A model generated the notes under the pieces. That model was not told the DNA's origin. It searched no databases and saw only the letters and a list, made by a program, of their open reading frames with translations. Below are positions 1-64,000 of a stretch of DNA of 64,000 nt, piece after piece. Origin of the DNA: Styela clava. Taxonomy: Eukaryota; Chordata; Ascidiacea; Stolidobranchia; Styelidae. Every line of letters starts with the position of its first letter. Within the stretch, counting starts at the first letter, position 1. Made by a program: the position numbers and the translations under genes. The stretch is from assembly GCF_964204865.1 (NCBI RefSeq), contig NC_135255.1:11561135-11625134 (forward strand), written 5' to 3'.

Positions 1-1866
1 AGAGGTTTTTACGAAGGATCTGGTGGTCATGGCAAGAGCAAAAACTCGGCCTGTATTTACCCGGTGTTGCTAAAGTAACTACAACAAAACAGTGAACCAA
101 AGATCTGAAATGTCGCTCGCGAACGAAAGCGTGATTAAAAATGTTTATTAGCGGTACTTGCCTAACGCAACCAGTGTTATATTGTGCTTTTCTTATTATA
201 TTTTTTAAGCTATCGCATTTCCAATCGCTTTTGATTTTCTGGGAGTGCGGGGTTGCTTCTTTTGCTGGCTGTTTTTCGTTTTTGTATCAAGTAAATTTTA
301 TTTAAATTTCTCTCCTTCTTGAGGATCATCGGTAGATGTAACAAACATCATTCTGCATACACAATATCTATACATATAAGAAATCGAGAGCCTCTCCTTC
401 TATGTACACTACGCTAGAAAACAGTAAATTATGTTATTCATGAAATTACTTTGACAAAACGTTCAGCATACATGCCTGAAGTTGAGCCAATAATGCATGC
501 GCACAGTAATGTGTAGAATTTAGATTTCATAACTGTAAGAAAGTTTGTTTTGCATTTTGTAAAATCAAAAGTCAGGAAGAGAGCATTATAGCCGAATTTT
601 TAACGAATATATGTGTTCCGAAACTTGCAAAAATTAGGCTTTCTGCTGCAATTACAAAACTGTAGTACAACACCATAAGCTATTCTTATTTACTTTCAAA
701 CTCCCTGAAACGTCTATCGTTCGAAAAATAGTCCCTCAAACAACTAGTCTCCTCATTCAACATTCGAGCTAAACTGCTGTAACAACACGCTATGATTCAG
801 CTTTTAGCTTTAAAAGTCCAAAGTTGTCTTTCCTGCCTAATTATACCCAACAGTCGTAAAATTCTCTACCCATACCACAAATTCTATAAAATGAATCATA
901 TCGAACCGACTTAAACAGTATTACACTCTTTGTAAAGACATTTACCACTGCTTTCAAACCTTTCCATTATTTCTTTAGTGTATTTTTGATCCGACATTCC
1001 TCGAATTACTGCATTACTGCCCGAATTTTTATTATACATCTTTTTTACTTTATATCATTGTTCTCCAGTTCACTTTCCTATTCTTTAAATTGTATAACTA
1101 TTTGTTGTTAGCATATGTATGTTTTACAGCTTGTTCTATTGCAAAACAAAGTTATTGTGGCAGTATTTTTGTGTATTTTGATAGCAAAAGATGAAGACAT
1201 AGTACTTCTGTAATATGCATGTAATAGTACAGTACCACTGAGGCATATGGATTTCTATCTAGCAAATTGCAAATAGAAGTTTCAAACATAACTAGACATC
1301 CTGGGATAGCACATGAACCGCAGTACTGAATTTTGAATACGGAACAAAACTGAATTTGTCTCACTGTTCAAGGCAAAAGATTTCACTAATAAGTACAATG
1401 AATGTAGGTAGTAACATATATCCCAAAATCCACTCCTTCCTTACCGAGGAAGTATATCATCAGCAAACAATTTAAAAAAATCAGTTCTCCAAGGCAACAT
1501 TAAAATATACTTCAACTACACCAACAACAAATGTTATGTTTTCTTTCTTTCCAAGAAGATTTGAACTGCAGCATACAAAAACTTACTTCTTTTCTGTGTA
1601 TATATTTCAATAGCTTTGGATGGAAAATAGGGCTGTGCTTATGATAGCGAAATTCATGAGAAAGGTGATTAGAAACCACGCCCACAAAACCTAATTTGGA
1701 AACCCTGCGGAGTATGCAAGCGCCAAGTGGCATACCTGTGATTTAATGGCCTGTTTGCGAACAAAACCATACAAAAATGTTAGATTCTTTCTCAGGTAAT
1801 TTTCATTCCAATCAGTAAATATCACATGGTCGTGCTAATCCTTGGCAATTCCCAATTGGCAATTTG
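1..1866. other. No gene seen; 3' flank of SMARCE1
   Basis: AT-rich sequence with only short open frames that resemble no family I know. It lies downstream of the minus-strand SMARCE1 gene. I see no exon pair with good splice sites, no RNA gene and no clear transposon ends here. Confidence 0.5.
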
Positions 1867-1872
1867 TTTATT
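1867..1872 (-). terminator. Poly(A) signal AATAAA for SMARCE1
   Basis: TTTATT on the plus strand reads AATAAA on the minus strand, about 110 bp beyond the SMARCE1 stop codon. The position suits the cleavage signal of that gene. The motif is common in AT-rich DNA, so the call rests on position only. Confidence 0.5.
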
Positions 1873-1983
1873 ACATCAACAAAGCATGTTATCAAAATAA
1901 GAGTCTGGTGCTACACCTCAAGTCCATCAGCCGCAAGTTCAGTGAACTACCATTACATCAAAAGACATAGGATTTCCTTGAAG

Positions 1984-4900
1984 TCAATTCTGGGAATCCT
2001 CTGTTTCTGATTTCTGTTCAGTTGGTTTCTCTTCTGAATCCTTTTCCGATTTCTCTTCAGCTTCGGATTGGTCAGCTTTTTCTGTTGTACTTTTAGGTTC
2101 GGTGTCAGGTTCCTCATCTTCATTTGTTTCAGCTTTATTATCGGCCTTTGAAAAACGAGAAACTCAATTTTCAACCATGAACCAAATTAGTCGCGATAAT
2201 TCAGACCCAAAATGGCGATGCTCAAATATCCCTGAAGGTTAGATGGCTAATATGGCCACCATAACGTCATCAAAATGCCAGGTTCTGAAAATTTGAATTA
2301 CATTGGTCCATTGTATTCGAAGAAAAGCAACAACAACCCCAACTGGAATAACAATTTTGCGAAACGAACTAAACTGGTAGACCTGGTTTTTTAAACCAAC
2401 AATAAAATATGTTTTAATCCATATTAGGAACTGTAAATTTTCCCCAACATCGTATCATGCTCTAATATGCCTACTGAATGGAATTCAGCATTTGATAAGG
2501 TGGATCGGAAATCTAATATTGATACAAATGCAAATGTAGGGAATAGTCAAGGACTAATTCCACAAAAGTTTGAAGGCGGAATTCTCTAAACTACCACAAA
2601 ATCATGTCAGATTGAGAGACACAAACATAATATCACAGTAATCACCAATACATTGTTAGTATTATACTCAGCTTAAGTGTATAAGATTAAAAACTTTAAA
2701 ATGCAAACAACCTTCGATTCATTTGCAATTGATTCCTCAACTTCCATTGTTTCTTCCTCTTTATCTTTCTCCTCTTTTGTGATTGAAGATGATTCTGTTT
2801 TAGATTCTGATTCTTCGATCTGGATAAAAATTGAAATAATTCTGATTAACATGCCCTATGCATAGGTTCAAATCTTGTGGGGAAAAGTTACTGTATGTGG
2901 GAAAGAATTGTTGACTCCTCGTTGTCATAAGGTGGTTCACACTTCGGCTGGTTGGTTACTTTACCACTTTCTCCCTACATAACTTATAAACTGTATATAT
3001 ATATATACTGCATCACACTGAAAACTGAATCACATTCATCTGTCTGTATAATGATATATGTGGTGATATTCGAACCCTTGTTATACAAATTACTATTTCC
3101 GACATGCTGTTCTGATAAATGATGAAATACAATTTTTCTTGAACAAAGTGAAATTATAGTTATTTATTTATAATATTTACATTAAACTTAAATTTACTTT
3201 TAATATTTACCTTGTCTGGTGTTTCCTTCTTATCAGTAGATTCTGTAATTTCCTCACTACTTTTTTTTTCCAGTTCCGTTGTACTTCCAGTTTTTTCCTT
3301 TTGTTCTTCTTTTTTCTAAAATTGAATTTGAATTAAAATTTTTCTACAATCAGTAAGCACTTTAGTAGAAGTACCCGAACAAGGCCCTGTAAGGTAGTCA
3401 CTGTTATTTAATGATGAGTAAGGGGCTACTCTATTTTTGAAAGTTTCAGAGTATTCCTGGTTGAGCATCGCCTATCAAATTCATTACCGTGGGTGAGGTG
3501 AGGGCATGGGAGATTTCTGTTTCCAGGGAAAGCACTTCCGAAATAAAACTTACAGATTCCTCTGCTTTTTCTTTTGCGATTTTCTCTTTTCTAGCTTCTT
3601 CTAATTGTTTTTGTTGGGCAGCAGCATTTTGTTGTTTTTGTTTGTATTCTTTATAGTATTCTTGTGGTGTAATTCCACGTAACTGTAAATTAATATTAAC
3701 AACTAGTAAAATATAATTATTATCTTAAAGACAAATGATGAAACGACCCGTGGAGAAGTGCCAATTTTGAAGTGTGTACAGCATGTGAAACAAGTTTTCA
3801 ATTTAACTTAACCTGGTACGCGCGAGTAATTCATATCCCCCTGCATTGCAAAGCCTAAACCTGGGTCCTATTCAGTGTTCCCTCTGAGGTGTGCGCGTGT
3901 GCGCGCGCACACAGCTTTCAGAGGCTGCGCACACGCATAGATTTACTGCGCACAGACGTATTTCGATGTAATGTAACAATGTGCTCGGTTAGCAGGTTGA
4001 GAAAGTTTGTTGTTGGCCCACTTATTACCCGGTTAGAACGCCAAAATTTCTTCCTTGGTTTTTGCACAAATATTAGTCATTTCCAAAAAGTGCGCACACA
4101 CCCAAATTTCTGCGCACACATACTACAAAAAATTAGAGGGAACATTGGTCCTATTTATTATCTATGCCTATGACGTTACAATGCCCTAACAGCTAGCTTG
4201 TGCAAAGCAAACAATGCATTCCATAGTAACCAAATTTTTTGTGCCGAATTATCCGATTCCACCCAGTTATTTGTATCTGGCTCTCCTGCATTGACAGTTG
4301 CACACCCCTGGTTTAATATAATCTAACGAAGCATAATTCGAAGATACCGGTGTGCAAACAAATATGTGAATATAACCGAAAAACAGAAATCAAGTCAGCA
4401 TAACAAGATTTTTTCATATTTACTATCAAAAATATTTTACATAACAATCATCTCAACATGCCGTCAAGTTACATTGTGATGAAACAGAAACACGGCCTCA
4501 CTAACTCCATCCATTGGAAGCAAAGAGATCATTCAAACTTACCCTTTTCATTTCCTTGCCAAATTCTTTAGCTTGATCAATCCACTTTCTCTTCTTTATG
4601 ATGTGTGATTCTTCAAGATGAACAAGTTCAGTCTCAAGTTTTTTCTACAAAAATGAGAAAGTTCCGATAAAAAATATCCCCCAAAAACCGCAAAAACAAA
4701 ATGTCAAATTAAACAGGACACATAAAAAACAGGGATGGCAAAAACTCCAAAAATTAAGAATGTAGAACATTGAATATGATTAATTAATTCAGATTAGATT
4801 CGTATATTCGATTCACATCTGTGGTAGAAAAATACAATTTTTATTGTCCTACAAAAATATAAATAAATCTGATTACAGGAATATAGGCAGGCAAATCATA

Positions 4901-7900
4901 GGCTTAATGATTATTTTTCTTTTTTTAATGTTTGCTGTAACATGATCAGATCCTTATCTATTTGAGCTATTATGATTTTTCATCAGTGTACCACAAAGGC
5001 AAGGGTCGACAATATTCTGAATAAAATATTCCAAGAATGTTCAAGAGTTTTGCTGCACACTAACACAGAAGTATTCTGTATCGTTTCAACCGTTATATAG
5101 TTCAAGGGTTATAGTTAAATAATCATTATTAAAATATAAATATTGAACTTGATAATGCAGAATATTTATCCCATCATTGTGTCAATGTTTAATATAGTTG
5201 GGACGAACATTGTTTCATTAATTTTCTATTTTCACAGCATCAATCTGAAATGCTGAAAACGACAAACTTTTCCAAATTATCCCCAAAACCAAGAATTTCC
5301 TATACCGATATAACCAATTTCTAATGGATTCGAAATCTTTAAACCACACTTTTTTTATATGACTATTATTTCACGCCTTTATTACTAATCAACATACTTG
5401 ATGTAGCTCTAATGATTGCACTTGATTTTTCAAAACATTTAGTCTTTGTGATGTCACCACAACGCAAGTACTAGGTACATGTACTGCTTCACCCAATATA
5501 TCGTTGACTAATCGATGGTTACGTTGGAATCTAGCAGCTGCAACATGCTTCACAGAGTAGCACATATCTGAATCCTCTGCAATGAAAAGTAGTATTTGCT
5601 AGGTTACTAATGGGTGGATAGCTCTTGTTAATAAGGAAAAAAACAGCGCTGCGCTTAGGAGGTTCTGGGGACATTGGGGACAGTTATAGATCTTATGACA
5701 CACGCTGTTTGTTTGCACAAACTAGCTAATAGGATGTTGGTATGAGCTTTGTAATGCAAAGGAATTGTAATTACTCGTACATTAAATTAAAAACTCGTTA
5801 CGCATTCAAAATTGGCACTTCTCCGCAAGCGGCACAATTTTTCCTTGTGGGCCGCATATGATCTATGGGCCACAGGTTGCACACTCTTAGCGTACACCAA
5901 AACTTTGATCTAAATTTAATTTTCCATAGAGTTTATCGCTGACTTAGTTTGAATTTTTTTCCCCAATCAAACCATAATTCCATAAATAAACCTTCATCAC
6001 TGATCCAAGTAATTGTATTTGACATAAAAATAATTCTTACTTACCAACAGTTTCATCAATAGGTTCAATGCTCATATAAGCATCGTCTTTGTCTGCTAAT
6101 CCTTCAGTAGCAGCCATGATTGCTTCAGCTGAAAATTTGAAAAATCAGACAAATATTAAATTTTTGAGAGGTGATGTGCATAAGATTTGTATTTATATAG
6201 AGAAGAGAAAGGCGGTGCATAAGATTTGTATTTATATAGAGAAGAGAAAGGCGATATGACACTGACAACTTAATCAAACGGTGAAAAATGACCTATCGTC
6301 GGGAAATCAGTCTATGTTGGGTAGGGTAATAGGGTGATTATGGCACCAGATTTGGCTCTTAATGCTCCATCCAGACATGAGTGATATTTAATAACAGCAA
6401 TTGCGGTTATTGAAACTATGAAAAATGGAAAACGGGCCATGTTTTATATCTCATAGGACTTATATAGTTGGTCTGAACTAAAGTAGCATATCTAGTTACG
6501 ACATTATAATAATTGAATGAAATACTTCACACAAACCTCTAGATTTAGCTTGTAGATATGTTTGATATTCTGGTGATAATTGATATGCCTTCAACAGTTC
6601 AACATGTTCCACCTGTAATTGAAACATTTATTTAAAATGCATTATAGTTAGGTGGTATGGCTCATCGTGCTAAGCGTTAGGAATACGCTCGCCACCGCAC
6701 CTCTGATTACTCTGCGTGGATTCGCAGGTTCGAATCCCATGCGGTGATGGCTATGTGCGAGAGGATTGCTGGACTCCTCACCGCCGTAGGGTGGTTCACG
6801 TAACCGCATCAAGTCCATTCTTCTGAAAATAAATAAATAACTGATCCCATGACTAGTGAGGGAGGAATAAAAAGTTCCAAAATAGGCAAAGGGAGGAATT
6901 TAAAGGAAAAAGGTTGGGAACTATTGAATTCTGAATACCATGAAACTGCATTTGAGCTACCAAAAACTTCAGAGGTCAAAGGTTAGAGCTCAGAGTAAAA
7001 AAAATAAAGCGACAAAGTCCCTGTGGTTTCGAATCAGCTTTCTGGCCTTGCATTTCCAGTTTATATAAAGAACCAACTTTTGCAATTTCATATTCATCCA
7101 TATATTGTTGTCGCTCAGTTGCTGGTAATTCTCTCCACATTTGTCCAATTATTTTTCCAACCTCCCACAATTTTAAATCTTGATTTTTATTCTGATTTGC
7201 TCTCACATCATCCCACACCTGAATTGTAAAAATGAGAAGTAAAATAGATTGAAATTCAATGTTAGTGTTCATATAAATAAAAATGAAATTTCTGTATGCT
7301 TTAAGAGTTATATGGAGCTTTGTCCCCAATGATTTGAGAGTTCACTCAAGAACTAAATGAGTAATAATCTACTACCTTTCTGCTATATCTCATGTAAGGC
7401 ATCAACGGCTTTTCAGGTGCTTTTGGTGGCTTCGGCAATGCACGCTAACAATAAAAAAATTAACACAATTAATATAAATTTTGATACGAAGACCGATATA
7501 ATAGTATTTCTCAAAACCATAAAAATGGATAAAACTTCCAATGAGTCACAAAAATATTACTGTAAAATTAAGATTACTACAATACCTACGAAGCAATTTA
7601 AAATACACTAAATAAGTGTAAGTCCAGTTTTTTTGTAGTAAAACGATAGGTGTTCAACATATCACAGTAAACAACATACCCCAACAGATCCATGTCTCTT
7701 TCCCCCAGTTTGTGACAGATTTCCAATCAATAGTCTAGTATTAGCAGGATGGCTGTAGTAGTTTTGAAAATATTGATTCGAACCAGCAGTCTGAAAAGTA
7801 CACAAATATTGTTATAAAATATAAATCTACTTAACAGATACATTTTATACTCAGTTGAAAATGCGGTAGGCTTTGATTGCAACGAAATGGTGTCTTTCAT

Positions 7901-8826
7901 ACTTGAAAACAAAATATATTGCCAATATCCAAAACTATATTTCAAGCATTGTATGAAATTTTCTGATTTATCCGTAGGAGTGAAGCAAGTAAATAAGACA
8001 GCTTCATTATATGGCAATTCACTATAATTTTTCGACCTGTTATGCATTTAATTGGATGACGGAGAAAATTAAGTACTTTAGCAACTCTATTATACATGCC
8101 TATTCTCAAACATGATTTCAACCTATGAACCACCACAGGGAAATCAATAATCATGTAGCAACTGACATGTACCACTTTTCTTGCACTCTGTACAATGCAC
8201 TAATCACAGAACGCTCATGGTACATAGTTTGGGAGGAAAGCAGGGAAAACAAGTACTGTGGTATAACCCTATCTTATTTGTCCTATGTGAAATGGTAATC
8301 AATCATATACGGTAGTAACCAGGGATCTATTAAAAACTGCATGCTAAGAGCAACTTGTTTCTTACACAAACGGTCAAGCAGTAGACAAGGGTTGACACTG
8401 ATCAACACAACAAAAAGTAATGTTAAAAAAATAAGAAAACAACAATACTATGCTTACAGCTGCTGCAATGTTAGGTAAGATGTGACTTTGTGCTGATGGC
8501 ATTCCTATATTTTCACTTGAAGCAGCAGTAGTGATTCTTGTGCTTCTTCCTGCAAATAGATAATATAGTTGAGGTTCAAAGCTGTACAAGACAAAAATCA
8601 TCAACCAATACATATCGTGGTAGATCAGCCAACTCTCAATCAGGTGACACACCATGGAAATCAGTCTGAATCTATTTCAAATCTTCTTATTAGAGTAGAA
8701 TAATTTTTGAAATAAATAACATTATCTTAATCTAACATATATGTAACATTTTTTTTTCATTTCATATATTTACAATTGCATATAAGGCTTTCAAAACATG
8801 ATCACCATGTTTAACTTACTTGACAT
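1984..8826 (-). CDS. SMARCE1: SMARCE1/BAF57, HMG-box subunit of BAF (SWI/SNF) complex
   Basis: Thirteen coding exons join in frame to 454 codons: 8820-8826, 8458-8549, 7680-7790, 7376-7444, 7078-7218, 6537-6612, 6045-6128, 5398-5576, 4543-4644, 3554-3682, 3211-3315, 2712-2819, 1984-2145. All junctions are GT-AG. The family is a DNA-binding subunit of the BAF chromatin remodeller in the nucleus. The proline-rich lead [20 protein letters not shown] runs into the HMG box (about residues 82-150, with [17 protein letters not shown]). Next come the [18 protein letters not shown] and [13 protein letters not shown] blocks and a coiled coil at about 230-285. The tail is rich in Glu, Lys and Ser. Human SMARCE1 has 411 residues; the extra length is in the tail. 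The first coding exon supplies only seven bases (M, S and one base), but then gives MSRRSTR, like the family start. Introns hold hAT copies and a SINE. Exon joins were made by eye. Confidence 0.95.
2868..2965 (+). repeat. Old fragment of tRNA-derived SINE
   Basis: A degraded B-box-like GGTTCAAATC is followed by sequence resembling the body of the SINE at 6652 (ATTGTTGACTCCTC, then GGTGGTTCAC). The 5' head is missing. It lies in the SMARCE1 intron between exons 3211-3315 and 2712-2819, next to the latter. Confidence 0.5.
3735..4310 (+). mobile_element. Degenerate hAT-like repeat, copy A, interrupted by a younger element
   Basis: The right end reads TTGCACACCCCTG, a typical hAT-like terminus. 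Interior blocks (GAGAAGTGCCAATTTTGAA, a TGCATTGCAAAGC-like block, AGCTAGCTTGTGCAAAGC) recur in reverse orientation at 5700-5889. The left terminus seems lost. The copy is split by the complete element at 3873-4147. It lies in a SMARCE1 intron. Confidence 0.6.
3873..4147. mobile_element. Non-autonomous hAT element, 275 bp, GTCCTATT duplication
   Basis: The inverted ends CAGTGTTCCCTCT and AGAGGGAACATTG match at 12 of 13 bases. The element is flanked by perfect 8-bp repeats GTCCTATT (3865-3872 and 4148-4155). The interior is rich in GCGCACAC-type runs. Eight-base duplications and ends starting with CA are typical of the hAT superfamily. A 94-codon open frame inside it has no transposase features and is taken as chance. 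Confidence 0.9.
5700..5889 (-). mobile_element. Degenerate hAT-like repeat, copy B
   Basis: Reverse-orientation relative of the repeat at 3735-4310. It shares the block around 5807-5825 (GGCACTTCTCC on the plus strand), the AGCTAGTTTGTGCAAAC block and a terminus GGTTGCACACTCTTA. The two copies diverge near 5700, so the left boundary is uncertain. It lies in a SMARCE1 intron. Confidence 0.5.
6176..6253 (+). repeat. 39-bp tandem duplication
   Basis: Two perfect head-to-tail copies of a 39-bp unit that begins GTGCATAAGATTTG and ends AAGGCG (6176-6214 and 6215-6253). They lie in the SMARCE1 intron just upstream of the exon at 6045-6128. Identity between copies suggests a recent duplication. Confidence 0.9.
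6652..6840 (+). repeat. tRNA-derived SINE with A and B boxes
   Basis: The head has a pol III A box (TGGCTCATCGTG) and a perfect B box GGTTCGAATCC at 6727-6737, so it is tRNA-like. A body with GAGAGGATTGCTGGACTCC and GGTGGTTCACG follows, then an AATAAATAAATAA tail. The same family occurs reversed at 34805-35148. The tRNA-like part is too diverged to be a working tRNA gene. It lies in a SMARCE1 intron. Confidence 0.85.
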
Positions 8827-9951
8827 TGTAAATGGTTGAGAGATGACACAATTCAATTAAATATTACCTATTATCAGATAGCAGAAAAATTTATCTACAA
8901 AAATAAAATGTGCATATGAAAGTTTATATTACTAAGAATACCCACAACGTAGATATATTAGAAATCTATCATGAAAGAAGTATTCTGTTTACCAATAATT
9001 ATGGATAAACATACCAATGCCAACTACCAATAGTCAGAATTCAAAATTCAAAAACTGCTATTATTTCGGATTATTGAACACCAAAATTTACATATCTATT
9101 TACATATACCAGAAGTATAGATGGCATGACATATATTGTTGATGTTTTGGAATTCGGGGTGTCCGTAGTATCAATTTCAAAGATAGGATAAAACCAACTG
9201 GATTACAGACAAAAACTTATGTGCCCATGGAAATACAAAATATCAAAATATAAGCAGCTTTTCAATCAAAATAAATACAACATTGAGAAAAAAAGCATTA
9301 TTCTGAATGTTGACAAGTATGAAGAAAACAAGCAAAACACTTTGCGAATTTTCAGCCATGTCACGTTATTGAATATAAAAGTCAAATTCATTTATTAACC
9401 TATTTCAGAAATCAAGGTTTCCTTATGTTTCCAAAAAGTATTAGTTAATGTGAAAATGTCAATTCAAAAATATATAAAATTTTAAATCTCAAATACTTTT
9501 CCCCATGTAGCTCACAAATTGTGCAATGCAAGAAAGCAGAATTTAGTGTTTCATAATAAAGCATAAACTCGAGCCGAAATGCTTTGATAATACAAAAATT
9601 GGATTTAAAAATCAACTGAAAACAATGATGTTTATCACAGCAATTCGTTAGAATACAAGAAAAGACCTCCTTCATTAAATTTTATTACATCAACAATACA
9701 TTGTACACAATTGTCATAAATTTATACCCTTGGTGAATAGACATAAATTAGAGAGAACTTCATACAAATATTTACACTTGATAGGAACGTGAACATTTTT
9801 AATAGAATAGTATTTGTTTTGACTAATGACAAGATTCATAATTTCAGGATTTTATATTAATTGCATCATTCTGAACTCATTCTAAAACAAAATGGACTTC
9901 TGATTATCTTTTTGCCATGATATGCCTCTGTAAAATTTATACAATAATATT
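8827..9951. other. No gene seen; SMARCE1 5' flank and LRRC46 3' flank
   Basis: AT-rich stretch between the SMARCE1 start codon and the LRRC46 stop codon, both minus strand. Any SMARCE1 5' UTR and promoter must lie here, but no TATA box or CpG-rich block stands out. A 76-codon open frame at 9445-9675 has no recognisable features. Confidence 0.5.
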
Positions 9952-10929
9952 TCAATTTACAACTCTTTTGAATGGTCTAGCACCCGGAGTTCGCACTCTT
10001 GCGATTGGTTTCTGAGATTCTTTAGCAGAATTAGTCCGACTTCTAGGATTTGTATTTCCGATTCTTTTACCACTAGGTGGATGTGGAGATATTTTTCTTA
10101 TAGGACTTTTAATACTTGGTAAATCTGCACGAGTAATTCGAGTATCTTTCTCCAACTGACGAATTTCTTGCTCAGAAAAACCAACATTTTTATCTGGAAT
10201 TGGGCTTTCTGGTATAGAAGTAAAATAATCAAAATCATCTTTAAGTTTCACTTCTCCGTTACCTATAGCAGTCGAAAATTTATGCAGCGATTCGGTTATT
10301 TCTGTGGTAAGTTTATCATAAAAAGCCGGTTTATTATGAGTGTCTTCATCAATATTTTTAGGTTTTTCATTTTGAGATTCCTCCTCATCGTCACTCAATT
10401 CTTCTTCGTCGTCACTCTCATCTTCATCCGAGCTGATGGAGCAATCAACCGATTTTTCATTGAGAAATTTTAAATTTGGCAGTTTGTCACAGATGCTTCC
10501 AACATGATGAGATGCTTCTATACATCTATTTCCAGTCAAATTTAATATTATCAAACTATTTGGCAATTGTTCAGTAACTAAATTTTCGATACAATTATCG
10601 CTTAAATCAAGAAATCCCAAATTTGCCAAGTCTTTTACTCCTTTCACTTCATTGATCCGATTCTCAGCCAGAGTTAAAAATCGCAAATTAATTAAAATGG
10701 AAAAGTTAACCATTTCCTGTATGTGATTACATTGTAAATAAAGATTGGTAATGCAAGGCAGAAAGTCCAGCAAAGGAACAGAAGTCAATCTTTCTCTATC
10801 TAATCTAACATGAGTAAGATCAGACAGCTTTTCAACTAATGCATCGACATCAGTGTCGTTTTCTATTTTCAGAGTTTTCAAATTTCTTCGCACTACCAGG
10901 CCAACAATATCCAACGTATGATTTGACAT
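9952..10929 (-). CDS. LRRC46: LRRC46-like leucine-rich repeat protein
   Basis: A single open exon of 325 codons. The N-terminal half has SDS22-type leucine-rich repeats from about residue 35 to 150. Key stretches are VRLDRERL, ITNLYLQCNHIQEM, LRFLTLAENRINEV and LGFLDLSDNCIENL, closing with an LRR-cap-like LPNLKFLNEK. These match LRRC46, which in mammals is a sperm-flagellum protein of similar size (about 320 residues). An acidic segment (about 167-190, EDESDDEEELSDDEEES) and a basic, Pro/Ser/Arg-rich tail follow. The ATG sits in a good frame with no upstream extension. It is on the same strand as SMARCE1 and NDUFA2, about 620 bp from NDUFA2. Vertebrate LRRC46 has several introns; this copy has none in the coding part. 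A flagellar role is inferred from the family only. Confidence 0.87.
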   Translation of the reverse strand: MSNHTLDIVGLVVRRNLKTLKIENDTDVDALVEKLSDLTHVRLDRERLTSVPLLDFLPCITNLYLQCNHIQEMVNFSILINLRFLTLAENRINEVKGVKDLANLGFLDLSDNCIENLVTEQLPNSLIILNLTGNRCIEASHHVGSICDKLPNLKFLNEKSVDCSISSDEDESDDEEELSDDEEESQNEKPKNIDEDTHNKPAFYDKLTTEITESLHKFSTAIGNGEVKLKDDFDYFTSIPESPIPDKNVGFSEQEIRQLEKDTRITRADLPSIKSPIRKISPHPPSGKRIGNTNPRSRTNSAKESQKPIARVRTPGARPFKRVVN

Positions 10930-11546
10930 TGTAGATTTTGATGTTCAATTATCATCCATTATAATGTCAAAGATATAAATCCTGTTCACAAAACATTTCA
11001 ATCTTGAAAAATCTCATCTTCGTCAAATGTGTAGTATTTTAACTGAATCATTCTATTTTGTAATCTTAAACAATAGACACAAAAAATTAGACAACATAGC
11101 GCAAAATATACTGGTATATCATATCTGGTTCAATATTTTGATAGCTTTTGTTTGATCAAAAGTTTGGATTTATATTTCCAAAATACATTAAATCCCATTT
11201 ATATGATACTAGAAACAACATTCGAATATGCTATTAAGTATACCGGTACATATGGCATATTTGTCTATAAGAGAAACAAGACAAAAATGAGCCTAACTTA
11301 CGAGGATAAATTTCACACTTGATACAACTAAAATCAAACAAAACTTGGTCATACATTGAAAAGAATTGTAATACCAAAAATTGGAGGAACATTTTTGAAA
11401 AGGTTTGTTGTTCGTTTTAAATCCTTTTAATTACAATATAATCTTAATATAACAATATGAAATTCCTCAGTTCAGCATTAATAAGTTGGACCAGAGTTAT
11501 ACAAATATTTTCAGTCAACAAAAAAAATATATTTCAAGAGATTAGG
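10930..11546. other. Spacer between NDUFA2 and LRRC46; nothing recognised
   Basis: AT-rich intergenic sequence between two minus-strand genes. No repeat ends, RNA gene or further exon is visible. It should contain the NDUFA2 3' UTR and the LRRC46 promoter or trans-splice site. Confidence 0.45.
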
Positions 11547-11837
11547 CTAGCTTGATGGTGTCAAAAGTGAGCTAATTGTGTTTTCAACTTCTTTAGACGA
11601 TTGGTTTGCCAGCGATGCACTATATTCCACTCCAAATGGATGACGAGCATAGACTTTCGGTTCTATGTTGCTACATTCTCGGATAAGGATTGGGAAACCA
11701 GGATTTTCTTTCTTGATTGCGACATATCTATTCTCTACAAAATCTCGAACTCCTTGACTGGATGATGACTTCTGACATAAATGTATTCGAAGTTCACGAA
11801 TGTGCTTTGACAAATTAACAAGTTGCTTTGCCGCCAT
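11547..11837 (-). CDS. NDUFA2: NDUFA2, complex I accessory subunit B8
   Basis: A single exon of 96 codons, close to the usual 99. The core ELRIHLCQ, SQGVRDFVENRY and NPGFPILIREC is diagnostic for NDUFA2, a thioredoxin-fold accessory subunit on the matrix arm of respiratory complex I. The two family cysteines are present at residues 21 and 55, with the same 34-residue spacing as the human pair. The ATG has a good context (GCCGCC on the complementary strand around it). It is the first of a row of mitochondrial genes and is transcribed away from PDSS2. No coding intron. Confidence 0.95.
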   Translation of the reverse strand: MAAKQLVNLSKHIRELRIHLCQKSSSSQGVRDFVENRYVAIKKENPGFPILIRECSNIEPKVYARHPFGVEYSASLANQSSKEVENTISSLLTPSS

Positions 11838-12084
11838 CTTTTATTCTTCTTTGGATCCCCTTGAACCTGCTCGTATATATTACTGTATTAGTATTGCAGA
11901 AGCAATAATAAAAAATAAATATAAAAAAATGACAGTTTTTTATATGATATTTCCACACTATTCACACCGAACAAGGCCCTGCATAAGCAGCTATTGCAGT
12001 ATTGATAGGTCTGTAGGTGGGAAGCTGCTATTTTCAGAAAACAAAACGAACTAGCCTCTTAGCTAGTCTATGTATGAGTAGGAC

Positions 12085-12160
12085 TCTGCCGTGAACCACG
12101 CTATGGCATTGAGGAGCCCCGCAATCTCCTTGCACATAATAAAATGAATTTACGGCTGCA
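12085..12160 (-). repeat. SINE body fragment
   Basis: On the minus strand the order of motifs (TTGTGCAAGGAGATTGC, GGGGCTCCTCAATGCC, then GTGGTTCAC) matches the body of the SINE at 6652. Head and tail are lost. Confidence 0.5.
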
Positions 12161-12242
12161 GGGTGCTTTATCAAAAAACATTCGTCTGTCTGTCTGGAGT
12201 TGTGCACTCGCGCATCTTTACTCGCGCAGCGTTACTGGACTG

Positions 12243-12294
12243 GCGTTACCCAAAGTGACTATAACTAACTATTTATAGTCACTTTGGCGTTACC
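12243..12294. mobile_element. 36-bp perfect palindrome flanked by 8-bp repeats GCGTTACC
   Basis: CAAAGTGACTATAA (12251-12264) and its exact reverse complement (12273-12286) are separated by only 8 bases. The hairpin is bracketed by identical GCGTTACC copies at 12243-12250 and 12287-12294. Ends of CA...TG plus an 8-bp duplication are the hAT pattern. The simplest reading is a hAT element shrunk to little more than its two ends. It could instead be a transposition or excision by-product. Confidence 0.75.
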
Positions 12295-13727
12295 GTGCCG
12301 GTAGTGCTCTGACTCAAATCAAACTCCAAATAAATACTATATAATATATCTGAATAAATATATAAATCTGACAAAAATATCTGAATATTCGAGAAAACAT
12401 TTTGCGATACAGCTTTGTCTGAAAGAAAATATGCGAACGCTTTGCGCAAACTGATTCATGTGTGAATGCAGTTTCTCGAGAACAGCATTTGCGAGAACAA
12501 ATTTTCGCGTAAACGTATTTTTCAAAAATGTAATTTTGTGACAAAATATTGAAATCTCGGACAACCTACTTTTCCGAGACTGTAAATTTATGCAAACGAA
12601 TTTTGCAGAATTGCAGTTCCGACATCGTGACACTGGACAGAAGTTTGTTCTCGCAAAGCTAGGTTCTCCACATCCTTTTTTTCGTGCATCATACAGTGAA
12701 AGAAGATCTCTGAATAAACTAGAAAAATAACCGAAAATAGAGATGAATTAACGATATATAGTATGATCAAAATTTATCTAATAATTATCTTGCCTGCAGC
12801 AAACATCAATAACAAAACCAAGAAGCGTGTTGCAAATGTCGTGTTCAGAAATTTTACTTGAAACAAAATGCGATCAGAATTATTACATTCCAACTCTCTA
12901 TATTCAATACGCCAGCTCATTAAATACCGTAGGAGATGAGATTTTAAAAAATTGGTAATTATAGATATTAAGAGAAAACGACACCTCTCCTGTTTCTACT
13001 AAAGTAGGATAGGACCTATCTCATTTGACTCTGAAATTTAATTTGAAAAAGTGGTGCGGGTGCGTGAGCATGACCATGTGCTTTAGCGGGAAGGTTTTGC
13101 CGATAAGAAATGATAAATGTTCGATATTCATTATGGAATTTATTATGTCTTATCTGTATGTAATGATTTATATTATTATAAATAAAATTACATTTATTAT
13201 AAAAAAATGGTATTGCAGCGTTACGGTACGGTATTGGTTATCTCCAAACAGTTAGGTACGGTACAGGTAGCATGTGTCGGCTGTCGCATTGTATTTCTGT
13301 ACCGGTATTTTGGATATAAGATGCGATAGGTTAGGTACAACAGTACAATGCAAGGGTATATGACATTTGAGTTGTGTTATAGAAAAAATCACGGTATCTT
13401 ACTAGCATATTCATATATTTGAATATCATGATAATGGTACGGTACATTTTATAGTTTCAGCAGTTTTGTTCTGTATTTTCAAAGCATCCATTGGGTTTCA
13501 CAATGCGATATAAACAGTAAGTCAGTAACACAGTAATAGCGTTTTATATTCACCCATTGTTTACACTGTTATGACATTGAATTTGTGAAAATTCATTCAA
13601 AATAAATTTTTGAATTAAAAAACAATTGGAATATTTTTATGATCATATATATTTATATAGCTTCAATACTTAAAATATATCGAAAATATAAAAAGTGAAA
13701 CATTGCATACAGATATATGTTGTAGGT

Positions 13728-14171
13728 CGGGGGTCGGCAACCTTTTGTCGCTCGCGGGCCAAAATTAAAGGTTGCAAGTCATTGGTGGGCCGCACATATT
13801 TTTAGAAAGTTAATATCCGAACGGATAGCCGATTAATCACATTTTTCACACAGATCAAGAGTTAAAGTTTGAGCAGCGCACAAAGACTGATCATTTGAAT
13901 ATTTTCTGCGCCAATGAACCATTCGCACTCAGCATCAACTTTACTGCGTTTTGTTGCCATTTGTCTGATTATAATTAAATTGTAGGCTCATCAAACGAGT
14001 AATCGTGAATTATATATTTGTTAGGATATAATATAATTTAGTCTCAAAATAAATTATGTTAGGTAAAGAATATAATCGTCAAAACAGCTGTTTTGTTACT
14101 ATAAATATAATTTAGTGAAGCGTCGCGGGCCGGATTATATTGCCTCGCGGGCCGTAGGTTGCCGACCCCTG
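13728..14171. mobile_element. Non-autonomous hAT element, 444 bp
   Basis: The ends CGGGGGTCGGCAACC and GGTTGCCGACCCCTG are inverted repeats (14 of 15). They are extended inwards by CGCGGGCC blocks near both termini. The flanks TTGTAGGT (13720-13727) and TTGTAGGC (14172-14179) form an 8-bp duplication with one change. This terminus (GGGGTCGGCAACC) is typical of Charlie-like hAT elements in many animals. No transposase frame remains. Confidence 0.88.
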
Positions 14172-14589
14172 TTGTAGGCTATCTCATTCAATTCATTGAT
14201 AGTAATGCTATGGCCATTTACTTTTTTCATATGTATTCAGTACTTCGGTCCTCGAGTGTAATGATTGAGAGAAATATTGTTTCTGTGGAAAAATAGGTTG
14301 GCATCATGTTATTAGTTATAATAAAACCCAACGAAAACATTTAAAACCTCAATAACTACTCGATCTTCGTTTAATAAGCTATAAATTAATCCACTGGTTT
14401 CCGTGTAGTTCACAAGTCAGGTACCGGTACTTGAATGTGAATCATGGGAAAATCTTTTACTACTGGAAAGTACATTAACCATCATACTGCCATAAGATGT
14501 GGCAAGGTTCAGTAACATGATTGCATGCTCATAAACTCTTTCACTCAGAAATAAGCTGAGTGATAACAATTGTCAGTTTGTGTTGTTGC

Positions 14590-14768
14590 TAGTAGTGGGA
14601 TTCAGCCGGTTTGCACCTGTTCTATAGAACCGTCTCACAGAATTTTATGAGTTCAGCGAACCGGTTAGCATTACTGAAAAAAAACATGACTTTTTGTAAC
14701 AGAACCGGCTGATAATATGACATTTGTGTGATGGAACCGGCTGACAAAAAATTTGAATTCCACTACTG
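14590..14768. mobile_element. hAT MITE, 179 bp, perfect GTTGTTGC duplication
   Basis: The termini TAGTAGTGGGATTCA and GAATTCCACTACTG are inverted repeats. The flanks are identical 8-mers GTTGTTGC at 14582-14589 and 14769-14776. The interior has GAACCGGCTGA-type blocks and a TTCTATAGAACCG palindrome. A second copy lies in the opposite orientation at 35229-35417. Confidence 0.92.
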
Positions 14769-14987
14769 GTTGTTGCCTAATCTTGAATCTAGGTATTAAT
14801 CTAATTTTGTGGATTTTTTAATTAATGCATTGCTATTGCTAATTAATTCGACTTTCATCTTGACACCTGGCAGCATGATCACCACCAATCACAGAATCAA
14901 CTGATCAATTTTTCAGTGAACAATTGAATAAATACCGAAAATTCCCGATTGTCTGCTTGTGTCTATAATACTTTTTAATTCTGTCTC

Positions 14988-14995
14988 TATAAAAA
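14988..14995 (+). promoter_or_regulatory. TATA-like element upstream of PDSS2
   Basis: TATAAAAA lies 46 bp before the PDSS2 start codon, inside CTCTATAAAAACAG. It could position transcription of the PDSS2-COQ3 unit. The site is one of many A/T runs in this region and nothing else supports it. Confidence 0.3.
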
Positions 14996-15041
14996 CAGTT
15001 TATAGTAAATTGATAGATGAATTTTCATAAGGACTGCCACC

Positions 15042-16199
15042 ATGAACAGTTTCTTCAAATTAGGGAGAAGGCTAACTAACTGTTCTCGTGAAATTAGTGT
15101 ATTTTCAACCTCACAACCAAATGGAACAAATCATGCTTGGCATAAAGCCGTCTCAGAAGCTGAGAAAATTGTTGGATTTCCGACGTCTTTTCTAAGTTTA
15201 AGAGCTTTATTGAGTGACGAGTTTGGTGGACTTGCATTACACCTAAGAAAACTGATAAGCACCAAACATCCTTTACTAAATACAGCAAGAGGCATCATGT
15301 TCGATTCTAAAAATTATTTACAAACAAGAGGATTGGTTGTGTTACTTATTTCAAAAGCAGCTGGAATCACAGATATAGAAAGTGATTTTACCTCAACAGA
15401 GATTTACGAAAAACAACGTGCTTTGGCTGAAGTTACTGAACTAATTCATGTTGCATTCCTCGTCCATAGAGGCATTGTGGATGTGAATCAGATTGTTGGG
15501 AATGTAAGTAAAACAGATATTGACTTTGGTAACAAACTTGCAGTATTAGGAGGTGATTTCTTACTTGCTAATGCATGTACTGGCTTAGCAAAACTGCAAA
15601 ACACTCAAGTTGTAGATCTCATGTCAACATCGATTAAAGATATATCAAGTTCACTTGTAATTCTACCAGAAAGTGATTCAGTTTGTGATGTCGAAATGCT
15701 TTCGGGACTTCCTATGAACGAAAATAGCTGGAAAGAGACAGTTCACCTTTCAGCTGGAAGTTTATTATCGAATGCCTGTCGCTCAGCGATGTTGCTTGCA
15801 TCGTCAGATGTTAAACTTCTCGAATCTGCGGAAAAGTTTGCGCATCATCTTGTACTCGCTCAACAAGCTCGACACGATTCTTTGAGATTTGATACATTAG
15901 AAGCCTTGGAACAAAAACCTAATTTTTGTTGCCTTTGTTCACTGCCTGTAGTATTACTAGCAGAACAAAATGGTGGACTCGAATGGATAAAAAAATTTAC
16001 TATTGATGAAGGTTTAAAGAATGTTAAAATAGATGTTGAAAAATTATTCCACACTGTAAAAAATGATCCAAATGCTTTGCAACAATCACATAAATTGTGC
16101 GCAAATCATGTTGATAAGGCTTTAAATTATTTGCATGTATTTCCCCAAAGCGAGTCTAAGGATGCTTTAGTCAATATACTATTTTCTGTTAAGGAATAG
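15042..16199 (+). CDS. PDSS2: PDSS2, regulatory subunit of polyprenyl diphosphate synthase
   Basis: A single exon of 385 codons (human 399). The family pairs with PDSS1 in mitochondria to build the polyisoprenoid tail of ubiquinone. Diagnostic stretches are SEAEKIVGFPTSFLSLRALL (residue 39 on), HPLLNTARGIMFDS, LQTRGLVVLLISKAAG, LAEVTELIHVAFLVHRGIVD and FGNKLAVLGGDFLLANAC. The two Asp-rich DDxxD substrate motifs of trans-prenyltransferases are absent. That is normal for this non-catalytic subunit. The N-terminus (ARG- and SER-rich, few acids) looks like a mitochondrial presequence. The start has a strong context (GCCACCATGA). COQ3 begins 30 bp after the stop on the same strand, so the two may be made from one polycistronic transcript. 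No coding intron, unlike vertebrate PDSS2. Confidence 0.95.
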   Translation: MNSFFKLGRRLTNCSREISVFSTSQPNGTNHAWHKAVSEAEKIVGFPTSFLSLRALLSDEFGGLALHLRKLISTKHPLLNTARGIMFDSKNYLQTRGLVVLLISKAAGITDIESDFTSTEIYEKQRALAEVTELIHVAFLVHRGIVDVNQIVGNVSKTDIDFGNKLAVLGGDFLLANACTGLAKLQNTQVVDLMSTSIKDISSSLVILPESDSVCDVEMLSGLPMNENSWKETVHLSAGSLLSNACRSAMLLASSDVKLLESAEKFAHHLVLAQQARHDSLRFDTLEALEQKPNFCCLCSLPVVLLAEQNGGLEWIKKFTIDEGLKNVKIDVEKLFHTVKNDPNALQQSHKLCANHVDKALNYLHVFPQSESKDALVNILFSVKE

Positions 16200-16229
16200 A
16201 ATAAAACTGTATAGAATATAAGCATTGGT
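16200..16229 (+). promoter_or_regulatory. 30-bp intercistronic gap with AATAAA and AG sites
   Basis: The gap between PDSS2 and COQ3 starts directly with AATAAA (16200-16205), then holds AG dinucleotides (in TATAG and ATAAG) 8-17 bases before the COQ3 ATG. This is too short for a usual promoter. It could serve both as the poly(A) signal of the first cistron and as the trans-splice acceptor of the second. That role is inferred, not shown. Confidence 0.5.
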
Positions 16230-17150
16230 ATGAAGCGATTGTTTGAATTATGTCATCGTTATTCCTTTCTTATACGGAAATCACACCAGACGATTGTGAT
16301 AAGAAGCGATAATATTTTCACGACAATATGGCAAAATAATTCTGATTATCACCAAAACGAAAGTTCCACAAATGACACAAACACCCATGACCATGAAGAA
16401 ACAAAAAAGTTTTCGGATTTATCTACCAATTGGTGGGATATAAACGGTCCAATGAGAGCACTGCATTCAATGAATAAAGTACGAGTACCTTTCATAAGAG
16501 ATTGTTTGATCTATGAAGGATATGGAAATGGAGAAATATATACAGACAAACCTTTGAAAGGTATTGATATACTTGATGTTGGATGTGGCGGTGGTATTCT
16601 TACTGAGCCTTTAGCAAGATTAGGAGCCGACGTTGTAGGAATAGATGCATCAGAAGAACTGATTGAAATTGCGAAAAAACATAGGCTTCCAGAACTAGAA
16701 AACTTGCAATATCTCAATGCATTGGTGGAGGATATAGCTTTAGTGGGATCTTTAAAATTTGATGCTGTTGTGGCGTCAGAAGTTATCGAACATGTTTCAA
16801 ATCCACATTCATTCATACAAACTTGCTCGAGTGTACTCAAACCAAAAGGGTCCATGGTGATCAGTACTATAAATAAAACTTTACAATCATATCTTCTTGC
16901 CGTCAACTTCGCTGAGCGAGTTTTGCAAGTTGTACCCCGAGGTGCTCATGACTGGAATAAATTCATAGCGCCAGAAGAAGTTATCGAATATTTAGATCAT
17001 TGTGATTGCTCTTTTAGAAAAATTCATGGTATGCTATATAACCCGTTTTGTGATGATTGGTCGTTTGTTAGTAGTACCAATATGAATTATATTATTCATG
17101 CTGTTAAAAGACAAGATATTGACAATGACCAAGATAATGATATAGATTGA
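16230..17150 (+). CDS. COQ3: COQ3, ubiquinone biosynthesis O-methyltransferase
   Basis: A single exon of 306 codons. COQ3 carries out both O-methylation steps on the CoQ ring, using S-adenosylmethionine at the inner face of the mitochondrial inner membrane. The SAM site is clear: ILDVGCGGGILTEPLARLGA (residues 114-133), the acidic end of strand 2 in VVGID (135-139), and the family block VVASEVIEHV (180-189). ALHSMNKVRVPFIRD (residues 77-91) is the usual COQ3 lead-in. The first 35 residues (MKRLFELCHR...) are basic and hydrophobic, as in a presequence. The C-terminus GMLYNPF also matches. AATAAA follows at 17155-17160. It directly follows PDSS2 in the same pathway. Confidence 0.95.
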   Translation: MKRLFELCHRYSFLIRKSHQTIVIRSDNIFTTIWQNNSDYHQNESSTNDTNTHDHEETKKFSDLSTNWWDINGPMRALHSMNKVRVPFIRDCLIYEGYGNGEIYTDKPLKGIDILDVGCGGGILTEPLARLGADVVGIDASEELIEIAKKHRLPELENLQYLNALVEDIALVGSLKFDAVVASEVIEHVSNPHSFIQTCSSVLKPKGSMVISTINKTLQSYLLAVNFAERVLQVVPRGAHDWNKFIAPEEVIEYLDHCDCSFRKIHGMLYNPFCDDWSFVSSTNMNYIIHAVKRQDIDNDQDNDID

Positions 17151-18522
17151 GTAAAATAAATTTCTTGGTCTTACAATAATGATTAATAATTCTGGTTTTT
17201 CGTTGTTCATTTTCTTTTATATCAAATGATTTGATATACTTTTGGTAAAAAATGGAAATGAATCGTACACTATTTCATCACAGTGGAACCAAATGAGAGC
17301 TTGTCACATTTCAAGATTTTGGGAAATCACATTTTCGTAAATTATAGATCTATGCAGCCAAACCCAAAAAGGATGTGAAACATTCACTAAAACTAAAACA
17401 GGTAGAGCTTTAATACCCAGACCAAAAACATGGACCATGGTCCATAATGACAGAATCCCAAAAAGGCAATTTGTAAAAAATGTGATATAAGCTACTTTGG
17501 TTTTACAGTGGTGAATTTTTCTAATGTCTAACTTAATAAGGCCTAATTTTACTTCAAAGTTCAAAATGGTATATTTCTGTGTACTACCTTCTATTAATAA
17601 CAAGCTATGTAATGTTCTGAAATAGAGAATTCAGAGTTGATATACAAGCATGATTGTATGTAACATATCTGTTATTAAAAAGTAGAATCATAAAATTTTA
17701 TTTTCGCATTCACAAATACTCAATATTCTTTGGCTTAATCTGCATCTTGAACAAAATGTCATGGCATCCAATTTCTATTGTTTTTTACAGATAATTATCA
17801 CCACCTTATTAATAGTTTATATACTATTGTGAATATATGCTTCTATAGTAGGAAGAATTTTTATCATTTCAAAGAAGATCAACCTCATACATATTCAGCC
17901 AGAATTCAAAGGATTGTATCTTGATAATTCAGTTGTATCGAAGTAGACTCTTATCAGCCAAGAAAAAAACGTATGACTTTTTTGACTGATCCAATTTTGG
18001 CAGAAACAAAATCAGAAATTTTATCTATTAACTCTACACTCCTACATAGATGCTGATAGAAAAGGCCGATAGAAATCATATTTTAGTAAATGACTATAAT
18101 CATGGGTTGAAATACAGTCATTCTGGGACAATTTTAAGACCCCGATGGATGCCATAATATAAGCGTCCGTTCAGTCGAGGGCAATCAATAAACTGATTTA
18201 GTCACTTAGACTCATTTTTTTCAAAAACCATCTCAACTCAATTTAAAGAATGATTCAATAGGGTGGTTTGACCACACAGATGAAGTCCTACTCAGTATCT
18301 CAACTTGAGTGGTAGCAAAATGATATCTATTCCAGTTAATTAAGATAGGTAAAATGTTACCCTAAGAAGCATATGTTATCCTTTCATAAGATATTTATCC
18401 AACCAATATGAAATGATTTTTCTCGGTAAAGATTGAGAAATCATGTTTGTAAAGTAGACTGTGTTTTTATTTCAGTACTTGAGTGTCAAATCCTGATTGC
18501 GTTTACTCAGTGTTATTGAAAA
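17151..18522. other. Spacer between COQ3 and AUH
   Basis: AT-rich sequence with the COQ3 poly(A) signal at its left end (17155-17160). A pyrimidine tract ending TTTATTTCAG (AG at 18474-18475) lies 47 bases before the AUH start and looks like a 3' splice acceptor. No exon with a matching donor was found between the two, so it may serve a 5' UTR intron or trans-splicing. Confidence 0.5.
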
Positions 18523-19413
18523 ATGTTGCGATCTTGGATAGGACTCTTAGGTAGGCCTAAGGTGATCACATCTCAACTGTTGAAAAAGTCAAGATACTTA
18601 TCAACGGCAGCAAATGATGAACTTGTTGTCCAACAACTTGATGGTGATGACGAAGGAATTGTTGTTCTCGGTTTAAATCGACCTAAAGCAAAGAATTCAT
18701 TCAGCAAAAGTTTGAGTCAAAAACTGACTCAAGCGATCGAGGACTTACAGTACGAGGAAAAATTGAGAGTGCTTATCATTAGAAGCATGATCCCTGGCAT
18801 ATTCTGCGCTGGAGCTGATTTAAAAGAGAGGGCGACAATGCCACAAAGTGAAGTTGGTCCATTTGTATCTCGTCTTCGAAGATTATTATTCGACATGCAG
18901 AACTTTGCAACACCAACCATTGCTGCAATAGATGGCGCTGCTCTCGGAGGTGGTTTAGAAATGAGCTTAGGATTCGACATGCGTATTGCTTCTAATAATG
19001 CTTCATTGGGTCTTGTGGAGACCAAACTTGCTATCATTCCAGGAGCTGGTGGAACGCAAAATCTCACACGACTTATCGGAGCGAGTATGGCAAAGGAAAT
19101 GATTTTTACAGGAAGAGTCGTAAAGGGAGAAGAAGCAAAAACCCTTGGTATTGTGAATCATGTTGTCAAGCAAAATGAAAACGGTGATGCTGCGTACTTG
19201 AAATCCCTTGATTTAGCTCGTGAAATTCTTCCTCAAGGACCAGTAGCATTGCGTATGGCAAAACGAGCAATAAATTGTGGCTCGGAAATAGATATTTCTA
19301 ATGCACTTGCCTTTGAGCAAGCTTGTTATGCACAAGTGATCCCAACCAAAGACAGAATTGAAGGGCTCACAGCGTTTAGAGAAAAAAGGAAGCCAAAATA
19401 TACAGGAAGTTAA
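18523..19413 (+). CDS. AUH: AUH, methylglutaconyl-CoA hydratase (crotonase family)
   Basis: A single exon of 296 codons (human precursor 339). The enzyme hydrates 3-methylglutaconyl-CoA in mitochondrial leucine breakdown. Crotonase hallmarks are present: the oxyanion-hole region GIFCAGADLKER (92-103), AAIDGAALGGGLE (134-146) and LGLVETKLAIIPGAGGTQ (162-179). The two acidic residues expected at the active site are E146 and E166, 20 apart as in human AUH (E189/E209). The first 30 residues are basic and Ser-rich, as in a targeting peptide. Overall wording (EVGPFVS, QGPVALRMAKRAIN, CYAQVIPTKDRIEGL) favours AUH over ECHS1 or ECHDC2. The helix that carries the human RNA-binding lysines is changed (K62 kept, Q66 and Q70 at the next two positions). 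Confidence 0.92.
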   Translation: MLRSWIGLLGRPKVITSQLLKKSRYLSTAANDELVVQQLDGDDEGIVVLGLNRPKAKNSFSKSLSQKLTQAIEDLQYEEKLRVLIIRSMIPGIFCAGADLKERATMPQSEVGPFVSRLRRLLFDMQNFATPTIAAIDGAALGGGLEMSLGFDMRIASNNASLGLVETKLAIIPGAGGTQNLTRLIGASMAKEMIFTGRVVKGEEAKTLGIVNHVVKQNENGDAAYLKSLDLAREILPQGPVALRMAKRAINCGSEIDISNALAFEQACYAQVIPTKDRIEGLTAFREKRKPKYTGS

Positions 19414-20533
19414 AAAATTCTCGTAATCACCACATTTATTATTTTATTTAATTATTCGATCAATATCCTATTGTTTGATTGCCATGCATGTGCCATAGGT
19501 GTGCATTCCACCACACTTTGCCAGCAGCAAGTTTTGACTTGTTACTCTTACTTTTTGCCAAACCATTCTAGTCTAAAATCATTATTAGATTAATGTTGTA
19601 CTTGATGCTGAAAACATGCAATTCGCCATAATAGGAGTCCTCACATTGAAAGTTCATTGTAATCATGTCATTTTTATTACCCCTCGTTTTTGAAGCGCAT
19701 TTGACTGAAATTGTTATCTCAAGCATAGACTTCTATTGTTGACATTTTGACTCCAGCCCAGTAAAATTCCAAGGTATTCACCAGCTGTATTTTGTTAAGA
19801 TTGTCTTAATTAAGAAATCTTACTTACTTCATGCTTTATGATTTTCTTTTAGAAATTTTACTTTGATTATCACTGTTTAACTGAAGGTTTAAGCTTCAGA
19901 CTCTCAATTCCGTAGAATTAAAAATTTCAACTCCAACTGACATGAATAAAATCTTGCACTATCTGACTCCACAGTCGACCACATATTGAATTAGAAAAGT
20001 CCTGATACCGGGGACAATTTTTGTGTTAAAATTTTGAGATAGATTTTATATGAATCTTGTTAGAAGTGGAATGGTTCTGCTATCCTAATTTATTGTTTTG
20101 AAGCATAGATTATGTGTATTAGAGGTGAAGTTTGTACTGTCAAATTTCATTCCATTTGAGTATATATTTTTTTTCTGATTGCTCATGACAAAATGAAAAT
20201 CGTGACACTTTGTTGAAAACTAGGTATGCGTTTGTCAGAAATTACTGTTGTCATAATAAATATTATTATTATTGGCAAACTAGTTTCCGCCTTTGAAAAA
20301 TTATTTTGAATATTTATTCAATTTTAAAGCTTGAGCATTACTAAATCAATATTTAATAAATAATGATATGTACTAAATCATTATGTAACCATGTGTTTTC
20401 TATATGATGCTGTGAATTTAAATATTATATTATTTACAAATTCGAACAATATTTTTAAATGACTGAGAAAAATTGATAATTTTGGTTGATTAATTTACTC
20501 ATCTTAAATTATTCTCTATGATTTAGCAGAATT
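19414..20533. other. Spacer between AUH and MRPL3
   Basis: AT-rich intergenic DNA. AATAAA at 19945-19950 is a possible AUH poly(A) signal. A stretch near 19890-19985 (ACTCTCAATTCCG, ACTCCACAGTC) resembles hAT ends of the type at 26258 but has no clear borders. The right end carries an acceptor-like TTTAGCAG (AG at 20528-20529) only four bases before the MRPL3 start. Confidence 0.45.
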
Positions 20534-21760
20534 ATGTGGCGCCTAGTTTACCGTTTAAAAATAAGCAAAAGTGAAAATTATTTGGGCAGAGTTCTACCTT
20601 CTGGATCAGGTGTTTTACAATCAGTAAATCAAGATAGATATTATCATGGAAATAGGAAATTCATGAAAGTGAGATCAAAGCATAAATCAAGGAATCTTTT
20701 TGCACCCGTGGAAAACGTTCACGCCGTTCGCAGGGGTGAAAGATTCAATAGAAGATACACTGATAAATATGGAGTCAGATCTGATAAATTTGTCCCACCT
20801 CATAAATTACCTGCCCCACGCTGGAATTGGGATTATGACTTGACCAAAAAATCTGCATCAACATTGCACGGTGTTCACTCTGATAATGTTGTTAAATTCA
20901 ATCAAGATATTGTAGATAATAACCCACTCAAAGATAAACAATGGGAATTGGGAACGTGGGAACCCTGGTCGAAAAGATGTGGTGCTGTTGGGATTAAGCT
21001 AGGCGTACAATACATGTGGCTAAAAAATGGTACCTGTGTTTCTTCAACGCTCATTCAAATATTAGATTGTCATGTTATTAAATATTTTTCAAAAGAAGAA
21101 TACAATGGAAGAATTGCTGCTGCACTTATTGGTGCAAAAAATGCTAGTCCATTCTACAGAGGAGAGAAATATCACCAATTCTGTTTAGACGCTGGTGTAC
21201 CAGTCAAGGAAAAATGTTTTCGCTTTCTCATTACTGAAAATGCCCGTCTAAAACCAGGAACACCTATTTATGCAACTCATTTTAGAGTTGGCCAAAGTGT
21301 AGATCTTTTAGCTAAGTCTATTGGTTATGGTTTTGCGGGAGTTATGCAACGTTGGCATATGAAAGGAGGCCCTGCGTCACATGGAGCTACAAAATGGCAT
21401 AGAAGAATAGGATCACTTGCAGATCGTTCTGGACGCGTTGTGAAAGGCAGGAGAATGCCAGGGCAACTTGGTGGCACATATGAAACAGCGTATGGTCGAA
21501 GAATTTTCAGAATCAACACAAGATATAATGTTCTTTATGTGAAAGGAAGAATCCCAGGGCATATTAATACATTTGTTAAAATTTCGGACACTTGTAATAA
21601 AAAATTACAACCTCGAAATGAAGATGAAGTGTTAAAACATATTGGTCCATTTCCAACTTATCAACCTGAATTAGTTGATGAAGAATTACCAGAAAACATT
21701 TATGATGATTCTGTTTTTGATTTTGATAATCCATCTATCGTGTTAAGGGAAGATTCTTGA
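20534..21760 (+). CDS. MRPL3: MRPL3, mitochondrial large ribosomal subunit protein uL3m
   Basis: A single exon of 408 codons (human 348). uL3m is an early-assembling protein of the mitochondrial large subunit near the peptidyl-transferase centre. The uL3 signature region is at residues 250-316 (GQSVDLLAKSIGYGFAGVMQ, then KGGPASHGATKWHRR and MPGQLGG). Upstream are KNGTCVSSTLIQILDCHVIK and KPGTPIYATHFRVGQ. FPTYQPELVDEELPENIYDD ends the conserved part and is specific to the mitochondrial form. The first 90 residues are basic (MWRLVYRLKISK, RKFMKVRSKHKSR), consistent with import. The ATG lies four bases after an acceptor-like AG. No coding intron, unlike the vertebrate gene. Confidence 0.94.
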   Translation: MWRLVYRLKISKSENYLGRVLPSGSGVLQSVNQDRYYHGNRKFMKVRSKHKSRNLFAPVENVHAVRRGERFNRRYTDKYGVRSDKFVPPHKLPAPRWNWDYDLTKKSASTLHGVHSDNVVKFNQDIVDNNPLKDKQWELGTWEPWSKRCGAVGIKLGVQYMWLKNGTCVSSTLIQILDCHVIKYFSKEEYNGRIAAALIGAKNASPFYRGEKYHQFCLDAGVPVKEKCFRFLITENARLKPGTPIYATHFRVGQSVDLLAKSIGYGFAGVMQRWHMKGGPASHGATKWHRRIGSLADRSGRVVKGRRMPGQLGGTYETAYGRRIFRINTRYNVLYVKGRIPGHINTFVKISDTCNKKLQPRNEDEVLKHIGPFPTYQPELVDEELPENIYDDSVFDFDNPSIVLREDS

Positions 21761-22415
21761 TTGTGATTTATTTGCTTTATTATCGATATCACAGAAAAAT
21801 TGAATCGCTTTTACTTGGTAATTTTTGGTAAAAAAGTTTTATCCCCCTGATAAGATTTTTCTGTAATGTTATACAAATTTATCTTCGAAGAATTTGATGT
21901 TGCGAACAGTAGAAAGTAATTTTCAAAATTGCATTTAAATTTGATCACTTCATTTCAAATTTGAAAAAAGCAAATAATTCGAGTATGCGACTCATTTTCC
22001 CATCATAAGTAGCAATTTGTAATAAAAATCATAAGCTGTTTTGTGTAATGGTACGCTTCTCTTTTTTTGGCCTAATGTTATATTTAAAAATCGTACATTG
22101 AATTGTATAGCTCAATCGCTTGACAGACAAGGTCCAAACGTTTTGATAAATATTATTGTGGGCATGTGATTCGTAATTTTAACCTATAACTTTTTATAAG
22201 ATAGGGGCCCAATTCAATTTTAACACTATCAAAATCTATTTCAAAAACATTTAAAACTCTAAAATTCAAATTTGTCGCTCCCAGTTTTGCAGTGAGACTT
22301 ATTAACAATGATTAGGCATTACCATAAAACAATCATCTTGTGAATGACAATAATTTTGCGTCGCTTCATTTTTCTTTTCAAACTTTGAACCTTTTTTGTA
22401 TTTCAGCTCTGCATC
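21761..22415. other. Spacer between MRPL3 and PPIL4
   Basis: AT-rich. AATAAA at 22021-22026 may end MRPL3 transcripts. The right end has a strong pyrimidine tract TTTTTTGTATTTCAG (AG at 22405-22406) nine bases before the PPIL4 start codon. Confidence 0.5.
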
Positions 22416-25400
22416 ATGTCAGTAATCATAGAAACAACGATAGGTGATATTACTGTTGACTTATTTCTTAAAGAGCGTCCCCGAACTTGCCTCAATTTTC
22501 TGAAACTATGCAAAACAAAATATTATAACTACTGCGTATTTCATTCTGTACAAAGGAATTTTGTTGCACAGACTGGAGATCCAACAGGTACAGAATATTA
22601 ATAGCAAAGGTTTGCTACCAGGCTTATAGTACCGTAATATGTGTCGTGCACAATTGGTAAAAAGCAGTGGAATTGCCTAAACTATATCCGGTAGTTTGCT
22701 TCTTAACAGTTATGCATGTATCACAAGATATGTTGATGATTTCTCTGTTATTGTTTGTTTCCCCTCATCTGTTATTTTACATTTATATATTAAGAATAAG
22801 GGCTGTTGTATTGAAGTAAGCCTAGTTTCACTGGATACACATTTTCAAATTTTTTAAGAGTCGAAAATCTGAATTCGTCGGAATTGCAGGCTTTCAGAGG
22901 TGCTAGAATAAATCAAACTTCCAAGCTTGCATACGCCAAAGTTTTTGTTAAAATATTTGGCTCTGCTAAGAATGCTGTTTTACGATTTGAATTGTATCAT
23001 TATTGATTAGAATACCTGTACTTCCTGAATGAAAGTGATGTGGTAGCCACGTTTACGATCTAAAAAATAAATGTGTCATATTTTCAAAATATTTGCAGGT
23101 GCTGGTAGAGGAGGAGAATCTATATTTCAGTCACTTTATGGAGATCAAGCAAGATATTTTGATGCTGAAGTAACTCCCAAGATAAAACACCGAAATATTG
23201 GTATGAAGTAGACAATATAAATAAACAAAGTTAATTCGTTGGAATATGATTTTTTGTTAATAATTGATTGATGTTAGGGAAAAAATTTTCTAATTAGTTA
23301 TTTAAAATCCATTTCATTTTTAAAGAGTAACGGCATAAATACTTTGTATTGCAGGTACAATTTCAATGGTCAATGATGGAAATGGACAACACGGTTCACA
23401 GTTTCTAATAACTCTTGGTGAAAATCTGGATTATTTAGATGGTGTCCATACTGTGTTTGGAGAAGTTGCTGAAGGTAGATATGACAAGCAATAAAGTATA
23501 TCAGAATTTACTTTTCATTCGAAAATGTCTTTCTAAGTATTTTTTATTTTATGATAGACCAAAAATTAGTTGGGGAACATTTGACAGAATAATGTTTATC
23601 TAAATTAGTATGAATTAATAAATTTAGTTTCTACGTATTCACAATTGTCTTGAAGAATTTTGTTTGTGGAACAGACCCATTTTATAATTGAAAAGAATAT
23701 TTTGGAATGTATTCGGAATACTAAATTATTCTGCCCGACTTGTTTCTAGAATTTGATGTAATGGGTGTTTTCCAGTTTTAGAAGCTTCAAGCAAACTTTT
23801 CATTATATAATAACGTAATTATTGTAAGATTATGAATAATGTTTGTTACCTTGTTTTTATACAGGATTTGATGTTTTAACTAAACTAAATGAAGCATTTT
23901 GTGACAAAGAAAATCGTCCCTATAAAGATATACGAATCACACATACAGTTATATTAGACGATCCGCTGGATGACCCGCCTGGTAATGATTTATTGCATCG
24001 CTACTATTGATTTTACTACACCCCTAATTCATTATAAATACTAATAAACGTATCATTTTTGATAGAAAATATGGTACCTAAATGAAAGTTTTATTTACGA
24101 AATTATAACTTTCTCAAATCATCCGCTTCTCAATTTTATAGACAAAAAATTTTGTTTCAATTTCAAAGGGATTTTGTTGAAATTTATATTAAATATAAGA
24201 TTAATAAGTAATAGGGACGTCTGAATTCTCTCACATATAATTAGATATCAGTGGCTGCTTGTACAGTGCCTTGTTCAGAGTGGAAGGCAGAATAGGTATC
24301 GTATAATAAAATTCATGCAGTCAAGTCCTACATTTTGGTGTGAGGGCATAAATTTTTTTAATAATTTTTATTTTGAATTGAATTGTTTATTGTTATCTAC
24401 ACTTAACTACAACCTCATAGTAGCCTAGTGGTTTTTAATCAGGGACCTGTGAGTTTACTTTCCAATCCGAGAGACTATATTATTACATATGTATATTGTT
24501 TCAATATACCAAATCAAACACATGGTATAATATAATCTTATAATAAGTGTTTTACTAGTGTTCACTGGCATATTTTATGTTAACGAAGATAACATATCGA
24601 TCGTATCATATAATATATGTATAATCAGTTGCAGAGGGGTTACTTGAGCCTCTGGAGTCGTGAATTTTTATTGGGGTTTCGCTTCACCAAAATAGTTGAA
24701 AACCACTGCCAACCAGTTACAGTGTTCGTAAAGTTTCTTGGATTGAGAAAAAGTTTTTATTTTTAATTTTCTCACAGGTTTGATTATTCCTGATCGTTCC
24801 CCTGAGCCGACGAAAGAACAACTTGAGAGTTTGTTGAGGATCGGAGCAGATGAAGAAATTGATGATACAAAAGGATTGACTGAAGGGGAATTAGCGGAAC
24901 GCGAGGGAAAAGTTGAGGCAGAACATCAAGCACAGGTCACAAGAACTATTTTATTTCCATCATGTTTATGATAGAAATTTCAGTATCGAGGAAGGATATT
25001 AAGACAGTTCCTGTCGTCACAATCACATATTCGCGTGTAGTTGGTATTGGAACAGCTGGCTTGTTATTTTTCCTCATGCGCAGTCTCTAAATTATATGAA
25101 CATAGAAAAAAATGACATCCATGCAAGTACTTGGTTAGGCAACATTCAACATTGTAGAATTTGCTTTATCTGTAACGTAGAAATGGTATCGTCAATTCTA
25201 AATTACTTCACTAAGGACTAATTTTTATGCCCTCCCTTATCCAAAATAAAATATGTTTCTGATGTTTTGATATTTTTGTATTTTTGAAGGTTTTAGAAAT
25301 CATAGGAGATTTACCAGACAAAGATGTCAAACCTCCAGATAATGTTTTATTTATTTGTAAACTCAATCCTGTTACAACAGATGAAGATTTAGAAATAATA

Positions 25401-27416
25401 TTCTCAAGGTATAATATTCAGCAATAGTGAACTATCTTTTCAAATTAAAGAAAAAAACAATCCCATGAATATTCCTGTGAAAATATCTGTTGACTCTTTT
25501 CAAAGTAAAAGTTTTTAGTATAAAATTAGGCAGTGTTACATGGAGTTATAAATTTTTTAATCCAAAAGGTGACTGGCGACACCAATCAATTTTTATAGCT
25601 GTAATGGTTGCCTTTGGCATCATGGACTACTATTGTGTTCTTAAATTTAATTAACGATATTCCCATGCATTAGACTATTTTATAGGTTATTTATTAAGTT
25701 TAATTCTTTAATCTACTATAGCTCACATGTGTGGCTCCTCCAGAGGTTCTGCAAGTTTACACTCAAATCCGAGAGTCGATATGAATATTGTTTAAAAATG
25801 TAATCAAATGCCCATTATCTTTGCCGCCATTATCAAACTTTTGAGACCATCTTATTACGCTTGCTCGTACATTTCTACTTACAGCCTTGCAAGTTTTGGC
25901 CATGAAAACCACTGGCCAGAGCCTCATTCAAAGTTTGCAAATTCTTTTATCCACTGTGTTCTGTTTTGATATGATCATTATACCGATTAAATCTTTACGG
26001 TAATCTGTTTTTAGATTTGGTAAAATTCTGTCTTGTGAAATAATAAGAGATTTCAAGACAAGTGAATCACTACAATATGCTTTTATTGAATTCGACAAAC
26101 CTGATGAATGTGAGAAAGCTTACCTGAAAATGGATAATGTATTAATTGACGATCGAAGAATCCATGTCGATTTCAGTCAGTCAGTTTCAAAGATACAATA
26201 CAGAAGAAGTGTAAGTTTTATTCATCACATATTTAACGAAACCAACACTTTTGTGACCAGGGGTGTGGATTCTAAGTGAAAACTTCATACTTTTACTGGT
26301 GATCACAAAACGCATTTCTTTTGTATCATACATACAACCTTCGTAGCTTGAGGCACTTTTTGGAGACCCTCAACGGCCTCAAGACTCATCATGAAAACCA
26401 TGATTTCCGGCCTCTGGCATGACCCCCTAGCTCTTACTCGGCAATCAGCAATTTTGGAACCCCCATTTGAAAATTCATGATCAAGTTCACTAAGCGATTT
26501 TAAGGGTCTATTAAGGAAAGGTTGCATAAGCCAAAGTTTTTGTCACAAAAATTTGAGCTGGAGTCTTTAAGTCGAACATTTTTACGCCGGGAGTCGTGAG
26601 TAGGAATCAATTTTTCTTAATTGTGAATTAATTTTTTTAATTTCAATTATGAATTTTCCTGGATTCCGCAGCCCTGTTCGTAACAAGATTATTTCATTTC
26701 ATGCCAATCAAAAATCATGCAGTACTTCTGAACCCTACATTATTTATTGTCATATACTCAAAGAAGATTATGTATAGTTTATGGAGTATGATATGTGATC
26801 ATTTCTTTCTAGGCTATTTATAATGCACAAGGTAAAACCTTTATTAATGTGAACTGTCTGTAAGTACTTGCCTGATATTTATATGTCCTCGGTAGCCAGT
26901 TTAGTTGATTACCCAGAAATACATTGGGCTGTTGTTTCTTCATAAGTACCTTTGAAACTGGATTTGCAATTGTATGTCAGGCCCAAAAAGATGCATTGCC
27001 AAAATAACACATTATCTTAATAATAACCTCAAATATTGTTTTAGAATGATCCAAAACTTGACACAAATGCAAAGAGAGATAAGGTATCGCATGAAAATTC
27101 ATCACCAGAGCGAAAACACAAAAAGGAACATAAGAAAAGAGAACGAATTGAAAAGCAACGTGGACAAAATAAAAACTATAGATCGGATGGAAGTTCTGAT
27201 AATGAAGTTCGATGCGGAAAGCATCGCAAACGGCGATCACATAGTCCACATACAAAATCATCCAAGTCTGTGAAGAAACATACCAGGTCACCTTCACCCA
27301 GAAAGAGTGAAAAACATTCAAAATATGAAAAAGATAATTATTCAAGACATCGGCATGATGATTCAGGTTATAAAAAGTCAAAACATAGGAAAAAGCACAG
27401 CAGCAAATACGATTGA
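22416..27416 (+). CDS. PPIL4: PPIL4, cyclophilin-RRM protein of the spliceosome
   Basis: Eight coding exons join in frame to 451 codons (human 492): 22416-22587, 23099-23200, 23355-23474, 23865-23981, 24778-24935, 25290-25408, 26015-26210, 27045-27416. The protein has a cyclophilin domain (residues 1-165; [48 protein letters not shown]). The conserved linker [11 protein letters not shown] and [10 protein letters not shown] follows. An RRM at about 240-315 has RNP2 LFICKL and RNP1 YAFIEF, and the tail is rich in Lys, Arg and Ser. The Trp typical of active cyclophilins is Tyr here, as in the family. It acts in the nucleus with the splicing machinery. Introns hold hAT fragments. A 19-base sequence at 26813-26831 has good splice sites but would break the frame. 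AATAAA at 27726-27731 is a plausible end. Confidence 0.95.
24426..24708. mobile_element. Possible old hAT MITE in a PPIL4 intron
   Basis: TAGTGGTTTTTAATC at the left and AGTTGAAAACCACTG at the right are imperfect inverted ends. The left interior (ACTTTCCAATCCGAGAG) is echoed at 25757-25775 in the next intron but one (ACACTCAAATCCGAGAG). No matching 8-bp flanks were found, so borders are uncertain. Confidence 0.4.
25722..25915. mobile_element. Possible relative of the 24426 element
   Basis: It shares the AATCCGAGAG block with the 24426-24708 repeat and ends near TGAAAACCACTGG. It lies in the PPIL4 intron after exon 25290-25408. Borders are approximate and no duplication is seen. Confidence 0.3.
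26258..26676. mobile_element. Non-autonomous hAT element, 419 bp, in a PPIL4 intron
   Basis: The ends CAGGGGTGTGGATTC and GATTCCGCAGCCCTG are imperfect inverted repeats of the CAGGGCTGTGGA type common in animal hAT families. The flanks TTTGTGAC (26250-26257) and TTCGTAAC (26677-26684) agree at 6 of 8 positions, which fits an aged duplication. A 74-codon open frame inside shows no transposase features. Confidence 0.7.
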
Positions 27417-28470
27417 CATATTATTGAATCTGGGTAATTACCTCTCTTACTTGGCAGATTACAATGCCCAATGCAATCAGATGAAGGATATAGGCAGATA
27501 AAGTCATTGGGTCCATGTTTTGGATAGCATAGCATAAATAATTGAATTGTGGAGTAAATTATATATTGGAAATTTTGGAATCTAGGGTAGAGCTGGGTAT
27601 GAAATATGAAGCATTTTGTGGAATGAACCTATTATTATGTCGGGTTAGTAAAGTTGGGCATCCCATTGTTAAAGCAATTTTTGCAATATGTTTTACCTCG
27701 TTCCATGATATTTTTACAAGCATTCAATAAAGTTTATCACTTACGGGAATATGGTAATAACTAACTACTGAGGCAGCATTCCATGTAAGGGATATCTTGT
27801 GTGCTTGAAGAAAAACGGGAATGCTTAAAGATGATAGGAACTTTTTTATTTGACGAAGAGAGCGTATTGGATCCGTATATCGTCTTTTAAAATAGCACGG
27901 CCGAATGCGTTACTGCACAATCTTGGAGAGTAACAATAATGTCTATTTTCATGTCAAACTTCCATAGGGTACATTTTAGGAAATGACACCTTTCACCTTC
28001 AGACCATACTATTCAACAGTAAAACGTCATAGGCTTGAGAAGCAATTTATTGCAGTGACAGAAGTAAAAATTGAAGAATGAAAAAGAGAATACTGTACAA
28101 TAGGTAGTGCTTTCATGGTTGACTGGTGCAGCATTACTTGTGATATACGATTAAAATTCTGGTGTAAATAAATTTTATAAGAAAGATATAACATACACAT
28201 TGTCCCGCTTGCGAGATTGGTGAGAAATAATATTAACAATTATATTATGGTGTAATGTCAGTTAACTATTGAAGCTTCATAGAATTATAATATTCCTACA
28301 AAAAGCCAACAATAACAGAATAGAATTAGTGACTTAACATTTTTTGAACCACAAACGACACAAAATATAATATAAACCAAACTATTCAATCATCTATGAA
28401 AAATATGTTTCCAACAGATCATTGCACACTATGTGACATGTGGAGTTTCGTATTTTTCAAAGAAATATTG
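27417..28470. other. 3' flanks of PPIL4 and RHBDD1 (convergent)
   Basis: The genes converge here. AATAAA at 27726-27731 (plus) suits PPIL4. TTTATT at 28046-28051 reads AATAAA on the minus strand and may serve RHBDD1. Short open frames have no visible features. Confidence 0.45.
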
Positions 28471-29735
28471 TTATCTATCGAATCTCGCAAGTCTTCTCCT
28501 GCGAAGTTCTTCTTGATGCGAGTCTTCTGACTGAATATTCCACCCATAAGGTGGAGCAGTTGATTCAAAATGATCAGGTGGGGCTGTTGGATGCACATAC
28601 CCAGGACCGTCTAAATCTGGATATATCCGGTTGTGTCCAGTTCGCATGCTTTCCTCCATTGCTTTTCTAATTTGTTCACTCTCATCCATACCACCTGTAT
28701 ATCTGTCATAGTCATTATCATCGGCCCCACGTGTTGTCCCTGAATGATACCTGTATGTAGGCTGGCGACTCCTATTTGATATCATACGAAATGGACTAAC
28801 TGGCAGTTCCATGATCCATTTCAATGGTCCTTTTACATATGCAAGTCCAACAAGAATACCAGCAAGATGGCCAGTAAATGAGGCATTGGGTACAATTAAC
28901 TGAATCAGTACCAGCTCAAACCAGCATGCATATCTAGAATTAACTGGAATGAAACCCATGAGTCGTTCCGTGCCAGTTGGCGCCATGTAAGTAGTGACAA
29001 CTTTGACAGCAAAAACTACTCCAGAAAATCCAATAGCACATTGATGAAGATATGACATGTCGCTAAGAAGATATGCCAACGCATAATTCAAATAGAGCAA
29101 TATCAAATTTGTACATATAGTAAATACTCCGATCATGTATAAAAACCAAGCAGAACCAACAATGCGTTCCAAGTATAATCCTTTATATAAAAATGATATC
29201 ATGTTGAAATACAAATGCCAGTCATCACCATGGAAAAATGCACCTTTCAGCAGTCTAGAATAGTCACGAGCATACCAGACTTCTCTCACACTGATACAAA
29301 CACTTTGCCATGTGAAATCTGGTATGTACATCAAATGAATGATAACATTTAGTGCAACGGTTGCGAGAGTTGTTGGAGGAATTCTGAATGAGAAAGAAGG
29401 TATTTTAGCCAATAAAAAAAATATTATTCTTTTAAATAATTTCACTAAGTATAGAAAATTACAAATATGGAGGATGTAATTTCCAATATTTAGCTTATGC
29501 TGTAAATATTATATTATGTCCAGTCGAGAAATTGACATATATTCAAAGAAAGAGGTATAATATCACCAGGCAAACTAATATCTGGATATTCTCCAATAAA
29601 CATGTCGCCAAGTTTGAAAAGACAATTATTATGTAAAAACAGTATTTATTACCTGTCCATTCCAATTTGAAATAACTGGAAAATCAATAGTAACACGCCC
29701 ATTTGAGAACGTCCATGTGATCTTCTACCAAACAT
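28471..29735 (-). CDS. RHBDD1: RHBDD1/RHBDL4, ER rhomboid intramembrane protease
   Basis: Two coding exons (29653-29735 and 28471-29383) give 331 residues. The long open frame alone would start at GTG. The real ATG is in the upstream exon, whose peptide MFGRRSHGRSQMGVLLLIF matches the family start and joins in frame to IPPTTLATVALN. The family cleaves ER membrane proteins for degradation. The catalytic serine is in GFSGVVF (S148) and the histidine in FTGHLAGIL (H200), both within predicted membrane helices. HADDWHLYFN-like GDDWHLYFNM and the LERIVGS block are also conserved. The cytosolic tail has a ubiquitin-interacting motif (SEQIRKAMEES, about 263-273) and ends with the p97/VCP-binding helix RRRRLARF. 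One short intron of 269 bp. Convergent with PPIL4. Confidence 0.94.
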
Positions 29736-31150
29736 GTTTAATCCTAATGTCAGATGGTGAAATGATAAAAGTCTACGATAGAGTTTTCTATTTTTCAGGT
29801 GATGTACACTAATCTTTCAATCTTTGATAAATCCGTAGCACTGTACCCGGTACTTGAAGCAGTTCTTTCTCGAGTACTTTGATCCGTCAGCTCTGTATGT
29901 AGCAACACGAATTCAGTTCTGTTCTGTATATTCGAACTTATAGCTCAATTTATACCAATAGTAATCCACTTCTCAACCCTCTGGTGCAATGCATTAAACT
30001 TTAATTTGAGAGACGTGTCCTTACGATTTTGATGAAGTTTGTTCCACTCACAGTGACTTTGGTTCCACTTTATTTGTTTTTCAATTAGGGGAATTCCCGG
30101 GAATGTTCTGCACGGAGTCAATATAAAATTAAAATATATTGAAATACGACTTGTTTTGCACTGATCAAACGGGTTTACCTAGTATGTATTTACGGTTTAC
30201 CATACAACAAACTAATTTTTTATTCAGATAAACTGTAAATAAATACTAATACAGGCACATGGATTTGAATGAAAAAAGGCATTAAGAGGCATTAACTCTA
30301 GACTCGTGCAAGTTTGTAAAAAAAACGACACCAGGAGATTAGATTATTTTTAAAGTCTCTGACAGCAGTCTTTAAGTGCTACTCATTTAGAATAGGATAA
30401 AAACTCCCTATTTATCCCGGAGAGTGGGAAGTCGATAAAATGGTTTATTTATAGGGCGACTCTATCTGACGTCTCGTTTGGTATCTGCATGTCGGGTGTT
30501 GAATAGTTAAACAGTTGTTTAAGATGCATAACTTTGCGAACAAGAGTGACGACAGAGTAGCCATTACTGTACCAATATTCATGACCTTTTACCGATGATG
30601 CCAGCGGCCCAGCACTGTTTTTCTGCTGTTTGAGGGGACGCTCGTTGCGCTTTGTACTTGCTTTTGACCGTTTGAATAGTTCGGTGTGTGTTAGCGCTTC
30701 CTTAAGTCTTTTTTTAATTATAGATTGAATACAGACTAGCTTGTGTATCTTTTGTACATACTTGAGCTGCTTTGATATACAGAATATTTTCACAAAAATC
30801 TACTTTAACGGTGATGATACTGGATGCATAGGTAATGCATTTTCTCATTGCACTAGAGTACGCCAAAGCACCATCTGCCTGATATTTGGGAGGTAAACTT
30901 GTCACAGGAGACGGGTTACTTACCTCGGAGCTAAGAAATGAAGTACTTTGCAGGGTAAGCGTAATAAACTACAAAAGAATAGAATTATATGGAGGGTGAA
31001 AGCAGCTTTGTGGAAAAGGAAATTTCACTCTTGAATAAATACCAATCATATCTTAACAAGAATGTTACAGTTGGAAATTAGGAAAAAGAATGAGCCGCCT
31101 AGTGTTTGGGACTCTGCAAAAATATTCATTTATTATTATGAATTATTAGT
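29736..31150. other. RHBDD1 upstream region; repeat tail, no gene recognised
   Basis: A minus-strand open frame of 114 codons (30449-30793) is basic but has no family I recognise and lacks repeated or conserved motifs. The stretch 30390-30480 resembles the 3' part of the SINE at 34805-35148 (CTATTTATCC, GATAAAATGGTTTAT). The rest is AT-rich with no structure that I can name. Confidence 0.4.
30390..30480 (-). repeat. 3' tail fragment of the SINE family
   Basis: It resembles the segment 34810-34895 (the GATAAGACGGCTTATCC region and the TATTTATCC run) in the same orientation. Only the tail portion is present. Confidence 0.45.
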
Positions 31151-31717
31151 ATATTTTAACACTATTTAAGATCAAAATTCAGCAATAACTTTCAATCAAT
31201 CAATCATCATTTATTCGTCAACACAATTTAAACATGGTATGATTTATGAAAAAATATTACAAATACAAGTGGAAACTAACTTAAATTGTGTGACAGGAGT
31301 CGCGAGGGACCTCAAGAGGTCTTCAGGCAGCGACACCTAAAACGCTTGTTGATTCAGGTTAATAGCTTAAAAAGTTAATGAAACACCAAAACATTTCAAA
31401 ATAAATATTTTTCAACCTTATTTTATTTTAAAATTGGTCCTCACCAAACTAAGCATTGATTTATGGTTTACTTCCTAAGTGCCCTTAATCTTAATTTTAA
31501 TTACATTTATTTAACCATCATTTTCGTAGATGCAATGATAACTTTTTTAAATCACATCTGAAATGAGCCTCACTGATATTTGTGGTTCTAATTTTTCCAT
31601 CATTACTTCTACGGCTAAATGCAAATTAAATGTTTAGGCATTTTTACGTCATACTTGATTTGAGATTTCAAATTTATTTATCAAATTTATTTCTTGCCAT
31701 TGTTGTAAACTGCTTGT

Positions 31718-31748
31718 CTGAAGAAGTCTGACTCTGGTCGGACGAAAC
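31718..31748 (+). ncRNA. Hammerhead-ribozyme-like core
   Basis: CTGAAGA (31718-31724) fits the CUGANGA box. A 7-bp helix follows (GTCTGAC at 31726-31732 with GTCGGAC at 31737-31743, one G-U pair, loop TCTG), then GAAAC (31744-31748). Order and spacing match the catalytic core of hammerheads found in Penelope-like elements and related retroelements. I could not find a convincing stem I and cleavage triplet, so activity is unproven. No reverse transcriptase remains nearby. Confidence 0.45.
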
Positions 31749-33042
31749 GGTACAAAAATACATTTGTGTTAGTGTGCAGCTGGACTCTTTAATAGGATAG
31801 AATAGTCATGTTTATTCCAGCTGCAGTATCTTTGCAGCCCTATACGCATACGGATCCACTAGCATAAAGGCATAGAGAAAAGATAGGAAGTTAGTCTCGC
31901 GCAACCCAACTCACTTCTAAACGGAAATATATTACGCCACGCATATCTCATTATGACACTGGGACACATTATTCCGGTTACCAGTATAGTCTGGATAATT
32001 TCCCTCTGTGTATATATTTGGTTTTCTAATAAATGCTTGTGATAAATTTCATATGATTTGGTGGAAAGTAATACATATGGTGGAAACAGATTAAAATGTG
32101 AACTAAAAGGAACCACAATTGAAAAACGGGATATCATATTCTCAGCACAAAGATTCAACGATATTAAGGCAACACACACATTCAATAGCCAAGCTACGAG
32201 GACCATAGTCCCGGGTGCCGAGCGGCTTCGATTCAGGCATAAATACGCGTTCTGCGAACCAATGGGACAGGTTGTTGTGAGTAATTAGTCGCCAAAGCGT
32301 TGTTGAAAATCTGTTGATTAAGTACGAATTTAATCCTCACAGTTTTCGTCAGTTACCGTGGCGCAAACGTAGCGTAGGCATATGGTAATACATAGTTCTG
32401 AGGTTCGAATCCCCCAGGTAGGTGTAAGGAAATGTAGTAGATGAACGCAAGTGGGAAATGTAGATAATAGTAGAAAGAAAATAGCAAAAGGGATCCAGGA
32501 AGCCAAGCATCAGACAGATGACCAGGCCTGAATGATAGAGGAACATGATATGAACGAAGTAGTGAGAATCCAGAGAGCCTGTGGCAAGCATAGATCGAAG
32601 GTTCCCAATCCCCCAAGGTAGGTGCAAGGAGATGTAGTAAGATGAACGCGGGTGGGAAATAGATAATACTAAGAAGAGGCCAGAAGAGAGCAAGATCGAC
32701 AGATGGAAGGTAATATGGATAATAATAATAGATGGACGCGAGACCATGCCTGAATGATAGAGGAACATGATATGAGCGATGGACGGAGCTCATAGGGAAA
32801 ACAACCAAATAAATCAAAGAGCGAGAGCGCTCCAGAAGGTTGGGACAAAGGACAACCGGGCCTGGAAAACAACCAAATCAAAGAGCTTCAGAAGGTTGGC
32901 ACAGAAGACAACCGGCTCTGCTGGATACTATTAAAAGGAGCCAGGAATGGAGGGAATGAGTAAGAAACAACAAGGGATTCGAAGAGCAGGATGTAAAATA
33001 GGGGAAGCAGGTTATATGAACGAATGAAGTGAGTGGGCGGGC

Positions 33043-33128
33043 CTCTGGATAGGGAAGAAAAAGAGTCCACAAAATAAGAGAAAATCTCTGGATAGGGAAG
33101 AAAAAGAGTCCACAAAATAAGAGAAAAT
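33043..33128 (+). repeat. 43-bp perfect tandem duplication
   Basis: Two identical head-to-tail copies of a purine-rich unit that begins CTCTGGATAGGGAAG and ends AGAGAAAAT (33043-33085 and 33086-33128). Confidence 0.92.
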
Positions 33129-33177
33129 TATTTATTATACGAGAACAAAAGAGAGGAAAAAAACACAAATGAGCAGG

Positions 33178-33332
33178 AAGGAAAATGTGACAATTAGATG
33201 AACAAATGAGACAAAAATCGAGTCAGAGAGCGCGATCTGGGGGCAAGGAAAATGTGACAATTAGATGAACAAATGAGACAAAAATCGAGTCAGAGAGCGC
33301 GATCTGGGGGCAAGGAAAATGTGATAATTATT
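33178..33332 (+). repeat. 67-bp tandem array, two copies plus a partial third
   Basis: The unit begins AAGGAAAATGTGACAATTAG and ends GCGATCTGGGGGC. Copies at about 33178-33244 and 33245-33311 are essentially identical. A third starts at 33312 and then diverges. Confidence 0.92.
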
Positions 33333-33944
33333 ATATGAACAAATGAGTAGCGAGTGAGCCTGGAAGTAAAACGAAACAACGGGTACGAAATTGTCTCCAG
33401 GAGAGAGGAAATATGAGTAAGAAACAACGAGGATTCTTCTAAAGAGCAATTAAGGGAAAAAGCTGAACAAAAGAGAGAAAGGCCGGAAAGCCCTGCAGAA
33501 GAGCAGTTAAGGGAGGGGGGAAGGAGGAAGAAGAAACACAAATGAGCGGGCGAAAGAAAAAGGTAAGGCCGGGCACCGCAGGAGGACAGTAAGAGGTCAG
33601 AAACACAAATGAACGGGCGGAAAAAAAGAGAGTTAGAGGGCCCGGGGGCAAGGAAAATGTGCCAAAAGCCATCCTGTGGCTGAGAAGCGTGTTCTGCAAA
33701 AAAGCAGAGGATATATCATCGCGGATGAAGAGTGACGAACACTCCGGCGAGATTGTGAAGGATTTGAATCGTAGGCCAAGAGGATCTGGAGAATACAAAA
33801 AGGAAGAAGTTATAAAAGAAGTTGAAACAACATGCGCGCACGTTCAGCCAACACAAGCCTTCAAAAATGACATGGTGAGGCGCTAGCTAATTCAACTCAT
33901 TTTTAAGCTTGTTATGTTTAAGAAGTTCAAATATTTTTTTGTGA

Positions 33945-34075
33945 GAGGTTTCTTCAGTTTGAATACGATACCGGGATGAACAACAACAATCGGGTGTGGA
34001 GTCTACGGCGGTGGCGAGTCCAGCAATTCTCTGGCACATACTTATCGCTCGAATAGATGCCGGCCCACGAATGGT
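33945..34075 (-). repeat. SINE body fragment
   Basis: On the minus strand, GTGCCAGAGAATTGCTGGACTC followed by CACCGCCGTAGAC matches the SINE body at 6760-6800. The A and B boxes are missing. Confidence 0.55.
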
Positions 34076-34804
34076 AATCGTAGGTGCGATATGTCATGTG
34101 ACATTTTCTATGCAATGTCAGCTTAAATACGCCATTAAAATATATAATTGTCCATAATTTATACATCATTTTGTGAAAATTAAATTTCTCTATCATCATT
34201 TGGATAAAACATTGATACATACGTGGTGAGTGGGAAATCCCAAAACACCCACTTTGATCTTTTTATGTCCAATCTTTGTATTTAAGAATAAAAGCAATGT
34301 CGTCAAGCGCATTCATAACCATCAGCTCCAGCACGATTCACCACTCCCGTACAAATTATTCAAGAATACATATCGATGTCTTTTTATACAGATACCTATT
34401 TCATAAATTTTCGGAATGGAAAAAATATGGGATATCACGAGAGTGCGGGCGGGAGTCTGAGCCAGTCTAGTTCGGAGCGAATGACGAATTGAATTTGAAA
34501 ATGAATCTTGTAAGCCAAGTCCGTCGAGACGAATGACAACTCCGGCGAATACGCCTCAATTGTCTTATGGATGTATGGCCAAGACATGCACGGTTAATTG
34601 ATTTTGAATGTAAAGTTAAATTTGTAGACAGCTAGGCTACCGGTACGGTAATTTTTGAAATAATGCAGTGAATGGAAAACGAATAAAAGTAAAACGTTTA
34701 GAAAACCGCCAGACAGGCGGTAACGGAGACGACATTCAGACGCTTTAACTTCACAAAACTGGAAAAGGAAGACAGGCAAGATAATTACAAATTAGACAAT
34801 AACG

Positions 34805-35148
34805 GTAGGATAGGATAGGATTTACATATTTATCCTTGGGGAGAGGAAAGCCGATAAGACGGCTTATCCATATGGCGAACCACGGTCTCTCGTCCGGTTA
34901 CGGTACCAGTACCATTCCAAGTCGGGTATGGGATTAGTTATACCGGTATTGTTTGTTTTCGGAAGCATGGACTTGGTGGTGGAGGAATTACGTGAACCAC
35001 CCAACGACGGCGAGGAGTCCAGCAATCCTCTCGCACATAACCATCCCTGCATGGGATTCGAACCTGCGAACCCATACAGAGTACGGTAATTAGAGGTGCA
35101 GTGGCAAGCGTATTCCTAACGCTTAGCCCGTTGAGCCACACCGCCTAC
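34805..35148 (-). repeat. Near full-length tRNA-derived SINE
   Basis: Read on the minus strand it starts GGCGGTGTGGCTCAACGGG (A box TGGCTCAACGG). It then has a perfect B box GGTTCGAATCC and a body with GAGAGGATTGCTGGACTCC. It ends in a unique tail with CTTTCCTCTCC and a TCCTA repeat (34807-34821). It is about 344 bp long and shares head and body with the copy at 6652. The tail recurs at 30390. Confidence 0.85.
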
Positions 35149-35228
35149 CCTAAAAAAATTACCCGAATAAATTGTAGTCTACACTAACATTTGATAATGT
35201 TTTCTGTTTTCAGCTATATGGTTGTATG

Positions 35229-35417
35229 CAGTGGTGGGATTCAAATTTTTTGTCAGCTATCACACAAATGTCATATTTTTCAGCCGGTTCTGTTACAAAA
35301 AGTCATGTTTTTTTTCAGTAATGCTAACTGGTTCGCTGATCTCATAAAATTCTGTGAGACGGTTCTATAGAACCGGTGCGACTTGGGCACTTGGCTGATG
35401 GCTGAATCCCACTACTG
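35229..35417. mobile_element. hAT MITE, second copy of the 14590 family, reversed
   Basis: The ends CAGTGGTGGGATTCA and TGAATCCCACTACTG are inverted repeats. The interior is the reverse complement of the 14590-14768 element, including the TTCTATAGAACCG palindrome and the AAAAAGTCATG block. The flanks GTTGTATG (35221-35228) and GCTGTATC (35418-35425) agree at 6 of 8 bases. Confidence 0.85.
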
Positions 35418-35929
35418 GCTGTATCGGTAGGCTATATATATAGATAGATAGATATGGCAATTACTGAATTTTTAAATATGGTACCATATACCAGTACAGC
35501 ACACTATCCAAATTCCAAGAATTTCCCTCCATTTGGCTCAATAAAACAAACACTCTTATGTGTCTCACAAACGAGGGGCGTCTGGAACCACGTCAGGTGC
35601 TTCATATCGCGCCATGCTTTTCTCAATAATAATCTAAATTAATCGCGGCCGTCACATGACCAAAATTGCCGTTTTTTGCTAAAAACTCTCGAATGCTACG
35701 ATAAAAATAAGGTCATATTGTTGCCTCCCAGTCATGTACCGAAAACATCTGTTTATTTGATATTTATATATGTATGCATATATTGTTTTCTTGGTTGGAA
35801 AAAATTAACTAAACTCTCTCTGTTCAATACACAAACCATTACAGCATTAGGGTACTGTATATAGTGAATAGGAATATTAGGAATAGTGAGTTTTCATTTA
35901 AATATTGTTTTCTAGAGTACATAGGAGTG

Positions 35930-36290
35930 TAAAAGCTTTATCATTACTTATCGATCTTAAGATCGGTAAGTATGTTGATAGGTATTTGTCTGTTTGTTTG
36001 TCTGTCTGACTGTTAGATACACGCGATATCTCAGGAAAGCGAGGTTGAATCTGCTTCAAATTTTGCATGTGCATTCATCATATCTCGGATCAGAAGCCTA
36101 TTGATTTTGGATGAAATATGTCGTATAATTAGCAATTAATAATTAATTAGTGATGGGACACGCTATGGAATAAGAGCGGATCAATCGGAACCGTAGTTTC
36201 TGTTTTGGGGGATCCCCTAACTTTCGAGCGATAAGTCTTCGGTCTCCGACCGATATTCTCGTTGTATAGGTTGTTTTAAAATACTACATA
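35930..36290 (+). repeat. Putative interspersed repeat with terminal palindrome
   Basis: It begins with a near-perfect 28-bp palindrome (35945-35972, centre TTAA, 13 of 14 pairs). A TGTCTGTTTGTTTGTCTGTCTG run follows, then a GC-richer segment with ACACGCGATATCTC, CTTTCGAGCGATAAG and CGACCGATATTCTCG. Its base composition differs from the surroundings and similar TCTGTCTGTCTG starts occur at 12184 and 62149. Family and right border are unknown. Confidence 0.4.
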
Positions 36291-36299
36291 ATTGAATTA

Positions 36300-39200
36300 G
36301 CCGAATCCGGGGAGTTTTTCTTTTCGTACATAACTTTAGCTACATAACTTCAATTACATATTTCTAGTACAAATAATTAACGATAAAAACAAGAAATATA
36401 TATCATTCATTCATTCCACTATTTCTCAAGCTTTATCAGTCTATTTTTATACATAAAATTGCTTACCACGCTTGCCTATTTAATCTTTATAGTAAGGGTG
36501 CTTAGCGCAATTTATCTAACGGTGTTGACACCACAGAAATAGGAATAATTTGGTTAACATATAACCCTCATTTATGATGTCATAAAATAATTTCATTTTT
36601 TCGCATATTTAACGCTTTAAAAGTTGAAATAACATTCACAAAATTTGATACTTACAGCATCTTTCAATTGCAAAAAAGTATTTTGCTGATCAATATGAGT
36701 CAAATCACTGAATGGCTAATTGCATATACCTGAATGATAATTTATGACCCTTGATAGTATTTTTGAATTAGAATTGTACACATCCTGTCAACTGCTAAAA
36801 AACAAAAAGCATAAAATATACCATAAAAGTGTATCATATTTGGAATCCCTGAACGAAAAACCTTCATCTCACAAATTTCCATGTACCATAATAGTTTCCT
36901 AGTAAAGAGTTGTTTAATAACTCTCTCTATCATCTATTTTACATTCCTGATAAGCATTTTTAAACTAGATTTTAAAGTATATATAAAGTAATTATATATG
37001 CTGTATTGCGGGACATATTCACTGGTAATTTTATCAATTATAATATTTTTAATTAATTGCAATTTAATGTATTTTTAATTATAATAAGTAATCATATTTT
37101 CATAATTATTTATTAATTAATGTAGGGTATTTAAATCATTTTTAGCTTTTGACTATCTAGTATTGTAATAAACATGAATACTATTTAAAATTGAATATTT
37201 TGATCTTTATCAAATGTACAATTTTATTTCCGCATATATTACATTAATTTAATTCCAAACTACTATAAACATTAAAAGCTCTTTTTACTTCTATGTACCA
37301 GAACCCAAATAAATATTTAACTTTTCTTAACCTTTTAACTATCCTGGTTAAAAATTCATTTTTGCTGTTTTATACAATATACTCAATATATATATATATA
37401 TGTCGTAACATTGGAATGGTTAATATCATAGTACACTAAACAAAATTGATATAATATAATTTGTAAATTGATAGTTTTACAATCTCATGAAGTGGTGACA
37501 TACCTGTGTGGCACATTTGCTAATAATAAAAATCATTTTACATCTGTCTACATGTGAGGCTTCGTTGCCCGAAATAAAAGAAAACATGTTAAAATAGGCA
37601 AATTTACTGTGATATTCAAAGTTGTCTTTAGAAGTTTAGATTTGTCGTTTTAAATTGGTATTTACAACAATGTAGACGCCGGAGAAAGCTATTAGTGACC
37701 CTGTTTGAGGTCATGAGTTCTTGTCTGATCTACCTTTATTTACTAGGACAAAATTTGAAATTTTGGTTGGTATATTATTCATAATGTAGTATATAATTCG
37801 ACAATTACATGGAATTTATTGATCATAGCTCGCTTTTTATATGTCATTTGTCTTAGCTGATTCATTCTGTGTTTATGTTGTAAATATTGTTAACCCAAAA
37901 AGATTATGATAGAGTACTTATGTTGTATATTTTTTCTCTTGCGGTGACAAAATATATATTTTAAAAGCAAAAGGATCAGTTGATATGTGTATGAAATATG
38001 AATGTTCGATTTTTTGTTGTTTCCATTATTTGGCTGCCTTCAATGTTTCAGGTTTATTTACAATTTTAATTTATATTATGTCGGAGGACGAGCTTTTTGT
38101 CTACCATTATATATTTAATATGAACTTTTGAGATAAAATTGTTTAATTTTTATGAAAGTACCGGGTAGCTTATTTAACCCTGGTGTTTTTATCTTGAAAT
38201 GGATTTTTGCTTTATTGGTTCAAAAATTTTCACTCGACATTTTATTAGTTTATGAATGAAGCAATTTTTCACTTGATGTCGCAATTTTCGTTTCTTATCC
38301 CCTCTTTTCATCAGATATGAGAAATCCTACTAAAAATGAATTTCAAACAAATATTATACTTGCAAAATGACATTAGGATAATGTTACTACCGAGTCATGT
38401 TCCTATATGGATGAAATTAGTTTACAAAGTCATTGATTACTGACTAGTATTTATAATATAATTAATTTATTTTAATTAATCCTATTCGACTATACTGTTG
38501 ATTGGGAGCATCATTGTAGATGTAATGTATTTCATTATTCGGTTCATCTATCGATCTAAAACTATTTTTTCACTGATCAACAGTCTCTGCTTTTTTCAAA
38601 AATTATTTATTTGTATTAAGATATTTCTTTACTTAAAGATGTTTGTGTGTGTTGTTGTTGAATGTTTTGGTTCTATTGAGTCAGTCCATAAACTTATTAG
38701 TGAGAAATATACATGGCTGTAAACCAGCCTGTAATACAATATAAAATAACACCACTAACAATTACCATCAAAACAATGCTTGTTCTATTCACCCATATCA
38801 ATTGTTGATGGACTGGTATAGTGGTATGTATTGTTTTGTTGTCAATTGATTCATTATTAATCATTACCCGAACAATCACATGTCACTTCTTTCATACTAT
38901 TTTATTTCATACTATTTTATTTAACTATTCTAGCTGTCTTTCCGATTGGTATCGAACATTTATAACAAGTGACCTATGTAATTGTTAGTGGCTACATTGG
39001 TCTCTTTCCCGCCCACCACAGTATAATAAAACAAGAACTGGTATTGAACATTAAGTAAAAGAATACTGTTACTATAAACTTGTATGATAAAAATGATATT
39101 TTCAGAGATTTTGCTTTGATTATTGGATGAAATTTTTTTAATGAAAAAAGTGATTTTAAGTTAGAAAATCAAAGATGTGATGAAGATAAATAACATGCAC

Positions 39201-41101
39201 ATTTTTGATATTGTTGACCATTTTCGGAATTCTGACCTTAATTAGACAAAGCTAAATTAAAATTTTGCAAGAGTGTGATGCAAGACTTTTAATTTAAATT
39301 TAAACAAATGTAATGTATGTTGCAACTCTCAAATCAATAGTTATGTACTGTCTGGCATTATTTGTCACATGCTTAGATAATGGTTCTGGATTTTTTGTCA
39401 TTCGAAATTGACTTTAAATACATATGTTGAGAATGATGAATTTATGACGATGTTCAGTTCATGGTTAACACTTGTAATTTCTCCCATCTAATGACGTAGG
39501 ATGTCAAACCACATGACTGCAGTTAATCATAGGCTTATGAAACTGGGAATTTAGACGAAAAATTAGTTTTGTAGAACAGACAAATGATAGGGAACTTGAA
39601 CATGGTGATATATTGTCTTGTAATATTCAGTTTCGTAATGTATCATATGAATATTACCGTATATTTATTTTAGCAATTGGGGATTTTCATATTCGAATTA
39701 GTCGGGTAGTTTTGGAAATGTTCTTCCCTCAGGTTTTCGGATACTTTTCTAATACGGTATATGGTGAAATTAATGTGTACATTGATGCGGCATTTACCAT
39801 ATATGTGCTGATATCTATAGGTGATAATGTTTGAAGTGTAAACACTGTCATGCTATATTTGTTTTTCTCGGGCCTTATTTACTCGACAAATCTTCCTTTA
39901 AATGGGCACGGAGGTCTTAGATAACATCAGGTTTAAAGTCCTTATCTTTCATATACATATAGTAACTATATTTAGTATGAAGCGGTTGTGTAATTGTCGT
40001 TTTGTCCTTCAAAAGATTTTAATATTGAGTACCGGGGGAGATTTTCGACACTCGAATGCGATAGTTACCGTATATATTCATATATATAACTCCAGTTGTT
40101 GAATATTTAACCACTTTAATCTGAGAGATTACATGTATGAGATGGACTATTATGATATGTTTTGATGATACCTGAATTTTAATTTGATCTCTGTGAAACA
40201 TCGCAAATGAATGTATTATTATAATAAATATGAAAATGGCATGATATTGTTTATTAACGATATTTATAATACATGGTAATAGCGTGTTATGGGATTCACC
40301 CCAAAGAAAAAAGAAATTTGACAAATGGAATTTTTTTTTCATCTGAATTCTATCAATTGACAAATCTGCCGTAACATTTTTTTTTCTATAGGCATTTTCC
40401 ATATCTATTGTGTGATCAGGAAAAATGTAAGAAATCTCGAGTTCTCAGAAATCAGTAAAGAATGAATTGCTAATATTTTTTCTCGCTTGTAAATACTTTA
40501 TAACTTTTAAAGGAATTCTATTTGTTGTCTATTTTTTGTACTTTAAAAAGATATTACAACACTTTTTCCAGTTTCTTTGTTCTAGTTTCGGAACGAAATT
40601 TAGGCAGTATAGTAGGCTTGGCAGCTCTTTTGTTATGGTAGCTAAATTACTAGGTATATATAATAAGTACTCTCAACTTCTGTTAAGGGTAGTCTGAGAG
40701 GATCGACTTCTATTTGTCTTTGTCACAAATTTTGTTTTCACTCCCGTGTGAATGGGTTTGCTGAAATTGTTTTTCGGTAGCCTGATATATACATTGTTAT
40801 TGTTTAGTAGCTAATTTGTTTATGTGTCACTGTAAAGTATAATTTGTATCAGGCGTAGATATGGGTAGTAGATACTTGAAATTGTAGTTTATAATTCTGG
40901 ACCTAATATAATTAAATGACCGAAACCCTAATGAATTATTTATTTTTATTATTGTATTTTATCGATGTGTAGCATTGTTCAGTATATTTTATTTCGTGCT
41001 GTAATTATAGCATTTTATCATATCAACATTATTAAATATTATTTTAATAGTAAATACTTAGTACAATAATTCATAGAACATTATCAGCAGTAATATATAG
41101 A
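36300..41101. other. Gene-poor AT-rich stretch upstream of MICAL
   Basis: About 4.8 kb of very AT-rich DNA (for example 36950-37450). No exon set, RNA gene or transposon ends are visible. Short open frames up to 127 codons have biased, low-complexity composition and no recognised motifs. It may include a MICAL promoter or 5' UTR intron. Confidence 0.45.
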
Positions 41102-41109
41102 TATTAGAG

Positions 41110-41904
41110 CAGTGGTTCTCAACCGGGGGCCGGTGGCCCCCTAAGGGGGCCACGGAGCAGTTTGAGAGGGGCCATGACACAAGGCTAATAATTGATTATA
41201 GAGCGACATTTCCTTTTAATAAAATAAAATTTCCCGTTCAGGCGTTTATCGCAGTTTCATTACCTGAATAAGTTATTTGCCATCACAGCGTGTTTTCAAT
41301 TTCTTGAGCGTGAATTGTTTGATCACAATGAAATTTGGAATCCACCAATCAAAATAGTATACCAGTAGGCTGTCTGACTTGCAGACTGACAGTTCCACTA
41401 GACTGCGAGATAAACTTTGCTATCGTATTATAGACACAAAAACCCAGTTGTAAATTCTTAATGCCAAAAATACAAGAATGGAACGACAGTTAAGTTGGCT
41501 TTACCAAAGTAAATCGAGATGACAGAAAATGTGCTCAATGCTCGCATTGCTCGTATGTAATGAGCAATAAATTTTTACGTTCATTTAAACTCCAAAACCA
41601 TCGTGACAAAAATCATCCACCGGTGGAAGAAGTGGGCATCGGTTTCTTTGCTGCCAACCAAGTTAGATTTGACACTGACAGGAAAGCAATATTGGACAAG
41701 TTCGGGTTTCTGTTGGAGGAAAAGCCTGGTTACGGTTTTTCTGATATTAATACCATCAACACAAAATGCTTTTGCATTCCATAATAGGTCGTAAAAACAA
41801 TACAATCCAACACGTTCAGTATTTTGGAATGGCGAACAGGGGGGCCACGATTGCAAAGGGGCGGCGGAAGGGGGCCACGAGCCATAAAAGGTTGGGAACC
41901 ACTG
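41110..41904 (+). mobile_element. hAT element with decayed BED-finger transposase start, 795 bp
   Basis: The ends CAGTGGTTCTCAACC and GGTTGGGAACCACTG pair at 14 of 15 bases. The flanks are perfect TATTAGAG copies (41102-41109 and 41905-41912). GGGGGCCAC blocks lie inside both ends. The interior encodes a relic from 41494: VGFTKVNRDDRKCAQCSHC, then SNKFLRSFKLQNHRDKNHPP. This has the Cys-x2-Cys...His-x4-5-His layout of a BED zinc finger as in ZBED5-type hAT transposases. An in-frame stop precedes it (41491-41493) and the catalytic domain is absent, so it cannot move itself. It ends 167 bp before the MICAL start codon. Confidence 0.92.
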
Positions 41905-42019
41905 TATTAGAGTGTTCTATAAAGTCAGGTGGCATACTTCTGACTTTGTTTTATTGGTTTTTTTATTGTGCAATAAGTGGTATTATTTAGTTTACTGAGG
42001 TCTAATAAAATTATTTTAC

Positions 42020-42021
42020 AG
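42020..42021 (+). promoter_or_regulatory. 3' splice acceptor before MICAL
   Basis: AAATTATTTTACAG ends at 42021, 49 bases before the MICAL ATG. It could end a 5' UTR intron or accept a spliced leader. No donor is assigned. Confidence 0.4.
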
Positions 42022-42070
42022 ATGTTGTAATAGTATTTACGTTTATTCTATTAAATGCTGCGTACATTCC

Positions 42071-45000
42071 ATGATGAAAGAAAATGCAGAAAGTTTATTT
42101 GAAAAGTTTTTAAAAGCATCAACATGTAAAGAAACTCTTCAAACATTCCATTTGTTATGTGCTGAGGTTAAAGTTCAATACCCACCACCTCGTAATGCTG
42201 CTTATGACCACATCACATTTTACACAAGATTGAAACAAATCTTGGGGTCTCATTGGAAAGCGCAATCATTGTTCACCAAACTTGATAAAAAATTCAACGA
42301 TGATGTTAATTTTGAAATACGCAAAAGTTCTCGTGAAAGAGATCGGGCAGCAAGAAATTTCAATGTTCTCATTGTGGGAGCAGGTCCGTGCGGTCTTAGA
42401 ACTGCTATATTCACAACACTGCTTGGTGCAAAAACAATAGTCATTGAGAAAAGAGACTCGTTTTCAAGAAACAATGTTTTACATTTGTGGCCTTTTACCA
42501 TTGAAGACCTGAAGGCTCTTGGCGCGAAAAAATTTAATGGTCGTTTTTGCTCTGGTGCAATAGACCATGTATCAATTCGTCAGTTACAGCTTATTCTCAT
42601 GAAAGCTGCTTTGATTTTTGGTGTTGAAATTCATGTAAATACAAGTTTCTGTGATGTCATAGCGCCAAATATAGAAGGTTCAACCACATGGAAAGCCAAA
42701 ATTGAGCCAAGTTCAAGTTCAGTTTCAGACTTTGATTTTCATATGGTTGTTGGAGCAGATGGACGCAAGAATACGCTCAAAGGTTTTACAAAAAAGGAGT
42801 TCCGAGGATCTTTAGCTATTGGAATCACTGTAAATTTTATCAATAAAAAGACAAGTGAAGAAGCGAGAGTTTCTGAAATAAGCGGAATAAATTTCATTTA
42901 CAGACAAGAATTCTTTCGGGAATTGAATAGATTGCATAATATTGATCTTGAAAATATTGTCTATTACAAGGATGATACTCATTACTTTGTCATGACGGCT
43001 CGTAAAAAGAGCTTACTCGAAAGAGGAGTATTTAGAGAATGCCTGGATGAGGCTTATCATCTTGTACATAGCAATAACATTGATCAAAGTGCTTTGTTAC
43101 AATATGCATTAGATGCTGTAAATTTTTCCACCGAGAACAAATTGCCTGATTTAGAAGTTGCCATAAATCATTATGGCCTCCCTGATATCGCACTTTTTGA
43201 TTTTACACGCATGAAATCATCTGTAAATGCTTCTATGTTCAGAGAAGTCAACGGAGCAAAACTTTTACAAGCCTTAGTGGGGGATGGTTTGATGGAACCA
43301 TTTTGGCCAAAAGGTACTGGTATTGCCAAAGGTTTTTTGGCAGCTTTTGATACATCATGGATGTTACGACAGTGGGCTTTAGGGAAAAACCAACAATCTG
43401 ATAACTCATTCGAATTGTCGTTACTTGCGGAAAGAGAAGGACTGTATCGTGTTCTCGCACAAATAGAAAGCAACCAACTTGTTCAAAAGTATTCACTATT
43501 TTCCATTGATCCAAGAACAAGATACCAGTTTGTACCCAGAAAAGTTCCTGTTGGGAAAATAAAAGCATTTTATTTGTCTGGCGACAAAGGTGCAGAACCC
43601 CTAGTTGACACAGATACCGTTGATTCTGCTATAGTCCCCCGAGGACTCACTCGAAATGTATCATTCGTAAAATCGAATAAACTACAGCAATGGTGTGAAA
43701 GGGTGCTTCGTGAATCTGGCTCATCTTTGACTGTGACCAATATGAGTTCTTCATGGAGAGATGGTCATGTTCTCTGTTCGATCATTAATTACTATAGACC
43801 TGATGTTCTTGATTTAGCTGATTTGCGAGAAGAAGATGCAGAATTCAATAATCAACTGGCTTTTGATATTGCTGAAGAACACCTTGGTATCACTCCTATC
43901 ATGTCTGGAAAAGAGATCGCTGAATGTGAAGTTGTTGATGATCTTTTGATGGTTACTTATATATCACAGTTCTATGAAATTTTGAAGAGTGAAGTACCGG
44001 TGAAACCTGTTAAAAGGGTTTCAGATATAATAGCAACACCACCGGAGGAAAGTTTGCCTCCCAAAATGAAAAAGAAGTCACCTCTTGGTCTTCTTGTTAG
44101 ATTTTCACACCAGATTAAAAGAAAATCAGCGCATCGTGGATCTTCGAAAGAATATGAAGTGGATAGAAAAGACAAAGAGAAATCAAAAAAGAGAAAGAAA
44201 ATGGATAAAGATGCAAGTGTGGCTAATTCTGATTCACAAGTGGTTTTGACTAAGGCTACATTGCCAACTATTGTAGATGAAGACAAAGAAAATACTGTAG
44301 TTATGAGAGACAAGTCGAAAGATTCACCAACACCCGGTGTCCGTAAAAACACATCAAACCGAATCAGTGCGCTTGGTGCTCAATTGATATCACAGTTGGA
44401 ACAAAATTCTGATGTTCCTCCTCAAAGAACTACCACTAGCACACAAAAAGTATTAAAAAGCCAATCAAGCAGTGTTTGTTACTTTTGTGGAAAAACTGTT
44501 TATATCGTAGAGAGATTGAGCGTCGAAGGATTATTTTTTCACAGAGAATGCTTCAAGTGCTCTCACTGCCAAACACCTTTACGTTCCATGAATTATAAAC
44601 GGGATCCTGATAGTGGGAAGTTTTATTGTAGTGTCCATTACTTTGAGAATGCGGAATATCTCAAAACAGGACAGCAATCTACATCTGAGGAAGCCGCAGC
44701 ATCACACCAATCTATTAAATCCCCAGTGATTCATGTTGAAGAAACAGAGGAGATCGACTTACTCGCGATGGGTGACCTTTCTCCAAATAGACCTGATAAT
44801 TTGAATCTATCTGTTCCCACAATAGAGAATGGTCAAGTTATTATGCGACGAGATCTCACTCCAAAGCGAGGAGACATGGCTAAAATTGCTCTTACCTTGT
44901 CACCAGTTCCGATTAAGGTGGAAGAAGAGTTCTTATATCAACATAACATGAGATGTAGTATTAATTCAGATAACGAAAGTGACAGTTTTTCTTCGGAATC

Positions 45001-47269
45001 TGAAGCTGAAGAATTAGATGAAATTGCGATCGGTTTAAGGGACCACTCACCACAAGAAATGTTTTCAGAGTATTATAACAAGCCAAAATCTGTGGATGCA
45101 AATAAAATTACGGAAGAAACTACTAGAACCACAGACGGAAGTACGCTGTTGTCGTCAGAAAGTGATGGAGATGAAGATATCAGTTCATTATCTAGTACAT
45201 CTGCTGATGATACGAGAGAAAACAAAATCATAAAAGAAGAAGATGAGAAAGATAGTGTTTCTTTATCTATATCTTCACCTGACGAAGATGAATATGATCA
45301 CACTCAGCAAATAGAAAATAACAAGAAATTGGCGAAACAAAGGACTTTATCTTCATTGTCATCTGACGAAAATGAAATTGAAATTGAAATTTTGAAAATT
45401 GCTGAAGAAAAACCGATGAAAACACAAAATACAATTTCATCTTCATCTAGTGAGGCTGAAGTTGATCAACCACATGAATTAGAAGATAATGAAGCACAAG
45501 CTAGCGCATCTGAAAATCTAGATAACGCTAGCACAGGTGAAAAAATGGATGAAAATGCAATGCCTGAATTTGAAGCTGATGTGGTGCGAACAAAATCTCT
45601 GTCAACATCATCTAGCGACCCCCAAGAGGAGACAGTGGAATTTCCGAGTAAACATGCCCAAAAAGATGATTCACCAATGGAAGATGCAATGTCAACATCA
45701 TCCTCTGAACCTGAAGAAGTCGAAATTGAACAAGATACTTCATTTGGTACAAATTTTAGAAAAAGTACAATTCTACCTGTTGCAACTAGTTCTGCGAATA
45801 ACGATACTAGTGTATGGGTCTCTAATCTTGAAACAGGTGATGTTTCGAACGCCGAGAGAGTAGAAAAAGTTTTCGAGCCCGAAATTCAGCAAGTAGTTGT
45901 AGAAGATGTGATCATGTCGGATGATATAATGTCTTCTCCGAAACTCGTCGGTATAGTTGAAACTGATGGTCCCCGAAATGATCTAACAGTTGCTTCAACT
46001 CCCAAACAGTCTAGTTTAGATAATGATGTGTTTTTTACTCCATGTGCTGATCGCACAGGAAATGAGAGCTTTTACACTGTAAAATCTGATCAGACTTCAA
46101 GTCAGAATATTTCTTTTGACATGGACACTAGCGACGCGACACTTGACACCACTGTAACCTCTGACACTGTGGGTGACTCAGTTATCACAGACTCTCCTTT
46201 ATCAACTTCATCTAGATCAGGTTCTGGTAGAAAATTACCGGAAACCCCAAAAGGTACTGTTCGAAGAATATTACCAGTTATTCCAAAAATTCAACATTTA
46301 GAAGCTTTGTCACCGACCGGTGACGTTTCACCACGGCAGCGAGAACGAATCGAAATGAAACTGAAAAAACATGAAGATCGTGTGATGGAAAGAATTAGAA
46401 AAATGAAGCTTGGTGTAAATGAAGGAAAGCATGATACTTCCTTTTCTAATGATACAAAGGTACATAGAGAAAAGAAGGCAGCTGAGCGAGATGACTTCGT
46501 AAATCATGTTCCGATGCTATTGCAGAAACGCAATAATGATTTAATGAAGAAAAAACATAAGCGTGGAAAACCTGACCACGAACATAAAAAAGCTTTGTTT
46601 GCTTTTGGGCAAAAGAAAAAGGCTATGAAAGAGAAAAAAGATATTCCAGCTCCTAAAATTATGAGCCCTACACATCGTTCTTCACAAAGGCGTAATTTAT
46701 CTTCTTACACACGAGAAGAACTTGAGGAAAGAGTGTCTCATCGTGTACGCATCGCTGCACAGCGACAAGCAAAGGAAGCTGAAAGAAAAAGAATGGCTAG
46801 AGCTCTCATCATTCAAAGTCAGCTTCAAGAAATTGATGAAAGACGTAAACAGTTAGAAGAGAGAGGAGTGAAACTAGAAAAATTACTTCGCGATGAGAAA
46901 AGCCAAGCTCGTCAGCGAGAGAGTTCACTTCACATGCATGAGTGGTTTAAACTTGTGCAAGAAAAAAATGGGCTTTTGCGTCGAGAGAATGAGGTAATGA
47001 TATCACAGAGGGAGTTACAACTCGAAGACAAGCAAAGTCGCTTACAACAGGTTTTGCGAGAAAGAATGTCTATCGATGATTCAAAGAAATCGACTGAAGA
47101 ATTAGCTAAGGAAAAAGAAATTCTTTCTGAAATGATGGAAATTGTCGACCAACGTAATCAATTAGTAGGTTTAATGGATGAACAAAGAGTCCAAGGAGCA
47201 GAAGAAAATGCAGACATAGAGCAAGTATTATTACACAAATTTTTAGAAACCACTCCCAGCCCAATATGA
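42071..47269 (+). CDS. MICAL: MICAL, actin-oxidising flavin monooxygenase
   Basis: One uninterrupted exon of 1732 codons. MICAL proteins oxidise actin methionines with FAD and NADPH and so disassemble filaments. The flavoprotein domain (about 1-490) has GAGPCG at 103-108, the block [42 protein letters not shown]-type residues near 313-332, and the FAD DG motif [14 protein letters not shown] (D405). A calponin-homology domain covers about 535-640. A LIM domain at about 803-858 has the CxxC...HxxC...CxxC...CxxH zinc ligands. A long acidic, Ser-rich linker with repeated SSSS-acidic clusters (near 1090, 1120, 1176 and 1206) follows. The C-terminal bMERB coiled coil (about 1540-1725) is the Rab-binding part. 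Domain order equals MICAL1-3. A 5.2-kb coding exon is odd, since vertebrate MICAL genes have many introns. Confidence 0.96.
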   Translation: [1732 protein letters not shown]

Positions 47270-50200
47270 CTACATGAAACCATTCTTCTTGTATTATCAT
47301 GCGTTATCACTTTTCTAATCCTTGGCTTTATGTTTACATTTGTTCATCATATTCACAATTCTCACTACTCATAAATAACATATAGTTGGTGATGTTTGGT
47401 ATCGGTTACTGTTGTATTTCTAATGATTTTTAATGACATATCATGATTTAATTTAACATCTCCCCTTGATAATAATCTTGCAACGATTTTTCAGAATTTT
47501 CACAGCGTAAAAAGTTTTACAAGCATTTACCCACATGGACTGAAATTCGAAACTTTTTGCGTTCAAATTTGATGTTCTTGTATAATTTTTGAACATAACG
47601 GTATTCCAATCATTAATATATCTAAAATCATTGCCAGGAAATTCAAAATTATATATATGGAGGTTGCAAATTTACACCTTTGTTTGAATCCCAACTATCT
47701 AGCTGGTTTTTATATAATTCAATTTCGATTTCATAACTCAATTCATGGTGTATTCCAAAAATATAACCTTACAGCATACTGAAAGTATTTTATTTTCAAA
47801 TTCAACTAAACATTGTGACATCATAGATCATCATATGTCAATTTCATTCCAGTGCCATTTGACAAATTTTCGAGACCAAACAATTGAATAATTCTTCACA
47901 TATATGTATAAAAATATCTGAATCTCTTTTTTTTTTCAAATACTTGTATATTCTTGAATTCTAATATGGTATTCCTCTTTTGAAGGAAACAAGCTAGCTA
48001 AATATTCAAGTTAATAGTTAACATTTTTTTTCTCTTTGTATGCACCTGCTGCACTCTTTTTTGCCTTCACTTTTTTCGAGTATTTTTTTAGCATAATAAA
48101 CTGTAATAATCCGCATAAACACTTTAACCCAGCATGGGAAAACGTATTTTCATGTTGCAATCTGACTGTCGGAGACCATATTTTGAATCATTATTTATTA
48201 TGAAAATTAGTTGTAGTAATGTATACCATTTACTCCAATACTGCCCATCTACCCAACCTCAATTACAATAAAAAAGTATAAAGCATTTGAAGTCCTAATT
48301 CATTTTTGTTCCTAGCAAAATAAGTTTGTTTTTCAAGTTGGAGAAAATATATTTTTATGTGGTGTTGTTGAATATTATTTGCCTTTTATCTTGCCATTAT
48401 TGCCTAAATCGTATTTAAATTAAGAATAAGACTCAGCCATAAAGGATGTAATTAATCACATGATTAATTGTAATTATGGCCAGCTAATTAGTAATATGTG
48501 TATCAAATATGATTTATGGAATTAGTAACCGCCCTCACATTCCTTTCTCACAAAATTTTTTTGATTAACTCAATCTAATTATCCAACTTAGTGTTATCAG
48601 CACGAATTTATTAATGTTGATACATGAAATCAAAAAAACACAGTAATATTGATGATTGAGCGCTTGATTGTTATTCTTATTTCTTTTTTTATGTAAAATG
48701 CTACATTTTTATCCTTATATTATTGTAGTACGAAATATTGTGCACAGTACTGTATGTTTTATAATGCGAAGTTGCCTTTTCACTTTACACGAGTTAAAAT
48801 AAATTCATCCTAAGCCCTATTGATACAACTGCTCTAGGTACGTAGACTTGCTGCCCCCAAATTCATTGTGATTCTTTCAAAAAATCATTCCTTACTTAAT
48901 GCATACTTTGACAAAAAATGCACTATTGAATAGTACTATGTGTAAGTTTTAATCGTATTAATTATGTTTAATATACAAGGGTATTTCGTATTTTTAGACT
49001 CCGAAATTTGATTCTAGGGTAACTTAACATTCATTCTATTTTTGTCCTTTGGCAGGTTCCAAAAGTTGAATCACCCCCTCAACCTTGCATGTAAACTGTC
49101 TTATTTCGATGTGACATGAATTAAATATGAAAAAAGAGAGATTGACTAGACTTCAATTCGCAATTTGCTATGTGGTCAATTACATTTGTCATGTTCATGA
49201 ACCTTCTTGCTTCAAATTAAAGTCGGAGAAGTGAATTTACCCATGTTAAGAATCTCTGATTTAGACGAATGCGTACAAGTATTATGGCCCTATATTAAAA
49301 CATTATATTTTAGTATTTGGTACAACCAAAAGTACTGCCGGTATCTCCTATATTGTGAACAAATTCCTGATTCTAGATTAATGGAATGTCCCGTATTGTA
49401 AGTAACTGAGATAGGCCAAAACAAACACTTCTGCTTTACTTGAACCATCCCTCATAAATTTCAATTAGCATTGCTATATACCACTTTCAAATATTTGCAT
49501 CAAATTTAGTTTCATTGTCTTCAAAATTGTGACTTTTATAAAAGCTCAAATATTTTATTCTGAATTGTATAGTACAATACAACATTTTGCAGTATTGGTA
49601 CAATTTGCAGCATTGTGAATGATTCTACAATCGATTGCACATTATTATTTTGTTGTTTGTGATGCTTATATATGCTGCTTGAAGGTGTGCAAAATTGTAT
49701 TTCTTGATATTTTCAATAATGGCAATGTTTATTTTGGAATGACTGTCTATATTGCAATTTCATGCCCATTTGATCAACGTAAAAGTTGAGCCATTTTTCA
49801 TCCGTTGAATATCAGCCTAGTCATATGCTAGAGCAGTGGTGGGCCCAACATTCTCAGTGCCACAAACCCTTTTGATGGCTTATCCGAAAGTTTTTGGGAA
49901 CCACTGGCATGGGGGTGGGCCAATTCAGTTAACATGTTGCTTTGTAGATAAACTAATGGTTGCACTCGATTCAGTTTTGTTCCATAATTTTATTTGCCAT
50001 TAATAGTTTCATCATATATAAATATCAGTCGCCAGTATTTCATTTATTAATACCATAAATATTGTGATATATACTGCTTTATTCTTTTGCTCATTTAAAA
50101 TTTTTCCTGTCCCGCTCGGAAATATTGTAGACTGTATTCTTTGCTTTTTTGACTTCTTCAAATGTTATATTATTGTATTTTACCGATTCGATGGTCCAAT

Positions 50201-52668
50201 CAAAATGTAGGCTACATGGTGTTTTAAAAAATAATGGTTACCCTAAAATAAAACAAATATCAGTGCCAAATTTGACGATTTTTTAGTGTAGAAATGTTTG
50301 ATATTTTGAAAGCCAGTTAAAAACCTATACAAAGATGATTTAATTTTGCGAATAACTTTCAATTTTTATTTCCTAATGTATGGGATGTCAGAAAGGCCTC
50401 ATATTTGTACATGTTGGGTCGTTGATATCTTTTGCCCTCCAGCCATAATCTGTCTCAATATCTGATCTGCATCATATTAATATGCTTCAGACAACCTGTT
50501 TACCGTCAAAGGTATGCTAATGTGCCGTACTGATGGACCATTCAGATATTAGATTACATATTTTAGTACTTACTTTACCGTTATATGTAACGCTGCTTTA
50601 CTTGGCAATGGTTCCTGATATGAACTTGTATCCTCTATCTCTATATGTCTACACCAAGAACGTGATGCCACATAATTATCATTCCAAGCGATGCCCGATA
50701 AAATATAAACATGGGTATATCTTGATCATACTGGTTTAAACCAGCTGATTTTTCTTAACAAATTATTTTCGTTATTAAAATTTAGTTTGGTTTCCGTTGT
50801 GTAATGTCATGTGTAAGTGACTACATTTTTTCAAGCAGATGTAATTTCAAAGAGTGGATAACCTTTTCTCAATCATATTACAAAAATTAGACCAAAGCAT
50901 TTGGGCAAAAATTCGTTATATTCCTGCTAAATTGAAACACAATCATCTTTTTCGTATACCGGTAACAAATGTCTGACACTCCAAAAATTCAGACAACATA
51001 TATACATAATTCAGATGGTACTTTGCTTGACTTATTAGATCTTCACAGACTTGTATGTAATTTTATACTTCAGCCCTGCCGATATCACAGAATTTTTAAT
51101 GTCAGTAATCACTAAATTATTTAAGATAATCACTTAACCAAAGAAGAGATGGCTGTGTCTTTGATTAAAAGATATATCTTTGGCGTTTGCAAATTTAAGA
51201 AATTGTCAGAAAAATTATAATCGAGTATTCCATCTGTTTTTGTATTCGATAGCAAATTACATTGTAATAAATTTATGATCTACTTTCCAATGGGACGACT
51301 TGTTAACATGGTTATTCCGGTTACCAAAAAAATTAATTTACTCCTTAAGTGATGGCTAGGATGCCCTTGTTTGTGTGCATCGCCTATGAGCCGAATATGT
51401 TACCGTCTTGTAGTTATTTTTTTCACTATTATCGATGTAAAAAAGCTTGTCTATATGTTCTTATTGTACAATACGGAGTCAAGCCAACATTTTCATATTT
51501 TGATTAAAAAATCCATTGCTCAGCTGCGTAATCGTTTTTGGCTGCATTGTGATAGTTTTTCAATCATACACTGTGCTTTATTTACTTGATTGTATTATTG
51601 TTATTTTACCATTGTTTCATTTTACAATTGCTAATGTGCCATTTACGTATTGAAATCTTATGAACAATGCTTATAGATTTGTAGTAATCACATGGGGAAC
51701 ATGTTTTCCTATCTGTACACGGCCGAATATTGACCGTGTATTGCTGCTTCTTTTGGGTGAGGTCTATCCATGATTTATGATCGGTGGAGTGATAGGTTTT
51801 TCTCGTTAATTCATTAACAAGAGCAATGTGCGTTCCATACTATTACAAGTATATAATACTCAACAGCGAAAAATAAATCTTTGTATATGATTTGATATTA
51901 CATGTACAACACCAAATCTCTAGTGATGATTTCAACGAGTGGCCTGAGCATCAGTTTAGAAAGTGATCGTGATTTTCTTTCGTGTCGCTGTAATTAGCCG
52001 AAAACTAGTGCTTTTTTTGATTTAATGTCTTTTGCGGCAAAATGTTTGCACCTGCTCCGGTAGTCATGAGGCCAATCTCATTCCAAAGTTCATGTATCTT
52101 ACTCTAGCCTAGAACATTGAATAACAACCTGCGCCCACCTCACTTCGCAGTAGGCCTATACATCTGCGGATCTTTTATAGAAGGCCCCCGCCGAAAAACA
52201 TACCCATCACCGCTCTAAATACAGAATAATTACTCATTAAGGATTAGGCATGATTTGATTTCCCAGCGCGATCGGCAGTACTTAAAAACGTGACGACGCG
52301 CAATTACCTAAAACGTGGCAAGCTCAAACTGTAGTAGGCCTGCTTAAAACGTGACGGGTTATTTTTCTCAAATCTCACATTTTAATGGCGTTTTTTTACA
52401 CGAAAAGAACATGACCTGCATTTGAGATGACAATAGTAAGAATAGAATGAACGTTCCGGATTCGCGGTTGGTGGAGACACTTACCAAAAGTGAAACTGAT
52501 AAATTCCAGCATTTATTTTGCAACTTTTTGTGGGATCTACTGGATTCGTTTTCCACTTTAACATTTTGTGTAGTGACGTCAACAAAATAAAAAAGTACCT
52601 GTAGCTGTTCCACGACCGCATGTCACCGAATTTCGTTCTAACTTTAAGCGGAAGTTATTTGTAGGGTA
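47270..52668. other. Gene-poor stretch downstream of MICAL
   Basis: About 5.4 kb of AT-rich DNA. AATAAA motifs at about 48095 and 48266 may end MICAL transcripts. A possible hAT scrap lies at 49833-49908 (CAGTGG...CCACTG, no duplication). Open frames of 60-80 codons have no known features. I see no RNA gene. Confidence 0.45.
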
Positions 52669-52676
52669 CGGTAGAC

Positions 52677-52984
52677 CAGGGCTACTCAACTGGCGGCCCG
52701 AATCCGGATCTTTCGAGTATTGGATTTGGACCGCACCTAATTATTTATTTTGGATCATTAGCCCCACTTTTTAAGTTTCCTATTATAAAATGACCTTTTA
52801 GTTTTGAATATACATAGAAAGAACTATAACACCATAATAAACAATCTTGTTTAGTTAATAATCATTAGTCGACCGAGGAAGTGCGCGTTTAAGGATGCCG
52901 AAATATAATTAAAGGAAAGGCCGGACCCAAATAATTTTGAAGTATTGTATGCGGATCCTCGGTAAAAATAGTTGAGTAGCCCAG
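52677..52984. mobile_element. Non-autonomous hAT element, 308 bp, perfect CGGTAGAC duplication
   Basis: The ends CAGGGCTACTCAACT and AGTTGAGTAGCCCAG are inverted repeats (14 of 15). The flanks CGGTAGAC are identical (52669-52676 and 52985-52992). The interior has CGGATC and GGACCGCACC-type blocks near both ends and no coding relic. Confidence 0.92.
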
Positions 52985-52992
52985 CGGTAGAC

Positions 52993-53898
52993 TACGATAC
53001 CGGTATTGTAAAAGATTTCGTTTAATATTTCAGTTCACGTTGAGACTGGAAGCATGAATCATTATCGTCACAGGATCTGAAAAAACGGGAACAGTCCGGG
53101 TACCGTTACCAATTTATCGGGCAGGTACTGGTTAGTTATCGCAGTTGTTCCATAGTTCCACCTTTTTCAGGATATGATTTTCGTGAGCATTGCTCCCTTA
53201 TTCAGTTATATTTTGACGACATATCAATCTTGCGTTGGGCAGATAAGGATATTAAGCGGAAATTTTGTTTGTCAGAATACCCGTTTGTCTTCGCGTTTAT
53301 GGCTTTGGGGTAGTTTCAATTGTATTTAAGCATGTATAAGATTTCAATATGGAATCTGACATATGTTTGTCGGTTTCATTTCACAGTCAATGTTGTAAAT
53401 ATTTTTTATATAAATATATATTTTCACCATACAAGATTATACAAACACAAGATTTGACTGGCACAATAAACAGTCATGGCACATATTGGAAAGATCGCTG
53501 GACCTAGGTCAAATATTATACAAAATATACATACAAAATTGATTAATGATACACCATAATTCACAATAAAATACAAAGGTAAAACCCAGTCGAAGAGTGA
53601 CTGCACGTTCACACTTTGGTGACGTCATCCATCGATGAATGGCGCCGCATAGACGCTCTTTCGTTCATACTCGCATAAATGTCAGACTGGGACATCCTTT
53701 CTAACCACCCCATATAAATATCAAATTTACACAATTTTTCATTGGTTATCCATTACTCGCCTTGCCCGGCGTTTTGGGTTGGGTTTGTGGCTTTAAAAGT
53801 TCAGTGGATACTCTGAATAGCATTGTCAATACTGAAATAAAATTTCGAGTCTTTCGGCCGTTGAATTTTTCAACCAATTTAAAATGAACACACTTAAG
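52993..53898. other. 3' flank of LARP6
   Basis: AT-rich sequence below the LARP6 stop. A 62-codon minus-strand frame at 53424-53612 is hydrophobic but unrecognised. No repeat ends seen. The LARP6 poly(A) site should be here, but no AATAAA on the minus strand stands out. Confidence 0.4.
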
Positions 53899-56800
53899 CT
53901 AAGATCGAATCCCGTAAGCATATCGACTGTTTGATTCAATCGAAGGATCTTGAGTGTCAGATTTTAAATCCGAATGCAACTTCGAGTATTCGCCTTTTTT
54001 AAGTTTATTTTCCGAATCGCTTTCTGAACAACTTGACCCTATACCGTGATCTGACAACGTTTTCGAAGACTGATGTAATACGTGATTAACGACATCTTGG
54101 ATCCAGGCATTGTCAGATTTGTTTTCTTCTTTTTCAATGAATTCACTTGACATGTTGCTAACTGCATCCGATTTCCATTCTCGTCTAGTCCCAGCTTTTG
54201 CGATACGATTCTGGGCAGGCTTATGGTCTGTACGCCAATTTCTGCGCTGTTTTGGCTGGTGTGGCTTCGATTTAGTTTCATATGCCAGAAGACAAACCTA
54301 TGTATAAAAATCAGTATGAACAGAATATATTTATATATATATATATTTGTATATTCAGAGAAATTTGCACTGCCTTTGCGACAAGTCGCATAACATAACA
54401 GGCAGATGCTTTATAAAATTATTGCAAACCTTTTCTATTCCATGTGACTTCCTTGAATTCGTCAAAAATCGACAGGCGGCCATCGCAGATTCGCTCCTTT
54501 CGTATTCGATAACAGCATTTACTTTTGTCCACAACGTTTTGTCGTTGCGTTTCTCCAAATGCTCTAAAATTTCTCCCGGACACTTGAAATGAAAATATTT
54601 TCTGTTGCGTTAAAGTGTAATAAATGCGTTTACATAATATATGCCTTGTAATATAAGTTTGTATTTAGTGTTTCTACAAATTTCAATTAGAGGTTGATTG
54701 GTTTTCATAAAAACAGTCTTCCATATTTGTTCTATTTTTACTTAAATTCTCATTTATATTTCTAAATTCACTCAATTTTTGAAACATCATTTCCAGCATT
54801 GATATTGCTCCATGTAGACTACATATTTTATTACCGCGCATACCGAAAGCATCATTCTTTCATAAATAAACATGCAATAACTCACGTCTTTCCCAGGTCT
54901 GATGAGACGAACAGAAGACATGTCTCCGCACTTGTAAAATACATTCATAACAGCCTCAATTTTTGCTAACCTTTCCGGAATTCCAATAACAAGAACACTG
55001 TTCTGGGGTTGAAATCTATATCAAAATAAATCGATGATTAGTGGCAATTTTTTGAGGAGGCATGAAGCTAATTGAAAATGAAAATATTTGTTAAATTTGA
55101 TCTTGCCCGCCTTATTTTGGATATTTACATTACAAAACAATTCATTTAATTCATTATTTACGTTCCATCTACGTATTTTCAACTTGTTTTATGAATAAAA
55201 CATACTTTCGTCTTTGAGAACCACTGAAATAAACCCTAAAATAACAAGGGGTAAACGTAACACGTGCATGTAGCTTACGTAGTGTTGTCATACATACATT
55301 TTCTGAAACGAAACAATCTGATGTTGGGGAGTTTTATACAGAATGAACTATTCCTTGAAATTTTGAGTTCCATTTCTGGTTCTGATACATATATATATAT
55401 ATATGTGATGGCAATATACGACACATGTCAGGACTTGTGTATCAGGCGCCGTTTTTAAAATGATAATCTCACCTTCTCAAATCGCATGGTACTTCAAGAA
55501 TTCTCTTGACTTTCGTTCCTGCATCATTTACCCGAAGTGCTTTAGATTTTCTTAAGCAGTACGCGGTAATTCGGGGATCTTTAACAAGTTTTCGAATCTG
55601 CAATACACAAAGATTATATTAATCCTATAATTGGGGGACCAACTTAGCCTAAAGGCAAACGACTCCATGTAAATAGGAAGAAATGTATTTTTGCACCAGT
55701 ATGTTCTGAGAAGCACGAAAAGTATAGGCCTACTACTGTCAAACAGTATAGTCACACATTTGTGCCGTAACCTTGAACGCTAGTATCTTGTGAATTATAC
55801 CTATGAGCTACTTGAAATAGTAAAGGGACAAGTGGCATTAACCTAATCGCCTTTCACTAATGAAATTATGAAAATTGTATCACATCGTGGCGATTTTTAC
55901 AAGATCACTACGGTGCCATATTGTGGCAGAATATGATAATGTATAAATGGCTTGCTTTATTGTTCTGAAGTTTGGTCAATTTGAGAAATGTAGGTAACAC
56001 ACACAAAAAAAAGTAACACACCCCTCGTAATTTCGAATACATAAACATAAGATCACAGAAACCCAGTTTTCATAAACGTTTTCTACCGATACGTATACAT
56101 TTCTTTTAGTTCCCTAAGATATCATGTTAAACTAATTTTTTCTATTTACCTTTTTAAAATTAGTTATGAGCTTCATGCTGAGATAACCTTCTTTCTTCCT
56201 TCGTATTTGTCGTAAAAAATAAGCATCTCTTGACAAGTAATCATCGGAAAAATAGTATTCAGCCTAGAACATTTTAAAACGGAAATAAAATTATCGAAAT
56301 GTTTACAATGGTAATAAAATTGAATTGCAACCTATAATGATTAAATTTATTATTGATATTCGGACATCCAGAAGTATGTGCACCAAGATGACGCACAACC
56401 TGAAAATAGTATGGGTACCAGGTTATGGTTCAGGTTGTGCGCCATCTTGGTGAACATACTTTGGGAGCGCCTGATATTTTTGAGCAGTGATGTTTGCTAC
56501 TCTCTCATATGCCAGCAACTGCTAGGAAAAGAAAATGTCGGATGAAATCGAGTTAGTATTTACATTTATAAATAATATTTTTTAATCAATTTTTTATATT
56601 ATATATACATATTTATGTCTGGTCTACGCTATTTACTAAATATGGGAGGCCACGGCGGTGAAACAAAAATAACCATAATTTTGTATGATGAGGATTAGAA
56701 CTTTAAGTAGTTAATGAAAACATCCACATACAATGGCGACAAAAACGATTAAAGATTGTGCCACGCGTTTATAATTAGGAAAACAAATCACCTACTCATT

Positions 56801-58011
56801 GAGTACAATTAACTGTTAGTTATATCTCTAACAGATCATAAATAGAAGAGAAAGTACGATATTTATATGTATTCCAAGCACATGTGACAATTTGTTTATT
56901 GAGCTCTCAGGTGTCACAAATTGATTAGGGCATTTACAAGACTGATGGCATTGTGTGATAAATCAGGGATTTACTTTGAATAAACGATGTATTTGCTAAT
57001 TGCTGTTAAATAATGTAACGAAAACGCAATACGCCATAAATCTGTCGGAGCATGTAAAATTCCCAGAAATTTTAGCTGTCATTATTTTGCCAATGTCATT
57101 TCAACACCTTCAGATAATTGAACCGAATAAATCCTAAAGCTTTATTTATATTGTCGCAATATCCCTGTTTGTCTTTCATTTCTTCCATTATCGAATCCCA
57201 CTCATAAATCACTGTCATTGAATTTTGAATCAGTCATATAGAAGCCGTTCTGTAACCAATTCACACAAATCCTTGAAGTTTACTCACCTGATGAATTATA
57301 GCAAGTTGTTGTGCTATACCTGGAAGTTCCCAAGGTAGTAATGTTGAGTCGATGGGAATATCACCTAAAAGAAAAATATACCGGTATATACATATAAACT
57401 TCAGATAGGAAATAGATTTAAGGCGATTAGTTCCCGTTATTTTGCACCATAGTCTTTGTTTGAATTACATTTTTTCCCTATAGCAAACAATTTTATTGCT
57501 GATGGTAAATCTCTTTCTCTCTCCATAATGTTTTTTAACGATTGCAAAAAATGATCCTATTGAGACAATTTTGTCAGCAACAAGTCGAACAATGAAAAGA
57601 GTCGATCCTACCTTGTGAGTTATCCAACGAAACGTTGGAGAATTCCGGCACTGAATTATTTCCATTCGACTCAACATTGGATTCGTCATCGTAGTCAAAG
57701 TACGATCTTTCGGAAACTGCTATACCGGAATCGCAAGATAAAAGTCGTTCGTCTTTGTCAGTGATCGAAAAGGAGGATTTAAATAACGCGGCCAAGTCAG
57801 CAGCTTCATTGCCGAAGCGTGAAATATTTTGCGATACTGTACTACTTTTATTGCAATTTTTTCGTTCATTTCCCCATTTCGATACAACATGCCTACAATG
57901 CCCGGACCTTTGCCCTTGGAAATCCTCATAACTTTGTCCAATCCGACCAATGAAATGCCCGGGATAGCTTTGCTGTGATGGGGCAACCCGTAAACAGTCT
58001 GGCGCAATCAT
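53899..58011 (-). CDS. LARP6: LARP6, La-related RNA-binding protein
   Basis: Seven coding exons join in frame to 465 codons (human 491): 57612-58011, 57288-57364, 56150-56263, 55473-55597, 54886-55015, 54430-54582, 53899-54297. All are GT-AG. The La motif (about residues 147-232) contains QLAIIHQAEYYFSDDYLSRD, LRQIRRKKEGYLSMKLITNF and KKIRKLVKDPRITAYCLRKS. An RRM follows at about 243-335, with NSVLVIGIPERL and VNAVIEYERSESAMAACRFL. The vertebrate protein binds stem-loops in collagen mRNA and acts in translation and mRNA localisation. Which RNA this one binds cannot be told from the sequence. The N-terminal 130 residues are Ser/Asn-rich and unlike the human ones. The C-terminal 130 are basic then acidic, and I do not see the LSA motif clearly. 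An intron carries a palindromic repeat at 56371-56462. Confidence 0.92.
56361..56471. mobile_element. Foldback element in a LARP6 intron
   Basis: The arms 56371-56403 and 56430-56462 are inverted repeats at 30 of 33 positions, around a 26-base centre. Each arm contains CACCAAGATG(A/G)CGCACAACC. Weaker pairing continues outwards, and TGATATT occurs on both sides (56354-56360 and 56472-56478), which could be a target duplication. This looks like a small palindromic MITE. Confidence 0.7.
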
Positions 58012-59197
58012 ATTTCAGTTTAGCACTTGCGCAAATTCACGGTCAATGCCGCTTCGGCGCTGATTCTAGTTCCGGGTCTGAACTGAACTGTATCGTCGAC
58101 GCGTAATCATTTGTATATGTATCTTTATAGAGTCAGCTCATTCCACATTTAGAACGCTGTTTATCGAATTCGCTAATACATAAACCGTCGTTCATTGTCA
58201 GTGCCACGCAGGTGCTTACGGCGATGATTTAGAAACGGTCGTCTCGGCAATTAACCTCTTTGCGGAGGGAAGAATAGCATTTCTACTTGAAATTCGAGCG
58301 TTTAGAAGCGACTCCCGTTGTAAATTAATAATAGCATTTTAGTAATGTTATATGGTGGTAATACAACAAAGTGCATTTACCAATGAAATAATATTGAAGT
58401 GAAAGCACTTTGCATTAGAAATTATAAATGTGTAATAAATAATAATATAGAATAGAACTTGAGCAAAATTAAATTATATTTTAAAATATATATACTCCAT
58501 AAAGTTTACGACCTTCAAACATATATGCAAATTAAAAGCGTGTATTATAAATGTGCTTTAGTTGTGTTTATTTATTTTCTAATAAATAAGCAGTTTATTA
58601 ATAAATCTTTTTCGTTTTTTTAATGATGATATTGGAAGAAATACCTTTAAGAACTTCAGATACCAAGCCCAGGCTTCCTCGGCAATTTGCACTTTTCCAG
58701 GAACCTATCCAACAAGTAAAACAATGCACAAATATTTGTTGATATTTTTACGGTACGGGTACATTTTACAACGGGAAAGTTACGGGTACATGCAACGAGC
58801 TGTAAGAAATTACTCTTAAAACTTCCAAATTGGCCCAAATAATTAATTATATTACCAACCGTTTCTACCAGTGGCTTGATTTAAAGCAGAAGTCTCCAAC
58901 TTAAAATGTCATGAGCTACTTTTTGAACTTTATTGCGATACGGGCCGCAAACCAAGAAATTAGGTCCAAATTGATACATAAAAAATAACAAAAGAAATTA
59001 ATATGTATTAGTTAAAATTACACTTGAATCTTACACCAAACAAAACATGAAACATATTCATTTACTTGTGCTGGATATTTGGCACCGTTTTGTAGCGGTT
59101 TAAACTGACAAGAGTCGAGAGACGCGACGTATTATGATTAACAAAAACAACAGTTTTCTGGTTTTATAGAGCGATGTTAAGATGAACATTTTTAACT
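58012..59197. other. Upstream of LARP6
   Basis: Begins with a GC-richer 300 bp (58012-58320) that may be the LARP6 promoter. A partial hAT-like end (GCAGAAGTCTCCAACTTAAA at 58887, with ACGGGCCGCAAACC at 58941) has no partner end. No gene recognised. Confidence 0.45.
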
Positions 59198-59205
59198 ATA
59201 CTGAA

Positions 59206-60839
59206 TAGGCTTGCACGTAATTCACGGATTTACGGAATTACGGAATTATTTCGAGTTACGGAAGCGAAGTTACGAATTACGTAAAGTCGTAATTATTGGT
59301 GGAGCGCTTTCGCGATTGAAACGAGCTCTCTTCAGAGCAGTCAATTCCGTCGATTGTAAAAAATTAAAGTTTAATAAGTAGAAGAAGTTAGAGTTCCGGT
59401 ATTCGCAGCCGTTTTTCTCTCTCTTGTTACGCAGATGGAGAAGGCATAACGCGTTGCCATTTACTAACCTATTATCAACTTATCTAGCATGGCAAATGTA
59501 CATATTGAGCGTAGATATGGGATAGAATTGTGTTGAGACCGATGGACGCCAACACGCCTGGTTTCAACTTCTTCGGGTGAAATGAGTAAAGAATGTAAGA
59601 GATCAACTAACCAAACATGGTCTAATTATAAATGCCGTGATAAATAATGTCGCGCTTATCAAACAGCAATATGATGACGGAAGAGAAATTGCGTAATGAA
59701 CCAACGCAACTTAGTCTTTTCGGCATCGGTAAAGCGATTCAGACGGCAGAGAAACAACAAAAAGACGGGATTTCCCATGTTTATTCTGCGCGAGATCCAT
59801 TTTCTATTACAAAATCTTGATACTCTGTTACCGGTTTTATCGTTATATATCTGTCCGGACTTGGCCTTTTTTCACAATGCCTCGCACTATTTCGGCCAAA
59901 TATGTCTTTACAAAATCTTTAAGTCTTTACCAAATGCGGCAACTTATTTTGATTTATCGTCGACTCAAATACCACCGGCACTCGACCAAACTTGTGTCAA
60001 TCTTAGCAGATAGGATTGTCGACTTGAGTTAGAAAAGTAAACTAATATTTTCGTGAGTGCAAAATAAATGTCACAAAATGCATTGTTTTGCGATATAACT
60101 TTGTATTTTCGGAGAAGGCATGTCATATAAGTACGGTATTTAAATTATGCGCAAATAATTAATATTTGATCTAAATTTATCGCAAATAATGTTATAACAT
60201 TTAGGCCGCGAAATGATTTAATGTAAAATGAAGCATGGTAATCGGAATATCGTCAATAAGTCGGCATCAATAATTATTATAAAATGCTAACTAGGTAGTA
60301 AAGTCGGATATTGTAAAAAAACGGTACAATAACAAGTCTTCGTCGCGAGGCAAGCGCAAGTATAATCAAACGAGAGAATACGCTCGTCGTTGATTTATAA
60401 ATTAGAAACCCGGAATTTTTATTTAATACGAAACTCGTATTAATACGTTAATACGATTTTAAAAAAGTCAACTATCGTTTCATAAATATATTACCACTTA
60501 CCAGTGTTGGTAATGATGAAATTGATCGCATAAAATTGGGTGATAAGGTTGATAAAGGAAAATCAAAGCTAACACAAAAGATAAAAATCAGAATAAAATT
60601 AATTTGAATTCACTCCTTGATATTTGTATTTAGCGTCTGTCGCCGGCGTGTAGTACTGGCGGAAATATGAAAACCAAACTGTCTCAACTGTCGATGTCCC
60701 ATTCGGAATAGAAGTGGATTAAATTGGTCGTTATGATAGGTTTAAAAGTGTGAAAAAAAATATCGCAATTACGGGGTCATTACGTAATCGATTTGGCCGT
60801 AATTACGGAATTGATTTTTGTCAATTACGTGCAAGCCTA
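59206..60839. mobile_element. hAT-type element, 1634 bp, perfect 17-bp inverted ends
   Basis: TAGGCTTGCACGTAATT at 59206-59222 is matched exactly in reverse at 60823-60839. The flanks ATACTGAA are identical (59198-59205 and 60840-60847). Subterminal repeats of AATTACGGAATT type lie inside both ends, which could be transposase-binding sites. Interior open frames (for example 59696-60013) are short and interrupted. I cannot identify a transposase domain, so it is probably a decayed or non-autonomous copy. Perfect ends suggest it is fairly young. The superfamily is inferred from the duplication length. Confidence 0.88.
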
Positions 60840-61184
60840 ATACTGAATATAACAAATTTGCGTGAATACAAATTTGTTTCGCCATTATTGAAATGAAAGG
60901 CATTTTAGGTACGATTCTCATTAAAACTGAAAGACATGTGCTGGGAAATTTTTCGTGTAGAGTAGAGCGATTAATGCACGAAAACATTGCGGACACTGGA
61001 CAGGACAAGTACACAATTTTCATTTGCGTTATATCTCCATCCAAAAACAAAATTTGATTTATTTTATAGTATATTCTGCAATTTTTCATTCACTCTGAAA
61101 GCTAATTTGTCTATGTCGCTATATCCATCCACAGTGAGAAGTATTTAGCCTGGTTTAGATCACACATTGCCACAGTTATATATT

Positions 61185-61655
61185 CAGGGCTGCCATAACG
61201 TCCTTATTTATAAGATTTGTCCTTATTTTGAAGGTTTTTGTCTTAGAAAATATTTTTGTCTTTTTTTCTGAGAAACGTCCTTATTTTGTTATGTGTCCCT
61301 ATTTTTGTCCTTATTTGTTGGGTAGAGGTTCTAATACCAGGCACTTCGATTGGTCAATTCGAATCATTGATTCGCTAGAAATGATATTTTACAACCTCAT
61401 TGATTGCTACGCGCATTTATTACGTAATAACAGCAAATTAATTGGCACAATGACAAAACAATAGACCGGCCAAAATCAGTTCGTGTAACTTGAATCAAAA
61501 TACAGCTGGAGCAAATCCTTTCTAGCGCAAGGTATGATTAGACACGGGTCGCACTGGCATGAATACATTTTGTTTATTACATTCAATTCTTCGTTATTCT
61601 ATCATTATGTTTCCCTGATGTCCTTATTTTTGGGTTCATATTGATGGCAGCCCTG
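61185..61655. mobile_element. Non-autonomous hAT element, 471 bp
   Basis: The ends CAGGGCTGCCAT and a GATGGCAGCCCTG terminus are inverted repeats. The interior repeats GTCCTTATTT several times near both ends (61200-61320 and 61620-61630). The flanks TATATATT and GTTATATT agree at 6 of 8 positions, consistent with an aged duplication. No transposase frame. Confidence 0.75.
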
Positions 61656-62190
61656 GTTATATTATTGGACATGAAATATACATATGGATAGTTTTGTTAT
61701 TATTATGTTGTTGTTCAATTTGATAATATTTTTAGTTTTGCAATTACAAAAAAAGTTGTTTCTGATTTCACCAATGACATTAATTTCATTGATTTCACAT
61801 ATTTACGATTTCACTCAAACAACCCGTGCGTGGCCTGATGCGTCAGTGGTAAATGTTCCCGACTTCACGTGAACACATGATTAGTGACGTCAGAGCAAAA
61901 CAAAACATCTTTGTGTTGGTGTCCTGCTGTTTTTTGTCGCGGTTAGTTCTGCAGCCTGACAGTCACGTAGTTATTTTGCATTTTTTGTATTTCTTTTCTA
62001 TGGGTCAGTAAATTTGTTGAATTCATTAACTTTTCGTTGCATTTTGTGCCAGACAAAAACAGGTTTCAAAATATCTGATAAAGCATACAGGTAGACTACC
62101 GGTACCGTAGATCTGTACATTCTGAAGCCGAAGGCAGGTTCGTCTGTCTGTCTGTTCGTGTCCAACGCCGCTTCAACCGGTGTTTAGACT

Positions 62191-63851
62191 ATGGCGGAGT
62201 CTCAAGATTATCAGGTAGTCTACTAGTGATAAATTAAATTTTTTAATTTACTACCATAGTCAGATAGTACACTCAATTCCGCAAAACCAATAACTTAGCG
62301 ATTACTGGATTGCGAGAAAAATCTGAGATATTTGCCCAAATACAGAAATACCGCTAATGTTGGTACCGGTATGGTTTGTTAATTACTGTATTAAAAAGCA
62401 CAAACAGACAAAAGGGTGAAATTGGCCCAAATGCAGGAATTCGCATTTTTGGTAAGAAATTATATTTCCATAAACTATTTTATGTTCATTGTTTTCAGGA
62501 TGTCTACGAACAGGGTGGTGTATTCATAAATGCTAAAGAGGATGAACAAAATGGGGGAGACATATTGCTTGGTGGAACTTTATATATAACAGAAATGGTA
62601 TGTCAGTACGTTGAAAAATTTGTATCAACATAATTCTGTAATTACTGTACTAATTTATTTTATTTTTGTACATAACTTGTATTTTATTTTTACTACGATT
62701 GAATTTTCTTATTTAGCAAAATTTAAAATATTGAACAGTTCGATTTGTTTTCGCAATACTGTTATATCTGTCCTTAACTCAAAATTTATTTATTTTCGTT
62801 TAAGAACAATAAAAGATATATCAAGTGGATTGTCTATCATGAACCAGATAAAAACAATTCTGAAAAAGACGATACTTATACATTAGATGGAGAATCAAGT
62901 TCTGTCTTGCATTCTCATTCCAGAGATGAGTAAGTTATTTTCCTACCTATTCTGATAAATGGTGTATAACATGTAAATGCTTATTTATTAAAAAGTTGTC
63001 AATAATTTTGATGTGTTATGATGGAGATCTTACTTTTTCTATATGCAACAAAATCTGTTTCAACAAAAAATAGTTTGATTGTTTGTATTTTTGTGATGTA
63101 ACTTTTAAATTCTACATACTTTGTAATTTTCTTATATGTAACATTTTATTGTAAGCTTCGGTATACTTTAGGATTTTCATATTTTCGACTTTGAATATTC
63201 ATGTTCAATCAAAGGTTGAATGCTCTACGAATTTCACATATTGGACTTATATAAGCCATTCCAAATATTCTTAATTGCGTGATTATGCATAAAACTCTTT
63301 TAGAATCAAATTGGTTCCATATTGTGACATAGTCGCAAATTATATTGAAATTAAAAAAAATTCTTTGTCGTTGAGTGCAATGGAATTTCATGCCTTTGGA
63401 ATGGAAATATTAAACCACAATCTATAACGTGATTGTATATTTTTTATATTCATCCATAAATGTTTCGAATTTCATTATTTTTATAAATTAAATGGTAGCT
63501 GAATATTGTCGGTTGTAAATAATGTATACTGTTCCATAATTGAATAAGCCAAAGTATTGATGCAGAATACCTAAAATATTATCATTCAGATATTGAAAAA
63601 CTCTAAATAGTTCAAATTTCTAATTTTTTCCTAAATTATTCCAGTAGTCTGAGCTCTGTAAACGAGTACCAACCAATTGATCCTGACTGGACACTTATAA
63701 ACAATGGTGGTCAAACAGTCGCATTTTTAAAAGTTGACAAAGATGGAAAGAAAATGCAACGAGGTTCTCTATCATCAGAAGCAGAAGCTGATGAAGAAGC
63801 TGCCAAATATAATATTTCTGTGGAAATAGCTGAATTAGATTTAATGAAAAG
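62191..63851 (+). CDS. TBC1D15: TBC1D15/TBC1D17-like Rab GAP, N-terminal part (runs off the window)
   Basis: Four coding exons are visible: 62191-62214, 62499-62597, 62805-62929 and 63645-63851. The last ends at a GT donor with the reading frame open, so the gene continues past the right edge. The peptide begins MAESQDYQDVYEQGGVFIN, like the YEQEGVYIH/FEKGGVYLH start of TBC1D15/17. After the Ser-rich spacer comes EYQPIDPDWTLIN, which matches the YEPDWAVI block that follows in the family. This is the N-terminal Rab7-binding region. The TBC catalytic domain with its Arg and Gln fingers lies outside the window. Vertebrate members switch off Rab7 at late endosomes and mitochondria. An invertebrate would probably have one gene for both paralogs, so the symbol is a choice of convenience. 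Confidence 0.85.
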
Positions 63852-64000
63852 GTAGAATTATTTTGTGGTTACCAGGAAGCGATGACTTTTAAGAAAATTT
63901 TTTAAAATTATGCTTATGTTCAAAAATAAAATTACTGTATTGAATTATTGAATCAAATCGAAGTTACAGAAAACCACTACCATTTTGAACTTTTTATAAA

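Follow-up and report, generated by a model that had tools for sequence, protein, structure and literature searches.

A candidate PDSS2-COQ3 operon of the tunicate kind in Styela clava

For Ciona, PMC2760879 lists 2,909 genes in 1,310 candidate operons, which are defined as same-strand genes with gaps below 100 bp. In the account given there, single-exon genes make up 38% of the operon genes, and the first gene of the operon has a single exon in 60% of cases. Intercistronic distances have a median of 1 bp for Ciona and of 31-33 bp for Oikopleura, and these operons are resolved by a single general leader (PMC7986045). The same source names spliced leader SL1-dependent operons of C. elegans, which have no intercistronic regions. 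By the Ciona and Oikopleura criteria, an intronless pair of genes separated by 30 bp would be a typical tunicate operon. Such a pair is described here for two genes of coenzyme Q synthesis in Styela clava.

The gene pair and its tunicate host

The window, which is the whole analysed stretch of 64,000 nucleotides, contains the PDSS2-type gene and COQ3 head to tail on the + strand, 30 bp apart. Each is intact and intronless in the list of open reading frames. The features are given below in window positions; the acceptor scores come from a generic metazoan model written for this analysis.

15042..16199, + strand: PDSS2-type gene (decaprenyl diphosphate synthase subunit 2), upstream member, intronless, 385 aa, ATG to stop
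16192..16193, + strand: best candidate trans-splice acceptor AG, TACTATTTTCTGTTAAG/GAATAG, score 2.95, inside the last codons of PDSS2
16200..16229, + strand: intergenic gap of exactly 30 nt, ATG absent, one in-frame TAG at 16212
16200..16205, + strand: AATAAA poly(A) signal, immediately 3′ of the PDSS2 stop, first bases of the gap
16212..16213, + strand: AG in the gap, within the in-frame TAG (16212-16214), acceptor score -4.47, poor
16221..16222, + strand: AG in the gap, acceptor score -6.51, poor
16230..17150, + strand: COQ3 (UbiG-family O-methyltransferase), downstream member, intronless, 306 aa, ATG to stop
17155..17160, + strand: AATAAA, beginning 5 nt past the COQ3 stop
18523..19413, + strand: enoyl-CoA hydratase, AUH-like, intronless, 1,372 bp downstream of COQ3
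20534..21760, + strand: Ribosomal_L3-family gene, intronless, read as mitochondrial MRPL3

The two frames cannot be attributed to chance, because window positions 22001-27000, a 5-kb stretch assumed to be non-coding, yield no open frame longer than 137 aa in three frames when their single bases are shuffled 200 times. COQ3 and PDSS2 share their reading frame, with in-frame TAG codons at 16197 and 16212 lying between them. The gap falls below the same-strand limit of 100 bp used to recognise tunicate operons in PMC2760879. Among sequences sampled from both strands of the 264 kb around the pair, the AATAAA motif is present in 4.2% of 30-mers and in 0.5% of 8-mers. An AG within the gap is by itself not informative. 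The remaining gaps between the recognised frames of the window range from 1,120 to 12,739 bp, and intron-bearing genes may sit between these frames.

The identity of the downstream protein is given by the NCBIfam UbiG model TIGR01983, where the COQ3/UbiG equivalog cut-off is passed (262.7 bits vs 102.95); its nearest solved relative is 4kdc. The upstream protein matches the Pfam family polyprenyl_synt (PF00348, 3.8e-18, 66 bits vs a cut-off of 27). Its top NCBIfam model is the solanesyl diphosphate synthase TIGR02749, at 135.5 bits and under the equivalog cut-off of 383.2; among the equivalog models hit, none is made for PDSS2 and the cut-offs are not reached. Among solved structures, geranyl and solanesyl diphosphate synthases are nearest to it in sequence. 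The DD..D motif is absent from the 385-aa protein, which has no DD anywhere, and a member of the polyprenyl synthetase family without DDxxD motifs is taken here as diagnostic of the PDSS2 subunit. The upstream gene is probably PDSS2, a name which the motif loss fits and which is less firm than that of COQ3.

In the whole genome, a search with the PDSS2 protein gives a single match at E <= 0.001. For COQ3, one of the 15 matches is full-length, and the other 14, partial and at 27-39% identity, appear to be other methyltransferases. Both genes are single copies and therefore the genome's own genes, rather than retrocopies with a surviving parent. The lack of introns in both genes is what a retrocopy of one dicistronic mRNA or of two separate mRNAs would display. 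Against such an origin, neither gene has a second copy in the form of an intron-bearing parent, uninterrupted genes are common in the genome, and the sequence past 17150 shows no poly(A) tract, which makes a retrocopy highly improbable.

Intronlessness is not special in the Styela clava genome. Further single-frame genes in the window are MICAL, Ribosomal_L3, enoyl-CoA hydratase and rhomboid, and at least 13 mitochondrial carriers in the genome have their three repeats inside one open frame. The MICAL gene (window 42071-47269) encodes 1,732 aa in one unbroken open frame with Pfam FAD, CH, LIM and bMERB domains; in vertebrates, MICAL has many exons. Between 15042 and 21760, the window shows a run of four same-strand intronless genes, PDSS2, COQ3, AUH-like and MRPL3-like, in which only PDSS2 and COQ3 are tight. 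The AUH-like gene is too distant to count as an operon member. The names AUH and MRPL3 are presumed for the two downstream genes, and all four genes presumably have mitochondrial roles. In the human genome, PDSS2 and COQ3 are presumably both located on 6q, and given this location their proximity is possibly an old linkage. Scans of the window for Rfam families, at gathering thresholds, and for tRNAs gave no matches.

The genome assembly comprises 376.6 Mb in 379 contigs. On contig C9, a cellulose synthase exon with the QxxRW signature (Pfam Glyco_trans_2_3 1.9e-16, Cellulose_synt 8.6e-7) is followed about 1.8 kb downstream, on the same strand, by a GH6 exon (Glyco_hydro_6 9.9e-11). The gene is of the tunicate type, intron-bearing, with GT2 and GH6 parts. 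According to PMC10334666, the GT2-GH6 protein is the tunicate CesA, among animals reported only from tunicates, and apart from it no GH6 is known in animals. The tunicate host is thus supported by the succession of CesA exons and a GH6 exon on one strand. A COX1 family search of the assembly, meant for the mitochondrial code, gave no match. The initial annotation had guessed a tunicate, and had given the identities, coordinates and intronlessness of PDSS2 and COQ3 together with a 30-bp gap starting with AATAAA; the former is borne out by the CesA and GH6 exons, and the latter by the frames and family matches.

Acceptor sites, the search for a spliced leader and other tight pairs

The downstream gene of a leader-resolved operon would need an acceptor site close to its start, and the initial annotation had proposed the AGs between 16210 and 16229. 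As a calibration, the best AG before each clearly exonic cellulose synthase peptide was taken, and these cis acceptors (n=9) score from 1.06 to 8.01. Both gap AGs lie below this range, at -4.47 and -6.51, which does not support the proposal. The AG within the stop codon of PDSS2 scores -2.78. The AG at 16192-16193, six bases short of the end of the PDSS2 frame, falls within the cis range with its score of 2.95. No other AG close to the start of COQ3 is acceptor-like. The site is suggestive only, because 9.5% of random ATG-upstream windows in the 264-kb region, coding parts included, score as high. PDSS2 contains 25 ATGs after its own start, and as the last of them lies at 16162, the first ATG of an mRNA beginning at 16194 would be the COQ3 start. 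This candidate acceptor lies inside PDSS2, and trans-splicing there would therefore come at the expense of the PDSS2 end of that pre-mRNA.

In the 60 nt before the starts of 19 single-frame genes, acceptor-like AGs are somewhat enriched (Mann-Whitney p = 0.003); genes with 5′ introns may be among the 19, and some of the sites may belong to such introns rather than to trans-splicing. The score exceeds the background 75th percentile at 10 starts, and the other nine, including PDSS2 and mTERF, are not above background. The enrichment persists when COQ3 and mTERF are removed (17 starts, p = 0.005). A smaller set of 16 starts, with three carriers omitted, gives p = 0.0006, so the fuller count of 19 is the weaker one.

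The leader RNA was sought by its likeness to that of Ciona. The exact Ciona leader, as an 18-mer plus GT, is absent from the genome, and its 13-base core occurs 36 times vs 37 in the control, with no clusters. At two mismatches, 160 matches are found vs 63 in the control; at least 69 of them come from one tRNA array on contig C3, and without these 69 the count is 91 vs 63. The leader end combined with a donor and an Sm motif gives 138 matches vs 315 in the control. The positions considered were those of 100 of the 160 matches at two mismatches and of 100 of the 138 with donor and Sm motif. Within this scope the searches revealed no SL RNA gene of the Ciona type, and they would all miss a leader that has diverged. 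That no such gene was found is a real weakness of the spliced-leader reading.

Two repeated elements were encountered in these searches. The first, at C3:24847563-24961794, is an array whose units measure about 496 and 633 bp and contain Rfam tRNA genes, of Leu and Ala types as judged by eye. Every unit read holds ATTCTATTTGCATAAG, one base off the Ciona leader and without a GT donor. As an SL RNA, this array was rejected, since the 2.8 kb read shows a tRNA cluster with ATTCTATTTGCATAAG followed by TT, with neither a GT donor nor an Sm motif. The second is a 3.4-kb tandem unit on contig C5, of which three copies were seen (7971285, 7974688 and 7978092), with AAG/GTATGT...AGCTTTGG and AAG/GTATGTCTAATGTATATTGTAAAAGCTTTGG. 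Donor-like and Sm-like sites are present in it. The total for the pattern is below its control, the three copies are identical over 220 bases and therefore provide no conservation signal, and the likeness of the upstream sequence to the Ciona leader is confined to ATAAG. The element is a weak candidate for an SL RNA gene, a lead rather than evidence.

Tight pairs of genes were also considered outside the window. In 343 kb scanned for frames of at least 90 aa with gaps up to 150 bp, the recognised cellular gene pairs are only PDSS2-COQ3 and URM1-mTERF, and the other pairs were judged by eye to be retroelement-like or unidentified. Retroelement-like tandem frames also lie past the window end, at window-relative 78182-81424 and 93287-97521, with gaps of 11, 103 and 35 nt, and such frames are a source of false operon calls. 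The pattern AATAAA-N16-AG is uninformative, with 60,457 occurrences in the whole genome vs 73,404 for the reversed control.

The URM1-mTERF pair (contig C4, about 11166352-11167803) was reached with a URM1 probe chosen as a Ciona operon gene and is not a random sample. Both of its genes are intronless and lie 6 nt apart, in phase. The gap contains neither AG nor AATAAA, and URM1 starts right after the acceptor-like TATTTTACCAG. The Ciona URM1 is described in a different operon, DTL-URM1-CHERP (PMC2760879); here the mTERF frame comes after URM1, whose upstream sequence was seen to 1.5 kb.

Both tight pairs bear on the possibility of one dicistronic mRNA, in which translation of COQ3 after PDSS2 would depend on reinitiation or on internal initiation. 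The two gaps are too short or acceptor-poor to be processed easily (30 nt with scores of -4.47 and -6.51, and 6 nt with no AG), the Ciona-type searches revealed no leader RNA gene, and both pairs have their two frames in phase, a weak point with n=2 pairs. However, AATAAA right at the PDSS2 stop suggests a separate 3′ end, and the 25 ATGs of PDSS2 after its start make plain scanning to COQ3 not plausible. Reinitiation after a frame of 385 codons is rarely efficient. Moreover, the known tunicate operons, as described in PMC2760879 and PMC7986045, end as monocistronic mRNAs. A dicistronic mRNA is on this evidence quite unlikely.

The mitochondrial carriers served as a control, with 1,000-base flanks read for 10 of the 13 one-frame genes. 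For none of these 10 intronless carriers does a recognised gene lie on the same strand within 100 bp, before or behind it. Four carriers (c3, c7, c8 and c9) are followed within 100 nt by the start of a short frame without identity, of 50 to 96 aa. Most of the longest one (c7, gap of 28 nt) was compared with Pfam and gave no match. Downstream of carrier c6, the first exon of a COMPASS-Shg1 family gene lies about 475 nt further on.

That tight neighbours are not the rule among the carriers agrees with the view that PDSS2 and COQ3 are independent genes, where COQ3 would have its own promoter in the terminal part of PDSS2 and would be capped in the conventional way, as does the failure of the Ciona-type searches to find a leader RNA. 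A COQ3 mRNA relying on scanning must begin after 16162, and an independent promoter would therefore have to place its start within 67 nt of the COQ3 ATG, in the last codons of PDSS2 and the gap. The overlap with the PDSS2 coding end and the poly(A) signal argues against a dedicated promoter, and independent transcription of COQ3 is considered unlikely.

A model for a probable operon

The two genes most likely form a single transcription unit, as in the operons of tunicates. With a probability of about 0.6, PDSS2-COQ3 is a two-gene tunicate operon resolved by spliced-leader trans-splicing. An ordinary operon of the tunicate type is the best reading because leader-resolved operons are common in tunicates, and it is this lineage that suggests the resolution by a leader. 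We infer co-transcription, a leader and the position of the acceptor, most likely 16192-16193. A single promoter upstream of PDSS2 would give rise to a pre-mRNA spanning both genes. The PDSS2 mRNA would end by cleavage after the AATAAA at 16200, and trans-splicing of a spliced leader immediately before the COQ3 ATG would supply the capped 5′ end of the COQ3 mRNA. If the acceptor at 16192-16193 is used, the PDSS2 and COQ3 mRNAs would be alternative products of one pre-mRNA.

A stricter form of this model is doubtful. In it, each pre-mRNA would be either cleaved to yield the PDSS2 mRNA or trans-spliced to yield the COQ3 mRNA, never both. If true, this would give a chordate a built-in switch by which either the tail of coenzyme Q is made or its ring is methylated. 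Alternatively, and just as doubtfully, tight pairs such as PDSS2-COQ3 and URM1-mTERF would be translated from truly dicistronic mRNAs.

For the pair itself, the operon proposed in the initial annotation is retained as the best reading, without its named gap AGs as acceptors and without a Ciona-type leader RNA, which was not found. That annotation also regarded a coenzyme Q operon in an animal as notable; it is less surprising in view of the approximately one fifth of Ciona genes placed in candidate operons in PMC2760879. The pair looks like a fresh example of a known arrangement, not a new kind. In a literature search, no paper was found on COQ3 with PDSS2 as an operon. To our knowledge, animal operons seldom join genes of the same pathway. 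The C. elegans clk-1/coq-7 operon contains a coenzyme Q gene, and its partners are not known to be coenzyme Q genes. A coenzyme Q operon in Styela clava, if real, would be a clean case in which to ask whether operons of tunicates co-regulate function or only save promoters. The position of the candidate acceptor inside PDSS2 and the 6-nt URM1-mTERF pair further raise the question of how near-abutting tunicate genes become separate mRNAs.

Relation to known operons and gene pairs

The tunicate tandem pair fuhc sec/tm of Botryllus (PMC3691228) resembles PDSS2-COQ3 in its layout; rare spanning transcripts are described for it, and its gap is reported to be without evident promoter elements. It differs from the present pair in its 227-bp gap and multi-exon genes, and the same report describes no leader found on the second gene. 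A tight pair alone is therefore no proof of resolution by a spliced leader.

The SL1-dependent operons of C. elegans, as presented in PMC7986045, would share with the candidate operon abutting genes and resolution by a general leader, and differ in phylum and in the leader itself. Among tunicates, the 30-bp gap is close to the median of 31-33 bp given for Oikopleura dioica (PMC7986045). Unlike Oikopleura, with a genome reported as 70 Mb (PMC4122922), Styela clava has 376.6 Mb, and elsewhere in its window the recognised frames stand more than 1 kb apart.

The closest comparison is with the operons of Ciona intestinalis (Satou et al. 2008, PMC2760879; SLOPPR, PMC7986045). The Ciona operons differ in that most of those reported have downstream genes with leader-bearing 5′ ESTs (1,158 of 1,599; PMC2760879, PMC7986045). 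In Styela clava the searches for a Ciona-type leader RNA found none, and the only plausible acceptor of the pair sits inside the upstream coding sequence. In the features described by these sources, PDSS2-COQ3 is like the operons of Ciona in its tunicate host, in its single-exon genes on the same strand less than 100 bp apart, and in the compact 3′ end with a poly(A) signal.
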